Below are positions 1 through 64,000 of a DNA stretch of 64,000 nucleotides, piece after piece. The notes beneath the pieces were generated by a model, which was not told the DNA's origin, searched no databases, and saw nothing but the letters and a program-made list of their open reading frames with translations. How positions within the stretch are numbered: position 1 is the first letter of the stretch; each line of letters begins with the position of its first letter. The position numbers and the translations under genes were made by a program. The DNA is from Clostridia bacterium (GTDB taxonomy: Bacteria > Bacillota > Peptococcia > DRI-13 > SM3-B62), in assembly GCA_018433675.1 (NCBI GenBank), contig JAHDQS010000002.1:1-64000 (forward strand). Reading direction: 5' to 3'.

Positions 1-141
1 GAAATGTGCATGCCTGGGGATAACATCAAGATGAGCATAGAACTGATAACCCCCATAGCTATAGAAGAAGGACTGCGCTTTGCTATTCGTGAAGGCGGGC
101 GTACGGTAGGAGCCGGCGTTGTTACCGGCATCAGCGAATAG
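1..141 (+). CDS. tuf: Elongation factor Tu, C-terminal end (partial)
   Basis: The first 46 codons in frame 1 end at TAG 139-141 and read as the last part of EF-Tu domain 3, with the family motifs PGDNIKM and [19 protein letters not shown]-Tu delivers aminoacyl-tRNA to the ribosomal A site as a GTP complex. Most of the gene lies upstream of the window. Its position immediately before the S10 operon is the usual str-S10 junction in Firmicutes. A weak 6-bp inverted repeat (GCTGCC/GGCAGC, about 144-171) follows without a T tract, so no terminator is called. Confidence 0.97.
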
Positions 142-180
142 CTTGCTGCCAAAGTTTTATGAAGGCAGCCCAAAAAACAC

Positions 181-209
181 TTGTGGTTTTACGAGTTTTT
201 TAATATAAT
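181..209 (+). promoter_or_regulatory. Vegetative promoter of the S10 operon
   Basis: TTGTGG (181-186) and TATAAT (204-209) are separated by exactly 17 bases. They lie in the only sizeable gap between tuf and rpsJ. The -10 box is a perfect consensus and the -35 box matches 4 of 6 positions. It would give the ribosomal operon its own start in addition to read-through from tuf. Confidence 0.65.
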
Positions 210-411
210 CATTAGGTATGGTTGGCACGCGATGAGGCAGGAGGTTGCTGTCGGCGTTGTGACACACCCGAGCGCGTTGTTATAACGAATGTACCCTAGC
301 AAAAAGCGGGTATATAAGTCTGGCGAAGATGTGTTGGTACAACTGCCTGCAGGGAATTTCTGCCGAGAATGTCCGAAAAATAATAAGTCGGGCGAAAAGG
401 AGGATATAGCT
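210..411 (+). promoter_or_regulatory. 5' leader of the S10 operon
   Basis: About 200 untranslated bases separate the promoter from the rpsJ start. They contain short inverted repeats (for example TACCC/GGGTA around 290-313) and end in the strong rpsJ ribosome binding site AAAGGAGG at 397-404. A leader of this length before rpsJ could host autoregulation by a ribosomal protein, as the S10 leader does with L4 in E. coli. I see no match to that specific fold, so any regulatory role is inferred. An open frame running through the leader into rpsJ is not needed to explain it. Confidence 0.35.
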
Positions 412-723
412 ATGGCAAACCAGCAAAAAATCAGGATTAGGCTTAAGGCATTTGACCACAAAATCCTTGATAAATCCGCGGAAAAAATTGTTGACACGGC
501 AAAGCGTACGGGGGCTTCTGTGGCAGGACCTATACCCCTGCCGACGGAGCGTAATTTGTATACTATTCTACGCTCTCCTCACGTGAACAAGGATTCCCGT
601 GAACAGTTTGAAATGAGAACACACAAACGGCTTATTGACATACTTGATCCGACTCCCAAAACGGTCGATGCCCTGATGGGGCTTGATCTGCCGGCCGGGG
701 TCGATATTGAAATCAAGCTATAG
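412..723 (+). CDS. rpsJ: 30S ribosomal protein S10
   Basis: This 103-aa protein has the S10 opening [13 protein letters not shown] and the motif GPIPLPTE. S10 sits in the 30S head and doubles as NusE in antitermination. The ATG at 412 is chosen because AAAGGAGG lies just upstream and the product has the usual family length; the longer upstream frame is leader. It is the first gene of the S10 operon, and rplC follows 13 bases later. Confidence 0.97.
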
Positions 724-736
724 GGAGGTGGCAGAA

Positions 737-1363
737 GTGGAAAAAGCCATAATAGGTACAAAGCTTGGGATGACTCAAGTATTTAATGAAACCGGCCAAG
801 CGGTACCGGTGACAGTCATCAAAGCCGGACCATGCGTCGTAGTTCAGAAAAGAACGATGGAAAACGACGGATACAAAGCAATTCAATTTGGTTTTGGCGA
901 AGCAAAGGAACAGAATGTAAATAAACCTTCGCTGGGACACTTTAAAAAGAATCAATTAAAGCCGTATCAGTTTCTAAGGGAATTCAGAATTGATGACTCC
1001 GATAAATATACAATCGGGCAGGAAATCAAAGCAGATGTATTTGCCTCAGGGGATTGGGTGGACGTAACAGGTACCTCTAAAGGAAAAGGCTTTGCCGGAG
1101 GAATAAAACGTCATGGTATGCATCGCGGTCCGATGAAGCATGGCTCGAAATACCATCGTCGCTCAGGTTCTTTGGGAGCCAAGGGGCCGGCTAGGGTTTT
1201 CCTCGGACGTAAAATGCCGGGTAGACTCGGCGGTGATAGGGTAACTGTACAAAAGCTTCTGGTGGTTAAAGTGGTTCCTGAACAAGACCTGATTTTGGTA
1301 AGAGGAGCAATTCCGGGACCTAAAAAAAGTCTGGTAACCATCAAGAGTTCTGTTAAGGCTTAA
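737..1363 (+). CDS. rplC: 50S ribosomal protein L3
   Basis: This 208-aa protein starts at GTG 737 behind GGGAGGTGG and opens with the L3 motif [10 protein letters not shown]. The family signature around residues 100-140 ([16 protein letters not shown] then [11 protein letters not shown]) is intact. L3 is an early assembly protein near the peptidyl transferase centre. Longer in-frame starts exist, but they overlap rpsJ and lack a ribosome binding site. rplD follows. Confidence 0.97.
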
Positions 1364-1390
1364 TGCTTGACGGGAAGGGAGGAAAATTGG

Positions 1391-2014
1391 ATGCCTAAAG
1401 TTGCTTTATATAATATGGAAGGCCAAGAAGTTGGTGAAGTTGAACTTAATGATGCCGTCTTTGGTATTGAGCCGAATGAAGCGGTCGTGCATGAAATGGT
1501 AGTAATGCAGTTGGCCGGTATGCGTCGGGGAACGCACTCTACCAAGAGTAGGGGAGAAGTTCGCGGTGGAGGCAAGAAACCCTGGAGACAGAAAGGCACA
1601 GGCAGGGCGAGGGCCGGTACGACAAGATCGCCGTTATGGCGTAAGGGTGGAATAGTATTTGGTCCTAAGCCTCGTGATTATTCTTATTCTATACCGCGCA
1701 AAAAAAGAAGGCTGGCACTGAAGTCTGTATTGTCGGCTAAGGTCAAAGAAGGTGCCCTGATAGTGCTTGACAGTCTGGCGTTTGATGCGCCTAAGACTAA
1801 AGGAATGGTCAAAGTGCTGGACAGTCTTAAGGTTGATACAAAAGCAGCGGTGGTAACAGCCGACAAAAACGGTTTCGTTAATGAATCGGCCAGAAACATC
1901 CCCGGAGTTAAACCCCTTGTGGCTGAGAACATTAATGTTTATGACCTGTTAAAATACGATAGGCTGGTTATTACCAAGGATGCTGTCGCAAAGATCGAGG
2001 AGGTGTTGGCCTGA
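1391..2014 (+). CDS. rplD: 50S ribosomal protein L4
   Basis: This 207-aa L4/L1e family protein starts [12 protein letters not shown] and contains the loop motif [18 protein letters not shown] that reaches into the exit tunnel. ATG 1391 is used because GGGAGG lies about 9 bases upstream; an in-frame ATG at 1367 would add eight atypical residues. Its TGA stop overlaps the rplW ATG by one base, indicating translational coupling. Confidence 0.97.
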
Positions 2015-2298
2015 TGCGTAATCCACATGAAGTGTTAGTGAAACCGATTATTACGGAGAGATCTACCGGCTTGATGGAGGACAACAAGTACACCTTTAAG
2101 GTTGATAAAAATGCGAACAAAATAGAAATAAAGCACGCGGTAGAGACCATCTTTAAGGTTGATGTAATCGAGGTAAGAACCATGAACGTTAAAGGAAAGT
2201 TGAAGCGCCAAGGTAGAACTTCCGGGATGACGCCGGGATGGAAAAAAGCCATTGTAACGGTTAAAGCCGGACAAAGGTTACCGATATTTGAAGAGTAA
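2014..2298 (+). CDS. rplW: 50S ribosomal protein L23
   Basis: This 94-aa protein has the L23 opening [16 protein letters not shown] and the usual [12 protein letters not shown] segment. L23 lies at the tunnel exit and docks trigger factor and SRP. It starts inside the rplD stop codon (TGATG). Length and order are typical; rplB follows after 26 bases. Confidence 0.97.
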
Positions 2299-2324
2299 GA
2301 TTCATTGGCAAGGGAGGGAAAAGC

Positions 2325-3155
2325 ATGCCGATTAAGGATTTTAAACCAACTACACCCAGTAGAAGAGAGATGACAGTTTCTACCTTTGAGGAAATCACAA
2401 CGCAAAAGCCGGAGAAAACATTGATTGAGCCTTTAAAAAAGAATTCCGGTCGGAATAATCAAGGCAGATTGACTGTTCGTCACCGTGGCGGCGGCCATAA
2501 ACGCATGTATCGTAAGATTGATTTTAAGCGTGACAAGGATGGGATACCGGCTAAGGTGGCAACAATAGAATATGATCCTAACCGCTCGGCAAATATTGCC
2601 TTGCTGAATTATGTAGACGGTGAAAAAAGATATATTCTTGCCCCTAACGGGTTGAAGGTCGGAGATACGGTGGTATCCGGACCGGAGGCCGATATTAAGG
2701 TAGGCAACGCGTTGCCTCTTTTGAATATACCGGTGGGCTCGGTCATTCATAATATTGAGCTTAAACAGGCTAAAGGAGCTCAATTGGTTAGGTCGGCAGG
2801 AACGTCGGCCCAGTTGATGGCCAGGGAAGGTAACTATGCATCGATAAGAATGCCTTCCGGTGAGGTTCGTATGGTACATGTTAAATGCAAAGCTACTATC
2901 GGACAGGTTGGAAACTTAGAACATGAGAACATTACAATAGGTAAAGCCGGAAGAAAACGCTGGATGGGAATCAGGCCGACAACCCGTGGTGTTGTCATGA
3001 ACCCGGTTGACCACCCGCACGGCGGTGGCGAAGGGCGTTCGCCAATAGGCCGTAAGACTCCGATGACTCCGTGGGGCAAGCCGGCTATCGGTGGAAAGAC
3101 ACGCAAGAAGAAGAACCCCTCGGATAAATTCATTGTAACGCCTCGTAAGAAATAG
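2325..3155 (+). CDS. rplB: 50S ribosomal protein L2
   Basis: This 276-aa L2 protein carries the family core [19 protein letters not shown] and the C-terminal [18 protein letters not shown], which contains the conserved histidine near the peptidyl transferase centre. L2 is a primary 23S rRNA binder needed for subunit association. A strong GGGAGGG ribosome binding site precedes ATG 2325. Full length. Confidence 0.98.
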
Positions 3156-3190
3156 TTGGCTTGTAAGAACTTTTGAAAGGAGGCAGATGA

Positions 3191-3475
3191 ATGAGCAGAT
3201 CGCTGAAAAAAGGGCCCTATGCTGAAGAGAGCCTGATGAAGAAAATAGAAAAAATGAATAGTGCAAATGAAAAAAGGGTTATAAAAACGTGGTCCCGGAG
3301 GTCGACGATATTTCCGCAAATGGTTGGCCACACCATAGCCGTTTATGACGGGAGAAAGCATGTGCCCGTTTACGTCACGGAAGATATGGTTGGGCATAAG
3401 CTGGGGGAATTTGCTCCGACGAGAACATTTAGAGGTCATGGTTCACATACTGAACGGTCAACGGCCTTGAAATAA
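3191..3475 (+). CDS. rpsS: 30S ribosomal protein S19
   Basis: This 94-aa protein opens [10 protein letters not shown] and contains the signature [30 protein letters not shown]19 forms a complex with S13 in the 30S head. AAAGGAGG precedes the start. Standard position between rplB and rplV. Confidence 0.97.
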
Positions 3476-3499
3476 ATTCCGGGAGAGGAGGTAAAAAAT

Positions 3500-3841
3500 A
3501 TGCAAGCCAAAGCAGTTGCCAAATATATTCGCATATCTCCCCGGAAAGCCCGGCAGGTAATAGACCTAATCCGGGGAAAAGATGTGGTTGAAGCGTATGC
3601 TACTTTGAAATTTACACCCCATAAAGCGACGGTGTTGATTAACAAGGTATTAAAATCTGCCGTTGCTAACGCTAGGAATAATCACGAGATGGATGCTGAT
3701 AACCTTTACGTGAAGGAAGCCTATGTTGATGCGGGACCTACCCTCAAAAGAGTTATGCCTAGAGCCATGGGTCGTGCCGATATGATTAGAAAGCGTACCA
3801 GTCACATTACGGTTGTAGTCAGCGAGAAGGAGGAGGGTTAA
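3500..3841 (+). CDS. rplV: 50S ribosomal protein L22
   Basis: This 113-aa L22 protein has the motif [19 protein letters not shown] near the N-terminus and the beta-hairpin region ending in [17 protein letters not shown]. It lines the exit tunnel opposite L4 and is a site of macrolide resistance mutations in other bacteria. It starts behind GGAGAGGAGG, and rpsC begins four bases after its stop. Confidence 0.97.
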
Positions 3842-3845
3842 ACAA

Positions 3846-4514
3846 GTGGGTCAGAAAGTACATCCAAAAGGATTAAGAGTAGGAATCATTCGTGATTGGG
3901 AGAGCAATTGGTACGCTGACAAGAACTATGCTGAACTCCTTCACGAGGACATCCGGATCCGTAAGTACATTAAAGATAAATTATACCAAGCCGGAATTTC
4001 CGGTGTAGGCATCGAGCGTGCTGCCAACAGGATCAAAATCTCTATCCGTACGGCAAAGCCGGGTATTGTAATTGGCCGCGGCGGAGCGGAAGTAGAAAAT
4101 TTGCGCAAGACGTTGGAAAAGATGACCAGCAAAAAGGTAAATGTCAATATCCTGGAAATAAAGAAACCGGAGCTTGACGCTCAGCTGGTGGCCGAAGGAA
4201 TTGCGGCACAATTGGTTAAAAGGATTGCCTTTCGTCGTGCCATGAAGCAGGCGGTGTCCCGTACCATGAGGTTAGGTGCCGAGGGTATTAAGATTTCTTG
4301 CGCAGGTCGTTTGGCCGGTGCGGAAATAGCTCGTACGGAATGGTACAGTGAAGGTAAAGTTCCCCTTCATACGCTTAGAGCGGATGTGGATTATGGGTTT
4401 GCTGAAGCCAATACCACTTATGGGAAAATAGGCGTAAAGGTCTGGATATATAAAGGAGAGATACTTCCTGAGGCTAAGAACAGGAAGGAGGAGAACGATA
4501 ATGCTGGTTCCTAA
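3846..4514 (+). CDS. rpsC: 30S ribosomal protein S3
   Basis: This 222-aa protein has the N-terminal [14 protein letters not shown], a KH domain with [16 protein letters not shown], and the C-terminal S3 motif with [15 protein letters not shown]3 lies at the mRNA entry pore. Translation starts at GTG 3846 after the GAAGGAGGAGG at the end of rplV. Its last 14 bases overlap rplP. Confidence 0.97.
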
Positions 4515-4938
4515 GAGGGTAAAGTGGCGCCGTCCCCATCGCGCCGGGGGTCTGAAAGGCAAGGCCACACGAGGGAACAAGGTTTCCTATGGAGAGTATG
4601 GTCTACAGGCGCTTGAACCCAGTTGGATAACAAACAGGCAGATAGAGGCAGCCCGTATTGCCATGACACGTTATATCAAGCGTGGCGGGCAGGTATGGAT
4701 AAAAATATTTCCGGATAAGCCTATCACCGCTAAACCTGCCGAAACAAGGATGGGTAGCGGGAAAGGGTCTCCTGAGCATTGGGTGGCTGTGGTTAAACCG
4801 GGTCGCGTAATGTTTGAGATTGCAGGAGTCGATGAAGAAACTGCTCGCGAAGCACTACGGTTAGCTTCTCATAAACTGCCCGTTAAAACGAAATTTATCA
4901 AGCGCGAGGAGATGGGTGGTGAAGCAAGTGAAAGCTAG
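4501..4938 (+). CDS. rplP: 50S ribosomal protein L16
   Basis: This 145-aa protein has the L16 motifs [16 protein letters not shown] and [25 protein letters not shown]. It binds near the A-site tRNA elbow. The start overlaps the 3' end of rpsC with a ribosome binding site inside that gene (GGAGGAG). The 3' end overlaps rpmC. Confidence 0.97.
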
Positions 4939-5131
4939 TAATATTCGTGACTTGACCGGAGATGAACTGGTTCAAAAAGTTGCACAACTGAAAGAAGAGT
5001 TATTCAATCTGCGCTTCCAACTTGCCACCGGTCAGTTAGAAAACCCGATGAGGATTCGGGAGGTTAAAAGAACAATTGCCCGTACTCAGACAGTTATCAG
5101 GGAACGGGAATTAGAAAAGCAAAGAAGCTGA
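4919..5131 (+). CDS. rpmC: 50S ribosomal protein L29
   Basis: This L29 protein of about 70 aa has the two-helix family pattern ([24 protein letters not shown], then [20 protein letters not shown]), shown here in pieces. Three in-frame GTG codons (4916, 4919, 4928) could start it. 4919 is preferred because GAGGAG (4906-4911) lies 7 bases upstream; 4928 would give the most family-like N-terminus. It overlaps the end of rplP. Confidence 0.9.
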
Positions 5132-5168
5132 ATTTCCTAATACGGGTTCTTGTAAAGGAGGTATAGTT

Positions 5169-5429
5169 TTGGAAAGAGGTATGCGGCGGACGATGACCGG
5201 TACTGTTGTCAGCGATAAGATGGAAAAGACGGTAGTGGTTGCTGTTGACAGCTATATAAAACATTCGGTTTACAATAAGGTTATGAAACGTACAAAAAAG
5301 TACAAGGCGCATGATGGAGAAAATGCTTGCAAAACAGGGGATAAGGTAAGAATCATGGAGACTCGTCCCGTTAGTAAAGAAAAGTGCTGGAGAGTCGTCC
5401 AGATCATAGAGAAAGCGCCTTTGCTATAA
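5169..5429 (+). CDS. rpsQ: 30S ribosomal protein S17
   Basis: This 86-aa OB-fold protein has the S17 motifs [15 protein letters not shown] and [20 protein letters not shown]. The start is TTG 5169, placed 7-8 bases after AAAGGAGG; an ATG four codons downstream is less well spaced. S17 is an early 16S rRNA binder. It is followed by rplN. Confidence 0.95.
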
Positions 5430-5445
5430 AAAGGAGGTACATGGC

Positions 5446-5814
5446 GTGATTCAACAAGAAACAAAGTTAAAGGTCGCCGATAATACCGGTGCCAAAAGGT
5501 TGTTGTGTATTCGTCCTTTAGGGGGTTCGTATAGACGCTACGCTTCAGTGGGTGATGTTATTGTGGCGACGGTGAAAGAAGCTACACCCGGTGGCGTTGT
5601 AAAAAAAGGCGAGGTTGTAAGAGCTGTTGTTGTGCGTACTAAAGATGCCGTTAGAAGAAATGACGGTTCATATATACGCTTCGACGAAAACGCTGCGGTT
5701 ATTATCAAAGAGGACAAAAGCCCTAGGGGTACGAGGATATTTGGTCCTGTTGCCCGCGAGTTGAGGGAAAGGAATTTCGTCAAAATACTCTCTTTAGCGC
5801 CTGAGGTGCTTTAA
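5446..5814 (+). CDS. rplN: 50S ribosomal protein L14
   Basis: This 122-aa protein has the L14 motifs [17 protein letters not shown] and [17 protein letters not shown]. It contacts 16S rRNA in an intersubunit bridge. It starts at GTG 5446 behind AAAGGAGGT. Full length, in the standard spc operon position. Confidence 0.97.
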
Positions 5815-5848
5815 GCAGTGATGCTATTCTACCACTGGAGGTGAGTTT

Positions 5849-6175
5849 ATGAAGGCAAAGGTTCATGTCAAAAAAGGAGACATGGTTCAGGTAATATCCG
5901 GTAAAGACGCGGGGAAAAAAGGGAAGATACTCAATGTTGATCCAGGCAAAGGGAAGATTATCATTGAAGGGGTCAACATCATGAAGCGGCACACTAGGGC
6001 TTCGAATAAAAATCCGCAGGGTGGAATTATTGAGCAGGAAGCTGCGATCGATAGCTCGAACGCGATGATTTATTGTTCAAAGTGTAAAGGGCCGGTTCGC
6101 ATAAATAAAAAGCTTTTGGCCGATGGTCAAAAAATCAGGGTTTGTAATAAGTGCGGCGAAGAATTTGACAAGTAA
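5849..6175 (+). CDS. rplX: 50S ribosomal protein L24 with CxxC pairs
   Basis: This 108-aa protein has an N-terminal KOW motif ([18 protein letters not shown]) and the L24 motif [13 protein letters not shown]. The C-terminal part has two cysteine pairs, CSKC and CNKC, which resemble a zinc ribbon and occur in many but not all bacterial L24 proteins. L24 nucleates 50S assembly. ATG 5849 follows GGAGGTGAG. Confidence 0.97.
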
Positions 6176-6201
6176 ACCCGGTCGGAAGGGAGGTTGAAGG
6201 T

Positions 6202-6744
6202 GTGACACGCTTAAAAGAGAAATACACAAACGAAGTGTCTCCTGCAATGAGACAAAAATTTAGTTATAAAAATGTCATGGAAGTACCTAAACTTGCAAAA
6301 GTGGTGATTAACATTGGGATGGGTGAAGCGGTGCAAAATCCCAAAGCCCTTGATGGGGCAGTTAATGATCTGCAGATTATTACCGGACAGAAGCCGGTTA
6401 TAACCAAGGCGAAAAACTCAATAGCCGCTTTTAAGATCCGTGCCGGAATGCCGATTGGCGTTAAAGTCACTCTGAGAAACGAGAAGATGTATGAGTTTGT
6501 TGACAAACTCTTAAACATTGCTTTGCCCAGATTACGGGATTTTAGAGGAGTGCCGACAAACGCCTTTGACGGTCGGGGTAATTACACCTTAGGCATCAAG
6601 GAACAACTAATATTCCCTGAAATAGAGTATGATAAGGTTGAAAAAATTCGGGGGATGGATATTGTTTTCGTTACAACAGCCAGGACAGATGAAGAGGCAA
6701 AGGAGCTGCTGGGATTAATGGGCATGCCTTTTGCCGATAGATAA
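6202..6744 (+). CDS. rplE: 50S ribosomal protein L5
   Basis: This 180-aa protein has the L5 signature [20 protein letters not shown] and the C-terminal [18 protein letters not shown]. It binds 5S rRNA and contacts P-site tRNA. It starts at GTG 6202 after GGGAGG. Length is normal. Confidence 0.97.
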
Positions 6745-6775
6745 CCGCCCATTTTAATGATAAGGAGGGAGCTAT

Positions 6776-6961
6776 GTGGCAAAAACGTCCCTAAAGAACA
6801 AGCAGAGCAGGACACCTAAGTTTCAAGTAAGGGCTTATAATAGATGTAAAATATGTGGTCGTCCCCATGCTTACATGCGGAAGTTCGGCATGTGCCGTAT
6901 TTGTTTCCGCGAGCTGGCTTATGAAGGTCAAATTCCTGGCGTTACAAAGGCCAGTTGGTAA
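6776..6961 (+). CDS. rpsN: 30S ribosomal protein S14, zinc-binding type
   Basis: This 61-aa short S14 (type Z) has four zinc-ligand cysteines in [10 protein letters not shown]...CRIC. The short zinc form is standard in Firmicutes; a zinc-free longer paralogue (rpsN2) is not in this window. It starts at GTG 6776 behind AAGGAGGGAG. Confidence 0.96.
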
Positions 6962-6985
6962 GGTTGGACTTAAGGAAGGGGGTCA

Positions 6986-7390
6986 ATGAAGATGGTTATG
7001 ACTGATCCAATTGCTGATTTTTTGACAAGAATTCGGAATGCTAATTCTGTAAACCATGATAAGGTAGAGATTCCGGCTTCCAACGTAAAAAAAACAATGG
7101 CGGGAATCCTCAAAACAGAGGGTTTCATTAAGGATTTTGAATACATTGATGATGGGAAGCAGGGTGTGTTAAGACTGTACCTGAAGTATGGTCCGGATAA
7201 AAAGAAGGTTATTACCGGATTGAAGCGCATCAGCAAACCGGGATTGCGCGTTTATGTTCAAAAAGATCAAATTCCGCGGGTATTGGGGGGGTTAGGTATT
7301 GCCCTTATCTCCACATCCCAGGGAATAATGACAGACAAGGAAGCGAGAAAGCGTCGTCTGGGCGGAGAAGTAGTCTGCTATGTTTGGTAA
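6986..7390 (+). CDS. rpsH: 30S ribosomal protein S8
   Basis: This 134-aa protein has the S8 motif [16 protein letters not shown] and the C-terminal [32 protein letters not shown]8 organises the 16S central domain and in E. coli represses the spc operon. ATG 6986 follows AAGGGGGTC; a second ATG two codons on (6992) is an alternative start. Confidence 0.97.
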
Positions 7391-7449
7391 GATGTAATAC
7401 TAGTAAAAGTGGTTTGAGCAATTCGAAGAACTGCGCGGGAGGTGTGAAA

Positions 7450-7995
7450 ATGTCGAGAATTGGGAAATTACCCGTCGCGATTCCTGCGGGTGTTGATGTT
7501 AAGCTTAATGGGGCAAACATAAACATTAAAGGACCGAAGGGGACTTTAAGCAGGGAGCTGCCAAAAGATATTACCGTTAACATAGAAGACGGAAACATCA
7601 TATTTGCGCGCCCCAGCGATCAGAAACAGCACAGATCGTTGCACGGCTTGACCAGAACGCTGGTAGCGAACATGGTCGAAGGTGTGACTAAGGGATTTGA
7701 AAAAAATCTGGAGCTGGTTGGTGTTGGCTACAGGGCGGCGAAGCAAGGTAACAAGCTTGTACTGACCGTAGGCTATTCACACCCGGTGGAAATTGAACCG
7801 GGGCAAGGATTGGAGATTGAAGTGCCTGCACCAAACAAGATTATTGTCCGGGGTGCGAGCAAGGAGCAGGTCGGGCAGCTGGCAGCTGACATTCGCGCTG
7901 TGCGTGAGCCGGAACCCTACAAGGGTAAAGGTATACGCTATGCGGACGAACATGTCCGCAGAAAAGTAGGCAAGGCTGGTGCGAAAAAAGGCTAA
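7450..7995 (+). CDS. rplF: 50S ribosomal protein L6
   Basis: This 181-aa protein opens [15 protein letters not shown] and contains both L6 repeats. The C-terminal motif [28 protein letters not shown] is intact (given here as key residues over positions 150-181). ATG 7450 follows GGGAGGTG. An upstream in-frame extension starts inside rpsH and lacks homology. Confidence 0.96.
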
Positions 7996-8037
7996 CATGA
8001 TATGAGCTTTAACTCGCAGCGGAAAGGAGTGAAGCAT

Positions 8038-8406
8038 GTGATAAAAAAACTGGACCGTAAAAAAATACGGCAAAAGAAACATTTAAGAATTCGCAAAAAC
8101 ATTAAAGGAACCTCTGAACAGCCAAGGCTTGCAGTGTATAGAAGCGCAAAGCACATTTATGCTCAATTGATAGATGATGTGAACGGGAAAACACTTGCTG
8201 CGGCGTCTTCTTTAGAGGCTACGTTGAGGCCTGAACTGAAGTCGGGCGGGGATACAAAGGCTGCCAAGCTGGTTGGCGAGACTATCGGCAAAAAAGCCTT
8301 GGAAAAGGGCATTACCGGAGTAGTGTTCGATCGGGGAGGAAACATTTATCACGGTCGTATCAAGGCATTAGCCGAGGGGGCCCGTGAGGCGGGTTTGAAA
8401 TTTTAA
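8038..8406 (+). CDS. rplR: 50S ribosomal protein L18
   Basis: This 122-aa protein has a basic N-terminus ([18 protein letters not shown]) and the L18 motifs [17 protein letters not shown] and [26 protein letters not shown]. It is a 5S rRNA binder. The start is GTG 8038 because AAAGGAG (8023-8029) sits 8 bases upstream; a longer in-frame ATG at 8002 has no ribosome binding site. Confidence 0.95.
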
Positions 8407-8433
8407 AATATGCCGGCCGAAGGAGGGAAAAGG

Positions 8434-8934
8434 ATGGCAAAAAATGAAGGAAATACCGTGGAACTGCAAGAAAAGGTCGTCTATATCAACCGTGTTGCCA
8501 AGGTTGTCAAAGGCGGGCGTCGCTTTAGCTTCAGCGCATTAGTCGTTGTGGGTGACGGAAACGGTCAGGTAGGAGCAGGCCTTGGTAAGGCAACCGAAGT
8601 ACCGGAGGCGATACGCAAAGGTGTTGAGGATGCCAAAAAGAATATGGTCACCGTTCCGATGTCAGGCACCACGATTACCCATGAGATAAACGGCAGGTTT
8701 GGGGCCGGACGTGTCATGCTGAAGCCGGCTTCTGAGGGAACAGGGGTTATTGCCGGTGGTCCGGTACGTGCCGTGCTTGAATTGGCAGGCATTAGAGATA
8801 TTCTAACTAAATCTCTTGGTTCCAATAATGCCAACAACATGGTCAGGGCGACGATTCAGGGCTTAAAATCTTTAAAGCGGGCCGAAGAAGTTGCCAGATT
8901 ACGCGGCAAAACGGTTGAAGAGCTCTTTAACTAG
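8434..8934 (+). CDS. rpsE: 30S ribosomal protein S5
   Basis: This 166-aa protein has the S5 double-stranded-RNA-binding domain with [21 protein letters not shown] and the C-terminal motif [21 protein letters not shown]5 lies at the mRNA entry channel and affects decoding accuracy. ATG 8434 follows AGGAGGGAAAAGG; the ATG at 8410 overlaps the intergenic ribosome binding site region. Confidence 0.96.
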
Positions 8935-8943
8935 GAGGACAAA

Positions 8944-9129
8944 ATGGCTAAATTAATGATTACGCTGAAAAAAAGTGTTATCGGTTCGAATGAAGCTGTC
9001 AGAGAAACCGTGAAATCTTTGGGGCTAAAAAAAATAAACAGTAGTGTCATTCAAGAAGATTCACCAAGTGTCCGTGGTAAAATACGCAAAGTGGAACACT
9101 TGTTATCTGTGGATGAAATAACTCAGTGA
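8944..9129 (+). CDS. rpmD: 50S ribosomal protein L30
   Basis: This 61-aa L30 protein has the motif [22 protein letters not shown] and ends [16 protein letters not shown]. It is a small 23S rRNA binder missing from some lineages but usual in Firmicutes. It begins 9 bases after rpsE behind AGGAGG. Confidence 0.95.
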
Positions 9130-9148
9130 CAAGAAGGAGGTGCACTGG

Positions 9149-9592
9149 ATGAAACTTCATACATTAAAACCCGTACCGGGATCAAGACATGAGTCTTTGA
9201 GAAAAGGTAGAGGAACGGGCTCAGGTTTAGGCAAAACCGCCGGACGCGGACATAAAGGACAAGGACAGCGTTCCGGTGGAGGAAAAGGCCCTTACTTTGA
9301 GGGTGGGCAGACACCTTTACAGCGTCGTATGCCCAAGCGGGGATTTACAAATATCTTTAAGAAAGAATATGTCGTTATCAATGTTAAGAGTTTGGATGAA
9401 AGATTTGAGGAAGGTATGGTTGTGACGCCAGAAACATTGGTAGAATCGGGCCTTGTAAAAAATGTAAAAGACGGGATAAGAATACTTGGCTCCGGAGACA
9501 TCACAAAGGCTTTGACAGTGAAGGCTCAAGGCTTTTCCAAAACGGCGGTTGAAAAAATCACGGCTGCCGGTGGGAAAGTAGAGGTGATATAA
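9149..9592 (+). CDS. rplO: 50S ribosomal protein L15
   Basis: This 147-aa protein has the glycine-rich L15 N-terminus ([21 protein letters not shown], shown from about residue 20) and the C-terminal signature around [21 protein letters not shown] 9149 follows AAGGAGGTG. Its TAA stop is directly followed by the secY GTG without a gap. Confidence 0.96.
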
Positions 9593-10849
9593 GTGATTGC
9601 TACGTTAAGGAGTGCATGGAAACTAAGTGATTTGCGTCGCAAGATGCTGTTTACGTTGGCGATGCTGTTGGTATTCCGGGTGGGAGTCCATATCCCCGTG
9701 CCCGGTATCAATACGGATGCGATTGCTGAATTGATTGCTAAAGGGCAGTTGCTGGGCTTTTTTGATATCATTTCCGGTGGTGCGTTCAAGAACTTTTCTA
9801 TCTTCGCCATGAGCATTACGCCGTACATCAATGCTTCGATTATCATGAATTTGCTGACGGTCGTTATACCGTATTTTGAGAGATTGGCCAAGGAAGGGCC
9901 CGAAGGAAGAAAGAAAATGACTGAATATACCCGTTACGGTACGGTCATTCTCGGTTTTATCCAAGCCTTTGGTATCTCGGTGGGCTTGCGTTCGGCCATT
10001 ATTAATCCCAGCTGGCAAATGAGTCTGCTCATAGCGCTTTCTTTAACGGCGGGAACGGCTTTTCTGATGTGGCTCGGCGAACTCATTACCGAAAAAGGAA
10101 TCGGCAACGGCATCTCACTGATTATCTTCGCTGGTATTGTTTCACGGTTGCCGTCAGGTATCTATACGATTTACGATTATCTGCGGACAGGGACGACTAA
10201 TATCTTTGTTATTTTGATGTTTGCGGTAATTGCGCTGGCTGTGATTGCAGCAATTGTCGCCATTCAGGAAGGGCAAAGGCGTATTCCCGTACAGTATGCC
10301 AAAAGGGTTGTCGGCAGAAAGGTGTATGGCGGGCAAAGCACGCACATACCCCTGAAAGTTAACCAGGCCGGGGTTATACCTATTATCTTTGCCATGTCCA
10401 TTATGATGTTTCCCGGTACATTGGCTTCATGGTTTCCGGCAAGCGGTGTAGCAAATTGGGTAGAAAGCGTATTTAATTTTCAAACGGTATGGTACAATGT
10501 AGTGTACGCCCTTTTGATAATCTTCTTTACCTATTTTTATACGGCTATAACCTTTAACCCGGCAGATGTTGCTGATAATATGAAAAAATACGGGGGCTTT
10601 ATTCCAGGTCTCAGGCCCGGAAAACCAACTTCGGATTACATTCAAAAAGTTACCAGCCGCATTACCCTGGCCGGTGCCATGTTTTTGGCTGGTGTTGCTG
10701 TGTTGCCTACGGTGCTGATGACTGTCACTAACTTACCGTTTTACTTTGGTGGTACCAGCTTACTGATTATTGTCGGGGTGGCGCTTGAAACGATGAAGCA
10801 GATTGAATCTAACCTGCTGATGAGGCACTATCAGGGCTTTTTGAAATAG
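9593..10849 (+). CDS. secY: Protein translocase subunit SecY
   Basis: This 418-aa membrane protein of the SecYEG channel has the ten-helix pattern of the family. Clear motifs are GVHIPVPGI, then GGAFKNFSIFAMSITPYINASI and the C-terminal loop with FIPGLRPGKPTSDYI. It starts at GTG 9593 immediately after the rplO stop, with the ribosome binding site GAGGTGAT inside rplO. It exports secretory proteins and inserts membrane proteins. Full length. Confidence 0.97.
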   Translation: MIATLRSAWKLSDLRRKMLFTLAMLLVFRVGVHIPVPGINTDAIAELIAKGQLLGFFDIISGGAFKNFSIFAMSITPYINASIIMNLLTVVIPYFERLAKEGPEGRKKMTEYTRYGTVILGFIQAFGISVGLRSAIINPSWQMSLLIALSLTAGTAFLMWLGELITEKGIGNGISLIIFAGIVSRLPSGIYTIYDYLRTGTTNIFVILMFAVIALAVIAAIVAIQEGQRRIPVQYAKRVVGRKVYGGQSTHIPLKVNQAGVIPIIFAMSIMMFPGTLASWFPASGVANWVESVFNFQTVWYNVVYALLIIFFTYFYTAITFNPADVADNMKKYGGFIPGLRPGKPTSDYIQKVTSRITLAGAMFLAGVAVLPTVLMTVTNLPFYFGGTSLLIIVGVALETMKQIESNLLMRHYQGFLK

Positions 10850-10886
10850 AGAACTTGAAAAACGGGCAAGGAGGTAGAAAAAGAGG

Positions 10887-11540
10887 ATGAGAGTCATCTT
10901 AATGGGGCCGCCTGGGGCGGGTAAAGGGACTCAGGCCGACCTCCTTATAAATAAACTGGGGATACTGCATATTTCCACCGGAGATATGTTTAGAAAAGCC
11001 CTCAAAGAAAAAACGTCCTTAGGTCTGGAAGCAAAAAAGTATATGGACGCAGGGGAGCTTGTGCCAGATAATGTTACAGTAGGAATAGTCAAAGAGAGAC
11101 TGGCAGAACCCGACTGCACAAAGGGTTTCTTGTTGGACGGTTTTCCTCGTACAATACCGCAGGCGGATGCCCTTGGGAGCACTTTAGAGGAATTGGGAGT
11201 AAGCCTGGATAAGGTGATAAATATTGCCGTTGACAGGGATGTCCTCCTGCAAAGGTTGACAGGACGCAGGGTATGTAAGGAGTGTGGCGCTACATTCCAT
11301 GTCGCGTTCAACCCCCCGAAGGCGAAAGATGTCTGCGATGATTGCGGCGGAGGGCTCTATCAGAGGAGCGATGATACGGTTGAAACTGTTAATAATCGTT
11401 TGCTGGTTTATGAAGAGCAAACCGCACCGCTGATTGATTATTATAGAAAAAAAGACCTTTTGTTGGAAGTAAACGGTGATCAGGAAGTAGAACAGGTGAC
11501 AGATGATATTTTGCGGGCTTTGGGAAGAGTGAAGGCATGA
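10887..11540 (+). CDS. adk: Adenylate kinase
   Basis: This 217-aa long-form adenylate kinase has the P-loop [11 protein letters not shown], the NMP-binding helix region and a LID with a zinc-ligand set (CKEC around residue 130 and CDDC about 20 residues on). It interconverts AMP+ATP and 2 ADP. The zinc LID is normal in Gram-positives. It overlaps map by 4 bases (ATGA), as is usual in this operon. Confidence 0.97.
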
Positions 11541-12283
11541 TTATTTTAAAATCCGAAAGAGAATTGCGGTATTTGTACGATGCCGGGCAAGTGGTAGCTA
11601 AAACACATCAAGAGGTTGCCAAAGCTGTAAGACCAGGCGTAACGACAAAAGAGCTGGACGATATTGCTGAGGATTATATCGTTAAATGTCAAGCAATACC
11701 AGCATTCAAAGGTTATGGAGGGTTTCCTGCAACCATCTGTGCTTCTATCAATGAAGAGGTTGTACACGGGATTCCCAGCAGTTTAAGACAGGTAAAAACT
11801 GGTGATATTATTAGTATCGATATCGGAGCTACTCTCAACGGCTTTGTGGGTGATGCGGCTGCTACCCTACCGGTGGGCGATGTGGATGATGAAGTAAAAA
11901 GGCTGCTGGCCGTTACCGAAAGGTCTCTGTATCAGGGAATAGAAAAAGCACTGGTGAATAACAGGTTGTCGGATATATCACATGCCGTCCAATCTTATGT
12001 GGAAAACAACAACTTTTCTGTTGTCCGTGATTATGTTGGGCATGGTATAGGCAGGAATATGCATGAAGAGCCCCAGGTGCCTAATTTCGGGATGCCGGGA
12101 CGGGGACCTAGGCTGAAAGCCGGGATGGCTATTGCGATTGAACCGATGGTTAATATGGGGACATATGAGGTTGAAACGTTACAGGATAACTGGACGGTTG
12201 TTACATGTGATAGGAAGTGGTCCGCACATTTTGAACATAGTATTGCGATCACGGAAAAAGGCCCTTGGATATTGACCGGTTAA
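11537..12283 (+). CDS. map: Methionine aminopeptidase, type I
   Basis: This 248-aa type Ia enzyme removes N-terminal methionine from nascent proteins. The five metal ligands are recognisable: Asp in SIDIGA, Asp in FVGDAA, His in [12 protein letters not shown], Glu in AIEPMV and Glu in FEHSIAIT. It starts within the adk stop (ATGA). No KOW-domain gene lies between map and infA, unlike in some relatives. Confidence 0.97.
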
Positions 12284-12341
12284 AGATATTGTTATATAAA
12301 GAGACAAGATGAAGGTTCTGAGGATAGGAGGTTGGTACCCC

Positions 12342-12560
12342 ATGTCCAAACAGGATGTAATTGAGGTTGAAGGTACAGTGCTGGAACCGCTTCCGAACGC
12401 AATGTTTAGGGTTGAGTTGTCTAACGGACATAAGATCCTGGCACACGTTTCGGGAAAAATCAGGATGAACTTTATCCGTATATTACCTGGGGACCGGGTT
12501 ACGGTTGAGTTGTCCCCCTACGATTTGACTCGGGGACGGATTACTTACCGGTTTAAGTAA
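12342..12560 (+). CDS. infA: Translation initiation factor IF-1
   Basis: This 72-aa S1-like OB-fold protein has the IF-1 core [21 protein letters not shown] and ends with GRITYRFK. It occupies the A site during initiation. ATG 12342 is preceded by GATAGGAGGTTGGTAC. An in-frame ATG at 12309 would add residues not seen in the family. Confidence 0.96.
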
Positions 12561-12577
12561 GGTACCTCTTTAAATAA

Positions 12578-12718
<141 letters not shown>

Positions 12719-12729
12719 GAGGTGTGCAA

Positions 12730-13101
12730 ATGGCAAGGATTGCAGGTGTTGACCTGCCTCGTGAGAAGCGGGTTGAGATTGGTTTAACCTATATTCTGGG
12801 TATCGGCAGGTCACTAGCAAAGGAAATACTGGCTAAAACGGCTATCAATCCCGATACCAGAATAAAGGATCTAACTGAAGATGAAGTAGCTAAACTGCGT
12901 GACGTTATTGATAAGGAATACAAAGTTGAAGGTGACCTAAGGCGGGATGTGTCGTTAAATATTAAACGCTTAATGGAAATCGGCTGTTATCGTGGTTTAA
13001 GACACCGTCGTGGGCTCCCCGTCCGTGGACAGAAGACTAAAACTAACGCCCGTACACGTAAAGGACCCAGCAGAACTGTTGGGATCAAACGGAAAAAGTA
13101 A
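12730..13101 (+). CDS. rpsM: 30S ribosomal protein S13
   Basis: This 123-aa protein has the S13 opening [22 protein letters not shown] and the C-terminal [19 protein letters not shown]. It contacts P-site tRNA and bridges to the 50S. ATG 12730 is preferred to the GTG at 12724 because AGGAGG (12717-12722) is then well spaced. Confidence 0.96.
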
Positions 13102-13122
13102 AGAGGGGGGGAATAGAAAAAC

Positions 13123-13518
13123 ATGGCGAAGAAAACAAGAAGTACTCGTGTAAGACGGCGGGAACGTAAGAATATCGAGCAGGGTGTTGCGCATATTCAA
13201 TCAACTTTTAATAATACTGTCGTGACGATTGCCGATACAGGTGGTAACGCTATATCTTGGGCAAGTGCCGGACAAATGGGTTTTAAAGGATCAAGAAAGA
13301 GCACGCCCTTTGCGGCACAAATGGCCGCAGAGCAGGCAGCTAAAGCAGCGATGGAACATGGAATGCGTGAGGTGGAGTGTTTTGTTAAAGGGCCCGGAGC
13401 CGGACGGGAAGCTGCTATTCGTTCACTGCAGGCAGCAGGGTTGGAGGTCAGCGTAATTAGAGATGTTACGCCTATTCCTCATAACGGTTGTCGTCCGCCT
13501 AAACGCAGAAGAGTCTAA
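13123..13518 (+). CDS. rpsK: 30S ribosomal protein S11
   Basis: This 131-aa protein has the S11 motifs [16 protein letters not shown] and [23 protein letters not shown]. It lies on the 30S platform near the Shine-Dalgarno helix. It is preceded by a purine-rich GAGGGGGGGAATAG sequence. Another open frame inside this gene is spurious. Confidence 0.97.
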
Positions 13519-13533
13519 GGAGGTGTTAGATAT

Positions 13534-14160
13534 ATGGCAAGATATACGGGACCTGTCTGCAGATTGTGTCGTCGTGAAGGCATTAAACTGTATTTAAAGG
13601 GTGACCGCTGTTATACGGAAAAATGTGCTATTGACCGGAGGGCTTATGCGCCGGGTCAGCATGGACAGAGTCGGAAAAAGGTGTCGGAGTACGGATTACA
13701 GTTAAGGGAAAAGCAGAAAGCCCGCCGGATATATGGTGTGTTGGAGAAGCAATTCAGATTATATTTCAAGGAGGCCGACCGCCAAGTAGGGATTACCGGT
13801 GAGAACCTTCTTCGGATTCTGGAAAGGCGTTTGGACAACGTGGTTTACCGGCTCGGTTTTGCGGCGTCCAGAAATGAAGCTCGTCAGTTAGTTAGGCATA
13901 ATCATTTTACACTTAACGGTCATAAGGCCAATATACCGTCAATACAAGTAAAGGCCGGGGACATTATTCAAGTAAAAGAAAAAAGTCTTAAATCGCCTAA
14001 ATTTCAAGAGATAAAAGAAGTTGCAGCTCAAAAAACTCCGCCTGCTTGGCTGGAACTCGATAGTGAACAGTTGACCGGAAAGGTTTTAGAACTGCCCGCC
14101 AGAGAGCAGATCGATCTTCCGATAGAGGAGCACTTGATCGTTGAATTGTATTCAAGGTAG
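13534..14160 (+). CDS. rpsD: 30S ribosomal protein S4, cysteine-containing form
   Basis: This 208-aa protein has the N-terminal cysteines VCRLCRREG...[11 protein letters not shown], a putative zinc site, and an S4 RNA-binding domain with [22 protein letters not shown]4 initiates 16S assembly and can autoregulate the alpha operon. It lies between rpsK and rpoA as expected. Confidence 0.97.
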
Positions 14161-14220
14161 GTTTGTCGTGTTATTGTTGTTAACTGGTAGAATGTTAGGA
14201 TCAAGTGGGAGGGTTAGCCT

Positions 14221-15168
14221 ATGATTGAAATTGAAAAGCCTAGGATTGAATGCGTGGAGATGGATGAGAATAATACCTACGCGAGATTTGTCGTGGAGCC
14301 TTTAGAAAGGGGTTTCGGAATCACCTTGGGCAACTCATTACGTAGGGTTTTACTGTCCTCGCTTCCTGGGGCTGCCGTTACTTCCGTAAAAATTGAAGGC
14401 GTACTGCATGAGTTTTCAACAATTCCGGGTGTAGTGGAAGATGTTACAGATATCATACTGAACCTGAAAATGTTGGCTTTGAAGGTATATGCGGATGAAC
14501 CTGTTGTCTTGAGATTGGATGTCAATGGACCGGGTGAGGTACTGGCTGATGACATTGAAAAAAACAGTCAAGTGGAAATACTGAATCCGGATCTGCATAT
14601 CGCCGCTATGGAAGAAGATGCTCATTTAGTTATGGAAATAACTGTTGAGAGGGGACGTGGGTATCGCCCGTCGGAAAAGAATAAAAAGGAAGACCAGGTT
14701 ATTGGAGTAATTCCTGTTGATTCAATTTTTTCACCGGTTCGTAAGGTCAATTATGCTGTAACAGACACCCGGGTCGGGCAAATAACCGATTATGACAAGT
14801 TATCGATAGAGGTATGGTCAAACGGTTCAATTGTTCCCGATGAGGCTGTCAGTTTGTCTGCAAAAATCCTTAACGATCATCTCAAACTCTTTATCGGTTT
14901 GACCGAAAAAATCAGTGATGTTGAGATTATGGTGGAAAAGGAAGAAGAGGAAAAAGATAAGATTTTGGATATGAGCATTGAAGAACTGGATCTTTCGGTA
15001 CGTTCCTATAATTGTTTAAAGCGTGCAGGAATCAATTCGGTCGGAGAACTGATAACCAAAACAGAAGATGAAATGATGAAGGTTAGGAATCTGGGCAAAA
15101 AGTCCTTAGAGGAAGTCGATGAAAAATTGGATTCTCTGGGTTTAAGCCTCAGAAAGCCGGAAGAATAA
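14221..15168 (+). CDS. rpoA: DNA-directed RNA polymerase alpha subunit
   Basis: This 315-aa protein has the N-terminal dimerisation domain ([28 protein letters not shown]) and an acidic linker near residues 235-250. The C-terminal DNA/activator-binding domain has [17 protein letters not shown] and the helix-hairpin-helix [10 protein letters not shown]. It is the assembly platform of RNA polymerase. Full length; ATG 14221 follows GGGAGGG. Confidence 0.98.
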
Positions 15169-15206
15169 GGATAAGCACGAAATGAAACTGCAAAGGGGGT
15201 TTGAAC

Positions 15207-15545
15207 ATGGCCTATAGAAAGCTTGGGCGCAATACCGGGCAGCGTCGCGCCATGATGAGGAGCATTACAACTGCCCTCTTGAAAACCGGTCGTATTGAAA
15301 CAACAGAACCCAAAGCTAAAGAATTGAAAAGTATTGCCGAAAAAATGATAACCCTGGGCAAAAGAGGGGACTTGCATTCTCGTCGTATTGTAGCCGCATA
15401 TCTGATGGATGAAGATGTCGTCAAAGACCTCTTTGATAATATTAGCAAAAAGTATTCGGAACGCCCCGGAGGTTATACGCGAATCATCAAGGCCGGCAAC
15501 CGCCGCGGCGATGCAGCATCCATGGTGATTGTAGAATTGGTGTAA
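15207..15545 (+). CDS. rplQ: 50S ribosomal protein L17
   Basis: This 112-aa protein opens [19 protein letters not shown] and ends in the L17 motif [28 protein letters not shown] 15207 follows AAGGGGG; an in-frame TTG at 15201 is less likely. It is the last gene of the ribosomal run and is followed by a hairpin terminator. Confidence 0.96.
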
Positions 15546-15578
15546 GCGGGTTTTGTCAGTGTATACGAATCAGAGGTC

Positions 15579-15638
15579 AGGAAAACCGAAACCCTTAACC
15601 TGATATGGTTAAGATTTGGCTTTCCTGGTTTTTGTTTT
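15579..15638 (+). terminator. Terminator after rplQ
   Basis: AGGAAAACCG...CCTTAACC (15579-15600) pairs imperfectly with GGTTAAGATTTGGCTTTCCT (15607-15626) around the loop TGATAT. T-rich TGGTTTTTGTTTT follows. It closes the ribosomal operon before the ECF module. The stem has mismatches in the middle, so some read-through into ecfA1 is possible. Confidence 0.65.
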
Positions 15639-15689
15639 GACCTGCCTCAACGACAGGTGGCGTTAGCCCGTTTTTAGGCAAAGAATAGC

Positions 15690-16529
15690 GTGGTGAGAAA
15701 AGTGATAGAAATAAAAAACCTTATACACCGTTACAATTCATCGCAGGACGGGATTGTTATAGAAGCTTTAAAAGGCGTAGACCTGCATGTGGCAAAAGGG
15801 GAATTTTTGGCCGTAATAGGGCATAACGGGTCAGGGAAATCAACTCTGGCCAAACACTTAAATGCGCTTTTGTTGCCTCATGAGGGTAGTGTTACTATAA
15901 ATGGGCTGGATACACGGAAAAAGGAAGATACCTGGGCTATCAGGCAACAAGTTGGGATGGTCTTTCAGAATCCTGATAACCAGCTGGTAGCAGCAACAGT
16001 TGAGGAAGATACTGCTTTTGGGCCGGAGAATTTAGGAATAGAGCCTGTCGAGATACGTAGACTGGTTGATGATTCGTTAGAAAGAGTGGGTCTCTCCTCC
16101 TTCCATAAGAGGGCCCCCCATTTGCTTTCCGGGGGACAAAAGCAAAGAGTCGCTATCGCGGGCATCATTGCCATGCGGCCTAATGTTTTAGTACTTGACG
16201 AGCCGACAGCCATGCTGGATCCGACCGGGAGAAAAGAGGTAATGGCGACGGTGTCGGCCTTAAATAAAGAGGAAGGGTTAACGGTTGTTCACATAACTCA
16301 CTTTATGGAGGAAGCCGTATTCGCTGACCGCGTCGTTGTAATGTCTGAGGGCCTGATCGCTATGGAAGGAACTCCGCGAGAAATCTTTTCCCGCGTTGAA
16401 GAAATAAAAAGGCTGCGTCTGGACGTGCCCCAAATTGCCGAATTAAACGGCTGCTTGGCAAAAGAAGGTCTTTTATTGCCCCCTGGTATCCTTACCCTGG
16501 AAGAAATGGTGGTGGCTCTATGTCAATAG
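15690..16529 (+). CDS. ecfA1: ECF transporter ATPase EcfA1
   Basis: This 279-aa ABC ATPase of an energy-coupling factor transporter has Walker A GHNGSGKSTLAKHL, the Q-loop FQNPDNQLVAATVEEDTAFGPEN typical of EcfA proteins, signature LSGGQKQRVAIA and Walker B VLVLDEPTAMLDP. It pairs with EcfA2 and EcfT to power uptake of vitamins or metals by separate S components. GTG 15690 or GTG 15702 could start it; GGTGAG at 15692-15697 favours the latter. It overlaps ecfA2 by 10 bases. No S-component gene is adjacent, so the group II (shared) arrangement is inferred. Confidence 0.94.
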   Translation: MVRKVIEIKNLIHRYNSSQDGIVIEALKGVDLHVAKGEFLAVIGHNGSGKSTLAKHLNALLLPHEGSVTINGLDTRKKEDTWAIRQQVGMVFQNPDNQLVAATVEEDTAFGPENLGIEPVEIRRLVDDSLERVGLSSFHKRAPHLLSGGQKQRVAIAGIIAMRPNVLVLDEPTAMLDPTGRKEVMATVSALNKEEGLTVVHITHFMEEAVFADRVVVMSEGLIAMEGTPREIFSRVEEIKRLRLDVPQIAELNGCLAKEGLLLPPGILTLEEMVVALCQ

Positions 16530-17386
16530 TGCTAACAGGGGTAAGTCATACATACAGTCCCAATTCTCCTTATGAAATGAAGGCCATAAAAAATATTGAC
16601 CTGGAAATAACTGAAGGGGAAATAATCGGGCTGATAGGGCATACCGGTTCTGGTAAATCGACCCTGATCCAACATTTTAACGGCCTGCTTAAACCGACAG
16701 AAGGTCGAGTGCTGGTAGATGGTGTTGATATCGTCAAAAAAGGCGTAAAGCTGAAGGATATCAGAAAAAAGGTAGGACTGGTTTTTCAATATCCGGAGCA
16801 TCAATTGTTTGAAGAGACCGTTTACAAAGATATTGCCTTCGGTCCTAAGAATATCGGACTCGATCAAGAGAAAACAAAAAGCCGTGTTAGGAAAGCTATG
16901 AAGATGGTTGACTTGGACTATGCAAAATACCGCGATATCTCGCCCTTTACCTTAAGCGGGGGAGAAAAAAGGAGAGTAGCTCTGGCCGGTGTATTAGCCA
17001 TGCAGCCAAAGTATCTGGTGTTGGACGAACCCACCGCCGGACTCGATCCCAGAGGCAGGGATGAAATATTGAGGCATGTCACAGAATTGCATCGACGGGA
17101 AAACATGACAATAGTAATTGTCTCTCACAGCATGGATGATATTGCTCGGCTGGTTGACAGATTAATCGTAATCAATCAGGGAGAGTTGGTATATAACGAT
17201 AGGACTCGTGAGTGTTTTGCACAGTATGAAGAATTAAAAAGAATCGGATTGGATGTACCGACAATGACGGCGTTGATGCTACGGCTTGCCGAAAAGGGCT
17301 GGCCGGTCCGGACAGATATCTTAACGATAAAAGAAGCAAAAGAGGAAATACTGCGGGTAGTGAGAGGGGGAGCGGCAGATGCTTAA
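16520..17386 (+). CDS. ecfA2: ECF transporter ATPase EcfA2
   Basis: This 288-aa ABC ATPase partners EcfA1. Motifs are Walker A GHTGSGKSTLIQHF, Q-loop FQYPEHQLFEETVYKDIAFGPKN, signature LSGGEKRRVALAG and Walker B YLVLDEPTAGLDP. The EcfA2-type Q-loop (YPEHQLFEETV) distinguishes it from EcfA1. It overlaps both neighbours (10 bases with ecfA1, 8 with ecfT), so the three are translated together. Confidence 0.94.
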   Translation: MSIVLTGVSHTYSPNSPYEMKAIKNIDLEITEGEIIGLIGHTGSGKSTLIQHFNGLLKPTEGRVLVDGVDIVKKGVKLKDIRKKVGLVFQYPEHQLFEETVYKDIAFGPKNIGLDQEKTKSRVRKAMKMVDLDYAKYRDISPFTLSGGEKRRVALAGVLAMQPKYLVLDEPTAGLDPRGRDEILRHVTELHRRENMTIVIVSHSMDDIARLVDRLIVINQGELVYNDRTRECFAQYEELKRIGLDVPTMTALMLRLAEKGWPVRTDILTIKEAKEEILRVVRGGAADA

Positions 17387-18173
17387 GGATATCACTATCG
17401 GTCAGTATGTACCGGGGATTTCTTTCATACACCGGCTGGACCCCCGAACAAAAATAGTGGCGGTTTTTCTCTATATGGCAGCTCTCTTCGCCTCGGGTGA
17501 CAGTACAGGATATTTAGTGGTAACAGTGTTTACTATCAGTATGGTCTTTCTTTCCAAGGTGCCCTGGCTGATGATAATTAAAGGGATCCGACCGTTGTGG
17601 ATTATTTTGGTACTGACTATGGGACTGCACCTTTTTTTGACTCAAGGTGATATTATCTGGCAAATGGGATTCGTCAAAATCACTCAGCAGGGTTTGCGGC
17701 AAGGCGTATTCATGACGTTGCGGCTTGTTTATTTGGTTACCATAACCTCGCTTCTGACTCTTACCACAACACCGATTGCTCTTACCGACGGAATTGAAAG
17801 CGTGCTTAAAGCCCTGTTTGTACCGGTCGCTCATGAATTGGCTATGATGATGACTATTGCACTTCGCTTTATACCTACTTTGATTGAGGAAACCGAAAAA
17901 ATTATGAAGGCCCAAATGGCTCGGGGAGCCGATTTTGACAGTGGTGGTATCGTATCCAGGGCCAAAAGCCTGATCCCGCTCTTGGTACCATTGTTTTTAA
18001 GCTCGTTTAGGAGAGCGGACGAGCTGGCGATGGCGATGGAAGCCAGGTGTTATCGGGGCGGAGAAAACAGAACCAGGATGAAGCAACTGCAAATGACAGG
18101 CCTTGATTACATGGCCTTTATCATCGTTTTTGTCTTGTTAATTGTTTGTATAATAATTCGTTTTTGGATGTGA
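17379..18173 (+). CDS. ecfT: ECF transporter transmembrane protein EcfT
   Basis: This 264-aa integral membrane protein has about six hydrophobic segments. The cytoplasmic coupling region (MARGADFDSGG, then FRRADELAMAMEARCYRGG) carries the two arginine-containing motifs that contact the ATPases; the second is ARC rather than the commoner ARG. It links the ATPases to interchangeable substrate-binding S proteins. It overlaps ecfA2, and truA begins four bases after its stop. Confidence 0.93.
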   Translation: MLKDITIGQYVPGISFIHRLDPRTKIVAVFLYMAALFASGDSTGYLVVTVFTISMVFLSKVPWLMIIKGIRPLWIILVLTMGLHLFLTQGDIIWQMGFVKITQQGLRQGVFMTLRLVYLVTITSLLTLTTTPIALTDGIESVLKALFVPVAHELAMMMTIALRFIPTLIEETEKIMKAQMARGADFDSGGIVSRAKSLIPLLVPLFLSSFRRADELAMAMEARCYRGGENRTRMKQLQMTGLDYMAFIIVFVLLIVCIIIRFWM

Positions 18174-18177
18174 AAAG

Positions 18178-18924
18178 GTGCGTAATATTAAATTAACCCT
18201 TTCTTATGACGGCGGCGGGTATCATGGTTTTCAAAAACAAAAAGGAACCGGCCTGCCGACAATTCAAGAGGAACTGGAAAAAGCGCTGAGCATTCTTGCC
18301 CAGGAGAGTATAGCAGTGATAGGTTCCGGACGGACGGATGCGGGTGTACACGCCAAAGGTCAAGTCGCAAACTTCAAAAGCAGTATGCGGATACCGGCGG
18401 AAAGGCTCCCTTTGGCGCTCAATTCTCTGTTGCCTCGTGACATTGTTGTTTTCAAGGCGGAAGATGTCTCTTGCGATTTCCATGCCAGGTATGATGCTAA
18501 AAGAAAAACGTATTGCTATACCATATACAATGACAGCTGCTTGAGCCCCTTCTGGCGGCGCTATGCCTATCATGTGCCGGGAAAGTTGAAACTGGAGGAA
18601 ATGTCGGCGGCTGCTCGTTTCTTTTTGGGAGAACATGATTTTCATGGATTCTGTGCTAAGGATACGGCAGTAAAGGATTTCGTCAGAACGATTGATGAAT
18701 GCAGCGTAAAAAAAGACGATGAGATCATCAGAATTATCGTCGCGGGGGATGGTTTTTTATATAATATGGTCAGAATCATGGTGGGAACCATCCTGGAGAT
18801 AGGGAAAGGAAAGCGGAAGCCGCAAGATGTAGCTTATCTTTTACAAAAGGGGGTCCGGGAAGAAGCAGGAATGACCCTGCCATCTTGCGGGCTTTGTCTT
18901 CAAAAGGTTGAATACCCCAGCTAA
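18178..18924 (+). CDS. truA: tRNA pseudouridine(38-40) synthase
   Basis: This 248-aa TruA enzyme has the catalytic aspartate in GSGRTDAGVHAKGQVANF (near residue 50) and the C-terminal motif GDGFLYNMVRIMVGTILEIGKGK. It modifies the tRNA anticodon arm. It starts at GTG 18178 after AAAAGGT and sits in the conserved ecfT-truA-rplM neighbourhood, here interrupted by a stress protein gene. Confidence 0.95.
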   Translation: MRNIKLTLSYDGGGYHGFQKQKGTGLPTIQEELEKALSILAQESIAVIGSGRTDAGVHAKGQVANFKSSMRIPAERLPLALNSLLPRDIVVFKAEDVSCDFHARYDAKRKTYCYTIYNDSCLSPFWRRYAYHVPGKLKLEEMSAAARFFLGEHDFHGFCAKDTAVKDFVRTIDECSVKKDDEIIRIIVAGDGFLYNMVRIMVGTILEIGKGKRKPQDVAYLLQKGVREEAGMTLPSCGLCLQKVEYPS

Positions 18925-18955
18925 GTCATTTCGTTTACCGGATAAAAAAACTTCT

Positions 18956-18991
18956 ATTAGTGTTGAACTAATGGAACTTAATGTTTATAAT
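18956..18991 (+). promoter_or_regulatory. Promoter with overlapping inverted repeat upstream of the stress protein gene
   Basis: TTGAAC (18963-18968) and TATAAT (18986-18991) are 17 bases apart, an excellent sigma-A-type promoter. A perfect 6-bp inverted repeat, ATTAGT-gttga-ACTAAT (18956-18972), covers the -35 box and could be a repressor site. The operator role is inferred from position only. Confidence 0.6.
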
Positions 18992-19030
18992 TTAATAAGC
19001 CACAAAATAAGGTGAAAAAGGGAGTTATCA

Positions 19031-19453
19031 ATGATGTTTAAAAGAATCATGGTTGCTGTAGACGGCTCAGAAAATTCTTATTTGGCGGTTGATAACGCAG
19101 TGGGTATGGCCGGGTTAAACAATGGAAAAATCGATGTTATTAGCGTGGTCCCTCAGAATATGCATGTATGGTCTGATAGTTCAAATGCGGAGTATCTGAA
19201 TTACAGAAAGAAGCATTATAAGGAAATCCACTCGCAGGTCGCAGAAAAAATGAAAAAGGCCGGTGTTGAATACACGTCAATTATTAAGAATGGTCATATC
19301 GGTTCAACGATTTGTGAAGAGGCGGAAAAACTTGACGCGGACGTCATTGTTATTGGCAGCCGAGGCCTAAGTAACGTCAGTAGGGTCATACTGGGAAGTG
19401 TGAGCAGTTATGTAGCGGCGAGTGCTAAATGTTCGGTCCTTATTGTCAAGTAG
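19031..19453 (+). CDS. Universal stress protein (UspA family)
   Basis: This 140-aa Usp domain starts FKRIMVAVDGSENSYLAVDNA and ends with the ATP-binding signature GSRGLSNVSRVILGSVS followed by SVLIVK. Family members bind ATP and support survival in stress; the exact role varies. It has its own promoter and lies between truA and rplM, where relatives usually have no gene, so it looks like a local insertion. ATG 19034 is an alternative start. Confidence 0.9.
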   Translation: MMFKRIMVAVDGSENSYLAVDNAVGMAGLNNGKIDVISVVPQNMHVWSDSSNAEYLNYRKKHYKEIHSQVAEKMKKAGVEYTSIIKNGHIGSTICEEAEKLDADVIVIGSRGLSNVSRVILGSVSSYVAASAKCSVLIVK

Positions 19454-19523
19454 GATATTGGAAAGGTTGCGACTAGTATCAGAAACACATGTGAGTACAG
19501 TTGCCGCGTGAGTACGGTTGTCC

Positions 19524-19552
19524 TTGACACGTCAGGCGGCGTGTATTAAAAT
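19524..19552 (+). promoter_or_regulatory. Promoter of rplM-rpsI
   Basis: TTGACA (19524-19529) and TAAAAT (19547-19552) are separated by 17 bases. Two near-identical 15-base direct repeats (19491-19505 and 19508-19522, consensus GTGAGTACxGTTG) abut its upstream side. This is the strongest-looking promoter in the first 40 kb. Confidence 0.75.
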
Positions 19553-19557
19553 ACTTG

Positions 19558-19641
19558 CATGGGTTTAATTCAGGTTATTTGTTGATTCCACCAGCCCCGG
19601 GATCAATCGATATAAACAAAATGTGTAGGAGGGAACTGAAA
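19558..19641 (+). promoter_or_regulatory. Leader of rplM (candidate L13-type leader)
   Basis: About 80 untranslated bases lie between the promoter and the rplM start and end in AGGAGGG (19627-19633). Firmicute rplM genes often carry a short autoregulatory L13 leader at this place. I cannot confirm the consensus fold by eye, so this rests on position and length. Confidence 0.35.
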
Positions 19642-20076
19642 TTGCGTACCTTCATGGCGAAGGCTCAAGAGATTCAACGCAAATGGTATGTTATTGATGC
19701 GGATGGAAAAACCTTGGGTCGTTTGGCAACGGAAGCTGCGTCATTACTGCGCGGCAAACATAAGCCTGTATTCACTCCCCATGTTGATACAGGGGATTAT
19801 GTTATTATCATTAACGCTGAAAAGATAGTGCTGACAGGAAAGAAGCTTCAGCAAAAGGAATACATCAGGCATAGTCGTTACCCGGGTGGACTCAAAAGGA
19901 TTAGCTACGGCGTTCTAATGAAAACCAGGCCGGAGATTGTGGTGGAAAAGGCTGTTAAAGGAATGCTTCCCCGCAACAGACTTGGTAATGCTATGTATCG
20001 GAAACTTAAAGTATATAGAGGACCAGAACATCCCCATCAGGCTCAAAAACCCGAAGTATGGGAATTAAGGGGTTAA
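19642..20076 (+). CDS. rplM: 50S ribosomal protein L13
   Basis: This 144-aa protein begins at TTG 19642 ([19 protein letters not shown]), 8-9 bases after AGGAGGG, which matches the usual Firmicute L13 N-terminus. The C-terminal motif [20 protein letters not shown] is intact. An in-frame ATG at 19555 lies within the promoter and leader and is rejected. It is an early 23S rRNA binder, paired with rpsI. Confidence 0.95.
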
Positions 20077-20094
20077 GGGAAGGGAGGAAAGATA

Positions 20095-20490
20095 ATGGCA
20101 CAAATGTTGCAGTATGCAGCCACCGGACGTCGTAAGACATCAGTAGCTAGAGTACGTTTAATGCCCGGTGAAGGCAAGGTTGTTGTTAACCAGACGCCTT
20201 TAGCGGAATATTTTGGCAAGAAAACCTTAGAAATGATTGTTAAGCAGCCGTTGGTACTGACTGATACGGAGAGCCGTTTTGACGTTATTGCTAAAGTCCA
20301 TGGTGGCGGTATTACAGGTCAGGCCGGGGCAATCCGCTTGGGGATAGCACGGGCGCTTTTAAAGGCTGATGCCGAAATGAGGCCCCTTCTTAAGCGTGCC
20401 GGTTTCCTGACACGGGATCCCCGGATGAAAGAGCGTAAGAAGTATGGTTTAAAGGGTGCACGTCGTGCTCCGCAATTTTCCAAGAGATAA
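20095..20490 (+). CDS. rpsI: 30S ribosomal protein S9
   Basis: This 131-aa protein has the S9 motifs [15 protein letters not shown] and [19 protein letters not shown], and the basic tail [17 protein letters not shown] that reaches P-site tRNA. It is co-transcribed with rplM and followed by a strong terminator. Confidence 0.97.
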
Positions 20491-20519
20491 TATTTGCAGT
20501 TTGCTTGTCAAGGCAGTAA

Positions 20520-20554
20520 AGCGTCGGGTGGGATATCCATCCGGTGCTTTTTTA
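20520..20554 (+). terminator. Rho-independent terminator after rpsI
   Basis: AGCGTCGGGTGG pairs over its full length (with G-U pairs) with CCATCCGGTGCT around GATAT, followed by TTTTTT. A classic intrinsic terminator closing rplM-rpsI. Confidence 0.85.
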
Positions 20555-20589
20555 CATAAAGACAAAATCCGTGTAAAGGAGAGGCAGAT

Positions 20590-20925
20590 ATGGGGCAAGC
20601 TACTTTTGACGATTTTTTGAAACTGGATATTAGAGTAGGCGAAGTAATAAAAGCAGATTTTTTTGCCAAGGCAAAACATCCGGCTTTTAAGCTTTGGGTC
20701 GATTTTGGAGAAGAGATAGGCACAAAAAAGTCAAGCGCTCAAATTACTGAACTTTATTCAAGAGAAGATCTGGTCGGCAAACAGGTTTTAGGAGTTGTGA
20801 ATTTTCCACCGAGACAAGTTGCTGATTTTATGTCGGAGGTGTTAATTTTAGGGATATATTCACAAAAAGGAGTTGTTCTGATTAAGCCTGAACAGTCTGT
20901 TAGAAAGGGAGATAAATTAGGATAG
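20590..20925 (+). CDS. csaA: CsaA-like tRNA-binding-domain protein
   Basis: This 111-aa protein is a stand-alone OB-fold tRNA-binding domain with FDDFLKLDIRVGEVIKADFFAKAKHPAFKL and VVNFPPRQVADFMSEVLILG. It matches the CsaA group, described as a chaperone in Bacillus, and resembles C-terminal domains of methionyl-tRNA synthetase and YtpR. ATG 20590 follows AAAGGAGAGG. Its substrate here is unknown. A terminator separates it from rpsI. Confidence 0.85.
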   Translation: MGQATFDDFLKLDIRVGEVIKADFFAKAKHPAFKLWVDFGEEIGTKKSSAQITELYSREDLVGKQVLGVVNFPPRQVADFMSEVLILGIYSQKGVVLIKPEQSVRKGDKLG

Positions 20926-20949
20926 AATTCTCTGTCATAGAGCAGTCAT

Positions 20950-20983
20950 CTGAATAATATCCTTCTAACAGGACATTATTCAG
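20950..20983 (+). repeat. Hairpin just before the cwlD ribosome binding site
   Basis: CTGAATAAT (20950-20958) and ATTATTCAG (20975-20983) are a perfect 9-bp inverted repeat. After one mismatch the stem continues with TCCT/AGGA around a 6-base loop. No T tract follows; instead the cwlD ribosome binding site GAGGAG begins immediately after. It may be an mRNA element or an operator. Confidence 0.6.
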
Positions 20984-20996
20984 AGGAGCTGAATAA

Positions 20997-21752
20997 ATGC
21001 AGAAATTAATGAAGAGCCTTGTCATTTGGGCGATTGTATTTGCGGTGGCTGTAGGGAGTGTTGGCTTATTGCAACTTTGGCAAGAAAAGCAGGAATTAGC
21101 GGTCATTAAGGCAATGTCATGGGCTGTGGCAGGACGGAGGTTTGTTATAGATCCCGGTCATGGGGGAGAAGACCCCGGAAAAATGAGTCCCACGGGCGTT
21201 ATGGAAAAGGACATTAATCTGGCGATCGCCAAAAAGCTTTCCGCGGTTATCAGTGCTGGCGGAGGTCAGGTTAAACTCACCCGTGATTCGGACGTTGCGT
21301 TGAGTGATAATGAGGGTACGATAAGGGAGCGAAAAACGGCGGATTTAAAAAACAGGGCTAAAATGGCGCAAAATGATGCAGCTGATATTTATTTGTCCGT
21401 TCATTGTAACGCTTTTCCCGAAAGCCGTTGGTCAGGAGCACAAACGTTCTATTCCCCTGCGGTCAACGGCAGCAAGGAACTGGCGATCTGTATTCAAGAG
21501 GAGTTAACGTTACACTTAGGCAATACCAAAAGAAAGGCTCTGCCTGATACATCTTCTTTGATATTCAAAGAAGCGAAAATACCGATTGTTAATGTTGAGG
21601 TAGGTTTTCTGTCAAACGAACGCGAAGAAAAAATGCTTCAAGATTCCGCGTATCAAGATAAAATTTGCTGGGCAATTTATGCTGGTATAGTAAGATTTTT
21701 GGCCGATTACGGGGAAGATTACAGCCCTGTCGTGAAGAAGGTCGGCAAATAA
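20997..21752 (+). CDS. cwlD: N-acetylmuramoyl-L-alanine amidase CwlD
   Basis: This 251-aa Amidase_3 protein has an N-terminal membrane anchor (residues about 5-25) and all zinc/catalytic residues: His in DPGHGGEDPG, Glu in GVMEKDIN, His in SVHCNAFP and Glu in NVEVGFLSN. CwlD trims peptide side chains for muramic delta-lactam formation in spore cortex peptidoglycan, so it marks a spore former. Its place after rpsI is typical for this group. Confidence 0.93.
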   Translation: MQKLMKSLVIWAIVFAVAVGSVGLLQLWQEKQELAVIKAMSWAVAGRRFVIDPGHGGEDPGKMSPTGVMEKDINLAIAKKLSAVISAGGGQVKLTRDSDVALSDNEGTIRERKTADLKNRAKMAQNDAADIYLSVHCNAFPESRWSGAQTFYSPAVNGSKELAICIQEELTLHLGNTKRKALPDTSSLIFKEAKIPIVNVEVGFLSNEREEKMLQDSAYQDKICWAIYAGIVRFLADYGEDYSPVVKKVGK

Positions 21753-21934
21753 TTGGACAAAAAAGAAGGACATATGCAAATAAAGAACTTTACAAACAGG
21801 CAGAAATAAATATATTATAGATATAACAAACCATATATGTCCCCTTTTTGTGGTAACATTTCGAAAATAAATATTATGATTGTGATAGCCTTTTGGTGAA
21901 TACCCAGAATTAAGGTTAGGGGGGATGTTGAGAC
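21753..21934. other. AT-rich intergenic region before the agr-like genes
   Basis: There is no gene here. An 8-bp inverted repeat GGACATAT (21768-21775)/ATATGTCC (21835-21842) with a long AT-rich loop is followed by CCTTTTT, and may weakly terminate cwlD. The rest presumably holds the promoter of the next operon, but no convincing -35/-10 pair is visible. Confidence 0.4.
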
Positions 21935-22387
21935 ATGCAGATTCCGTTGTTAGGTTGGCTATTACAAGGGATACCTGAAGCATTTGCGATAACATATTTA
22001 GTAGTTAATTTGGGATTAAAGCAGGTTCCCTGGAGAACGGTTTTAAAAATTGGAACAATCATGTCTATAGCTGCTTATTTAATCCGCTTACTGCCGTTTA
22101 TGCCCGGGGTACATAGCGTGATTCTGATATTTGTCATGTCGCTAGTTCTTACGAATGTGACCTCTTTTAGTTTGATTAAGTCCATTGTTTGCAGCTCTGT
22201 CGGCATTATTACCCTGATACTATGCGAGTTTATTTTTAATGGCTTATTAATAGTATCAGGTATAGTAACCGTTGAACAAATTAATAACAGTGTGGCAATT
22301 TGGGTCATTACCGGTTATCCCCAGGTCATCATGCTCTTTATTCTTGGGGTAGTGGTAAATAAAAAGGGTATAGTTTTAATGGAGTAA
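21935..22387 (+). CDS. Small integral membrane protein next to agrB
   Basis: This 150-aa protein is almost wholly hydrophobic, with four to five membrane segments and no soluble domain. Its opening (PLLGWLLQGIPEAFAITYLVV) resembles the membrane sensor part of AgrC-like or Spo0B-associated kinases, but no kinase domain follows. ATG 21935 has GGGGGGATG upstream. It lies 27 bases before agrB, so it probably belongs to the peptide signalling unit. It may be a receptor fragment or a peptide export helper; I do not recognise a named family. Confidence 0.7.
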   Translation: MQIPLLGWLLQGIPEAFAITYLVVNLGLKQVPWRTVLKIGTIMSIAAYLIRLLPFMPGVHSVILIFVMSLVLTNVTSFSLIKSIVCSSVGIITLILCEFIFNGLLIVSGIVTVEQINNSVAIWVITGYPQVIMLFILGVVVNKKGIVLME

Positions 22388-22414
22388 GCGACTATAATCT
22401 AATGGAGAAGAGAC

Positions 22415-22999
22415 ATGCCGTATTCATCTTTTAGTACACGGATCAGCGGTTATTTAGCCCGTGAGCTTAAATTAGACAATGAAAAAAAAGAGATATTGGC
22501 ATATGCCCTTGAAAATGTTATTTTCACAACAGGCGGCTTTATTTTAATCATGGCTGTCGGTTATATTTTAGGGGTGCCTAAAGAGACTTTTTGTGCGGCA
22601 ATTGCCGGTGCAATCCTCAGGAAGTTCAGCGGAGGTGCCCATAGCAAAACTGCTCTCAGGTGTATGCTGGTTGGGGCTTTGGCTTATCCGCCGGTTGCCT
22701 TTCTGGCCAGTTGCTTTTTTGCGTTGCTAGGTGGTACAAGTTCCTATTATGCCATTTTGGCTTTTTGTTCAGTAGGCTCTTTATTAATCGTGGCGCGGTA
22801 TGCGCCGATTGATTCTAAGGCGAAGCCTATTGTGGCGGAGAGCTTCAGAAGAAGACTAAGATATGGTTCGATAGTTACGGTATTGCTGTTCATAGCTATT
22901 GCGTGGTTAAACATGACAAACAGTATAGGCAGTTCACTAATTAGTGGTATTGTTATCCAGTCAATAAGTCTATTGCCATTTCAAAATGCAAGGAGGTGA
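22415..22999 (+). CDS. agrB: AgrB-like autoinducer peptide-processing protease
   Basis: This 194-aa membrane protein has the AgrB signature RKFSGGAHSKTALRC. H76 and C83 match the catalytic pair of AgrB cysteine endopeptidases, which cut and cyclise AgrD precursors. Four to six hydrophobic segments follow. The gene overlaps the agrD ribosome binding site (AGGAGGTG at 22991-22998) at its 3' end. Family assignment is firm; the substrate is inferred from the adjacent peptide gene. Confidence 0.92.
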   Translation: MPYSSFSTRISGYLARELKLDNEKKEILAYALENVIFTTGGFILIMAVGYILGVPKETFCAAIAGAILRKFSGGAHSKTALRCMLVGALAYPPVAFLASCFFALLGGTSSYYAILAFCSVGSLLIVARYAPIDSKAKPIVAESFRRRLRYGSIVTVLLFIAIAWLNMTNSIGSSLISGIVIQSISLLPFQNARR

Positions 23000-23004
23000 A
23001 TTTT

Positions 23005-23136
23005 ATGTCCAGAGCAAAATACATTTTGTTGACAATGGTATCAACTTTACTTTTCTTTATCGCCACCACCAGTTCAGCTTTTGCTTGCTTTTGTTGGAGG
23101 CACCAACCGGAGACACCGAAAAGTCTTATCAGGTAA
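23005..23136 (+). CDS. agrD: AgrD-like cyclic autoinducer peptide precursor
   Basis: This 43-aa ORF starts at ATG 23005, 6 bases after AGGAGGTG. It has a hydrophobic amphipathic leader (residues 5-26), then ACFCWR and the charged tail HQPETPKSLIR. The tail matches the conserved (D/Q)PExP(K/E)xL motif of AgrD precursors. By analogy with Staphylococcus AgrD, C28 would form a thiolactone with the carboxyl of R32, giving the ring CFCWR. The second cysteine (C30) inside the ring is unusual. It follows agrB directly, as in other agr loci. Confidence 0.88.
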   Translation: MSRAKYILLTMVSTLLFFIATTSSAFACFCWRHQPETPKSLIR

Positions 23137-23140
23137 AACG

Positions 23141-23175
23141 TGAGGTGGTTCTTTATTCCACCTCATTGTAGTTTT
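23141..23175 (+). terminator. Hairpin terminator or attenuator after agrD
   Basis: TGAGGTGG (23141-23148) pairs perfectly with CCACCTCA (23158-23165) around a 9-base loop, followed by TTGTAGTTTT. It would at least partly separate agrBD from the downstream GGDEF/HD-GYP gene. The T tract is interrupted, so read-through is plausible. Confidence 0.6.
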
Positions 23176-23189
23176 AGGGGAGAATTGCA

Positions 23190-24830
23190 GTGAAAAATGT
23201 TGATAAATGCGAAAATCATAAAAAAGAAGAATACATAGTTTTCCTGCAGGCCATATTTCTTCTCTTGGCAGGTATTTTGATGACCAGGGTGTGGAAGACC
23301 AATGGCGGTTTTTTCTATGAGTTATATCGCAATGTGGCATTTTTATTGTTGCCTATCGTTGGGCTCATATCGGTAAAGATTTTTGCCGCAGCTAAAAAGG
23401 GATGGGCCGAAAAAAAGGTTAACGATTATGTAAACATAATTTACCTTATGGTTACTGTACCGTTGTTGATTTTTGAAGAAGAAAGTTTTTTTAAAGTTCT
23501 TTTATTGTTGCCGGTGATGGTGGCTGCTTTACAATACGGAGCAAGATATGGGTTTAAGTGGGCACTATTTTCATCGCTTGGATTAATCGTTATTACAGTA
23601 TTCCAGGGAATGCCCCAAATAGAGGTGTTTGTACTCATATTGGGTGTTATCTGGATGTTTGCTTGGCTTTTAGGGAGAATGTCGGAAGCGGAGATAGAAG
23701 TCAGAGAGAAACTTAGGATCCAGGCTAACGTGGACGGAATGACGGGGCTTCTCAATCATCGCAGCTTTTATGTTTATTTGGAAGAGTGTTTTAATGAAGC
23801 TGTGGAGAAAAGTAAAAGTCTGTCCTTAATAATGTTGGATGTGGATTTTTTTAAATATTACAATGATACATATGGGCACAGAAAAGGAGACGAAGTATTA
23901 ATAGAAATCGCTCGGCTGATAAAGGAAGCGGTAGAGGGTAAAGGCAAATGTTTTCGCTACGGCGGAGACGAGTTTGCTGTTCTTATTCCGGGAGGAAAAG
24001 GACAGGAAGCTTATACGATAGGTAGGACTATTTGCGAAAGTATTGGGGCGGCCTCTTTTGAAGGGTTAAATATTCTTCCGGGAGGAAAACTCAGTGTTTC
24101 AGTGGGGGTTGCCGTTTATCCCGAACATACCAACAAGAAGGAAACGCTGTTGGAAAAGGCTGATGAAGCCCTTTATAGAGCAAAATATACAAATAACAGC
24201 AAGGTAGAGATGTATTATTCGGTTTTCGAAGAAATCAGCAGTTTACTGGAGGGTAAGGAAAAAGATGTTCTAAATTCAATGCGTACTTTGCTGATGTTTA
24301 TTAATGCTAAGGACCATTATACCTATGGACATTCAGAGAGGGTAATGAATTACGCTATGCAAATCGGCAGGAAAACGGCTCTGTGGGAATGGGAAGTACA
24401 AGAATTAATGGCAGGTGCTCTTCTGCATGACGTGGGAAAGGTTGAGCTTTCTCGGGAGGTTTTGAATAAATCCGATAGTTTAACTGGAGAGGAATGGGAA
24501 GCAATAAAACAGCATCCGGTTTGGGGTGCCGATATCATTAGGCCGATTTCTACGTTTAAGAATGTTGTAGATATAATACTGTACCATCATGAAAATTACG
24601 ATGGTTCCGGTTATCCTGACGGGCTTAAGGGTAAGGATATACCCTTGGGGGCCAGAATACTGAGGGTAGCCGATAGTTTCGACGCCATGACGACAAACAG
24701 GCCATATAAGAAAGGGCTGTCTGTCGACAAGGCTGCGGATGAAATCAAGTCGCTCTCCCATGTTTTATATGATCCTGAAGTGGTGGAGAACTTTTTGGGA
24801 TATCTCAAGGAAACAGGGATTTTAGTCTAG
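23190..24830 (+). CDS. Membrane GGDEF/HD-GYP cyclic-di-GMP enzyme
   Basis: This 546-aa protein has about six N-terminal membrane helices (residues 10-165), a GGDEF domain with intact GGDEF motif at 258-262, and a C-terminal HD-GYP domain with HD at 413-414 and GYP at 474-476. It could therefore both make (GGDEF) and hydrolyse (HD-GYP) cyclic di-GMP. No RxxD inhibitory site is visible five residues before GGDEF. It follows agrBD in the place where agrC/agrA would be expected, so the membrane part may sense a signal. GTG 23190 follows GGGGAGAA. Confidence 0.9.
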   Translation: MKNVDKCENHKKEEYIVFLQAIFLLLAGILMTRVWKTNGGFFYELYRNVAFLLLPIVGLISVKIFAAAKKGWAEKKVNDYVNIIYLMVTVPLLIFEEESFFKVLLLLPVMVAALQYGARYGFKWALFSSLGLIVITVFQGMPQIEVFVLILGVIWMFAWLLGRMSEAEIEVREKLRIQANVDGMTGLLNHRSFYVYLEECFNEAVEKSKSLSLIMLDVDFFKYYNDTYGHRKGDEVLIEIARLIKEAVEGKGKCFRYGGDEFAVLIPGGKGQEAYTIGRTICESIGAASFEGLNILPGGKLSVSVGVAVYPEHTNKKETLLEKADEALYRAKYTNNSKVEMYYSVFEEISSLLEGKEKDVLNSMRTLLMFINAKDHYTYGHSERVMNYAMQIGRKTALWEWEVQELMAGALLHDVGKVELSREVLNKSDSLTGEEWEAIKQHPVWGADIIRPISTFKNVVDIILYHHENYDGSGYPDGLKGKDIPLGARILRVADSFDAMTTNRPYKKGLSVDKAADEIKSLSHVLYDPEVVENFLGYLKETGILV

Positions 24831-24865
24831 GATATCGAACAGTTAAATAATCTCTTCATCTTATG

Positions 24866-24900
24866 CCTTTGCTGGGATATAATAAAAAAAGGAGCAAAGG
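24866..24900 (+). repeat. Inverted repeat upstream of the Memo-AMMECR1 gene
   Basis: CCTTTGCT (24866-24873) and AGCAAAGG (24893-24900) form a perfect 8-bp inverted repeat enclosing TATAAT (24878-24883). It lies just before the AAGGAGG of the next gene. The enclosed -10 box suggests an operator around a promoter; no good -35 box is visible. Confidence 0.45.
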
Positions 24901-24917
24901 AAGGAGGATGGAGCCGA

Positions 24918-26252
24918 ATGCTGGAGTTGGTAGCACTCATGCCTCATCCGCCGGCAATAGTACCGGAGGTAGGAGGTAACGAAAGCCGCGTTATTTCTCT
25001 AACGGCGCAAAAGATGGGGGCTTTGGCACGTGAAATCAAAAGTATTGCACCTGAATTGATAGTTGTCGTTACACCTCATGGGAATGTCTTCAGTGATGCC
25101 GTAACCATAGCCTTGACGGATGTGTTAAGGGGTAATTTGGGAAGCTTTGGTGCACCTCATGTCGGAGTGGAATATCCACTTGATAAGGAGGCCGCTGAGG
25201 CTATTATTGTTTTTAACCGGGATAAACGAGCTTATTGTGCTGGCCTTGAGGAAAAAATGCTGAAGAAATTTGGCTTGTCTGAAGAGCTGGATCACGGGGC
25301 GGTAGTTCCTTTACTCTTCATAAAAGAAGCCGGATGGCAGGGGAGTTTGCTGTCTGTAAACATTGGTCTGTTGCCGTATGAAGAATTATATGAATTCGGG
25401 AGCGGGCTTGCACAGGCTTTAGCAGGTCTTAACAGGCGTTGGGTGCTTCTTGTGAGCGGAGATATGTCACACTGCCTTTCCCACGGGGCACCGGGAGGAT
25501 ATTCGCCTCAGGGGGTCGCTTTTGACGGAATAATCAGGGACTTTGTTAATAATCCCAATCCATATAAAATAGTGAAAATGGATGAGCAGATAATAAATAA
25601 GGCCGGGGAGTGCGGTTTGCGTCCTTTGATTATCGGTATAGGGGCCTTAGATGGTCGTAAGATCAAAGGTGAGGAGTTGTCGTATGAAGGTCCGTTTGGA
25701 GTGGGATACTTAGTGGCAAAGTTCATACCCGGGAAAAGAAAAACTGAGTCGGAACTGGTAAGTCTAGCCAGAGCAAGTATTGAGTATTATCTTGAAAACG
25801 CTTCTTATTTGAAGCCGTCTGTCCTAAAAGAGGAGTATGGAGAAGACAACGGAGGGGTCTTTGTTTCTTTGAAGAAGAACTTTAATTTGCGCGGTTGTAT
25901 CGGGACTATTGAACGTGTGCAAAACAGTCTGGCCGAGGAAATAATTCATAACGCGGTTGCGGCAGCGGTAAACGACCCTCGTTTTGAGCCGCTTATGCTT
26001 CAAGAATTGAAGAACTTGGAAATATCTGTGGATGTTCTGGGTAGACCTGAACCGGTCACGGAATTGAGCGAATTAGATCCTCAAGTGTATGGAGTGATAG
26101 TGACCCGGGGAACTCGAAAAGGCCTGCTACTACCGGCGTTGGAGGGCGTAAAGACCCCTGAAGAACAGTTGGAAATTGCCTTGGAGAAAGCAGGCATTGC
26201 TCTCGGAGAAAAATACAAGATTGCAAGATTCCGAGTGACTCGTCATACTTAA
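24918..26252 (+). CDS. AmmeMemoRadiSam system protein (Memo-AMMECR1 fusion)
   Basis: This 444-aa protein has two domains. Residues about 1-265 are a Memo/LigB extradiol-dioxygenase-like fold (LMPHPPAIVPEVGG, LVSGDMSHCLSHG). Residues about 275-444 are AMMECR1 (GVFVSLKKNFNLRGCIGTIE and AVNDPRFEPL). With the radical SAM gene 16 bases downstream it makes up the AmmeMemoRadiSam set, conserved from archaea to humans with no settled function. The fused arrangement implies the two parts act in one complex. ATG 24918 follows AAGGAGG. Confidence 0.9.
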   Translation: MLELVALMPHPPAIVPEVGGNESRVISLTAQKMGALAREIKSIAPELIVVVTPHGNVFSDAVTIALTDVLRGNLGSFGAPHVGVEYPLDKEAAEAIIVFNRDKRAYCAGLEEKMLKKFGLSEELDHGAVVPLLFIKEAGWQGSLLSVNIGLLPYEELYEFGSGLAQALAGLNRRWVLLVSGDMSHCLSHGAPGGYSPQGVAFDGIIRDFVNNPNPYKIVKMDEQIINKAGECGLRPLIIGIGALDGRKIKGEELSYEGPFGVGYLVAKFIPGKRKTESELVSLARASIEYYLENASYLKPSVLKEEYGEDNGGVFVSLKKNFNLRGCIGTIERVQNSLAEEIIHNAVAAAVNDPRFEPLMLQELKNLEISVDVLGRPEPVTELSELDPQVYGVIVTRGTRKGLLLPALEGVKTPEEQLEIALEKAGIALGEKYKIARFRVTRHT

Positions 26253-26268
26253 CAGGAGGCTGGTAAAA

Positions 26269-27135
26269 TTGCGTATTGCCTCTTTTTGGTCGCAGGAGGA
26301 CAGTGATAATAACGATGTGCGGTGTCGGCTGTGTCCTCACTCGTGTCGTATCACCCCCGGGGGCTGGGGGAGGTGCGGAACAAGGTATAACGAGGACGGG
26401 AGACTGTATGCCATGAATTACGGGCGTGTAACCTCCTTGGCCCTTGATGATATTGAAAAAAAACCTTTTAAAATGTATAAACCGGGGAAAAAGGTATTGT
26501 CAATGGGCACGTTTGGCTGTAACTTCACCTGCGGATTTTGCCAGAACTGGACGATTGCCCAAGGAGATAAATCTACCGTTACACGGCATATGTCTGCCGA
26601 AGAGGCCGTCAAGATGGCTTTGGAACTTGTAGAATACGACAATATAGGGTTGGCCTACACCTATTCAGAACCGTCAGTGTGGTACGAATACGTTTTTGAT
26701 ACCGCTAAAATGGCGAAAGAAGCTGGCTTGAAAAACATTTTAGTCACAAACGGCTATCTCAATCCGGATCCGTTAAAGAAGCTTTTACCGTATATTGATG
26801 CAGTTAATCTTGATATAAAGGCGTTTAGTTCCGGTTTTTATCGAAAGGTGTGCGGAGGCAGCCTGGAGCCCGTTCTGGAAGCAGCCCGGCTTTTTGCAAA
26901 GGAATGTCACTTAGAGATAACCAATCTGCTTATTCCCTCCATGAATGATTCTTTAGAGGAAATAAGGAGTCTTTCCGAGTGGATAGCCGGTATTGATAAA
27001 AGCATCCCGCTGCATTTGACCAGGTATTTTCCCCAGTATAAGTTTAATTTTCCTCCTACTCCCCCAAAAACCTTGATAAGGGCAAAAAAGATTGCGGAGA
27101 AAGGCTTAAACCACGTATTCTTAGGCAATATATAA
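26269..27135 (+). CDS. amrS: AmmeMemoRadiSam system radical SAM enzyme
   Basis: This 288-aa radical SAM protein has an N-terminal cysteine motif CRLCPHSC and the [4Fe-4S]/SAM motif CNFTCGFC (C84, C88, C91). It resembles pyruvate formate-lyase activating enzymes. The LVTNGYLNPDPLKKLLPYIDAVNLDIK stretch (residues about 160-187) is typical of the AmrS family. TTG 26269 is the start, 10 bases after AACAGGAGG. Its substrate is unknown; the operon partner is the upstream Memo-AMMECR1 fusion. Confidence 0.9.
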   Translation: MRIASFWSQEDSDNNDVRCRLCPHSCRITPGGWGRCGTRYNEDGRLYAMNYGRVTSLALDDIEKKPFKMYKPGKKVLSMGTFGCNFTCGFCQNWTIAQGDKSTVTRHMSAEEAVKMALELVEYDNIGLAYTYSEPSVWYEYVFDTAKMAKEAGLKNILVTNGYLNPDPLKKLLPYIDAVNLDIKAFSSGFYRKVCGGSLEPVLEAARLFAKECHLEITNLLIPSMNDSLEEIRSLSEWIAGIDKSIPLHLTRYFPQYKFNFPPTPPKTLIRAKKIAEKGLNHVFLGNI

Positions 27136-27278
27136 CTATTACCAATATTTTGTTTGCCTTGATAAGCAGGATATGGTAGTTTTATGGAGAAAAACAGTAG
27201 CTATACTTGCTTTATCGGTAAGCGGCGGATTTCTGTCGAATCAGTCGGATAAATATAAAAAGGTTAGGATAGGTTGCT

Positions 27279-28322
27279 ATGCGTGCTATTGAAGTTGAGA
27301 GTTTAAAAGAAGGCATGAGGCTTGCTAGAACCATTTTTGATGACAGTGGGCGTACTCTGTTGAATTCCGGTACTAAACTCACGGAACGATACATTAAAAG
27401 GCTCATAGATTTAGGTATACCATTTATCTACGTTGAAGACGAAATCATCGGTCCAATTGAATGCGAGGATATCATCGACGATAGGGTAAGGCTGCAGACG
27501 ATAAAAGCTTTGAAGAAGGTTGTTGAAACAGCCAAGATGCACGAAGAAATTGACCTTCTTCCGGTCAGCGGAATGGTCAACACGATACTTGACGATTTAA
27601 AAGGCGTCCCCAATATGTTGATGCAGTTGTTGGACATCAGGACCAGCAATACGTACGTATATAATCATTCGGTGGCTGTATGCGTTTTAAGTATAATGGC
27701 CGGGATGTCATTGGAACTGGACGACTTAAAGATTAAGCTGCTTGGTATGGGTGCTCTTTTACATGATATCGGCAAATCGCTCAGCGAGGGTCCGGAGCAC
27801 ACGATTCATGGTTTTGAGATACTGCGTAACACCAAAGCACTGAATGTAGTTGTTGCTCATGTTGCTTATCAGCACCACGAGCGCTATGACGGCGAAGGGT
27901 TTCCCCGTAAGCTGAAGGGAGAGGATATTCATCTGTTTGGGGCGATTACCGGTATCGCAAACCTGTACGATAATCTTGTCTCTCATCCGGATGGGGATAA
28001 ACGGCTTTACCCTTATCAAGCCTTAGAGACTGTTGTTGCTGAGAGCGGACGCGGTTTTCATCCTGAGGTTGTCAAAGCCTTTTGCCGCAATATTGCACCT
28101 TATCCGGTCGGAACTGCGGTTAAATTAAATAACGGGGCGGTAGGAGTAGTGGTATCGGTGCCGAGGAGTTTTAGCACCCGACCTGTGATAAAATTAATTT
28201 CCAGTGAGGTTGGGATACTAATGAAGGATTTTCCTGAAATAGATTTACTGAAAGAGAAAACTTTATTCATAAACGAAATACTAAGCGAAAAAGACCGTCG
28301 GGATATCGCAGTTTTAAAGTAA
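27279..28322 (+). CDS. HD-GYP domain protein (variant GFP)
   Basis: This 347-aa soluble protein has an N-terminal region (about 1-120) like those before HD-GYP domains, then an HD-GYP domain with LLHDIGKS (HD) and HHERYDGEGFP, where the GYP motif is GFP. HD-GYP proteins hydrolyse cyclic di-GMP; the Y-to-F change is tolerated in some members, so activity is likely but not certain. A C-terminal segment of about 70 residues follows. It is the second c-di-GMP-related gene within 4 kb. Confidence 0.88.
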   Translation: MRAIEVESLKEGMRLARTIFDDSGRTLLNSGTKLTERYIKRLIDLGIPFIYVEDEIIGPIECEDIIDDRVRLQTIKALKKVVETAKMHEEIDLLPVSGMVNTILDDLKGVPNMLMQLLDIRTSNTYVYNHSVAVCVLSIMAGMSLELDDLKIKLLGMGALLHDIGKSLSEGPEHTIHGFEILRNTKALNVVVAHVAYQHHERYDGEGFPRKLKGEDIHLFGAITGIANLYDNLVSHPDGDKRLYPYQALETVVAESGRGFHPEVVKAFCRNIAPYPVGTAVKLNNGAVGVVVSVPRSFSTRPVIKLISSEVGILMKDFPEIDLLKEKTLFINEILSEKDRRDIAVLK

Positions 28323-28355
28323 TAAGATAAACAGCAGCTATAGATTGAGGCTTTC

Positions 28356-28396
28356 GCCTGCGCCTTGAAAGGTCTTGCGCAGGCATAATTAATTTT
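28356..28396 (+). terminator. Terminator after the HD-GYP gene
   Basis: GCCTGCGC (28356-28363) pairs perfectly with GCGCAGGC (28377-28384) around a 13-base loop, followed by AT-rich ATAATTAATTTT. The stem is strong and GC-rich; the T tract is imperfect. It isolates the arginine operon from upstream transcription. Confidence 0.65.
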
Positions 28397-28404
28397 AGTG
28401 CAGT

Positions 28405-28437
28405 ATTGCATATTTATGCATAATGATGTATTATAAT
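28405..28437 (+). promoter_or_regulatory. argC promoter with ARG-box-like operator
   Basis: Bases 28405-28422 match the ARG box TNTGNATWWWWATNCANA at nearly every fixed position (core TTGCATATTTATGCATA). TATAAT follows at 28432-28437. The box covers the likely -35 region, so ArgR/AhrC bound with arginine would block transcription of the whole arginine operon. The site is seen directly; the regulator gene is not in the window. Confidence 0.7.
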
Positions 28438-28469
28438 GAAAAGAATTACCGGGACGAAGAGGTGAGAAT

Positions 28470-29510
28470 GTGGTAAAAGTAAGTATTTTAGGTGCAACAG
28501 GATACACGGGGCAAGAACTGGCCAGGATGCTGCTCATGCATTCGCAGGTGGAATTGATAGGACTGGGTTCCAATACTTATGCGGGAAAGAGTTTCTCAAG
28601 CGTGTACCCGCATTTTGCAGGTGCTCTGGATTTAGTATGCTCGGATATGAAGGATGATGTGTTATTCGAGAAAGCTGATGTAATATTTTTGGCCTTGCCC
28701 CATGGTTTAAGCGTTCCATACGCCGAAAAGGCCCTCGCTTTAGGTAAAAAGGTTGTTGATCTGGGGGCGGATTTTCGTTTAAAATCACCGGATATCTATC
28801 AAAAATGGTATAAAACAGAAGCGGCAAAACCGGAACTTTTGGGGAAGGCGGTTTATGGCTTGCCTGAATTGTATCGTGATGAAATTATAGGGACCGATTT
28901 GGTGGCAAATCCTGGTTGTTATCCTACTACAGCTATTTTAGGGTTGGCACCCCTCTTGAAGAACGGGTTGATCGATAAAAAGAGCATCATAATCGACAGC
29001 AAATCGGGTGTCAGCGGTGCCGGGCGCAGTTTAAAGGTAGGCTCTCTTTATAGTGAGGCAAACGAAGATTTCCAGGCGTATGGGTTCCCAGGCCATCGTC
29101 ATGCTCCGGAGATAGAACAGGAACTGGGGAATCTTGCGGGTGAGGAAATAGCCGTTACCTTCGTGCCGCATTTGGTGCCGATGACCAGGGGTATGCTCAG
29201 CACGATTTATGCTTCTTTGGTAAAAGAAACAGATACTCGGGGATTAGAAGAATTATATAGGGAATTTTATCAAGATGAGGTGTTTGTGAGAATCCTGCCC
29301 GGTGGGCGGCAACCTCATACTAAGTGGGTGCTTGGTACGAATAATTGTGACCTGGGGGTCAATATAGACGAAAGAACCGGACGGGTAACCGTTGTGTCTG
29401 TAATCGATAATTTGGTGAAAGGCGCTTCAGGCCAGGCGATACAGAATATGAATATCATGTGCGGCTATAAGGAAGAGCAGGGCTTAAACAGAATTGCTTT
29501 GTATCCGTGA
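28470..29510 (+). CDS. argC: N-acetyl-gamma-glutamyl-phosphate reductase
   Basis: This 346-aa enzyme reduces N-acetylglutamyl phosphate to the semialdehyde with NADPH. It has the N-terminal nucleotide motif GATGYTGQELARML and the catalytic cysteine C150 in NPGCYPT. It is the first gene of argC-J-B-D-x-F-G-H and starts at GTG 28470. Its upstream region carries an ARG-box-like operator. Confidence 0.96.
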   Translation: MVKVSILGATGYTGQELARMLLMHSQVELIGLGSNTYAGKSFSSVYPHFAGALDLVCSDMKDDVLFEKADVIFLALPHGLSVPYAEKALALGKKVVDLGADFRLKSPDIYQKWYKTEAAKPELLGKAVYGLPELYRDEIIGTDLVANPGCYPTTAILGLAPLLKNGLIDKKSIIIDSKSGVSGAGRSLKVGSLYSEANEDFQAYGFPGHRHAPEIEQELGNLAGEEIAVTFVPHLVPMTRGMLSTIYASLVKETDTRGLEELYREFYQDEVFVRILPGGRQPHTKWVLGTNNCDLGVNIDERTGRVTVVSVIDNLVKGASGQAIQNMNIMCGYKEEQGLNRIALYP

Positions 29511-29534
29511 TGAGATAAAGGTAAGGATGGATGA

Positions 29535-30752
29535 ATGATGAGTATCAAAACAATAGAAAAAGGTGGGGTTACGGCACCACAAGGTTTTGTAGCGGGAGTG
29601 GCAAAGTCGGGGATAAAAAAAGAGGGCAGGTATGATCTGGCCCTGCTCCTGTCAAAGGTTACGGCTTCCGCGGCTGCGGTGTTTACGACAAATAAATTTC
29701 TAGCCGCGCCCGTTGTTTTATCAAAGCAACATCTGCAATCCGGCGTTTGCAAGGGTGTGGTGGCAAACAGTGGGTGTGCCAATGCTTGTACAGGTGAAAA
29801 GGGCTATCAAGACGCCGTTACTATGGCGAAATCGGCTGCAGAAGTGGCCGGTTGTGAGGCAGAAGAAATCGTAACGGCCTCCACAGGAGTTATCGGAGTA
29901 CATTTGCCGATGGAAAAAATCATCGGGGGTATCAAAGAGGCAGGAGCCAATCTTACCGCAGCAAACGGACATTTAGCAGCTCAAGCCATTATGACTACGG
30001 ATACCTTTCCGAAGGAAACCGCCGTGCAGTTTGAATTAGACGGAAAAATGATAACCATTGGTGCGATGGCTAAAGGATCAGGTATGATTCATCCGAACAT
30101 GGCTACCATGCTGGCCTTTATTACCACCGATGTGGCTATAGCCCCAGCTGTTCTGCAAAAGGCCTTGAACTGGGCAAACAAAGAATCATTTGCTATGATT
30201 AGTGTGGACGGTGATACCAGCACAAATGACAGTTTATTCGTCCTAGCTAACGGACTGGCCGAAAATCCTAGGATAGAAGATGATAATAGTACGGCATACC
30301 GTGCCTTTAGGGATGCCTTGACTGAGATTTGTCTCGATCTGGCGAAGATGATAGCCAAGGACGGCGAGGGTGCCACCAAACTCCTTGAAGTCCGAGTGAT
30401 AAATGCCGCAAGTCGGGAAGATGCGGCAAAAGGGGCGAAAAGTATCGTTGCCTCCAGTTTGGTAAAAACAGCTGTTTTCGGGGAAGATGCCAATTGGGGA
30501 CGGATTGTGTGTGCCTTAGGTTATTCCGGAGCCGAATTTATTCCTGAATTAGTTGACGTTTATTTAGGAGATGTTAAGGTGGCAGAAAACGGCTGTGGGC
30601 TAGATTTTGACGAGGGTGCCGCGGCGGAGGTTTTAAAGAAGGATGCGGTTGCGATTAAGGTTGACTTGCAGCAAGGGGAGTGCGAGGCTACGGCCTGGGG
30701 TTGTGATTTGACCTACGATTACGTTAAGATAAACGGAGATTACCGAACGTAA
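29535..30752 (+). CDS. argJ: Bifunctional glutamate N-acetyltransferase/ornithine acetyltransferase
   Basis: This 405-aa ArgJ precursor cleaves itself before the nucleophilic threonine T191 in MIHPNMATMLAF. It recycles the acetyl group from N-acetylornithine to glutamate and, in bifunctional forms, also makes N-acetylglutamate from acetyl-CoA. No argA and no ArgE-type deacetylase are obvious, consistent with the cyclic pathway. ATG 29535 or 29538 may be used. Confidence 0.95.
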   Translation: MMSIKTIEKGGVTAPQGFVAGVAKSGIKKEGRYDLALLLSKVTASAAAVFTTNKFLAAPVVLSKQHLQSGVCKGVVANSGCANACTGEKGYQDAVTMAKSAAEVAGCEAEEIVTASTGVIGVHLPMEKIIGGIKEAGANLTAANGHLAAQAIMTTDTFPKETAVQFELDGKMITIGAMAKGSGMIHPNMATMLAFITTDVAIAPAVLQKALNWANKESFAMISVDGDTSTNDSLFVLANGLAENPRIEDDNSTAYRAFRDALTEICLDLAKMIAKDGEGATKLLEVRVINAASREDAAKGAKSIVASSLVKTAVFGEDANWGRIVCALGYSGAEFIPELVDVYLGDVKVAENGCGLDFDEGAAAEVLKKDAVAIKVDLQQGECEATAWGCDLTYDYVKINGDYRT

Positions 30753-30790
30753 GAAGTCAATCTGGACAAGAACAATGAGGAGGAGAAGAA

Positions 30791-31648
30791 ATGCTGACAG
30801 TTCTGGAGAAAGCCAATGTTCTAACAGAGGCTCTACCATATATCCAATCCTTTGCCGGTAAAACGATTGTTGTCAAATTTGGCGGTCATGCCATGGTAGA
30901 CCCGAAATTGGAGGAAATGGTACTAAAAGATATCGTTTTGATGAAACTGGTAGGTATGAATCCGGTGGTGGTCCACGGCGGAGGGCCCTCCATCACCGAA
31001 TGGCTTAAAAAAGTCGATATTCAGGCTGAGTTTGTGGACGGCCTGAGGGTTACGGATGAAGCCACGATGGAAGTTGCGGAAATGGTCTTAGCCGGGAAAA
31101 TAAACAAGGGATTGGTAAGTCAAATCAACCTTTATGGGGGCAAGGCCGTAGGGCTCTGCGGAAAAGACGGCGGGATGATTCTGGCGGAGAGGAAAAAATC
31201 AGAACAGGACCTAGGTTTAGTGGGAGAAGTTACTGAGATAAATACCGGTATTTTATCAACTCTTTCTGCTGAGGGATATATTCCTGTAGTGGCACCTATT
31301 GCAGCAGGAAAAGACGGAGAAACACTCAATATCAATGCGGATTATGTAGCCGGTGCCTTGGGGGGAGCGTTAAAGGCATATAAATTGGTGCTTTTGACGG
31401 ATGTAGAGGGTATCTACCTTGATGAAAACTCCGAGTCGTTAGCTTCGCGTCTAAACGAGTCTGAGATAAGGCAACTTATAGCAAAGGGTGTTATTAAGGG
31501 CGGCATGATCCCCAAGGTGGAAAGCTGTCTTGCGGCTTTGGAAAGCGGTGTTGAAAACATTCATATTGTTGATGGGAGAAAGCCTCATGCCCTTCTTTTA
31601 GAGATGTTTACCAAAGAGGGTATCGGCACTATGGTGGTGAAAGAGTAG
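30791..31648 (+). CDS. argB: Acetylglutamate kinase
   Basis: This 285-aa amino-acid kinase has VVKFGGHAMVD, VVHGGGPSITEWL and GGMIPKVESCLAAL. It phosphorylates N-acetylglutamate. The length and N-terminal helix are like the arginine-inhibited hexameric type, so feedback control is likely. It lies between argJ and argD with an AGGAGGAGAAG ribosome binding site. Confidence 0.96.
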   Translation: MLTVLEKANVLTEALPYIQSFAGKTIVVKFGGHAMVDPKLEEMVLKDIVLMKLVGMNPVVVHGGGPSITEWLKKVDIQAEFVDGLRVTDEATMEVAEMVLAGKINKGLVSQINLYGGKAVGLCGKDGGMILAERKKSEQDLGLVGEVTEINTGILSTLSAEGYIPVVAPIAAGKDGETLNINADYVAGALGGALKAYKLVLLTDVEGIYLDENSESLASRLNESEIRQLIAKGVIKGGMIPKVESCLAALESGVENIHIVDGRKPHALLLEMFTKEGIGTMVVKE

Positions 31649-31673
31649 GTTTGATGAGAGGAAGGATTAGGCT

Positions 31674-32870
31674 ATGAATAATGAGACAATCAAAGAAATG
31701 GGCTTAAAACACATCATGAATACTTATGGCCGTCATGAGTTTGCTCTGGTAAAGGGAGAGGGCAGCTGGGTATGGGATGCCGACGGTAAAAAATATTTAG
31801 ATATGGTAGCGGGCATTGCCGTTAACAATGTTGGGCATTGTCATCCGCGTGTTGTTGCGGCGATTCGGGAACAGGCCGGTACATTGCTGCATTGCTCCAA
31901 CCTTTATTGGATAGAGCCCCAAGTCAAGCTAGGCAAGCTGTTGGCTGATAATTCTTTTGCGGAGAATGTTTTTTTCTGTAACAGCGGGGCGGAAGCCAAT
32001 GAGGCGGCCATTAAGCTGGCCAGAAAGTGGTCGTTTAACAAGTATGGTTCGGGTCGCTATGAAATTATTACGGCAAATAATTCTTTCCATGGGCGGACAT
32101 TAACGGCTGTGACGGCAACCGGTCAGCCGAAATATCATCGAGGTTTCGAGCCCCTTACACCGGGATTTGTGCATGTGCCGTATAATGATCTTACTGCCCT
32201 TAAGGAAGCAGTAGGGGAAAAAACCTGTGCTATTATGCTTGAACCGATGCAAGGGGAAGGCGGCGTGTATGCCGGTGCTTCGGAATATATCAAAGGTGTC
32301 AAAACACTATGCCAAGAAAAGGATTTACTTTTGATGTTTGATGAAGTTCAAACGGGGTTGGGACGTACCGGCAAGCTTTTCGCCTATCAACATTATGGAA
32401 TTGAACCGGATGTTATGACTTTGGCGAAGGGTTTAGGCGGTGGCGTGCCCATTGGCGCGATGTTGGCCAAGGGTGAGGCGGCGGTAACATTCCAACCCGG
32501 AGAACATGCTTCGACATTTGGCGGCAATCCGTTGGCTACAACGGCGGCACTTGCGGCACTTGGAGTTATCATTGATGAAAAGCTTTTTTGCCAGGCAGAA
32601 GAAAAAGGGGCATACATCAAGAAAAAGGTAAATGCCATGAAGGTTGATAATCCATTGATTGTGGAAGTAAGGGGAATGGGCCTTTTGATAGGTATTGAGA
32701 TCACAATAGCAGGTAAGCCTGTACAGGACTATTGCCTAAAGAAAGGTTTGATTATTAATTGCGTCCAGGAGAAGGTTCTGCGGCTGGTACCTCCTTTGAA
32801 TATTGCATATGAAGAAATAGACGAAGCATTATCGATTATTGAGGAAGCTTTGCAGCACTTTTTGACCTAA
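31674..32870 (+). CDS. argD: Acetylornithine aminotransferase
   Basis: This 398-aa class III PLP aminotransferase has FFCNSGAEANEAAIKLAR, LMFDEVQTGLGRTG and the PLP lysine K252 in TLAKGLGGGVPIGAM. It makes N-acetylornithine from the semialdehyde and may also serve lysine synthesis. It follows argB by 25 bases. Confidence 0.95.
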   Translation: MNNETIKEMGLKHIMNTYGRHEFALVKGEGSWVWDADGKKYLDMVAGIAVNNVGHCHPRVVAAIREQAGTLLHCSNLYWIEPQVKLGKLLADNSFAENVFFCNSGAEANEAAIKLARKWSFNKYGSGRYEIITANNSFHGRTLTAVTATGQPKYHRGFEPLTPGFVHVPYNDLTALKEAVGEKTCAIMLEPMQGEGGVYAGASEYIKGVKTLCQEKDLLLMFDEVQTGLGRTGKLFAYQHYGIEPDVMTLAKGLGGGVPIGAMLAKGEAAVTFQPGEHASTFGGNPLATTAALAALGVIIDEKLFCQAEEKGAYIKKKVNAMKVDNPLIVEVRGMGLLIGIEITIAGKPVQDYCLKKGLIINCVQEKVLRLVPPLNIAYEEIDEALSIIEEALQHFLT

Positions 32871-32892
32871 ACTTTTCTGTGAAATAATGAAA

Positions 32893-32931
32893 CTCAAGAT
32901 GGCATATGTATGAAATATAGCTTATCTTGAG
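32893..32931 (+). repeat. Inverted repeat covering the ribosome binding site of the M20 gene
   Basis: CTCAAGAT (32893-32900) and ATCTTGAG (32924-32931) are a perfect 8-bp inverted repeat. The right arm includes the GAG of the GAGGTGG ribosome binding site of the next gene. Folding in mRNA would hide that site and lower translation of the hydrolase relative to the arg genes. Confidence 0.55.
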
Positions 32932-32939
32932 GTGGCATT

Positions 32940-34109
32940 TTGGAGGCACAGCAAAAAGCAGTGCTTACGGTTATTGACCGTTTGCGTCCGACGTTGTTAG
33001 ATATCAGTCATGATATTCATCACCGGCCTGAACAGGGCAATGCGGAGTATTATGCTGTTAGCAGATTGGTCTCGTTTTTAAAGAGGGTGGGTTTTCAGGT
33101 ATGTGTAGGTGTTGCCGGTCTGCCGACAGCCTTTGTGGCTTGTGCCGGTGATAAAGAGGGCCCGGCCCTTGGTTTTGTGGCGGAATATGACGCTCTCCCC
33201 GGAATAGGGCATGGTTGCGGTCATAATTTAATAGCAGCAGCCGGTGTAGGGGCAGCGGTAGCGCTCCGGCGAGTATTACCTGCCGATGAGGGTAAAATAT
33301 GCGTGTTAGGGACTCCGGCTGAAGAGACTACCGGGGGAAAAATAGCGATGCTGAGAAGCGGCTGTTTTGACGGGCTTGATGCTGTGATGATGTTTCACCC
33401 GGGGGTAGATAATGCGTTGCGTTGTACTTCTCTGGCTTTGGATGCCCTGGAAGTCCGGTTTTACGGTGAAGAAGGTCATTATGCTCTGCCTGGGCCGGGG
33501 GGGAGAAAAGGAGATGCCTTGGAAGCCCTTTTGCGGTTGTTTGAGTGGATCAGAGGATGGAAAGCAGGATTACCCCTATTTAGCAGTATACAGGGTGTGA
33601 TCGTGGAGGGTGGTTTAGTGCCCAATATCAGGCCGGCAGTCGTAACGGCACGTTTCTACCTACGAAGCGTCGATGAAAATACACTGGATAAGATGAACGG
33701 CGAGTTCAGGGAGCAGGCGGAGGAAACGGCGCTGGCTACGAATACTTCAGTGGTGATAGATGCTTTTGAGGGGAGATATTTACCATTTCGAACAAATGAA
33801 ACCCTAGCCGGTGTTTGCGCTCAAAGCTTACAGCGTTTAGGAATGTCTTGTCCTTCAGGGCCATGTATAAGTATGGGAGCGATGGATTTAGGCAATGTCA
33901 GTCAGGTGGTGCCGTCAATCCATCCTTTTCTAACACAAAAGGGAGCGCCTGCTGCCATGCATAGCCCGGAATTCGCACAAGCGGCCGGTGGAGAGTGGGG
34001 CGATCTGTTATTGATTAAGGCTGCCAAAGTATTGGCTCTGACGGGTCTAAGACTGGTAAATGAAAAGCATATATGTGAAATGATGCGATCAGAGCATGAT
34101 AGAAAATAG
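32940..34109 (+). CDS. M20-family amidohydrolase in the arginine operon
   Basis: This 389-aa M20 peptidase-like protein has metal-site motifs GHGCGHNLIAAAG and GTPAEETTGGK and a dimerisation insert in the middle. It belongs to the amidohydrolase group that contains IAA-amino acid and N-acyl amino acid hydrolases, not clearly ArgE. Placed between argD and argF, it could deacetylate N-acetylornithine or salvage acylated amino acids; with ArgJ present the first would be redundant. It starts at TTG 32940 after GAGGTGG. Confidence 0.8.
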   Translation: MEAQQKAVLTVIDRLRPTLLDISHDIHHRPEQGNAEYYAVSRLVSFLKRVGFQVCVGVAGLPTAFVACAGDKEGPALGFVAEYDALPGIGHGCGHNLIAAAGVGAAVALRRVLPADEGKICVLGTPAEETTGGKIAMLRSGCFDGLDAVMMFHPGVDNALRCTSLALDALEVRFYGEEGHYALPGPGGRKGDALEALLRLFEWIRGWKAGLPLFSSIQGVIVEGGLVPNIRPAVVTARFYLRSVDENTLDKMNGEFREQAEETALATNTSVVIDAFEGRYLPFRTNETLAGVCAQSLQRLGMSCPSGPCISMGAMDLGNVSQVVPSIHPFLTQKGAPAAMHSPEFAQAAGGEWGDLLLIKAAKVLALTGLRLVNEKHICEMMRSEHDRK

Positions 34110-34124
34110 TAAGGGGTGATTAGG

Positions 34125-35048
34125 GTGGATTTAAAGGGTAGGGATTTTATCACACTGGCCGATTTCAGTGAGAAAGAGCTGTGGTATCTGCTTGAACTGG
34201 CGAAAGAGTTAAAAGGCAAACAAAAAAAGGGCATTTCTCATGAGCTTCATAGGGGCAAAACCTTGGCGATGATCTTTCAAAAATCATCGACCAGGACTAG
34301 GGTTTCCTTTGAGGTTGCTATGCATCATTTAGGCGGGCAGGCAATGTTTTTAAGCAAGAACGACCTGCAGATAGGACGAGGAGAACCACTACAGGATACG
34401 GCCAGGGTATTGGCCAGGTATTGTGACGGAATCCTCATCAGAACATACAGTCACCAAGAGGTCTTGGATTTGGCGAAATACGCTGACATTCCCGTTATCA
34501 ACGGATTGACCGACGACTATCACCCGACCCAGGCGCTGGCTGATCTGCTTACTATTTGGGAGCATAAAGGTGTTTTGAAAGGATTGAAGCTGGCCTATAT
34601 CGGTGATGGTAATAACATGGTGCATAGCTTGCTCCTTGCCGGAGCCATCATGGGGATGGAGGTCGTGGTTTCTTCCCCCGAGGGCTACTTGCCGGATGAG
34701 AGCGTTGTTTGCAGAGCACAGGAGCTGGCCGGGGATGCTGTAAAGATCAAAATTATCGGTGACCCCCGGGAAGCTGTTAAAAACGCTCAGGTGTTGTATA
34801 CCGATGTCTGGGCAAGTATGGGACAGGAAGAGGAAGCCGCCGTGCGGAGAAAGGCTTTTCACGAATATCAGATAAATAGCGAGTTGTTAGCGCTAGCCGA
34901 AAAAGACGCTATTGTTATGCATTGTTTGCCTGCTCATCGTGGCGAAGAGATAACCGATGAGGTGATGGAGGGACCCCAGTCTGTTGTCTTTGATGAGGCC
35001 GAAAACAGGCTCCATGCTCATAAGGCCATTTTGGCTGCTGTGTTATGA
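34125..35048 (+). CDS. argF: Ornithine carbamoyltransferase
   Basis: This 307-aa enzyme has the carbamoyl-phosphate motif KSSTRTRVSFE and the ornithine-binding motif MHCLPAHRGEEI. It makes citrulline. GTG 34125 is chosen because AAGGGGTGA lies 7 bases upstream; GTG 34116 lies inside that site. carAB is not in the window. Confidence 0.95.
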   Translation: MDLKGRDFITLADFSEKELWYLLELAKELKGKQKKGISHELHRGKTLAMIFQKSSTRTRVSFEVAMHHLGGQAMFLSKNDLQIGRGEPLQDTARVLARYCDGILIRTYSHQEVLDLAKYADIPVINGLTDDYHPTQALADLLTIWEHKGVLKGLKLAYIGDGNNMVHSLLLAGAIMGMEVVVSSPEGYLPDESVVCRAQELAGDAVKIKIIGDPREAVKNAQVLYTDVWASMGQEEEAAVRRKAFHEYQINSELLALAEKDAIVMHCLPAHRGEEITDEVMEGPQSVVFDEAENRLHAHKAILAAVL

Positions 35049-35066
35049 TAATTCAAGGAGGGAAAT

Positions 35067-36275
35067 ATGATGAAGAAGGTTGTTTTAGCATATTCCGGGG
35101 GTTTAGATACATCAATAATCATTCCTTGGCTCAAAGAGAATTACGGATATGAGGTTATCGCGATGGCTGCCGATGTGGGACAAGGGGAAGAGCTTGATCC
35201 TTTGCAGGAAAAGGCCATCAAGACAGGAGCCTCGAAGCTTTATATCGAAGATTTAAAAGAGGAGTTTATCAGGGGATATATTTATCCTACCTTAAAAGCC
35301 GGAGCGGTGTACGAAGGGAAATACCTGTTGGGAACGTCTTTTGCCCGTCCGCTGATAGCGAAAAGATTGGTGGAAATCGCTAAAAAAGAAGGAGCGGAAG
35401 CAATCGCTCACGGAGCAACCGGCAAAGGTAACGATCAGGTGCGTTTTGAACTTACGGTGAAAGCCTTGGCACCCGAGATGAAGATTATCGCGCCTTGGAG
35501 GTTATGGGACATCAAATCACGGGAACAGGCCATTGAATACGCTAAAGAACGTGATATTCCCGTTCCGGTGAGCAAGGAACACCCTTACAGCATGGATCGC
35601 AACATTTGGCACCTCAGTCATGAAGGGGCCGAACTGGAAGATCCGGCAAATGAGGCACCTGATAATGTCTTGTTGTTAATAACGCCGCCGGAAAAAGCCC
35701 CGGATACCCCGAGCTATGTAGAAATTGATTTCGAACAGGGGATACCGGTTGCCGTGGACGGAAAGAAGCTTGGGCCGGTGGAACTATTGGAGCGGCTCAA
35801 TAAAATTGCCGGTGAAAACGGAGTCGGTATTGCGGATATGGTTGAAAACCGCTTGGTAGGAATGAAATCAAGAGGGATATATGAAACTCCCGGAGGAACT
35901 GTGCTGACCAAAGCCCACCAGGAACTGGAGTTGCTCACCCTGGATAGGATAACCCTGCACTACAAAGAAGTGATTGCCCAGCGCTATGCCGAGTTGGTGT
36001 ATGACGGGGTTTGGTTCCATCCCCTTAGGGAAGCTATAGACGCTTTTGTTGACGTGACACAGCGTACGGTGACAGGAAAGGTAAGAATGAAGCTGTATAA
36101 GGGTAATTGTACGCCTGCGGGTATATCTTCCCCTTATTCGCTGTACAGCGAAGAATTTGCAACCTTTGGCGAGGATAGCGTGTATAACCAAAAGGATGCG
36201 GAGGGTTTCATCAACCTTTTCGGTTTGCCGCTCAAGGTCCAGGCTTTGATGAAACAAAAAGCGGGCCTGAAGTAG
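35067..36275 (+). CDS. argG: Argininosuccinate synthase
   Basis: This 402-aa enzyme has the ATP pyrophosphatase P-loop [16 protein letters not shown] and the family motif [15 protein letters not shown]. It joins citrulline and aspartate. It sits in tight operon spacing between argF and argH behind AAGGAGGG. Confidence 0.97.
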
Positions 36276-36309
36276 AAAAGAGCCGAAGTAAAGAAGAGGG
36301 GTATGGCTT

Positions 36310-37749
36310 ATGAAATTGTGGGGAGGTCGTTTCCAAAAGAATACGAACAGCTTGGTAGAGGATTTTCATTCGTCCATCGGCTTTGACCAACGGCTCTACC
36401 TTCAGGATATTCGAGGTAGTATCGCTCATGCCGGAATGCTGGGAGCCGAAGGCATCATCGAGAAGGATGAGACCGCGAAGATCATCGAGGAACTGAAAGC
36501 GATTGCTAAGGATATCGCAGAAGGTAAGGTCAATTTTTCTTTGGCAGCTGAAGATATCCACATGAATATCGAAACGCTCTTGATTGAACGTATCGGCGAT
36601 GTGGGTAAGAAGTTACATACCGGACGGAGTCGCAACGATCAGGTCGCCTTGGATATCAGGATGTACTTAAAAGACGAAATCACAAACACACAGAAACTGT
36701 TGCTGGAACTGCTGGAGGCTTTGGTTGATACTGCTGATAAGCAGGCAGCAACTATTATGCCCGGCTTTACACATCTGCAAATAGCCCAGCCCATCACCCT
36801 TGGACATCATTTGATGGCTTATGCGGAGATGTTTAAGCGTGATTATCAGCGTCTGAGGGATTGTTACCGGCGGGTCGATGTGATGCCGTTAGGTGCCGGT
36901 GCTCTGGCCGGGACAACCTTTCCGCTGAATAGGGATAAAGTAGCTGCTGAGCTTGGCTTTTCAAGCGTCTCGGAGAATAGCATGGATAGTGTTTCCGACA
37001 GGGATTTTATTATAGAATTCCTGGCCGCAGCCTCTGTAATCATGATGCATCTTTCGCGTTTTTGTGAAGAGATAATACTATGGGCCAGCCAGGAATTTGC
37101 TTTTGTGGAGCTTGATGATGCGTACAGCACTGGTTCTTCCATCATGCCGCAAAAGAAAAACCCCGACGTGGCGGAATTAATCAGGGGTAAAACAGGAAGG
37201 GTCTACGGGGATTTGATGGCCATGTTGTCTGTTATGAAGGGCTTGCCCCTCGCTTACAATAAGGACATGCAGGAAGACAAGGAAGCCCTTTTTGACGGCA
37301 TTGATACCGTGCAGAAATGTTTGCTTGTTTTTGCGTCTATGCTGAAGACCATGAAATTTAATACGGAAATTATGCATGTCAATGCAAGCAAGGGATTTTC
37401 CAACGCCACGGATTTGGCCGATTATCTCGTCAAGAAGGGTCTGGGCTTTCGCGATGCTCACCACGTGGTGGGGCACCTTGTAAGCTATTGTATTGAGCAA
37501 GGAAAGTCCTTGGAGCAGCTCAAACTTACAGAATTGAGGGAAGGCTTGCAGGTATTGGACGAAACAGAGATCAACGGGGAAAACGGTCGTGAAAAATATA
37601 TTGATGAGGATGTTTATGACGCCTTAAAACTGGATAATGTGGTGGCTAGACGCACCACTTACGGCGGTACGTCGCCTGTGCGAGTTAAAGAAGCGGTGAA
37701 GAGAGCGTATGATTGGATAGCCGGACAAAAGGAAGAGTTAAAGGACTAG
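36310..37749 (+). CDS. argH: Argininosuccinate lyase
   Basis: This 479-aa fumarase/aspartase superfamily enzyme has the signature GSSIMPQKKNPD and HTGRSRNDQVALD. It releases arginine and fumarate, completing the pathway. Its TAG stop (37747-37749) lies within the stem of the operon terminator. Confidence 0.97.
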   Translation: MKLWGGRFQKNTNSLVEDFHSSIGFDQRLYLQDIRGSIAHAGMLGAEGIIEKDETAKIIEELKAIAKDIAEGKVNFSLAAEDIHMNIETLLIERIGDVGKKLHTGRSRNDQVALDIRMYLKDEITNTQKLLLELLEALVDTADKQAATIMPGFTHLQIAQPITLGHHLMAYAEMFKRDYQRLRDCYRRVDVMPLGAGALAGTTFPLNRDKVAAELGFSSVSENSMDSVSDRDFIIEFLAAASVIMMHLSRFCEEIILWASQEFAFVELDDAYSTGSSIMPQKKNPDVAELIRGKTGRVYGDLMAMLSVMKGLPLAYNKDMQEDKEALFDGIDTVQKCLLVFASMLKTMKFNTEIMHVNASKGFSNATDLADYLVKKGLGFRDAHHVVGHLVSYCIEQGKSLEQLKLTELREGLQVLDETEINGENGREKYIDEDVYDALKLDNVVARRTTYGGTSPVRVKEAVKRAYDWIAGQKEELKD

Positions 37750-37769
37750 GTGATTACCTAGTCCTTTTT
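37741..37769 (+). terminator. Terminator shared by argH and the convergent TauE gene
   Basis: AAGGACTAGGT (37741-37751) pairs perfectly with ACCTAGTCCTT (37756-37766) around GATT, followed by TTTTT. The argH stop (37747-37749) and the stop of the minus-strand gene (37758-37760) both lie inside the stem. The T tract favours the plus direction. Confidence 0.9.
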
Positions 37770-38135
37770 AAATTTGTCCGTATTTTCCCTTGTTCCACTA
37801 CACAATTCATAAATCCCCATAGCTATCAAAAAGAAACCGAAAATTTTTTTAAGGATGGCTGCATCGAATGTGTTGGCTAGTGAGGCACCCAATATTGCCG
37901 CAGACAGAGTTCCGATAATCAAATAAAGGACAAGACGTAGATTGACGTTTCCTTGCCGATAGTGCGTAATGATGGCCACGGCTGCTGTTGGGATAAAAGC
38001 CGCTAAACACGTTCCCTGGGCGGTATGTTGCTCGATACCCAATAAAAACACTAAGGCCGGGACCAAAAACGTCCCCCCTCCGATTGCCATACCGCTGAGG
38101 ATGCCGGCCAAAAGACCAATCAAATAGATGAGCAC
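37758..38135 (-). CDS. Half-size TauE/SafE membrane protein, second of a pair
   Basis: This 125-aa protein has about four membrane helices and the TauE/SafE pattern GMAIGGGTFLVPALVFLLGIEQHTAQGTCLA. Full TauE/SafE exporters are about 250 aa with two homologous halves; this gene encodes one half. It starts at GTG within the stop codon of its upstream partner (TAGTG, one-base overlap), so the two are co-translated and probably form one transporter. The likely substrate class is sulfite or sulfonates; the actual one is unknown. Confidence 0.85.
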   Translation of the reverse strand: MLIYLIGLLAGILSGMAIGGGTFLVPALVFLLGIEQHTAQGTCLAAFIPTAAVAIITHYRQGNVNLRLVLYLIIGTLSAAILGASLANTFDAAILKKIFGFFLIAMGIYELCSGTRENTDKFKKD

Positions 38136-38500
38136 TAGAAAACCATCCCTATTCCGGCAATAATCATGAAGACGCCGAAAAGCTGTTTTAAGCGGAGGGC
38201 CGGTATTTTTTCCATCAAAATAGCCCCTAAGTACCCTCCGAATATACCGGTTGTTGCGATTTTAACGGCTAGCAAGAGGTCGAGGTTACTGTTGCTATGG
38301 TATATGTAACTGCTGGCAATAGCCGTAGGCAGGATTACAGCCAGGGAGGTTCCGTGAGCGGTGTGTTGCTTTTCACCCAGCAAAAGAACAATTGCCGGGA
38401 CGAGAATCGTACCTCCTCCAATACCGATAAGACCGTTGATAAAGCCTGTAAAAGCGCCAATTAACAGTAATCGTGGAATTTTATATGGTGTTTGCTCCAT
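38135..38500 (-). CDS. Half-size TauE/SafE membrane protein, first of a pair
   Basis: This 121-aa protein is the partner half, with GAFTGFINGLIGIGGGTILVPAIVLLLGEKQHTAHGTSLA (residues about 13-52) matching the family repeat. The two halves are clearly related to each other. The order matches the N- and C-terminal halves of a normal TauE, so either the gene was split or the arrangement keeps an ancestral unfused form. It is transcribed leftwards. Confidence 0.85.
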   Translation of the reverse strand: MEQTPYKIPRLLLIGAFTGFINGLIGIGGGTILVPAIVLLLGEKQHTAHGTSLAVILPTAIASSYIYHSNSNLDLLLAVKIATTGIFGGYLGAILMEKIPALRLKQLFGVFMIIAGIGMVF

Positions 38501-38570
38501 TTATTATTAACCCCTATTATGTTTTAATCTGAGTAAGTTCCTTTTACATTATTTGCAGGAAGGGGTTTTT

Positions 38571-39092
38571 TTACACTTGCTTTTGTTTGCGCAAACGATC
38601 TATTGCCGCTTTCCAATTTTCATATTTGGCTGTAAAAGTTTTTGCACATGCGCCGCTCGTTGACCATACCGTTTCGTGCGGTATTTTATTGAATAAATCG
38701 GGGTAGGCTTTTTCAAACCCTTTTTTCGCTTTTCCACCATTAAAGATGATCCCTTTAAGATTAGGGTAAGTAGCAAAGAAGGAAACAAAATCATTGGCGA
38801 TCTCATTTTTTATGGCCGCATCAGCAGCTCCTTCCCGCGAGGCAGAATGAAACACGTCCCATAAACCGATTTTATTCATCAACAAGAAGGCGCACTTTTC
38901 GTCGTAATCGGATAGCGGAGTTTTTTCATGTAAGGCAAAGATGATTTTCCAGAAACTGTTGCCGACATACTTGTAGTATTCACCGCTTGCTAATGATTCA
39001 GGACCCGGCAATGAACCCAGGATGAGGATATCCGCCTGTTTGTCGATAATGGGTTCGAAACTTAAATGCACCTGAGTTTGGACGTCAGACAT
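38571..39092 (-). CDS. DNA-deoxyinosine (hypoxanthine) glycosylase, UDG superfamily
   Basis: This 173-aa uracil-DNA glycosylase superfamily protein resembles the family 6 hypoxanthine-DNA glycosylases. It has ILGSLPGPESLASGEYY near the N-terminus, GNSFWKI and a C-terminal GIIFNGGKAKKGFEKAYP. Such enzymes remove deaminated adenine from DNA. ATG at 39092 is chosen because AGGTGGAG lies directly upstream; a GTG three codons earlier lies inside that site. It stands alone on the minus strand. Confidence 0.82.
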   Translation of the reverse strand: MSDVQTQVHLSFEPIIDKQADILILGSLPGPESLASGEYYKYVGNSFWKIIFALHEKTPLSDYDEKCAFLLMNKIGLWDVFHSASREGAADAAIKNEIANDFVSFFATYPNLKGIIFNGGKAKKGFEKAYPDLFNKIPHETVWSTSGACAKTFTAKYENWKAAIDRLRKQKQV

Positions 39093-39140
39093 ATACTCCA
39101 CCTACCGTATATTGAAGTTTGTGGTATTTCTTTATCTATT

Positions 39141-39875
39141 TTAGCATGCCAATTGGAAAAGGAGAAACAAAAGAAATCCTATCAAAAAGCCAAATCTGGC
39201 GTCTAGCGGGTAATGACGTTGAGCTTCGGGCAGCAGCTCATTTTTAACGATAAAGGTCATTGCTCCGCCGGCAAGAGCTAAAAGCAGGGAGATTAAATGG
39301 CGGGAAACCGAAACCATCAATAAGCCCAGCAAGGTGCCCAATGGAGTAAATATACTGGTCAACAGACAGATGAGGACAATTCTTGCTTTTGGCATATCTC
39401 CTTTAGCCAGGGGTGCTGCCGTGGCTATTCCCTCCGGTATGTTGTGGGCTCCTAAAGCGATAACAAGTAGAAGACCGAGATTTTCTCGGGCCGCATAGCC
39501 TGCAGCGATAGCCATACCCTCCGGCAGATTGTGAAGGGCAATACCTGTTGCAATTAGATAACCCATTTTTAGAAACTTTCCGCCCTCCGCTAAACTGTGA
39601 ACCGAACGGGAATTTGTGAAACCAGAGATGACGGAGTTTAATAAACGCATAAGAATAAGCCCTAAGAGGAACCCTGCTGCTGTGGAAAAAACATTGCCTA
39701 AGTCTAAGGCAGAAGGAATAAGGTCGAAGATTATTACCGCGGTCATGATACCACCGGCAAATCCGAAAAGAACGGACAGGGTCTTTTCACTGGGGTGTCC
39801 GTAAGAGATTACAATAAGTGCTCCTAAGACTGTTGCCAGTCCAGCCAGAGTGCTTTGCAGGATTATTTCGTACAC
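39141..39875 (-). CDS. ZIP-family divalent metal transporter
   Basis: This 244-aa ZIP transporter has about eight membrane helices. The two metal-site motifs are HNLPEGMAIAAGY and AHNIPEGIATAAPLA. ZIP proteins import zinc, iron or manganese. The start is placed at GTG 39875, 8 bases after AAAGGAG; the frame continues 41 codons further upstream but has no ribosome binding site or homology there. A TTTACT-17-TATTAA pair upstream may be its promoter. Confidence 0.88.
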   Translation of the reverse strand: MYEIILQSTLAGLATVLGALIVISYGHPSEKTLSVLFGFAGGIMTAVIIFDLIPSALDLGNVFSTAAGFLLGLILMRLLNSVISGFTNSRSVHSLAEGGKFLKMGYLIATGIALHNLPEGMAIAAGYAARENLGLLLVIALGAHNIPEGIATAAPLAKGDMPKARIVLICLLTSIFTPLGTLLGLLMVSVSRHLISLLLALAGGAMTFIVKNELLPEAQRHYPLDARFGFLIGFLLFLLFQLAC

Positions 39876-40036
39876 TATATTTTGCTCCTTTACTTTTGTA
39901 TTTGTTAATAGAGATAGTGTAAAAATAAGTAAAATATGATGGAAAATAAAGGGTGGACGTGACAAGTATACAGTATATATTAAGCTAATACCTTGCAAGA
40001 TATAAGTGGGGACTATATAATGAAAACAAGACCCCG

Positions 40037-40098
40037 TTGTATAACAAAAGCAAGTAAAATAGGGTGTTATACAATAATACAGTATACAGGAATACTGT
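40037..40098. promoter_or_regulatory. Stacked inverted repeats (candidate operators)
   Basis: TTGTATAAC (40037-40045) and GTTATACAA (40066-40074) form a perfect 9-bp inverted repeat. ACAGTAT (40079-40085) and ATACTGT (40092-40098) form a second, perfect 7-bp one. The latter resembles the GTATACnGTATAC sites of GntR-type repressors. A related TACAGTATA lies near 39968. They sit between the ZIP gene and a 37-aa ORF, so one regulator may control both. No regulator gene is adjacent. Confidence 0.55.
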
Positions 40099-40117
40099 AT
40101 ACAAAGGAGGCCTGAAA

Positions 40118-40231
40118 ATGAGCGAAAAAATACTGCGGGAAATTGAAGAAGAATTAGGAAGGCGTTTGGAAGCGGAGGAAAATAGTGAAGACATCAAAAG
40201 GAACTATCCCTGTAGCTGTTGGGGTGAGTAA
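40118..40231 (+). CDS. 37-aa peptide of unknown function
   Basis: A short ORF starts at ATG 40118 after AAAGGAGG (ideal spacing), and ends at TAA 40229-40231 inside a very strong terminator. The product is a charged helix (SEKILREIEEELGRRLEAEE) followed by a cysteine-containing tail ending YPCSCWGE. No signal peptide or known family is recognised. The ribosome binding site, upstream operators and dedicated terminator support a real, separately expressed gene. Confidence 0.6.
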   Translation: MSEKILREIEEELGRRLEAEENSEDIKRNYPCSCWGE

Positions 40232-40269
40232 ATGACAAAGCCACCGGAAAAGGTGGCTTTGTCATTTTT
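40230..40269 (+). terminator. Rho-independent terminator after the 37-aa gene
   Basis: A perfect 16-bp stem (left arm 40230-40245, right arm 40252-40267, core AAAGCCACC/GGTGGCTTT) with loop GGAAAA is followed by a T run. It is among the strongest terminators in the window. Confidence 0.93.
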
Positions 40270-40284
40270 GGTGGGTCAAAACAA

Positions 40285-40313
40285 TTGACTTATCCTTTTT
40301 CAATACATATAAT
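40285..40313 (+). promoter_or_regulatory. Promoter of tRNA-Pro
   Basis: TTGACT (40285-40290) and TATAAT (40308-40313) are 17 bases apart, about 47 bases before the tRNA. A near-consensus vegetative promoter. Confidence 0.8.
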
Positions 40314-40360
40314 AGTATAGTGACGCTGATTTGAGTACAATAATGCTCAAGGCGCTATTT

Positions 40361-40437
40361 CGGGATGTAGCGCAGTTTGGTAGCGCGCCTGGTTCGGGAC
40401 TAGGAGGCCGCAGGTTCGAATCCTGTCATCCCGACCA
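40361..40437 (+). tRNA. tRNA-Pro(CGG)
   Basis: A complete cloverleaf is visible: acceptor CGGGATG/CATCCCG, D arm with GCGC pairs, anticodon stem CCTGG/CTAGG around TTCGGGA (anticodon CGG), T arm GCAGG/CCTGT with TTCGAAT, and an encoded 3' CCA. It decodes CCG. It stands alone with its own promoter; an overlapping open frame here is spurious. Confidence 0.96.
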
Positions 40438-40540
40438 TTTAAACAGTAAGGCTCGGTATTATGCCGGGTCTTTTCTTTTTGTCGTTTTGAATCCAATGGT
40501 GTATACTAAGATTAGGCAGGAGAGAAAAGGAGTGGTGCTC

Positions 40541-41092
40541 GTGGAGAAACGGCTGGAGCGCGACCAGAGGCATTTAGAGTTGTTTGAGGAGATAACAAAT
40601 ACTATCCGGGGGTTCATGGAGAAATATAAGCAACCGGATGAAGAAAACCACCCCCAGATGGTGCGTTTACAGAATCTTATTGAAAGATTGACGACCGAAA
40701 GGAGACTGATTGAGGAAGTTAGTCTGCCTTGTCGGCTGATACTTGAACACTTTTCTACTTTTATGGGGAAACACGACCACGCTATCAGTTTCCGGGTGGG
40801 TTTGATGGAAACCGGGAGGGGTATCTTGAATGATTTTTCCATCGATGAATGGGGAAACGTTTACTTGGTGATAGGTAATATCAGTCTAGGGTGGCGTGAT
40901 GGAGACTATCAGTATCTCTTTTATCCCGATAAAGCTATTTTGCGTTCTTATGACAGGAGTAAGCCGGAGATACATTTGCTGTTTAATTTCGCTTTCAGGT
41001 ATTCTAAACTATTATCAGAATTTCGAGGAGTTGTAGAGCACGAACAAACCCTCTATTGGCATCCTGATTTAAATGAGGATCTTGAGGGTTAG
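40541..41092 (+). CDS. Conserved hypothetical protein
   Basis: This 183-aa protein has a charged helical first third (LERDQRHLELFEEITNTIRGFMEK) and an alpha/beta remainder with GMETGRGILND-like and YLVIGNISLGW motifs. No membrane segment, signal peptide or catalytic motif is seen, and I do not recognise the family. GTG 40541 is chosen as start because AAGGAG lies 8 bases upstream; the frame runs further back through tRNA-Pro, which cannot be coding. It may share a transcript with the metallophosphoesterase 18 bases downstream. Confidence 0.7.
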   Translation: MEKRLERDQRHLELFEEITNTIRGFMEKYKQPDEENHPQMVRLQNLIERLTTERRLIEEVSLPCRLILEHFSTFMGKHDHAISFRVGLMETGRGILNDFSIDEWGNVYLVIGNISLGWRDGDYQYLFYPDKAILRSYDRSKPEIHLLFNFAFRYSKLLSEFRGVVEHEQTLYWHPDLNEDLEG

Positions 41093-41110
41093 TATGATAA
41101 GGGGATAAGC

Positions 41111-42250
41111 ATGTTCTATTTTGTTTTCGGCATAATGATTATTGTTTTACTGCCTAGTTATTACTACGTGGGGCTTCGTTTTTGGCAAACTTTGAGTTTT
41201 TACTTACCTTCCTTCAATCCATACTACTATTGGATTGTTTTTATTGTTCTGTCTAATTCTTTTGTATTTGCACGGGTTTTTGGGGGAGTGCTGCCTGCGG
41301 TTACAAACACTATCCTGAACGCTTGCGGATATTTATGGATGGCAGCCATGCTGTACTTATTTTGTATGTTTTTTGCCATTGATATCTCCGGTTATTTAAT
41401 TAAGTTAACAAAATTCAATGTTAGTATTGGTATGATCCATGGAGTCAGGATAATAGCGGTATTGTTGGTAATTGCGCTGTTTGCGTATGGGACTTGGAAT
41501 GCCCGTACCCCCCGAGTGACTCGTTATGATATCGATATTCCAAAGACCGCGGGTGAGTTTAAACAATTAAAAATCGTGATGATCAGTGATCTTCACCTGG
41601 GAAAGATCATTGGAAATATACGTTTGAGGGATATGATCGAAAGAGTAAATGCCCTGGAACCGGATCTGGTATTGATGCCGGGGGATATTATTCAAGATTT
41701 CAAGTATTTCTTGGAGAATGATATGGCTGCAGAGTTACAAGCCCTGACACCCTCTTTGGGTGTATTTGCCTCTTTGGGCAACCATGAGTTTTACGGAGCC
41801 ATGACCGAGGATGCCGTAAGCCTGTTGGAACTAGGGAACCTGATAGTTTTACAGGATAGCTATGTCAAAGTGGCAGATAGTCTTTACATTGTGGGAAAAA
41901 ACGACCCGGCAGCAAAGCGAAGAAGTGATGCGCGCCATCTTGACATTGACGGGATTATGGAAGGTATTGACAGAAACTTACCGGTTATTCTCTTAAACCA
42001 CCAGCCTATCGATTTGGAAGCGGCCCAAAAGGCAGGAATTGATCTACAGCTTTCAGGGCATACGCATGGTGGACAGTTATTTCCGGCTAATTTGCTTACC
42101 GGTCTTCTTTTTGAAGAGGATTGGGGATACTTGAAAAAAGATAGTCTGCAGTTGATTGTAACCTGCGGCCTCGGAAATTGGGGACCTGATATGCGCATAG
42201 GCAGCAAATCTGAAATTGTAGAGATATTGATTAACTTCAGGTTGCAGTGA
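41111..42250 (+). CDS. Membrane-anchored metallophosphoesterase
   Basis: This 379-aa protein has four to five N-terminal membrane helices (residues 1-125) and a calcineurin-like phosphoesterase domain with all metal motifs: MISDLHLGK, MPGDIIQD, LGNHEF, and SGHTHGGQLFP. It resembles the YkuE/YkoQ group, thought to act on lipid or envelope phosphoesters. ATG 41111 follows AAGGGGATAAGC. Substrate unknown. Confidence 0.88.
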   Translation: MFYFVFGIMIIVLLPSYYYVGLRFWQTLSFYLPSFNPYYYWIVFIVLSNSFVFARVFGGVLPAVTNTILNACGYLWMAAMLYLFCMFFAIDISGYLIKLTKFNVSIGMIHGVRIIAVLLVIALFAYGTWNARTPRVTRYDIDIPKTAGEFKQLKIVMISDLHLGKIIGNIRLRDMIERVNALEPDLVLMPGDIIQDFKYFLENDMAAELQALTPSLGVFASLGNHEFYGAMTEDAVSLLELGNLIVLQDSYVKVADSLYIVGKNDPAAKRRSDARHLDIDGIMEGIDRNLPVILLNHQPIDLEAAQKAGIDLQLSGHTHGGQLFPANLLTGLLFEEDWGYLKKDSLQLIVTCGLGNWGPDMRIGSKSEIVEILINFRLQ

Positions 42251-42270
42251 GAGTAGAGAAATCAATGGGA

Positions 42271-42360
42271 TCTATGAAATGCCTGGTCTAAGAAATGCCT
42301 CGCAATCGGTTCAAACGACGTTCTCTTATATCGAAGCACTGGGAGCCTGGCGGGTCTGAT
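42271..42360 (+). pseudogene. Relic of a secreted-protein gene related to the one at 63691
   Basis: The frame from 42270 reads IYEMPGLRNASQSVQ, TTFSYIEALGAWRV, stop. It aligns with TYEMLNPTDEKQSVQ, MAFPYIEALDSLS of the gene at 63691 (bases 63917-64000). At DNA level the motifs TGAAATGC, CAATCGGT and TATATCGAAGCACTGG recur at identical spacing. No start or body of the gene survives here. It marks the left edge of the catabolic island. Confidence 0.65.
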
Positions 42361-42470
42361 TTCCAAGGTCTCCTACTATGATATCTTCATATATCACAAA
42401 ATTCAAAATAATACCCAAAACGTATATGTATTGTCCGACAAATAAATTGTGAATTAATATTAACAAACTA

Positions 42471-42499
42471 TTGTAGACAATAAATTGATGTGATATAAT
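42471..42499 (+). promoter_or_regulatory. Promoter of the lyase gene
   Basis: TTGTAG (42471-42476) and TATAAT (42494-42499) are 17 bases apart. The similar stretches ACAAATAAATTGTG (about 42438) and ACAATAAATTGATGTG (about 42477) lie across the -35 region and could bind a regulator. The bases just downstream (42499-42535) recur at 54803-54840 behind the promoter of a decayed copy of the lyase gene. Confidence 0.65.
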
Positions 42500-42672
42500 T
42501 ACAATAAAATAAAAACGAATTCCGACAGGTGGAAACTAAAAAGCCTATTGGTCTTAATGACCTTCTCTAATATAGATATAATAAAAATGATTTCCACTAG
42601 ACGGGATAAAAGAGGTGATTTAGAAAGGCAAAGTTTTAAATACAATAATGAATTTGAAAAGGAGATAAAAAA

Positions 42673-43611
42673 GTGAGAAAAACTACCTATCTAAAAAAAT
42701 TGTTGAGCTCAAAAGAAATACTAGTAATGCCTGGGGCATATGACTGCCTTTCCGCTAAGATTATAGAAAAAGTCGGTTTTAAGGCTATTCAGTGTTCAGG
42801 TTATGGTTTTGCAGCCTCCTTACTTGGTAAACCGGATATAGGATGGATGTCTTTCAATGAGGTTCTGGAGCACACGAAAAATATTGTTAATAGTGTTGAT
42901 ATTCCGGTTATGGCCGATGGAGATACAGGGTATGGCAATGTGGTTAATGTTATTCGTACTGTACAAGAATTTGAAAAAATTGGTGCTGCCGGAATAAATC
43001 TGGAAGATCAGGTTTGGCCAAAACGTTGTGGACATATGGCAGGTAAAGAAGTTATTTCTATAGAGGAGATGTGTAACAAGATAAAAGCCGCTGCTTTTGC
43101 ACGTCAGGATAAAGATTTTGTTATTAATGCCCGTACCGATTCTCGAGCAATATATGGACCGGAGGAAGCTGTGCGTAGAGCTGAGGCATATTGGGAAGCA
43201 GGTGCTGATCTGATATTTTTAGAAGCCCCCCAGTCTGTTGATGAATTAAAATATTATGCTGAAGAATTAATTTCCAAGGGGATATTATTAAGCGCCAATA
43301 TGTTGGATGGCGGTAGGACGCCGCTTGTCACATTCGAACAACTGCAGGAAATGGGATACGCTAGGTGCAGTGTGCCTGTAATGACGATATATGCAGCGGC
43401 AAAAGGAGTTATGGATGCCGTGAGTCAATTAATGGCCGACGGGACCAATACCAATCTGGGAGATAAGCTTATTGCATTCAGCGAATTCAATAAACTGATT
43501 GGCTTGCAAGAAATAAGAGAATTAGAAGAAAAATTTCTTTCGGAAGATATTATTATAAATAAATATGGGACTGTGGAAAAGTTGCGGGAAGAAAAGGCAC
43601 TGGGCAGATAG
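42673..43611 (+). CDS. Isocitrate lyase/PEP mutase superfamily lyase (methylisocitrate or dimethylmalate lyase type)
   Basis: This 312-aa (beta/alpha)8 lyase has the metal-binding MADGDTGYGN and the catalytic loop PKRCGHMAGKE with C119. The KRCGH loop marks C-C bond-cleaving members (methylisocitrate lyase PrpB, 2,3-dimethylmalate lyase) rather than phosphonopyruvate or oxaloacetate enzymes. It would release pyruvate plus succinate or propionate from a branched 2-hydroxy acid. GTG 42673 follows AAAGGAG. Decayed LeuC/LeuD-like genes follow it, and PrpF and aconitase homologues lie 18-20 kb downstream. Which substrate it uses cannot be told from sequence. Confidence 0.85.
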   Translation: MRKTTYLKKLLSSKEILVMPGAYDCLSAKIIEKVGFKAIQCSGYGFAASLLGKPDIGWMSFNEVLEHTKNIVNSVDIPVMADGDTGYGNVVNVIRTVQEFEKIGAAGINLEDQVWPKRCGHMAGKEVISIEEMCNKIKAAAFARQDKDFVINARTDSRAIYGPEEAVRRAEAYWEAGADLIFLEAPQSVDELKYYAEELISKGILLSANMLDGGRTPLVTFEQLQEMGYARCSVPVMTIYAAAKGVMDAVSQLMADGTNTNLGDKLIAFSEFNKLIGLQEIRELEEKFLSEDIIINKYGTVEKLREEKALGR

Positions 43612-43626
43612 AACGGGGACGAGTTC

Positions 43627-43710
43627 ATGGTTAAATCAATTGTTGAAAAGATAATTTCTGCAGAGTCGAGCCATGATGCTACCGGATCTTTGGCTTTTGG
43701 CGCCTTTTAA
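43627..43710 (+). pseudogene. N-terminal remnant of a LeuC/aconitase-type large subunit
   Basis: The reading frame MVKSIVEKIISAESS resembles the first residues of LeuC, homoaconitase and dimethylmaleate hydratase large subunits (xKTIVEKILxxxxG), then stops after 27 codons. No further large-subunit sequence follows; the small-subunit remnant begins 20 bases later. Best explained by an internal deletion of about 1.3 kb. Confidence 0.45.
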
Positions 43711-43730
43711 GAGATGAAAATTTAGGTTGA

Positions 43731-43850
43731 GGCTCCTTAAGGGAATATGCGCCTTTAGTTATAAAACTAGCCGGAATTTCGGTAGTGATAGCCAAACCAT
43801 GTGCCCGGATATTCTTTCATAAAGCTGTGAATTTGGGACTTCCTGTGTGA
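43731..43850 (+). pseudogene. Remnant of a LeuD-type hydratase small subunit
   Basis: The frame [39 protein letters not shown] then stop matches the core of LeuD/DmdB small subunits (GSSREHAPxAIKxAGIxxVIAxSFARIFxRNAxNIGLP). The conserved GSSRE serine is changed to leucine and a stop follows, so it is inactive. Together with the preceding fragment it shows that a two-subunit hydratase once followed the lyase gene, as expected for a dimethylmalate- or isopropylmalate-like pathway. Confidence 0.65.
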
Positions 43851-44155
43851 CGTATGACACAATAAGAATAGGGGAAGGGATATTCTAAAGATATATTTAA
43901 CAAAGGGCTCAGTTATAAAAGCTGATTCCCTTCTTGAATATATTGCGGATAATTCACGAGGATGGTATGGTGCAGTGTCTAAAGAAGTATGGATCGGGAG
44001 TGCTCAAGGAAATAATTAAAGAATGGAAAAGTTTTGTTTTAAGACTATAGTAGCCTTAGTAGCAAACAAACGAGTCTATATTCCTAAATGGGGGTGATAG
44101 AGAATGTCATAGGGTAGGGTACTCAATATTCAAAAAAAGTGGGGGTGAAGAAAAA
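43851..44155. other. Non-coding stretch before the TAXI gene
   Basis: No intact gene lies here. A short open frame (43918-44019) reads KADSLLEYIADNSRG, WYGAVSKEVWIGSAQGNN; it looks like the degraded tail of another protein that I cannot identify. The last bases hold the GTGGGGGTGAAG ribosome binding site of the next gene. No clear promoter is visible. Confidence 0.4.
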
Positions 44156-45235
44156 ATGAAAAAGAGTAGACTGATACGATCGATTTCAATGTTTTTAGTT
44201 CTTTGTTTTAGTATTATGATGCTGGCAAGTTGCGGTACCGAATCGGCAGAGGAAACAAAATCGCAGGAACAGTACACTTTAAGGATGTTTTCCGCGGGTG
44301 AAACTGGTATGACTTATGCTTCAATGTCCGCTATTACAGCCATGATCAAAAACCATAAACCTGAGATATGGAAAAGTACCAGTGCTATACCTTCCTCAGG
44401 TCCTTATGCCGGGTTCAGAGCAATACAAAGTGGTGAGGGTGAGGGGACATATTCAAATGTAGGCCAAATGGTTGAACTGTGGACTGATACAGGGAACCTA
44501 GCCAAAGATCCAATCCCTAAAGAGAAAAAGGCATTAATGGGTCCCTGTCTCTGGGAACACCAAAATGTCCTTCTCGCCAGGTCAGACAGGGATGATATAA
44601 AAAGTGTATGGGATCTGAAAGGGAAAAAGGTTTGTCCCACCCTTCCCGGATATGTCACGGAAGTAGTGTCCTTAATGATCCATGATGAATTGGATATTCC
44701 TGTTGAGATGGTCTATGTAGAGATGGATGCGATCTGCGATGCTCTTAAAGATGGAATAATCGATGCTTCGTGGGGTTATGTTCTATCCGGTGGGGGGGTT
44801 CCTGCTTGGATGTCGGAACTTGAATTAAGGATGGATGCTAAGGTAGTTCCTTTTTCAAAAGAAGATGCAGAGTTAATTGCCAGTAAAGTTAAAGGTGTAG
44901 CAGCACAGACGATAAAGTTAAGCGATTTTTCTTCAAAGCTTGAGGGACCCAACGAACAATATTCACCGGTTCTTGGTACGTACTGGGTCTTCTCGCCTGA
45001 TCTGTCCGAACAGGCGGTATATGAAATTATGGTGGCCCTTTATGAAAACAGGAAAGAGGTTGGAGAAGTGCACCCGGCCCACTGCGTATGGGCAGAGGAT
45101 GCTTTGGGGATTCAGGAAAAGTATGTTGAGTCAGCAGCACAGGCGGGAGTACCTATTCATCCCGGTTTTGCCAAATGGCTCAAAGAGCAAAATGTGTGGC
45201 ACGATAATTGGATCGTGGGTTCGGTAAATAAATAA
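44156..45235 (+). CDS. TAXI-family TRAP transporter substrate-binding lipoprotein
   Basis: This 359-aa protein has a lipoprotein signal peptide with lipobox LASC (lipidated C26) and a TAXI/NMT1-like binding fold (FSAGETGMTYASMSAITAMI, WDLKGKKVCPTLPGYVTE). TAXI proteins hand substrates, mostly carboxylates, to TRAP permeases; the permease is the next gene. The substrate is inferred to be the organic acid degraded by this island. A long hairpin follows the stop. Confidence 0.9.
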   Translation: MKKSRLIRSISMFLVLCFSIMMLASCGTESAEETKSQEQYTLRMFSAGETGMTYASMSAITAMIKNHKPEIWKSTSAIPSSGPYAGFRAIQSGEGEGTYSNVGQMVELWTDTGNLAKDPIPKEKKALMGPCLWEHQNVLLARSDRDDIKSVWDLKGKKVCPTLPGYVTEVVSLMIHDELDIPVEMVYVEMDAICDALKDGIIDASWGYVLSGGGVPAWMSELELRMDAKVVPFSKEDAELIASKVKGVAAQTIKLSDFSSKLEGPNEQYSPVLGTYWVFSPDLSEQAVYEIMVALYENRKEVGEVHPAHCVWAEDALGIQEKYVESAAQAGVPIHPGFAKWLKEQNVWHDNWIVGSVNK

Positions 45236-45243
45236 ACATAGCG

Positions 45244-45301
45244 GGAAAAGCCTTCAGTAAGTTAGGAGAGTTTTTGTTTGGATAATACTGAAGGCTTTTC
45301 C
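45244..45301 (+). repeat. 16-bp perfect hairpin between binding protein and permease genes
   Basis: GGAAAAGCCTTCAGTA (45244-45259) is perfectly complementary to 45286-45301 around a 26-base loop. It lacks a following T tract (TAAAAAAA follows). Such intercistronic hairpins can protect the upstream mRNA and reduce downstream expression, giving more binding protein than permease. Confidence 0.75.
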
Positions 45302-45359
45302 TAAAAAAACCTCGAAACTCGAAGTAGTTTCTCCACCTGCATAAAAGGAGGGAACATTA

Positions 45360-47330
45360 ATGGAGCAGCGAAAAAAAGATTTTTCACAGAAAATAATAAT
45401 TGCACTTAGCTGCGTACTTTCTTTTGCAACAATACTTTATTCGCTAACATTTTTCGCCACGCGCGCTAAGTTCACTGCTACAGCACTTCCCATAGCGTTG
45501 GTTATAACAATGCTTAACTTGTATTTCAATAGTAATAAGTTTAAACCCAGACCTTGGAAAACGGTTTTAATTTGGATAGTTACCATTACGATGTTGCTTT
45601 CGGTTCTTTATTATTGGACAGTGTTCTATGAGATGCTCCAATCTAGAGTCGCAAACTATAACAATTTAGATTATTTCTTTGTATTTCTGACGATCCCCTT
45701 GGTTATATACCTTTCATTTAAAGCTTTGGGACCAGTTTTCGGTACAGTAATCTGTTTGCCATTTTTTCTTATTGTTTTTGGAGAATATTTACCTGAACCA
45801 TTTACAATCGGTAAGATGGGCTTTGTCAGATTCCTTGGTTCTATTAGTTTGGATTTGGGCGGTATTTGGGGATCGCTAACACAGGCTATGGCTACCTATG
45901 TTGGTATATTTGTTGTATTTGCCGCTGTGGTAAGAGGCTTCGGCGGTCTTGAAAGTCTTATTGCCTTTTTCGTAAGGTTGCTTGGCAAACATGAGGTGTT
46001 ATTTCCTCAGATTGCCACCATTTCAAGTATGATGTTCGGTTCGTTTTCAGGCAGTGCTATTGCAAACGTAGCAGGCACCGGGACATTCACCATCCCAATG
46101 ATGAAAATGAGGGGTATGAAGCCTGAAGATGCAGCCGCTGTAGAAACTATAGCTTCTACCGGGGGGGGGATAATGCCTCCGATTATGGGAGCGGCGGCCT
46201 TTATCATGGCTGAACTGCTGGGTACCAGTTACTTAAATATCATAGCTGCCGGTATCCTTCCTGCTCTTGTATTTTACCTTACTACGTTCTTAAGCACATA
46301 TTGGATTAGACTGCGTCAAATGCGGCAAGAAGCTAAGAGCATGATAGAAAAGGATGAGAGTCAGCTTGAAAAAAGGATGGCGGAATTGGATAAAATGTAT
46401 GATCCCACAATCTTGTGGTGTTTAGTAGCTACTCTTGTTGTGCTGATGTTCTTGCTTCTGACAGGGAGCAGCATCCTTGTGGCCGGTGGACGTAGTATCC
46501 TTGCATTTTACGGTTTTTACCTAATTAAACTAATAGTATCTCAAGTTGCTTCTTATAGAAAAGAGCCTAAGGGAAATATTATGAACAATATAAAGTCATG
46601 TGCGGTAACCTTTATAAAAGGAAGTATCAATGCTTTAAATGAAGCAGGAAAAAGCGCCTCCGAAGTTATCCTGTTGGGGGCGGCGTTGGGTATAATTTCG
46701 AGTACGCTTATGCGAACTGGACTATTATACAAATTGGGGACTGAACTGGTGCGCTTAGCGCAGGGTGAACCGTACTTGTTGCTATTGGTGACCGTAGTAT
46801 TATGCGTTCTATTAGGTATGGCTGTTTCAGGGCTGGCGACGTACCTGCTGGTGGCACCAATTGTTGTGGCAGCCTTTAAAACAGTCGGGATTGAGCCGTT
46901 AACAGCTCATTTTATTGTATTCTATGGTTCAATGCTGGCACCGATTACTCCGCCTATTGCGCCGGCCGCTGCGGTGGCGGCAAATTTGGCACAGGCTAAT
47001 TTTGTAAAAACATGTAAAGCGACCCTCATATTGTCCGTGGGATTAACAATGATGCCGTTGATCTTTTTAAATTTTCCATCTATTTTGCATTTAGATTACT
47101 TAACGTCTTTAATAATGCTGGGGGCAATGTTTCTGATGTCAACGGGATTATATGTGGAATTCAAGGGTATGAAAAAAATACCCAACTTCCTGTTGTGCGT
47201 ATTAGGGGTGTCAATGATGATAGTCCACTATCCCGTATATGTTAGTATAACTATTTCTTTGTGCGCATTTCTGCTCGTTATATATGGCATAAAAAATGTT
47301 GGCATGATTCGGATTTTCGGTCAAGAGTGA
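45360..47330 (+). CDS. TRAP transporter permease, fused 4TM/12TM type
   Basis: This 656-aa membrane protein joins a small DctQ-like part (about four helices, residues 10-120) to a large DctM-like part with the signature GSFSGSAIANVAGTGTFTIP and STGGGIMPPIMGAAAFIM. Fused permeases go with TAXI binding proteins, as here. Transport is sodium- or proton-driven. ATG 45360 follows AAAGGAGGG. Confidence 0.93.
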   Translation: MEQRKKDFSQKIIIALSCVLSFATILYSLTFFATRAKFTATALPIALVITMLNLYFNSNKFKPRPWKTVLIWIVTITMLLSVLYYWTVFYEMLQSRVANYNNLDYFFVFLTIPLVIYLSFKALGPVFGTVICLPFFLIVFGEYLPEPFTIGKMGFVRFLGSISLDLGGIWGSLTQAMATYVGIFVVFAAVVRGFGGLESLIAFFVRLLGKHEVLFPQIATISSMMFGSFSGSAIANVAGTGTFTIPMMKMRGMKPEDAAAVETIASTGGGIMPPIMGAAAFIMAELLGTSYLNIIAAGILPALVFYLTTFLSTYWIRLRQMRQEAKSMIEKDESQLEKRMAELDKMYDPTILWCLVATLVVLMFLLLTGSSILVAGGRSILAFYGFYLIKLIVSQVASYRKEPKGNIMNNIKSCAVTFIKGSINALNEAGKSASEVILLGAALGIISSTLMRTGLLYKLGTELVRLAQGEPYLLLLVTVVLCVLLGMAVSGLATYLLVAPIVVAAFKTVGIEPLTAHFIVFYGSMLAPITPPIAPAAAVAANLAQANFVKTCKATLILSVGLTMMPLIFLNFPSILHLDYLTSLIMLGAMFLMSTGLYVEFKGMKKIPNFLLCVLGVSMMIVHYPVYVSITISLCAFLLVIYGIKNVGMIRIFGQE

Positions 47331-47371
47331 AAGAACAGGCCATAAAACTGTAATGTTGGAGGTATTCATAC

Positions 47372-47896
47372 ATGGATTTAAGTGGTAATAAACAGGAGAG
47401 GATTAAGCGAGTTTCAAAAAAGGCAGGAGACTATGAAGAATTAACAGGGAATTGCGCTCAAGGGCCACTAGCGGCGCTGCAGGAAGAATTTAACTTGGGC
47501 GGTGGTACAGAGATGCTTAAAGCGGCTGTCCTTTGCCCAGGGGTTGCCAGTCACAAGGGAACCTGCGGTGCTTTACTGGGCGGACTGATGGCATTGGGTA
47601 TGGCATACTGCCGGGACAACATTCTTGACCCGGATTGGAATACCCCGGAGGCAATGGAAAAATACTATGCTGACCGAAAGAAGGCGTACGAGTTCTATGA
47701 AGCTTTTAAAAACGAGTTCGGTAGCACAACATGCGGTGAGATCCGTTGCTTATTAATGGGTAGGGATTATGACACGCTGTATAATCTTGAGGACAGGAAA
47801 CAGTTTATTGAAGATGGAGGCAGGTTAAAGTGCCGTATTCCCCCTGAAACTTCCGCGCGACTTGTTGCTGAAATGCTGCTTGAGGGTAAGGAATAG
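47372..47896 (+). CDS. C_GCxxG_C_C family putative redox protein
   Basis: This 174-aa protein shows the cysteine pattern of the family: NCAQG near the N-terminus, VLCPGVASHKGTCGALLGGLMALG in the middle, and TTCGEIRCLLMGRDYD towards the end. These proteins are thought to bind a redox cofactor and often sit near transporters or anaerobic catabolic genes; their role is unknown. ATG 47372 follows TTGGAGG. It lies in line with the TRAP genes. Confidence 0.8.
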   Translation: MDLSGNKQERIKRVSKKAGDYEELTGNCAQGPLAALQEEFNLGGGTEMLKAAVLCPGVASHKGTCGALLGGLMALGMAYCRDNILDPDWNTPEAMEKYYADRKKAYEFYEAFKNEFGSTTCGEIRCLLMGRDYDTLYNLEDRKQFIEDGGRLKCRIPPETSARLVAEMLLEGKE

Positions 47897-47940
47897 TTAG
47901 ATAGTAGTTACCACAAGCGAAGTTCGGATGGAAGAAAAGA

Positions 47941-48628
47941 ATGACAATTTTTTCGACGTCACATGAGCAGGGGGCACTTGGAACATATTACGTTTTCCAA
48001 AATTTAAAACCAGGGACAGACGCTTTTGACCCGGGGAATGTCATTGTTTTTACCGGCATTTCCGACATATATACGGTATGCAGAGCTAACGAGCTGTGCA
48101 GTAAATATTCTCTGATACCATTCCTGCCGGATTATCCATAGCTTTTGCCGTGGATTGCTATGTGAAAAGGAATTGGCGATTTTTTGGCGGAAGACGTAAA
48201 AAATGTCCCAAAAGCTGGGCACGAAGGCCCAAAAACTGGCTGCCGATTCAAGCTGATGGGGATCTACAAGTCTTTGGAGATTGATGAGCTAGGACCTAAG
48301 AAAGTAAAATGCTTTTCTCAATTGCCTCCTGTTTTTAGTATCTACAGTTGTTTAGATGTCTGTATATTCGTCATGGCGACGGCTCGTGCACTCAACTTTA
48401 ATGAACTGGGTAGCCGCAGGTTTAGTTAAAGAAGATAATCTTTTGCCGCTATGTGGGTATGAACCAATGATTGGCGGGAGTATAGACGGTAAAAAGATTG
48501 ACCGGATAGAATATCAAAGAGCGCTGGCTATGGCAAATGAGCTTGCCGACTGGGACGAGAATGGCAAGCTCAGGAAATCTGGGATGGGTGAGCCTAGCCT
48601 TGACTGGGTTGCTGAAAAATTTGCGTAA
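47941..48628 (+). pseudogene. Decayed tungsten aldehyde:ferredoxin oxidoreductase gene
   Basis: Fragments in successive frames line up with the AOR family: LKPGTDAFDPGNVIVFTG (N-terminal), ANELCSKYSL, GIGDFLAEDVKNVPKAG (middle), DELGPKKVKCFSQLPPVFS and the C-terminal NELADWDENGKLRK...LDWVAEKF. Large internal parts, including the tungstopterin and FeS-cluster regions, are gone and frames shift near 48141 and 48429. A full gene would be about 1.9 kb. The loss suggests aldehyde oxidation passed to another enzyme. Confidence 0.75.
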
Positions 48629-48663
48629 TAAAACAGATCAGGAGAATTTAGGAGGTTATGATC

Positions 48664-49842
48664 GTGAATTATCCATTTGATGTGACATCTTACGAAACAC
48701 ATACTAGGATTATTTTGGGCTTTGATAGTATAAAAATGCTTACCCCTGAATTAAAAAACATTAAACCTAAGAAAGTTATGGTAATGTGCGGTAGTAATAT
48801 CAAAAAAACAGGGTTCTATAGTAAATGCATTGAGTATATTATACAAGCCGGTTTCCCGTATGTCATTTTTGACGAAGTATTGCCCGAAGTCCCGGTATCG
48901 GTTGTAATGAAAGCATGTGAGGTCATTAAAAAAGAAGGTTGCGAATTGCTGATAGCAATAGGCGGAGGAAGCTGTATCGATACGGCTAAAGCAGCCGGGG
49001 TAGTTGTAACTAACGGCGGTAAACCGCAGGACCATGCCGGTTATGAGCAATATAAAATACCTCCGATACCGTTTATTGCAATACCTACAACAGCAGGTAC
49101 CTCTTCCGAAGTAACTTCTATGACAGTGATTAATGATGAGGAAAACAAAGTAAAATTCACGATCGGACATAAAGAACTGGGTTGCTCAAAAATTGCGATC
49201 CTTGATCCCCAAGGTTTGGAAAGTTGCCCGCCAAAGGTAGTTGCCGAAGCAGGTTTCGATGCGTTTACCCATGCTTTCGAATCTTTTATTTCTTTAAAGG
49301 CTAACCCCCATACAGAAGCACTTTCTTTGCAGGGGATAAAACTTATCAGTGAAAACTTGCGGCCATTATATGCAAACCGAAAAAATATTCACGCGGCATC
49401 GAATATGCTTGCTGGCTCTACTATGGGCGGAATGGCTTTTACGACTACAGGTTGTGGAAACGTTCACTGCATAGGAAGGCATGTAGGTCCATTGCTGCAT
49501 GTAAGCCACGGTCTTGCTGTTGCTATGGTGTTGCCTGCCGTAGCCCGTTTTAATTACCTGGCCTGTCCTGAGAAATTTGTTCAAATAGCTCAGGCAATGG
49601 GTGAAGATGTTCGGGGACTTTCTGTGTATGAAGCTGGCAAAAAGGCCATCAAGGCTATAGAGGAATTGTGTTCTGATGTCAATTTGCTGAAAAAGATGAA
49701 GGATTTTGGTTGCAAGGAAGATGATTTTGAACCGTTGGCACAGGACTGTTGGAATGTGTATGAAAGGCATTATCAATATATTAATCCGCGTCAGACAACT
49801 AAAAATGACTATATTGATATCATTAAAGATGCCTATATGTAG
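48664..49842 (+). CDS. Iron-containing alcohol dehydrogenase
   Basis: This 392-aa group III ADH has the NAD motif IAIGGGSCIDTAKA and AIPTTAGTSSEVT. The iron ligands are recognisable: D and H in GFDAFTHAFES and the two histidines in GNVHCIGRHVGPLLHVSHG. It would interconvert an alcohol and an aldehyde or a hydroxy and an oxo acid. GTG 48664 is preferred to ATG 48658 because GGAGG (48651-48655) is then 8 bases away. It follows the decayed aldehyde oxidoreductase. Confidence 0.92.
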   Translation: MNYPFDVTSYETHTRIILGFDSIKMLTPELKNIKPKKVMVMCGSNIKKTGFYSKCIEYIIQAGFPYVIFDEVLPEVPVSVVMKACEVIKKEGCELLIAIGGGSCIDTAKAAGVVVTNGGKPQDHAGYEQYKIPPIPFIAIPTTAGTSSEVTSMTVINDEENKVKFTIGHKELGCSKIAILDPQGLESCPPKVVAEAGFDAFTHAFESFISLKANPHTEALSLQGIKLISENLRPLYANRKNIHAASNMLAGSTMGGMAFTTTGCGNVHCIGRHVGPLLHVSHGLAVAMVLPAVARFNYLACPEKFVQIAQAMGEDVRGLSVYEAGKKAIKAIEELCSDVNLLKKMKDFGCKEDDFEPLAQDCWNVYERHYQYINPRQTTKNDYIDIIKDAYM

Positions 49843-49874
49843 TTTATAATAAATAAGAGGGAGACCGACTATGT

Positions 49875-50174
49875 ATGAGTGGGGAAAAATACTATATCTC
49901 AATAGTCGATGCGGCTAATTCTGTTGTTTTTGTGCGGGCGGAGGAACTCGGACTTGCGGGGATAGAAATGCCGTGGGAAGTGGAAAGAAGACCGGATGCA
50001 AAAAGGATTATGGATCTGGCGGAAAGAATAAGAGGAACAGTAGCGACTCTATGCCCTGCTCTACATAAAGTAGGTTTTTATATAGTTCCGACAACGTATG
50101 CGGATGCAACGGGACGTGTTGTTCAGCCGAACAGATTGATCTGGTCGGAAGGTTGGGTTTATATTCAGAAATAG
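49875..50174 (+). pseudogene. Truncated PrpF-type isomerase gene
   Basis: This 99-codon frame contains YYISIVDAANSVVFVRAEELGL, GIEMPWEVERRPDAKRI and RGT, which align with residues about 200-250 of the intact PrpF homologue at 62420. The tail (NRLIWSEGWVYIQK) resembles that protein's C-terminus (RRIMEGYVYVRD). The first 200 residues and the segment between are missing, so the barrel cannot form. It has no clear ribosome binding site of its own. Confidence 0.8.
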
Positions 50175-50195
50175 GTTTGGAGGTAAAAGACGCAG

Positions 50196-51551
50196 ATGAG
50201 CATATCGGAACAGATAGCAGAATATGTTGTCGCCGCAAAGTTTAGTGATATTCCTGCAAGTACCTTGAGTTATACGAAGGAACGTATTTTAGACATCGCC
50301 GGGGCTTGCTTAGCCGGTTCGCGTGGATGGGAATACAGTACCGAAGTCATCAAAGGTTTTAGGGAATTTTCTGTGGGTTCTTCGACAATAATCGGACACG
50401 GAGAACGCTTATCCTGTCCTGCTGCTGCTATGGTAAATTCTGCTTTCGGACATGCCGTTGAACTTGACGACGGGCATAGAAACGCGGGAGTTCATGCTGG
50501 AACCGTAGTTGTGCCAACTGCCCTTGCGGTTGGTGAAACTTTACATTCTTCCGGGAAAGAAGTCCTAGTTTCAATCATCCTGGGATATGATATTGTTTAT
50601 CGTATTGCACGAAGCCTTAATCCGGCACAGATCAAAAAGGGCTTCCATCCCAGTGCTTCCTGCGGAACGTTTGGCGCAGCCGTTGCAGCCGCCAAACTAC
50701 TTGGATTAAATAAAAGACAGGTCTCTGCTGCACTTGGTCTTGCCGGGTTGCAGACGGCGGGGTTAATGGAGGCTACCATTTCAGGCCAAGCTTCAAAAGG
50801 CATTATGGTAGGGCATGCTGCATCTGCAGGGATAATATCAGCATGGTTAGCCAAGCAGGACATTGTTGGTCCTGATTCCATTTTTGAAGGGAAACACGGG
50901 ATCTTCAATACAATATCGGAAAATGTTGACCAGGAAAGCGTTTTGCGGGATATTGGAAAAAGATTTGAAATAGTAGACACATATACCAAGCTTTATCCGA
51001 CATGCCGACACACTCACCCGGTTATAGAAAGCATAATCGACTTAAAAAAAGAACACCATTTTTCAGAGGAAGATATATGCAAAGTGGTTGTAGGTACTCA
51101 CGAGGTCGCGGTTAGACTTACTGGGAGCATATGTACGCCGGTAGTTTCCGCAGAAGCAAGGTTCAGTACGCCTTTCATTACTGCGGTTACTATACGGGAA
51201 GGCACGGTGGCAATGCAGCATTTGGAAACAGGGTTCTTGACTGATGAAAACATTAGGAAAATAGCCCGGCTTGTCGAGGTGAGAGTAGATGAGAAAATAA
51301 ATGATCTTTTTCCCCAAAAAAGGGGGGCTAAGGTAGAGATTTACTTAAATGATGGCACGAGGCTCGAAAAAACAACTTTTACGTTAAAAGGATCCCCTGA
51401 TTTCCCGGTAGATTCGACCGTGATTGATCAAAAATTTCTTAACTGTGCTTCGGGAATAGTGTCACAGGAGAAGATATCCCGATTTATTACAATGATCGAA
51501 AAGTTTGAAGAGTTGCTGGATATTAGCAGTATTATGAGATTACTGTCTTAA
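50196..51551 (+). CDS. MmgE/PrpD family protein
   Basis: This 451-aa protein matches the MmgE/PrpD family over full length (FGHAVELDDGHRNAGVHAGTVVVP, FHPSASCGTFGAAVAAAKLLGL, YPTCRHTHPVIE). Members include 2-methylcitrate dehydratase, cis-aconitate decarboxylase and itaconate-related enzymes. It would dehydrate or decarboxylate a tricarboxylate or branched hydroxy acid. ATG 50196 follows TTGGAGGTAAAAG. It lies within the island beside the LUD gene. Confidence 0.88.
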   Translation: MSISEQIAEYVVAAKFSDIPASTLSYTKERILDIAGACLAGSRGWEYSTEVIKGFREFSVGSSTIIGHGERLSCPAAAMVNSAFGHAVELDDGHRNAGVHAGTVVVPTALAVGETLHSSGKEVLVSIILGYDIVYRIARSLNPAQIKKGFHPSASCGTFGAAVAAAKLLGLNKRQVSAALGLAGLQTAGLMEATISGQASKGIMVGHAASAGIISAWLAKQDIVGPDSIFEGKHGIFNTISENVDQESVLRDIGKRFEIVDTYTKLYPTCRHTHPVIESIIDLKKEHHFSEEDICKVVVGTHEVAVRLTGSICTPVVSAEARFSTPFITAVTIREGTVAMQHLETGFLTDENIRKIARLVEVRVDEKINDLFPQKRGAKVEIYLNDGTRLEKTTFTLKGSPDFPVDSTVIDQKFLNCASGIVSQEKISRFITMIEKFEELLDISSIMRLLS

Positions 51552-51584
51552 CTTTTGTAAAAAATCAAAAGGAGTGGTATTTAC

Positions 51585-52226
51585 ATGCAGACCCCTAAAC
51601 AATGGCATGCCGAAACCATTGGGCGAAGGATGGTTGAGGTGCTTAAAAAAAATAACTTTTATGCTCACTATGTGGCTTCAAAGGAAGAGGCAGCGCAAAA
51701 AGCGCTTGCTTTGGTTGGAGAGAGTCAAAGTATAGGCGTTGGCGGATCTGTTACCATAAGGGAATTAGGTATTATAGAACGGCTGGAGCAGGAAGGCAAA
51801 GAGATTCTTGACGCAACCGTACCTGGTTATTCACCCGAAGAGAACATTGCAATTCGCCATAAGCAGTTTATAAGTGACTGTTTTCTTTGTAGCACCAATG
51901 CTATAACTTTAGACGGTAAATTGGTGAATACGGATAGTACCGGAAACCGCGTGGGGGCAATGGCGTTTGGACCTAAAAAGGTAGTTATCGTGGCGGGTAC
52001 TAATAAAATTGTTAAGGATATGCAAGCTGCTATGGAGAGAATAGAAATGTATGTTGCGCCGATGAATAATAGGCGTATGAACAGGTCGACACCATGTACT
52101 CAAAGCGGTATGTGCATAGACTGTTCAAGTGATATTCGTTTATGTAATATCACTACAATAATTAAAAAACAGCCCCCTCGTTCCAACATTAACATAATTA
52201 TTGTCGGAGAAGAACTTGGATATTGA
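51585..52226 (+). CDS. LUD domain protein (LutC/YkgG-like)
   Basis: This 213-aa LUD (DUF162) protein has GVGGSVTIRELGIIERLE, CTQSGMCIDCSSDIRLCNIT and the terminal PRSNINIIIVGEELGY. LUD proteins take part in lactate utilisation complexes in other bacteria; stand-alone members like this are of uncertain role. ATG 51585 follows AAAGGAGTGG. Confidence 0.85.
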   Translation: MQTPKQWHAETIGRRMVEVLKKNNFYAHYVASKEEAAQKALALVGESQSIGVGGSVTIRELGIIERLEQEGKEILDATVPGYSPEENIAIRHKQFISDCFLCSTNAITLDGKLVNTDSTGNRVGAMAFGPKKVVIVAGTNKIVKDMQAAMERIEMYVAPMNNRRMNRSTPCTQSGMCIDCSSDIRLCNITTIIKKQPPRSNINIIIVGEELGY

Positions 52227-52290
52227 TATAGATTGATTTAGACTCTTAGTTTAGAAAGAAGGGTTAGCAACGGTAATCGTAAATACTTTT

Positions 52291-53310
52291 TTGTTAATAT
52301 GTATTGGTTATATAGGATATTTTATATTCTCATCGCTTCGTATACCTGCCCCGGCTTTAATGGGATCCTTTACTATAATTGGTCTGTCTAATCTTTTTGG
52401 GGTAATGACATTGCCGGCACCTCATCCCTATTTTTTTATCGCAATGCAAATACTATTGGGAATGTTTGTAGGGATAATGATTACCCCGAAGGTGTATAGG
52501 GAGTTAATAAAAATAAAAATCCCTGCTATAATTATGATAATATGGGCCCTAAGTATAGCCATAGGGGTAGGATTTCTCCTCTCCAGGGTAACACCAGTAG
52601 ACTTCAGAACAGGCATTTTGGCGGCTAGCCCGGCCGGACTGGCCGAGATGGGGATAGTAGCTATTTCAATAGGGGCAGATGTTGGTTATGTTAGTTTATT
52701 GCAGGTACTACGCTTAATCTTAACTCTGCTGATAATTCCATTTTTAGTTAAACATAACATGCCTGTTGCAGAGAAGATACCTGATTCAACTAATAAAAAA
52801 CAAAAAGAGGACATAGCTAAATTGTTCTCTTACCCTATTTTTAAAACAATTGCCATAGCTACAGGGGGTGGCTTGTTGGGCAATTATCTTTCCTTACCGG
52901 CAGGAGGAATGATCGGGGCACTATTTGCTACTTCTATTATCTCGCTGAGTGGAATTGAACTAAAGAAACCGCCTCAAAATGTTAACAAGTTTATGCAAAT
53001 CGGTATCGGGGTAGTTATTGGTTTCAATTTATCACCTCAGACACTGAACCTTTTTGGAGAAATGTTTCTTCCCATATTCTTATGTACAATGTTCGTTATA
53101 TTAACGTCATTCTTAATGGCGGTTATCACAAAAAAAATAACCGGATGGGAGTGGGTTAGTTGCATTTTAGCAGCCGCTCCTTCCGGGTTTACAGTTGTTA
53201 CGGTGATTGCTTCTGAAATAGATGCCCATCCTTTGGAAGTGACCTTGTTACAATTGACTAGACTATTGATCATAAAAACATTGATACCCTTCTTGGTTAT
53301 TTATATATAA
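52291..53310 (+). CDS. AbrB-type (COG3180) membrane protein
   Basis: This protein of at least 339 aa has about ten membrane helices in two related halves, with LGMFVGIMITPKVYRE and the repeated ASPAGLAEMG/AAPSGFTVVT motifs of the AbrB ammonia-monooxygenase-like family. These are putative transporters, often near organic-acid genes. The only standard start is TTG 52291, which has no ribosome binding site and cuts into the first helix. Open frame extends back to a stop at 52252 past GAAGGG, suggesting a non-canonical start upstream. Confidence 0.8.
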   Translation: MLICIGYIGYFIFSSLRIPAPALMGSFTIIGLSNLFGVMTLPAPHPYFFIAMQILLGMFVGIMITPKVYRELIKIKIPAIIMIIWALSIAIGVGFLLSRVTPVDFRTGILAASPAGLAEMGIVAISIGADVGYVSLLQVLRLILTLLIIPFLVKHNMPVAEKIPDSTNKKQKEDIAKLFSYPIFKTIAIATGGGLLGNYLSLPAGGMIGALFATSIISLSGIELKKPPQNVNKFMQIGIGVVIGFNLSPQTLNLFGEMFLPIFLCTMFVILTSFLMAVITKKITGWEWVSCILAAAPSGFTVVTVIASEIDAHPLEVTLLQLTRLLIIKTLIPFLVIYI

Positions 53311-53360
53311 AATTTTATAAAGATTTAAATACTTTTCTTTTCAAAGAAAGAGGCAAAAAA

Positions 53361-54344
53361 ATGCATAGCTCACTCCTTTCTCCGTTAGCTATTAAAAACA
53401 TGATTATAAGAAACCGCATCGTGATGTCACCTATGGCAATATATAAAGCAGATAATGAAGGATATATTACTAGCAGAATAAAAGAGCATTACCTGCAAAG
53501 AGCCGCTAACGGCGTAGGACTGATTATTGTCGAATCAACATATGTGACAGAACGCGGAAAAAGTAAAGGAAAACAGTTGGGTATATATAGCGATAGACAA
53601 GTACCGGCACTTAAGAGTTTTACGGAAGAGATAAAAAGAACCGGTTGCAAAATAGCATTACAGCTTAACCACAGTGGTAGTTTAGGCCAGAAAGAACTTT
53701 TAGGTGTATCACCGGAAGCTCCTTCAGCATTGCTGCATCCTGTTTCCCCGTACGATATGCCTGAAGAATTAAACGAAAAACGCCTTCGTCAGTTGGTGAA
53801 TGAATTTGGGGATGCCGCCTTTCGAGGTTGCCGGGCTGGCTTTGATGCTGTTGAAATACACGGAGCTAATGGCTATTTGCTTAACCAGTTCTATTCACCC
53901 TTGACCAATAAAAGGAGGGACTCTTATGGTGGGACCCGTGAAAAAAGGCTGCGTTTTTTGCTAGAAGTTATTCAGAAGGTGCGAAGCATGATACCTAGCA
54001 CTATGCCGCTCTTGTTTCGTCTTAGCACTGGTGATCGTATGAAGGGAGGTCTTACCGACGAAGATACCTATTATGCCGCGCCGCGCATAGTTGAAGCGGG
54101 AGTCGATATAATTGATGTATCTGGAGGATTACGCGGATCAAGACCGGAGGAGATGGATAATACTGAGGGTTATTTCGTTCCTTTAAGCAGAGAAATAAAA
54201 AAAATTGTTAAAGTGCCAGTAATAGTTACCGGTGGTATCAAAAAAACCGAATTTGCCGAACGGGTTTTGCTTAACGGGGAAGCCGATCTAATAGGAATCG
54301 GAAGGGCTTTGTTAGAGGATCCGGAGTGGGCAAAGAAAATATGA
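53361..54344 (+). CDS. Old Yellow Enzyme-type NADH:flavin oxidoreductase
   Basis: This 327-aa FMN-dependent (beta/alpha)8 enzyme has NRIVMSPMAIYKADNEG, ALQLNHSGS, and the signature AVEIHGANGYLLNQFYSP followed by RRDSYGG. It lacks the C-terminal FeS/FAD part of larger 2-enoate reductases. It would reduce an activated C=C bond, in keeping with unsaturated acids as pathway intermediates. ATG 53361 follows AAAGAGGC. Confidence 0.9.
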   Translation: MHSSLLSPLAIKNMIIRNRIVMSPMAIYKADNEGYITSRIKEHYLQRAANGVGLIIVESTYVTERGKSKGKQLGIYSDRQVPALKSFTEEIKRTGCKIALQLNHSGSLGQKELLGVSPEAPSALLHPVSPYDMPEELNEKRLRQLVNEFGDAAFRGCRAGFDAVEIHGANGYLLNQFYSPLTNKRRDSYGGTREKRLRFLLEVIQKVRSMIPSTMPLLFRLSTGDRMKGGLTDEDTYYAAPRIVEAGVDIIDVSGGLRGSRPEEMDNTEGYFVPLSREIKKIVKVPVIVTGGIKKTEFAERVLLNGEADLIGIGRALLEDPEWAKKI

Positions 54345-54376
54345 CTATATATAATCATAAGTAGGGATATACATTG

Positions 54377-54750
54377 ATGAAAAAGGAACCTAATGCTCGT
54401 TCAGTGGAACGAGCATTAGATATTTTGAATTGTTATGGCAAAAACCAGAAATATTCTTTAGAACCCAAAATTGCACAGTTAGGGATGCTTTGCTTTTCCA
54501 ACCTCGATTTTAGAAATATTGCGGAGCCTTATATGGTAAGACTGCGTGATTATTACAATGAGAGTGTAAGCTGATATATTGTCCAGGGTGATGATAGGGT
54601 ATGTGTGGAAAGGGTAGAAAGCACTCAGCCTTTAGGAAGGGTAATTAATGTTGGCGACTGCTTGAATTTGACCGGAGAAGCCTCAGGCAGAGTGCTTTTG
54701 GCTTATTTATGAAGGGAAAAAATAAAGGAAGTACTAGATAAATTGCGATA
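54377..54750 (+). pseudogene. Decayed IclR-family regulator gene
   Basis: The start MKKEPNARSVERALDILNCYGKN matches the intact IclR gene at 59620, then jumps to QKYSLEPKIAQLGML. This is an in-frame deletion removing the winged-helix DNA-binding domain. After a stop at 54574 the same frame continues with DDRVCVERVESTQPLGRVINVGD and EASGRVLLAYL, then more stops. It cannot bind DNA as a normal IclR. It is part of a decayed IclR-lyase pair. Confidence 0.85.
54391..54418. repeat. Perfect 12-bp palindrome inside the IclR relic
   Basis: TAATGCTCGTTC (54391-54402) and GAACGAGCATTA (54407-54418) are perfectly complementary around AGTG. They fall in the NARSVERAL codons; the intact IclR gene has different codons there and no palindrome. 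A GTTC-N5-GAAC core also occurs before the aconitase gene (60406-60418). Confidence 0.6.
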
Positions 54751-54774
54751 ACCACACACACAATGTGATGTGCC

Positions 54775-54803
54775 TTGACAAGCTATACCCATTATTATAT
54801 AAT
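54775..54803 (+). promoter_or_regulatory. Promoter of the decayed lyase copy
   Basis: TTGACA (54775-54780) and TATAAT (54798-54803) are 17 bases apart, a full consensus. The downstream bases 54803-54840 resemble 42499-42535 behind the promoter of the intact lyase (shared TGCAATAAAAT-like and AATTCCG motifs). The promoter is intact although the gene behind it is not. Confidence 0.7.
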
Positions 54804-55020
54804 TGCAATAAAATGAAAACCAATTCCGGCAGACGGAAAAAACAAAATAATAAAAATCAAAAACATCAGGAATAAACAATGTATTGTGGCAGGCGATTTT
54901 GCTAGATGGAACTAAGTTTGAGGAATATAGTCTAGCACATGGAATGAACAGTACTTCATTTTGAAGCTATTTAATGATTTTTGTCGTACTCATGTAGATA
55001 AATCAGGCGAAAACCATGAT

Positions 55021-55542
55021 AAAAGTTGCGGCATAGGTGTTTTGATGACCATCGTTGTATTTACCAGAACGACATAATGAATGACCAAAGAAGTTGTTTC
55101 AATAGAAGAGATGTGCAACAAAATTAAGGCAGATGCTAGGGCTGTCTACGGCTCCGAGGAAGCTGTTCGTAGGGTAGAGGTCTATTGGGAAGCAGGGGCT
55201 AACCTGATCATTTTAGAGGCCCCGAAGTCGCTGGAAGAGTTGGAATACTATGCTAAGACTCTGGTGCCAAAGGGTATTATGCTAAGCGCCAATATGCTGG
55301 ATGGAGGAAGAACACCGCTGGTAACGTTTAAGCAGCTTGAAGAGATGGACTTTTCAAGCTGCAGCGTGCCTGTAATGATTATATATGCGGCTGCTAAAGG
55401 CGTAATGGATGCTGTGAGCCGGCTTATGGCTGATGGAAAGAATGCCAACCTTGGTGATGGGTTGATTACTTTTAGCGAATTCAATAAGTTAATCGGTTTG
55501 CATGAGATTAGAGACTTGGAAGAAAAACAGCTAGGTAGATAG
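55021..55542 (+). pseudogene. Decayed second copy of the KRCGH lyase gene
   Basis: From 55081 an open frame of 153 codons (KEVVSIEEMCNKIKAD, RAVYGSEEAVRRVEVYWEAGA, LSANMLDGGRTPLVTF, ending LGR) matches residues about 125-312 of the lyase at 42673 closely. It lacks about 17 residues (AFARQDKDFVINARTDS) after KIKA. The upstream part, including the catalytic KRCGH loop, survives only as scrambled sequence with stops (around 55021-55080). Inactive. Confidence 0.85.
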
Positions 55543-56389
55543 CAACCAAACCCGCTAACCTTACATGGATAGTACCTATAGTAATGGTCCTTTTAAGTGA
55601 ATCAACACAAGTCATAGATCCTGGCAGTTTTATGTTCTGTAAGCATTCCGTCGGAGCATATTATGCTTATTCTCTATAGTTTGGTTCCAAGCAAAGAGTG
55701 GATATAAGGCAGCCAGGGGAAATTGGGAGGTGATACCGGGGAGAAAACTGTTGATGAGTACTGTATCGCGAACTGCGGGGTCAATATGTGGCTTCTCACT
55801 GGCACCTATGTCGTGTCGTGGGTCAGGCGTCACCGGTATCATGAGTTGGTCAAGCCTCGCGTACCGCCAGGGCGTTGTATACAGCATTTGGACATACGGT
55901 TTATGGGATGTCCTTCTTTCGGATGGTTGACCGAGACTGGAAAAGCAGCTTGAAAAACCTGAATGGCAAGTTTGATAAGGAATTATTGACTATCAAACGG
56001 GTTTTCTGAAATTGAGTCAAAGGAATAGTCAACAGTTTTTCGGAGAATATCCTAAACACTACACGGTAAGGTCTGCGTTTTGTAAGAGTTCAAAAATAGG
56101 ATGGGACACAGGTAGCCTGGTCGTTTCTGCACCCTACGTCATTACCTCGGCTGATGTATATATTAGCTACCGCGATCATTGTGAATATAATATCTGAAGG
56201 TAAATGACAACGATTTTGTTTTCGCCGGACCATTCTTCTATCCGTTAAAAATTACTAGTGGATAGCATCTTGGAAAATTTGACTGTTTATCGACTATAAG
56301 CTTATGATTTGCGTTTGTTTAAGTATAATAAGCATAAATAAATAAGAGAATATAGCAGGAATTATAAGAAAGTGAAAGAAGGGGAAAAA
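55543..56389. other. Long region without a recognisable intact gene
   Basis: About 850 bases contain only short overlapping frames. Two at 55723-55953 and 55730-55930 and one at 56012-56197 have no clear ribosome binding site. The frame reading TVDEYCIANCGVNMW and VPPGRCIQHLDIRFMG looks protein-like and may be the relic of a redox enzyme, but I cannot place it. A TATAAT at 56324-56329 may belong to the promoter of the next gene. Confidence 0.5.
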
Positions 56390-59221
56390 ATGCAGCTTAG
56401 AAAAATATGGCTTAATATTAATGGCGTGGATAGAATGCTGGTATGCAATCCTGAAAAAGATACGTTGGCTGAAGTGCTCAGAAGAATCGGATTAACAGGG
56501 GTGAAAATTGGATGCGATACGGGTCAATGTGGTTCATGCACAGTTATGTTAGATGGTGTTCCTGTTAGGAGCTGTGTAAGGAAAATGAAATCCGTGCCAG
56601 AATATGCAAAAATTATAACGATTGAAGGCATTGGTACACCCCAGCATCTTCATCCGCTGCAGATGGCGTGGATCACCTATGGCGGGGTGCAGTGCGGTTT
56701 TTGCACACCCGGCTTTATCGTGTCCGCAAAAGCGTTGCTTGATGTTAATCCAGCTCCTTCCAGGAAAGAGGTGCGTGCGTGGTTTCAGAAGCATCGCAAT
56801 GTTTGCCGTTGCACGGGATATAAGCCTTTAGTTGATGCTGTAATGGCTGCCGCTGAAGTAATGCGCGGCGAAAAGACCATGGAAGACATTACTTGGAAAT
56901 CAGGTGAAAGTGATGATATATATGGTACTCGTTACCCCAAACCGACTGCAGTGGCAAAAGTTACCGGGCTCTGTGATTTTGGCGATGATATCGCGCTGAA
57001 AATGCCTGCCGGTACTTTGCATTTGGCAATTGTGCAGCCCAAGGTTTCCCATGCGAAAATTTTGAATATCGATTTTACTGCAGTAGAAGCGATGTCCGGT
57101 GTTGTCAAGGTCATTACCGCCAAAGATATTAAAGGGACGAATATAGTTACGGGCGGAACGAAACATCCACGTGCAACTTCTGATACGAAGCTTAAACCAA
57201 TAATTTGCGGTGATAAAATTTACCGTTATGGGGATGTGGTTGCGGTTGTCGCCGCTAATACCAGAGAAGAGGCCCGAACTGCAGCAGAAAAAGTGGTTGT
57301 TGAATTTGAAGAATTGCCGGCTAATATGACAGCATTGGAATCCCTGGCGCCCGGAGCGCCGCAAATTCATTCGCAAACCCCGAATATTTATGGGATACAT
57401 CGTGTGACTAAGGGCGAAGATACTCGCAATATTATTCCAAAGGCTGAATATGTGGTGGAAGGCAGTTTCCATTCTTCCCGCGAACCGCACTTGCCGATTG
57501 AGCCTGATGTCATGCAGGCCTACTGGGATGAAGAAGGCAGGATTACGATTCAGTGTAAGAGCCAGAATATTCATGGCAATAAAAACGCAATCGCTGACGG
57601 TATTGGGTTGCCGCCTGAAAAGATACGCATCATTCAAAACCCTACCGGAGCTAGTTTCGGTTATTCCATGAGTCCCACTGGGTACGCGCTGGTGGCGGCA
57701 TGTGCCATGGCGGTAGACGCTCCGGTGGCATTGACCATGTCTTATCCTGAGCACCAGGCTTTCAGTGGCAAACGAGCTCCGTCATATACGAATGCCCGTC
57801 TGGCCTGTGATGAAGATGGCAAGATTATCGCTCTTGAATATGATATGGTTTTGGAAAGCGGTGCTTATCCGGAAACGTCCATGAAATTGGCGGATAAAGC
57901 CATTCGGTTTATTGGCAATCCCTATAATGTCCCGAATATTAATGGCATCTGCAAATCTGTTTTAAGCAACAATTCCTTTGGCGTTCAGTACCGCGGTTAT
58001 GGTTCGCCACAAAGTTATACTTCCTCCGAAGCGCTTATGGACATGATGGCGGAAAAAATCGGCATGGACCGCTTCGAATTTAGGTACCTTAATATTGCGC
58101 GTCCCAATGATTTAACGGTCAACAGTTATCCCTATCGTGAATATCCAATGCAGGAAATGATGGATATTATTCGTCCTTATTACAAGGAAATGGTGGGCAG
58201 AGCCAAAGCCGAAAGCACAGAGACAATAAAACGTGGTGTTGGCATCGTTTGGGGCGGCTATCATGTGGGTTCGCCCAAAGACAAATGCGAGGTTGAGCTG
58301 GAACTCAACCCGGACGGCAGCATTACGCATCTGAATTCTTGGGAACAGATGGGGCAGGGCTCAGATACTGGTACTCTTGCCCATACCCATGCGGCTCTGC
58401 GCCCATTGGGGATTACCCCAGATCAGATCAAGCTTGTACAAAACGATACCGCGATTACGCCGGTAACAGGTCCTGCGGCAGGTAGCCGCTCGCACTATAT
58501 GGCTGGCAACGCAACCATCCTTGCCGCGAATGCGTTGATGGATGCAATGCGCAAACCTGATGGCAGTTTTCGGACATATAGCGAAATGGTCGCCGAAGGT
58601 ATTCCTACTAAACATATGGGTGTATCCGACACTATTGACAACACGATTCCGATAGATCCCGATACAGGTCACGGCAATGCCTCGCCGGAAGCCAACTATC
58701 TGTTAATGCTGATGGAAGTCGAAGTCAACCTGCAAACATGCAAAACAAAAGTGCTATCTGTAAAGGCGGTTTCCGATATCGGCAAAGTTGGCAACTTATT
58801 GGCGGTGGAAGGACAAGCTTATGGCGGTCTTTCTCATTCAATAGGTTTTGCACTCACTGAGGATTACAGTGATTTTAAAAAGCATTCCACACTGCAGGGT
58901 GCCGGTATTCCCAATATTGAAGATGTTCCTGACGATATCGAATATATATTCCATGAAACTCCGCGGGAACGAGGACCGCATGGCTCCAGTGGCTGCTCTG
59001 AAAGTTATCAAAGTGTGGGTCATATGGCGATTATTAACGCCATCTATGATGCGATCGGAGTGAGAATTTATGAATTGCCCGCTACGCCAGAAAAAATCAA
59101 AGCAGCTTTAGAGGCAAAAGCGCGTGGAGAAGAATTGAAGCCGAAGAAATATTTTTTAGGCGGCGATTTCTACGAAACCTTTGATTACATTAAAAACAAC
59201 CCGCTAAAAAAACAGGAATAA
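56390..59221 (+). CDS. Mop-like molybdenum hydroxylase (xanthine oxidase family)
   Basis: This 943-aa protein has an N-terminal plant-type [2Fe-2S] domain (CDTGQCGSC then C at VRSC), a second [2Fe-2S] domain (QCGFC and CRC in NVCRCTGYKP) and a large molybdopterin domain from about residue 175. The catalytic glutamate near residue 871 is in GSSGCSESY. There is no FAD domain, as in Desulfovibrio aldehyde oxidoreductase (about 907 aa). It would oxidise an aldehyde or hydroxylate a heterocycle and pass electrons to an external carrier. ATG 56390 follows GAAGGGG. Confidence 0.9.
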   Translation: MQLRKIWLNINGVDRMLVCNPEKDTLAEVLRRIGLTGVKIGCDTGQCGSCTVMLDGVPVRSCVRKMKSVPEYAKIITIEGIGTPQHLHPLQMAWITYGGVQCGFCTPGFIVSAKALLDVNPAPSRKEVRAWFQKHRNVCRCTGYKPLVDAVMAAAEVMRGEKTMEDITWKSGESDDIYGTRYPKPTAVAKVTGLCDFGDDIALKMPAGTLHLAIVQPKVSHAKILNIDFTAVEAMSGVVKVITAKDIKGTNIVTGGTKHPRATSDTKLKPIICGDKIYRYGDVVAVVAANTREEARTAAEKVVVEFEELPANMTALESLAPGAPQIHSQTPNIYGIHRVTKGEDTRNIIPKAEYVVEGSFHSSREPHLPIEPDVMQAYWDEEGRITIQCKSQNIHGNKNAIADGIGLPPEKIRIIQNPTGASFGYSMSPTGYALVAACAMAVDAPVALTMSYPEHQAFSGKRAPSYTNARLACDEDGKIIALEYDMVLESGAYPETSMKLADKAIRFIGNPYNVPNINGICKSVLSNNSFGVQYRGYGSPQSYTSSEALMDMMAEKIGMDRFEFRYLNIARPNDLTVNSYPYREYPMQEMMDIIRPYYKEMVGRAKAESTETIKRGVGIVWGGYHVGSPKDKCEVELELNPDGSITHLNSWEQMGQGSDTGTLAHTHAALRPLGITPDQIKLVQNDTAITPVTGPAAGSRSHYMAGNATILAANALMDAMRKPDGSFRTYSEMVAEGIPTKHMGVSDTIDNTIPIDPDTGHGNASPEANYLLMLMEVEVNLQTCKTKVLSVKAVSDIGKVGNLLAVEGQAYGGLSHSIGFALTEDYSDFKKHSTLQGAGIPNIEDVPDDIEYIFHETPRERGPHGSSGCSESYQSVGHMAIINAIYDAIGVRIYELPATPEKIKAALEAKARGEELKPKKYFLGGDFYETFDYIKNNPLKKQE

Positions 59222-59285
59222 TTATTTTATTTGCAGCGTTGTGAAGTTGTACTTTGCCCCAAATTAGCAAATATAGGGACTGCTA

Positions 59286-59314
59286 TTGACAACTCCAAAT
59301 TATGTTAGTATTTT
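59286..59314 (+). promoter_or_regulatory. Promoter upstream of the structured RNA and IclR gene
   Basis: TTGACA (59286-59291) and TATTTT (59309-59314) are 17 bases apart. Transcription would start near 59321 and run through the structured region 59369-59529. Confidence 0.65.
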
Positions 59315-59368
59315 AATAGTGTCAAAGATACATCTGTACAAAAATAAAAAATAGTTTTAAGTTGTGGG

Positions 59369-59529
59369 GGACGATCTGGAGTATAGGCGGTCGATGTGGC
59401 TATGATAGCGAATAGTTGTTAGGATAGCGTTACCTGCGTGATGCCGGTCTGGCGTTTGCGAAGTTGCGGCGCCCGCCATACTTACAGTAGCGTTTCTGTG
59501 AAAGGCTGAAGTAAGATCGTCCTTTTTTT
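59369..59529 (+). ncRNA. Candidate structured RNA with intrinsic terminator
   Basis: GGACGATCT (59369-59377) is complementary to AGATCGTCC (59514-59522), which is followed by seven T. Inside, AGTAT and GGCGG (59380-59390, one bulged A) pair with CCGCCATACT (59473-59482). Further hairpins are ACAG/CTGT (59484-59499), ATGCC/GGCGT and GCTA/TAGC. The region is GC-richer than its surroundings and has no open frame. It could be a small RNA or a riboswitch-like leader ending in a terminator before the IclR gene. No known family is recognised. Confidence 0.6.
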
Positions 59530-59619
59530 CTGTGTTGCTTTGAAATGGCCGGTTGTGCTTGCAGGCGGCAAACAGCTTTTCATATGGGCTAGTTTACAGT
59601 TAAAGAAACAGGAGTGATA

Positions 59620-60369
59620 ATGATGCTTGAGAAAGACGCGAATGTGCGCTCTGTAGAACGCGCGATAGATATTTTGAATTGTTTTACAAAAGAGCGGCTT
59701 GCATTGACTTTGACTGAGATTTCAAAGCAAGTAGGGTTAGCCCCGAGTACTGCTTTACGCATAGTGACTACGCTTGTAAACAACAATTTTCTTGCCAAGA
59801 ATGAAGAAACTCAAAAGTATTGTTTGGGCTACAACATTGCGCAGTTAGGTTTACTCTGTTTTTATAATATGGACTTAAGAGACATATCAAAGCCTTATAT
59901 GTATAGGTTGAAAGATATCTATAATGAGAGTGTTAGCTTGTATACCACGCAAGGAAATTACAGAGTATGCATTGAAAGGATTGAAAGCACACATCCACTG
60001 CGGAGGGTAGTAAATATAGGCGATAATCTACCATTAACGCGAGGCGCATCCGGTAGGTTATTGTTGGCTTATATGGAGAAGGAAGTAATAAGGTATCTGC
60101 TTGAAGATGATCCTTATACAACAGAAGAGGCAATTGTCAGAGTGCGCCAGCTGGGTTATGCTGTGAGCCAGGGAGAACGTGAGGAGGGTGTTACATCAAT
60201 TGCCGCCCCTATTTTTAATGCGCAAAATAAAGTGATCGCTGCTTTGAGCATATCCGGTCCGTCAATAAGATTTGCAGAGGAAGAAATGCCGGAGAGAATT
60301 AACAGCGTTAAGGAGTGTGCAGAAAAAGTCTCCCTTGAACTAGGACATAAAAAAGAACACAGTTATTAA
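59620..60369 (+). CDS. IclR-family transcriptional regulator
   Basis: This 249-aa regulator has an N-terminal winged helix (RSVERAIDILNCF, TLTEISKQVGLAPSTALRIVTTLV) and the C-terminal effector domain (SVSLYTTQGNYRVCIERIES, GASGRLLLAYM, SIAAPIFNAQNKVIAALSISGP). IclR proteins respond to aromatic or organic acids and usually control adjacent catabolic genes. ATG 59620 follows AGGAG by 6 bases. It precedes the aconitase-prpF pair and is the intact relative of the relic at 54377. Confidence 0.93.
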   Translation: MMLEKDANVRSVERAIDILNCFTKERLALTLTEISKQVGLAPSTALRIVTTLVNNNFLAKNEETQKYCLGYNIAQLGLLCFYNMDLRDISKPYMYRLKDIYNESVSLYTTQGNYRVCIERIESTHPLRRVVNIGDNLPLTRGASGRLLLAYMEKEVIRYLLEDDPYTTEEAIVRVRQLGYAVSQGEREEGVTSIAAPIFNAQNKVIAALSISGPSIRFAEEEMPERINSVKECAEKVSLELGHKKEHSY

Positions 60370-60405
60370 AAAGCCCAACAACTGTTTGACAAAAACCGTA
60401 CTCTC

Positions 60406-60418
60406 GTTCTGATGGAAC
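60406..60418. promoter_or_regulatory. Candidate operator before the aconitase gene
   Basis: GTTC-tgatg-GAAC (60406-60418), within CGTTCTGATGGAACACG, is a short inverted repeat between the IclR gene and the aconitase gene. IclR-family sites are often palindromes with GGAAC-like half sites. A TTGACA lies just upstream (60387-60392) but without a good -10 box. Suggestive only. Confidence 0.35.
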
Positions 60419-60480
60419 ACGCGGCGTCTTTTGGCGTTAAACTATCAGAATTGTCAAGGTATCGATAGGAGATGAGAATC

Positions 60481-62427
60481 ATGGGTCAGCACATATTTTG
60501 TAAGATTATAGATGCGCATAAGGTGTCCGGCGAGCTCCAAGTCGGCAAAGAAGTAGCTATCAGAATAGACCAGACATTAACACAGGATTCATTGGGCGCA
60601 ATGGCCTATTTGCAATTTGAGGCAATGAAGAAAGAAAAGGTCGAAACCGAGTTGTCGGTTTCCTATGTCGATCACTTGATGCTGCAATTGGGAGAAGGCA
60701 ATGGAGATGTACATAGATATCTTGAAACTGTTGCCGACAGGCATGGTATTGTTTACTCCAAGGCTGGTAATGGAATTTGCCATCAGGTGCATCTTGAACG
60801 TTTTTCCCGGCCGGGGAAAACACTTATAGGCAGTGACAGCCACACGGTAACCTGCGGAGCCGTTGGTATGGCGGCATTTGGTGTGGGCGGGCTGGATGTG
60901 GCGCTGGCAATGGGAGGCGTACCCTTTTATTTCACATACCCCCGTGCTATCCGCGTCGTGCTTGAAGGGGAGTTGGCTCCCTGGACAACCGCTAAGGATA
61001 TAATCTTGGAATTGTTAGGCCGTATTACGACAAAGGGCAATGTAGGTACCATTATCGAGTACAGCGGATCGGCGTTAAAGAGCCTGAATGTACCCCAACG
61101 AGCTACGATAGCCAACATGGGTGCAGAGGCCGGTATTACTACTTCTATTTTCCCCAGTGATGAAATGACGCGGGCCTTTTTCAGAGCCCAAGGCAGAGAA
61201 CAGGATTGGCTCCCCTTGGAATCCGACCCGGACGCCGAATATGATAAAGAAATAGTTCTTAATTTGGCGGAAATTGAGCCCAGCGTTGCGATTCCCCATT
61301 CCCCGGACTTTGTTAAGAAAGTTAGAGAAATAGAGGATTTGAAGGTTAATCAGGTACTTATCGGAAGCTGCACGAACTCGTCTTATCAGGATATGATGCG
61401 GACAGCGTTGATATTAAAGGATAAAAAGATTTATCCGGATGTAGAACTTGGAATTTCTGCGGGCTCCAGGCAGGTGCTTTCCATGCTGGCAGAAGTCGGT
61501 GCGCTTGGCTGGATGATAGACGCGGGGGCTCGTATTCTCGAAAGCGGCTGCGGGTTCTGCGTAGGGCAAGGGCAGGCGCCCGAAAAAGGTGCGGTATCGA
61601 TACGTACCAACAATCGCAATTACAAAGGCAGAAGCGGAACTCAGGATGCAAAAGTCTATCTGGTAAGCCCGGAGACAGCTGCTGCCACAGCACTAGCCGG
61701 CGTGTTGACCGATCCTAGGACGATGGGGATGGATTACCCGAATGTACAGATGCCGGAAAAGTTTAAGCATGATGACAGTATGTTTCTGTTTCCTACTGGT
61801 ACTAAGAAGATATATCGAAGTTCACTCATTGGTGAACCGCCGATCAACACACCAATGCCAGAATCCTTCGAAGGCAAGGTTGCAATCAAGGTAGGTGATA
61901 TGATAAACACGGATGATATTATCCCCGGTGGCCCTGCCATGACATTCCGTGCGAATATACAGAAATCGTGTGACTTCGTTTTTCAGTTTATAGATGAAGA
62001 GTTCCCCGAAAACTGTGCAGCAATACGTGAAGAGGGTCGTTCTCCCATAATAGTAGGAGGTGTCAGTTATGGACAGGGGTCTTCACGGGAGCATGCCGCC
62101 CTTTGTCCGATGGTAATGGGAGTACGCTGTTTGCTGGCAAAGAGCATTGAACGAATCCATCAAGCCAACCTGATTAATTTTGGTATATTGCCGTTGCTTT
62201 TTGAAAACGAGGCGGACTATGAGCACATAGGCCAGGGAGATATTATTTCTATCGAAAATATTCACAATGCTGTTTTGCGGGATCGTGTATCAGTTGTCAA
62301 TAAAACAAAGAATGAAACCTATATCACAAAGAACGGTACGACCGAGCGGCAGCGCTCCATTATTCTGGCAGGTGGGCTGCTCAACTCTATTAGAAATAAA
62401 CAAGAAAGCAGGGATCTATATGTATAA
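60481..62427 (+). CDS. Aconitase-family hydratase (Aquifex type, fused large and small domains)
   Basis: This 648-aa protein matches the short Aquifex-type aconitase group: IRIDQTLTQDSLGAMAYLQFEA, KAGNGICHQVHLERFSRPGKT, LIGSDSHTVTCGAVGMAAFG. The FeS-cluster cysteines are in IGSCTNSSY and SGCGFCVGQG. The small-subunit swivel domain (GGVSYGQGSSREHAALCPMVMGV) is fused at the C-terminus. Members hydrate or dehydrate aconitate, homoaconitate or related acids. ATG 60481 follows AGGAG by 9 bases. It overlaps prpF by 8 bases, so the two act together. Confidence 0.9.
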   Translation: MGQHIFCKIIDAHKVSGELQVGKEVAIRIDQTLTQDSLGAMAYLQFEAMKKEKVETELSVSYVDHLMLQLGEGNGDVHRYLETVADRHGIVYSKAGNGICHQVHLERFSRPGKTLIGSDSHTVTCGAVGMAAFGVGGLDVALAMGGVPFYFTYPRAIRVVLEGELAPWTTAKDIILELLGRITTKGNVGTIIEYSGSALKSLNVPQRATIANMGAEAGITTSIFPSDEMTRAFFRAQGREQDWLPLESDPDAEYDKEIVLNLAEIEPSVAIPHSPDFVKKVREIEDLKVNQVLIGSCTNSSYQDMMRTALILKDKKIYPDVELGISAGSRQVLSMLAEVGALGWMIDAGARILESGCGFCVGQGQAPEKGAVSIRTNNRNYKGRSGTQDAKVYLVSPETAAATALAGVLTDPRTMGMDYPNVQMPEKFKHDDSMFLFPTGTKKIYRSSLIGEPPINTPMPESFEGKVAIKVGDMINTDDIIPGGPAMTFRANIQKSCDFVFQFIDEEFPENCAAIREEGRSPIIVGGVSYGQGSSREHAALCPMVMGVRCLLAKSIERIHQANLINFGILPLLFENEADYEHIGQGDIISIENIHNAVLRDRVSVVNKTKNETYITKNGTTERQRSIILAGGLLNSIRNKQESRDLYV

Positions 62428-63586
62428 ACCAAACACCAAAATTCCGTGTGTTTATATGAGAGGCGGCACCAGCAAGGCGTGTTTCTTCCATGACAAGGAT
62501 ATTCCTAAGGACCCTGCCCAAAGAGACAAGGTGATTTTAAGTGCATTCGGGAGTCCTGACCGTCGTCAAATAGACGGTATGGGCGGTGCTGACACTTCAA
62601 CAAGTAAAGTTGCCATAATCAGCAAGAGCGAGCGTGAGGGCGTTGACATTGATTACGATTTCGGCCAGGTTAGTATTGACTTACCGATTGTAGGTAAAAC
62701 AATGAACTGCGGAAACATCTCCTCGGCTGTAGGCCCCTTTGCCATTGATGAAGGATTGGTTGAAGCGGTGGAACCGATAACGGTTGTCCGTATATTCAAT
62801 ACCAATACCAATAAGAGGATAATTGCGCATGTTCCCGTTAAGGACGGCAAAGCGCTGACTGAAGGGGATTTCCATATAGATGGTGTTCCTGGTACCGGTG
62901 CTAAGATTCGCCTTGAATTCCAAAATCCTCAGGGCTCCGTATCGGGAAAGCTGCTACCTACAGGAAATCCTAAAGATACTATCGAGATTGAGGGTAAAAC
63001 CTACGAATATTCTTTCGTAGATGCTGCAAACCCTGTGGTTTTTGTCCGGGCAGAACTGTTCGGGCTTACTGGGACAGAAATGCCCTGGGAGTTCGAGGCT
63101 CGTTCGGATGCCAAGGAAATATGCCGCATACTTGAGATTATTCGGGGTACCTGTGCAATAAAAATAGGACTTGCCAGCAGTCTTGAGGATGCTGCGGTCA
63201 ACAGCCAAACCCTTCCCAAGATACTGTATTGTACAGAGCCCAAGGATTATACCTCTGGCAGCGGCAAAGAGATTAAGAAAGAAGACGTTGATTATGTAGG
63301 ACGTATGTTCTCATTAGGCATGAAAATGATTCAAGCTTACATGGGTACTGGCAGTATTTGCACCATTGTTGCCGCAAATACTGCCGGTACAATAGTAAAT
63401 GACATTTTATGCAAAGATAAGGCGGGGCACAAGGTAAAGAAGGTTCGCATAGGACATCCTTTCGGTATTATGGAAGTAGAAGCCAATTTGGAGGATATGG
63501 ATTGTGGCGGCCACATTGTAAAATCCGGAATACTGGGAAGAACTGCAAGAAGAATCATGGAAGGATACGTTTATGTTCGTGATTGA
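62420..63586 (+). CDS. PrpF-family isomerase (methylitaconate/methylaconitate isomerase type)
   Basis: This 388-aa protein of the PrpF family (diaminopimelate epimerase-like fold) has IPCVYMRGGTSKACFF near the start, GMGGADTSTSKVAI, NCGNISSAVGPFAI, and GRTARRIMEGYVYV at the end. Characterised relatives are 2-methylaconitate cis-trans isomerase (PrpF), 3-methylitaconate isomerase (Mii) and oxalomesaconate tautomerase. ATG 62420 overlaps the aconitase stop; the frame runs further back but only as the aconitase's alternate frame. Coupling to the hydratase mirrors the PrpF-AcnD pairing. Confidence 0.9.
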   Translation: MYKPNTKIPCVYMRGGTSKACFFHDKDIPKDPAQRDKVILSAFGSPDRRQIDGMGGADTSTSKVAIISKSEREGVDIDYDFGQVSIDLPIVGKTMNCGNISSAVGPFAIDEGLVEAVEPITVVRIFNTNTNKRIIAHVPVKDGKALTEGDFHIDGVPGTGAKIRLEFQNPQGSVSGKLLPTGNPKDTIEIEGKTYEYSFVDAANPVVFVRAELFGLTGTEMPWEFEARSDAKEICRILEIIRGTCAIKIGLASSLEDAAVNSQTLPKILYCTEPKDYTSGSGKEIKKEDVDYVGRMFSLGMKMIQAYMGTGSICTIVAANTAGTIVNDILCKDKAGHKVKKVRIGHPFGIMEVEANLEDMDCGGHIVKSGILGRTARRIMEGYVYVRD

Positions 63587-63690
63587 ATGAAGAGCCATAT
63601 CTGGAACAACACCTGCCGTGCAAGTCAAGCTTGGTGTAGATGATACTGTGTAGAGATATTAATTAACTTCAGATAAGAGAGGTGATTGCT

Positions 63691-64000
63691 TTGAGAAAAC
63701 TCATAACGGGTATTTTTCTCTTGTCTCTTATCTTTTGTTTTTCTACTGAAGCCCTTGCCAATTCCGGGCCTGTTTTTTGGCAGGGCTACCCATCTTCGGA
63801 AATGATGGCAGTAGATAAGAATTCTCCGATTGTAGTGAAAAATGAAGACCTTGTTTTTGATTTTTCCGGTCACGAGGAAGGCTCTCATTATACAATCAGC
63901 GGGGAAGTTACAGCGACTTATGAAATGCTAAATCCAACAGACGAAAAGCAATCGGTGCAAATGGCCTTTCCCTATATCGAAGCACTGGATAGCCTGTCTG
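63691..64000 (+). CDS. Secreted protein of unknown function (partial)
   Basis: An open frame from TTG 63691 (behind GAGAGGTG) runs off the window. It has a clear signal peptide: basic start RKL, hydrophobic core ITGIFLLSLIFCFS, cleavage after EALA. The mature part contains YTISGEVTATYEMLNPTDEK and FPYIEALDS, a pattern I do not recognise by name. A relic of a related gene lies at 42271-42360 on the other side of the island. Confidence 0.75.
   Translation, partial: MRKLITGIFLLSLIFCFSTEALANSGPVFWQGYPSSEMMAVDKNSPIVVKNEDLVFDFSGHEEGSHYTISGEVTATYEMLNPTDEKQSVQMAFPYIEALDSLS

Follow-up and report, generated by a model that had tools for sequence, protein, structure and literature searches.

The agr system of the Staphylococcus aureus type (AgrBDCA) depends on the sensor AgrC, which has six helices in S. 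aureus and recognises the autoinducing peptide (AIP) on its outer loops (PMC10482373). The agr genes of C. thermocellum and C. autoethanogenum are reported to lack a cognate receptor or regulator (PMC5322536, PMC8748961), and in C. difficile agr affects c-di-GMP enzymes at the transcript level via AgrA (PMC3754575). The operon described here lies in the window, the whole stretch of 64,000 nucleotides of DNA that was analysed, and, unlike in C. difficile, its c-di-GMP enzyme is encoded inside the agr operon. It shares with AgrBDCA an AgrB with invariant histidine and cysteine, an AgrD with a predicted five-residue cyclic core and a conserved proline-rich tail, and a candidate receptor family that is common to the AgrC-type kinases of clostridia. 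In contrast to AgrBDCA, it holds neither an AgrC kinase nor AgrA, its sensor domain is a separate protein, and its output is a GGDEF/HD-GYP enzyme.

In the RpfC/RpfG system of Xanthomonas, the quorum signal DSF controls an HD-GYP phosphodiesterase through a phosphorelay in which a hybrid kinase acts on a REC-HD-GYP regulator. The window operon would likewise direct a quorum signal, as proposed here, to an HD-GYP phosphodiesterase, but contains no phosphorelay. In the RpfR/BDSF system of Burkholderia and Cronobacter, the signal acts directly on a protein with c-di-GMP synthesis and hydrolysis domains and triggers its phosphodiesterase (PMC6361424). The proposed signal would similarly act on one protein carrying both kinds of domain. 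RpfR differs in its fatty-acid signal, its cytoplasmic PAS receptor, and its GGDEF-EAL domains, and it shows no homology to the window operon in signal synthesis or receptor; by domain content, the window enzyme is not a PAS-GGDEF-EAL single chain with an RpfF partner. It resembles membrane-sensor GGDEF/HD-GYP proteins in its six-helix N-terminus, GGDEF domain, and HD-GYP domain, and is unlike the others in that agrBD and a small membrane partner accompany its sensor domain. A literature search for agr together with GGDEF, HD-GYP, or c-di-GMP, covering few subscription papers and preprints so that an earlier notice is possible, returned no paper on such an operon. From its sequence, the operon appears to be a new form of the agr system, its receptor being split and its output c-di-GMP.

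Organisation of the operon

ORF calling identifies four genes at 21935-24830, all on the + strand: a gene for a five-helix membrane protein (5TM), agrB, agrD, and a GGDEF/HD-GYP gene. They are separated by gaps of 27, 5, and 53 bp in that order and bounded by cwlD and an AMMECR1 gene. The features are as follows.

21935..22387, + strand: 5TM, small five-helix membrane protein, proposed AIP receptor subunit (ORF, 150 aa)
22415..22999, + strand: AgrB peptidase/cyclase (194 aa; PF04647, E=1.2e-36; H76/C83)
23005..23136, + strand: AgrD precursor MSRAKYILLTMVSTLLFFIATTSSAFACFCWRHQPETPKSLIR, ATG start (43 aa; TIGR04223, 2.3e-8)
23140..23166, + strand: intercistronic hairpin GTGAGGTGG-loop-CCACCTCAT (significant stem by folding)
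23190..24830, + strand: GGDEF/HD-GYP gene, GTG start (ORF, 546 aa)
23190..23717, + strand: NTERM, six-helix N-terminal membrane domain, proposed transducer (six TM helices; output swap with kinases)
23724..24197, + strand: predicted GGDEF diguanylate cyclase domain (PF00990, 1e-39; GGDEF signature intact)
24294..24782, + strand: predicted HD-GYP phosphodiesterase domain (PF13487 (HD_5), 5e-41; HD and HHExxDGxGYP intact)

The earlier note had described AgrB and AgrD as flanked by a small five-helix membrane protein and a membrane GGDEF/HD-GYP protein with both active motifs intact, and this layout is confirmed, with GGDEF, HDVGK, and HHENYDGSGYP all found. Its further claim that the locus has no histidine kinase or response regulator also holds: ORF and domain annotation agree that the stretch from cwlD to the AMMECR1 gene encodes neither an AgrC histidine kinase nor an AgrA LytTR response regulator.

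AgrB and AgrD both score above the curated thresholds of PF04647 and TIGR04223, respectively, AgrD with 34.0 bits against a cut-off of 19. AgrB has both catalytic residues of the AgrB-family peptidases as invariant H76 and C83, with a seven-residue spacing like that of the catalytic pair in S. aureus AgrB. AgrD adjoins agrB and combines a predicted cyclic core with the conserved tail; its ring is predicted to consist of the five residues CFCWR. Across loci, the ring positions are variable and the tail (QPxxPKSL and similar) is conserved.

Consensus promoter counts are close to chance. An Rfam scan of the window returned tRNA only, so no known c-di-GMP riboswitch acts directly on the operon. 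Nearby, a 111-aa gene at 20590-20925, by eye a CsaA-type tRNA-binding protein, falls in an alignment gap in the sister genome, which lacks it at this position. A separate soluble HD domain protein is encoded at 27279-28322, a few genes downstream, and is kept in most order-level relatives.

Recurrence of the gene order

A set of 398 genomes, sampled evenly across the phylum, was searched with profiles of 5TM (A2), the six-helix domain (A1), and AgrB, which gave matches in at least 156, in 75, and in at least 166 genomes, respectively; the breadth of the 5TM family rules out that 5TM is a spurious ORF. A first scan of genome contigs had given one locus only. The closest named relative is the MAG 'Clostridia bacterium isolate SV3-B7.1'. 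About 60 loci were retrieved, either from the best-scoring end of the ranked six-helix-domain list or as fused 5TM ORFs; their ORFs were called mechanically and annotated by local profiles.

Among these best-scoring loci, agrB lies within 3 kb of 59 of the 67 sampled proteins with the six-helix domain, and it adjoins 49 of the 51 that have a c-di-GMP output. The full order of one to three 5TM genes, agrB, agrD, and the GGDEF/HD-GYP gene is present in approximately 44/51 c-di-GMP-type loci, and in order- and class-level relatives it recurs with one to three 5TM copies ahead of agrB. A same-strand 5TM match is absent nearby in four of the 51 and agrB in two; some of these exceptional loci sit at contig ends. 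The earlier note had proposed checking whether the four-gene order recurs in related bacteria, and it is found far outside one family: the agrB-linked c-di-GMP-type loci span 29 family-level groups, counted from genome tables. The gene arrangement is thus a conserved system, and conservation in 29 families rules out chance adjacency of an abundant GGDEF gene. In one relative (L037 8239-11527, G002), the enzyme gene is broken within its membrane domain by an opposite-strand 499-aa ORF that is insertion-element-like.

In a tree of 72 AgrBs, the operons with c-di-GMP enzymes or six-helix kinases fall on one side (SH-aLRT 85) and those with fused or split AgrC on the other, a split with moderate support and several long branches. 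The c-di-GMP label requires 7 changes on this tree versus 22 in shuffles.

The hairpin that the earlier note placed after agrD exists (23140-23166). A significant stem is present there in 44/51 loci, its sequence changing, compared with 7/56 control stretches inside agrB. It is not called a terminator because the T-tails are mostly poor; stabilisation of the agrD mRNA and partial attenuation both fit, and the suggested role in setting the ratio of signal to enzyme may apply.

Candidate receptor, transducer, and output

Family-averaged hydropathy gives five TM segments in 5TM, and its AlphaFold2 model contains five long helices and one short one (pLDDT 96). Residues P14, E15, R51, G58, H60, and E98 are nearly invariant in the family. 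No Pfam or NCBIfam model matches 5TM above cut-off; a SafA-like connector was considered and set aside, its Pfam match (E 0.1) being sub-threshold and having no other support. A PDB sequence search returned weak TrkH matches only (E 0.007), and a fold search against the PDB gave nothing below E 1, so 5TM is not assigned to a named fold.

In ten retrieved loci (L153-L162), 5TM is the N-terminal domain of a kinase in a single ORF; all seven fusions tested by Pfam carry SPOB_a and HATPase domains (HPK10-like, AgrC type), and most fusion loci adjoin agrB and LytTR genes. Split agr loci, of which the window's own genome has one, place a lone 5TM ahead of a kinase whose N-terminal part has only two TM helices. 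Because the family occurs both fused to AgrC-type kinases and alone before two-helix kinases, 5TM may be regarded as the front of AgrC in the form of a detachable unit. The sequence family is common to the N-termini of AgrC-type SPOB_a/HATPase kinases beside agrB, as expected of a clostridial-type AgrC sensor, and since it serves as the N-terminal domain of such kinases in ordinary agr loci, 5TM is probably the AIP receptor. The gene is also multiplied 2-5 times beside a single output.

Comparison with the sister genome singles out the same gene. Nucleotide identity is 84-97% in ungapped 150-bp windows around 5TM but only 78-79% within the 5TM gene itself; the remaining drops are gaps, where sequence is missing. 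At synonymous sites 5TM is likewise the outlier (dS 0.93; other compared genes 0.20-0.45), with an ordinary dN/dS, and the AgrD rings differ at one position (CFCWR/CWCWR). This pattern points to replacement of the 5TM gene via recombination, or to sorting of tandem copies. Strong divergence confined to 5TM fits the expectation for a specificity receptor.

The enzyme begins with six TM helices, the last of which runs on towards the GGDEF domain and reaches it in the AlphaFold2 model (pLDDT 87). According to Pfam annotation, the same six-helix domain also heads PAS-HisKA-HATPase kinases and hybrid kinases. In five loci (L120, L124, L151, L128, and L142), a six-helix kinase replaces the enzyme directly after 5TM-agrB-agrD, and as kinases thereby swap for GGDEF/HD-GYP in the same slot, the six-helix domain is probably a transducer. 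In L081 and L145, 5TM stands beside a six-helix kinase without agrBD. The output swaps, together with these pairs, form the pattern expected from a receptor-transducer pair with an exchangeable output. The earlier note had offered either the small membrane protein or the N-terminus of the enzyme as the peptide receptor; both candidates gain support, the former as the sensor domain of fused AgrC-type kinases and the latter through its exchange of outputs. In our reading they are a pair, receptor subunit and transducer, rather than alternatives, and the two would be in contact.

The L145 pair (5212-8022), on the single contig of genome G134, consists of 5TM and a six-helix hybrid kinase, with no AgrB for this genome among the matches listed; a second six-helix hybrid kinase stands alone (L172 6063). 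These kinases could possibly be eavesdropping receptors or respond to another ligand.

The output domains have the GG(D/E)EF signature and the HD/GYP metal and catalytic motifs of c-di-GMP turnover enzymes. Among 45 aligned orthologues, the HD.GK and GYP motifs are intact in all (45/45 each), whereas 33 have a canonical GGDEF signature and 12 a degenerate one. Hydrolysis is accordingly the constant output. No RxxD I-site is seen in the GGDEF domain of the window. By sequence, the nearest HD-GYP of solved structure cleaves 3'3'-cGAMP, so the c-di-GMP specificity of the enzyme is a prediction, and a whole-enzyme fold search gave only GGDEF and HD-GYP chains among the matches listed.

Proposed signalling route and its alternatives

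We consider it likely that the four genes form an agr-type quorum-sensing operon that is self-contained, having a split receptor and acting on c-di-GMP. AgrB, judging by homology, would process AgrD to a cyclic five-residue autoinducing peptide, which would be read at the membrane by 5TM docked on the six-helix domain of the enzyme. Peptide binding would shift this domain together with the long helix that runs into GGDEF, altering c-di-GMP turnover. The main regulated step would most likely be hydrolysis, since HD-GYP is always intact whereas about a quarter of the orthologues have a degenerate GGDEF; BDSF acts comparably on RpfR. High peptide would then most likely lower c-di-GMP. This branch would need neither AgrC nor AgrA.

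The window's genome has c-di-GMP effectors, as it encodes four c-di-GMP-I riboswitches and one PilZ protein. Tandem c-di-GMP-I riboswitches precede the gene of a secreted protein whose sequence contains a HELGH zinc-protease motif (L163 213-1260, G000:C55), and another riboswitch precedes SipW-like signal peptidase and surface-protein genes (L165, G000:C44); the genes at both sites are likely c-di-GMP outputs. On contig C50 (L004 7465-8391, G000), agrD is followed by an agrB with a broken reading frame (frameshift or assembly error), and a c-di-GMP-I riboswitch lies ~140 bp downstream of this pair, with no same-strand ORF called directly after it.

A second agr locus, on contig C5 of the same genome (L005 7063-12092, G000), carries five tandem 5TM genes, a two-helix GHKL kinase, a LytTR regulator, AgrB, and AgrD, so that a single kinase has five candidate receptors. 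A similar array, divided between two contigs (L083, L036), is present in the sister genome. The search for an agrC/agrA pair elsewhere, which the earlier note had proposed, thus has a divided outcome: a complete agrC/A-type locus exists, yet it has its own AgrD. Because the genome holds this complete system, cross-talk with the window operon is possible.

An alternative would go further, with the C5 system sensing the window peptide through its LytTR regulator, GHKL kinase, and five 5TM copies and the GGDEF/HD-GYP gene being only a co-transcribed target that adjusts c-di-GMP. An agrA mutation in C. difficile R20291 does change c-di-GMP gene transcripts (PMC3754575). We nevertheless regard this as unlikely: the C5 agrD (MKKITAFLVPFLAVIFVTVGSMSSYSCLCACSYYEPKKPAGLA) has a different core from the window AgrD, and over 29 families the operon keeps a 5TM and a transmembrane output of its own. 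In the complete, single-contig genome G065, the c-di-GMP operon contains the only AgrB and the only 5TM among the matches listed, although two LytTR proteins are present. In G079 (99% complete), which has one AgrB among the matches listed and an HD-GYP reading frame split near its end, no LytTR or AgrA-type regulator is detected. Genome G237, without LytTR, was dropped as a clean case lacking AgrC, since a split 5TM and GHKL kinase lie elsewhere in it.

The six-helix domain alone might instead be the receptor, with 5TM an accessory, for example for AgrB or AgrD export. The position of 5TM ahead of agrB in most operons would suit such a role, as would the c-di-GMP genes of L049, L110, and L138, which have agrB and no full-length 5TM recognised nearby. 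Fusion of 5TM to AgrC-type kinases, its persistence with the transducer in L081 and L145 without agrBD, and its 2-5 copies beside a single output, as expected of receptors, make this explanation improbable as well.

In a third alternative, which is very unlikely, the enzyme would respond to an unrelated membrane cue and govern the timing of agrBD or the cell's use of it, the operon reflecting co-expression and not ligand sensing. The six-helix domain does occur without any agr genes in L113, L130, L139, and L144, and relatives weakly resemble the general sensor domains DUF4118, MASE6, and PilS-TM, but 59/67 sampled six-helix proteins adjoin agrB and the output-swapped versions hold the same operon position.

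Returning to the split receptor, we lean, with less assurance than for the operon itself, towards a general scheme for clostridial agr in which exchangeable 5TM AIP-binding subunits (1-5 in tandem, swapped by recombination) would work with a transducer of the kinase, hybrid-kinase, or c-di-GMP-enzyme type; in the widespread c-di-GMP branch, the peptide would directly set the second-messenger level without a phosphorelay. On this reading, the receptor half of AgrC should prove to be a unit that is independent and exchangeable, and the compact four-gene cassette is suited to measuring peptide sensing across the membrane. Orphan agrBD genes that have no agrCA partner have been puzzling, and many such loci now obtain a testable receptor and output. 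If the reading is true, we know of no earlier case in which a cyclic-peptide quorum system connects directly to c-di-GMP; through this second messenger, the sensing of cell density could then act directly on lifestyle.
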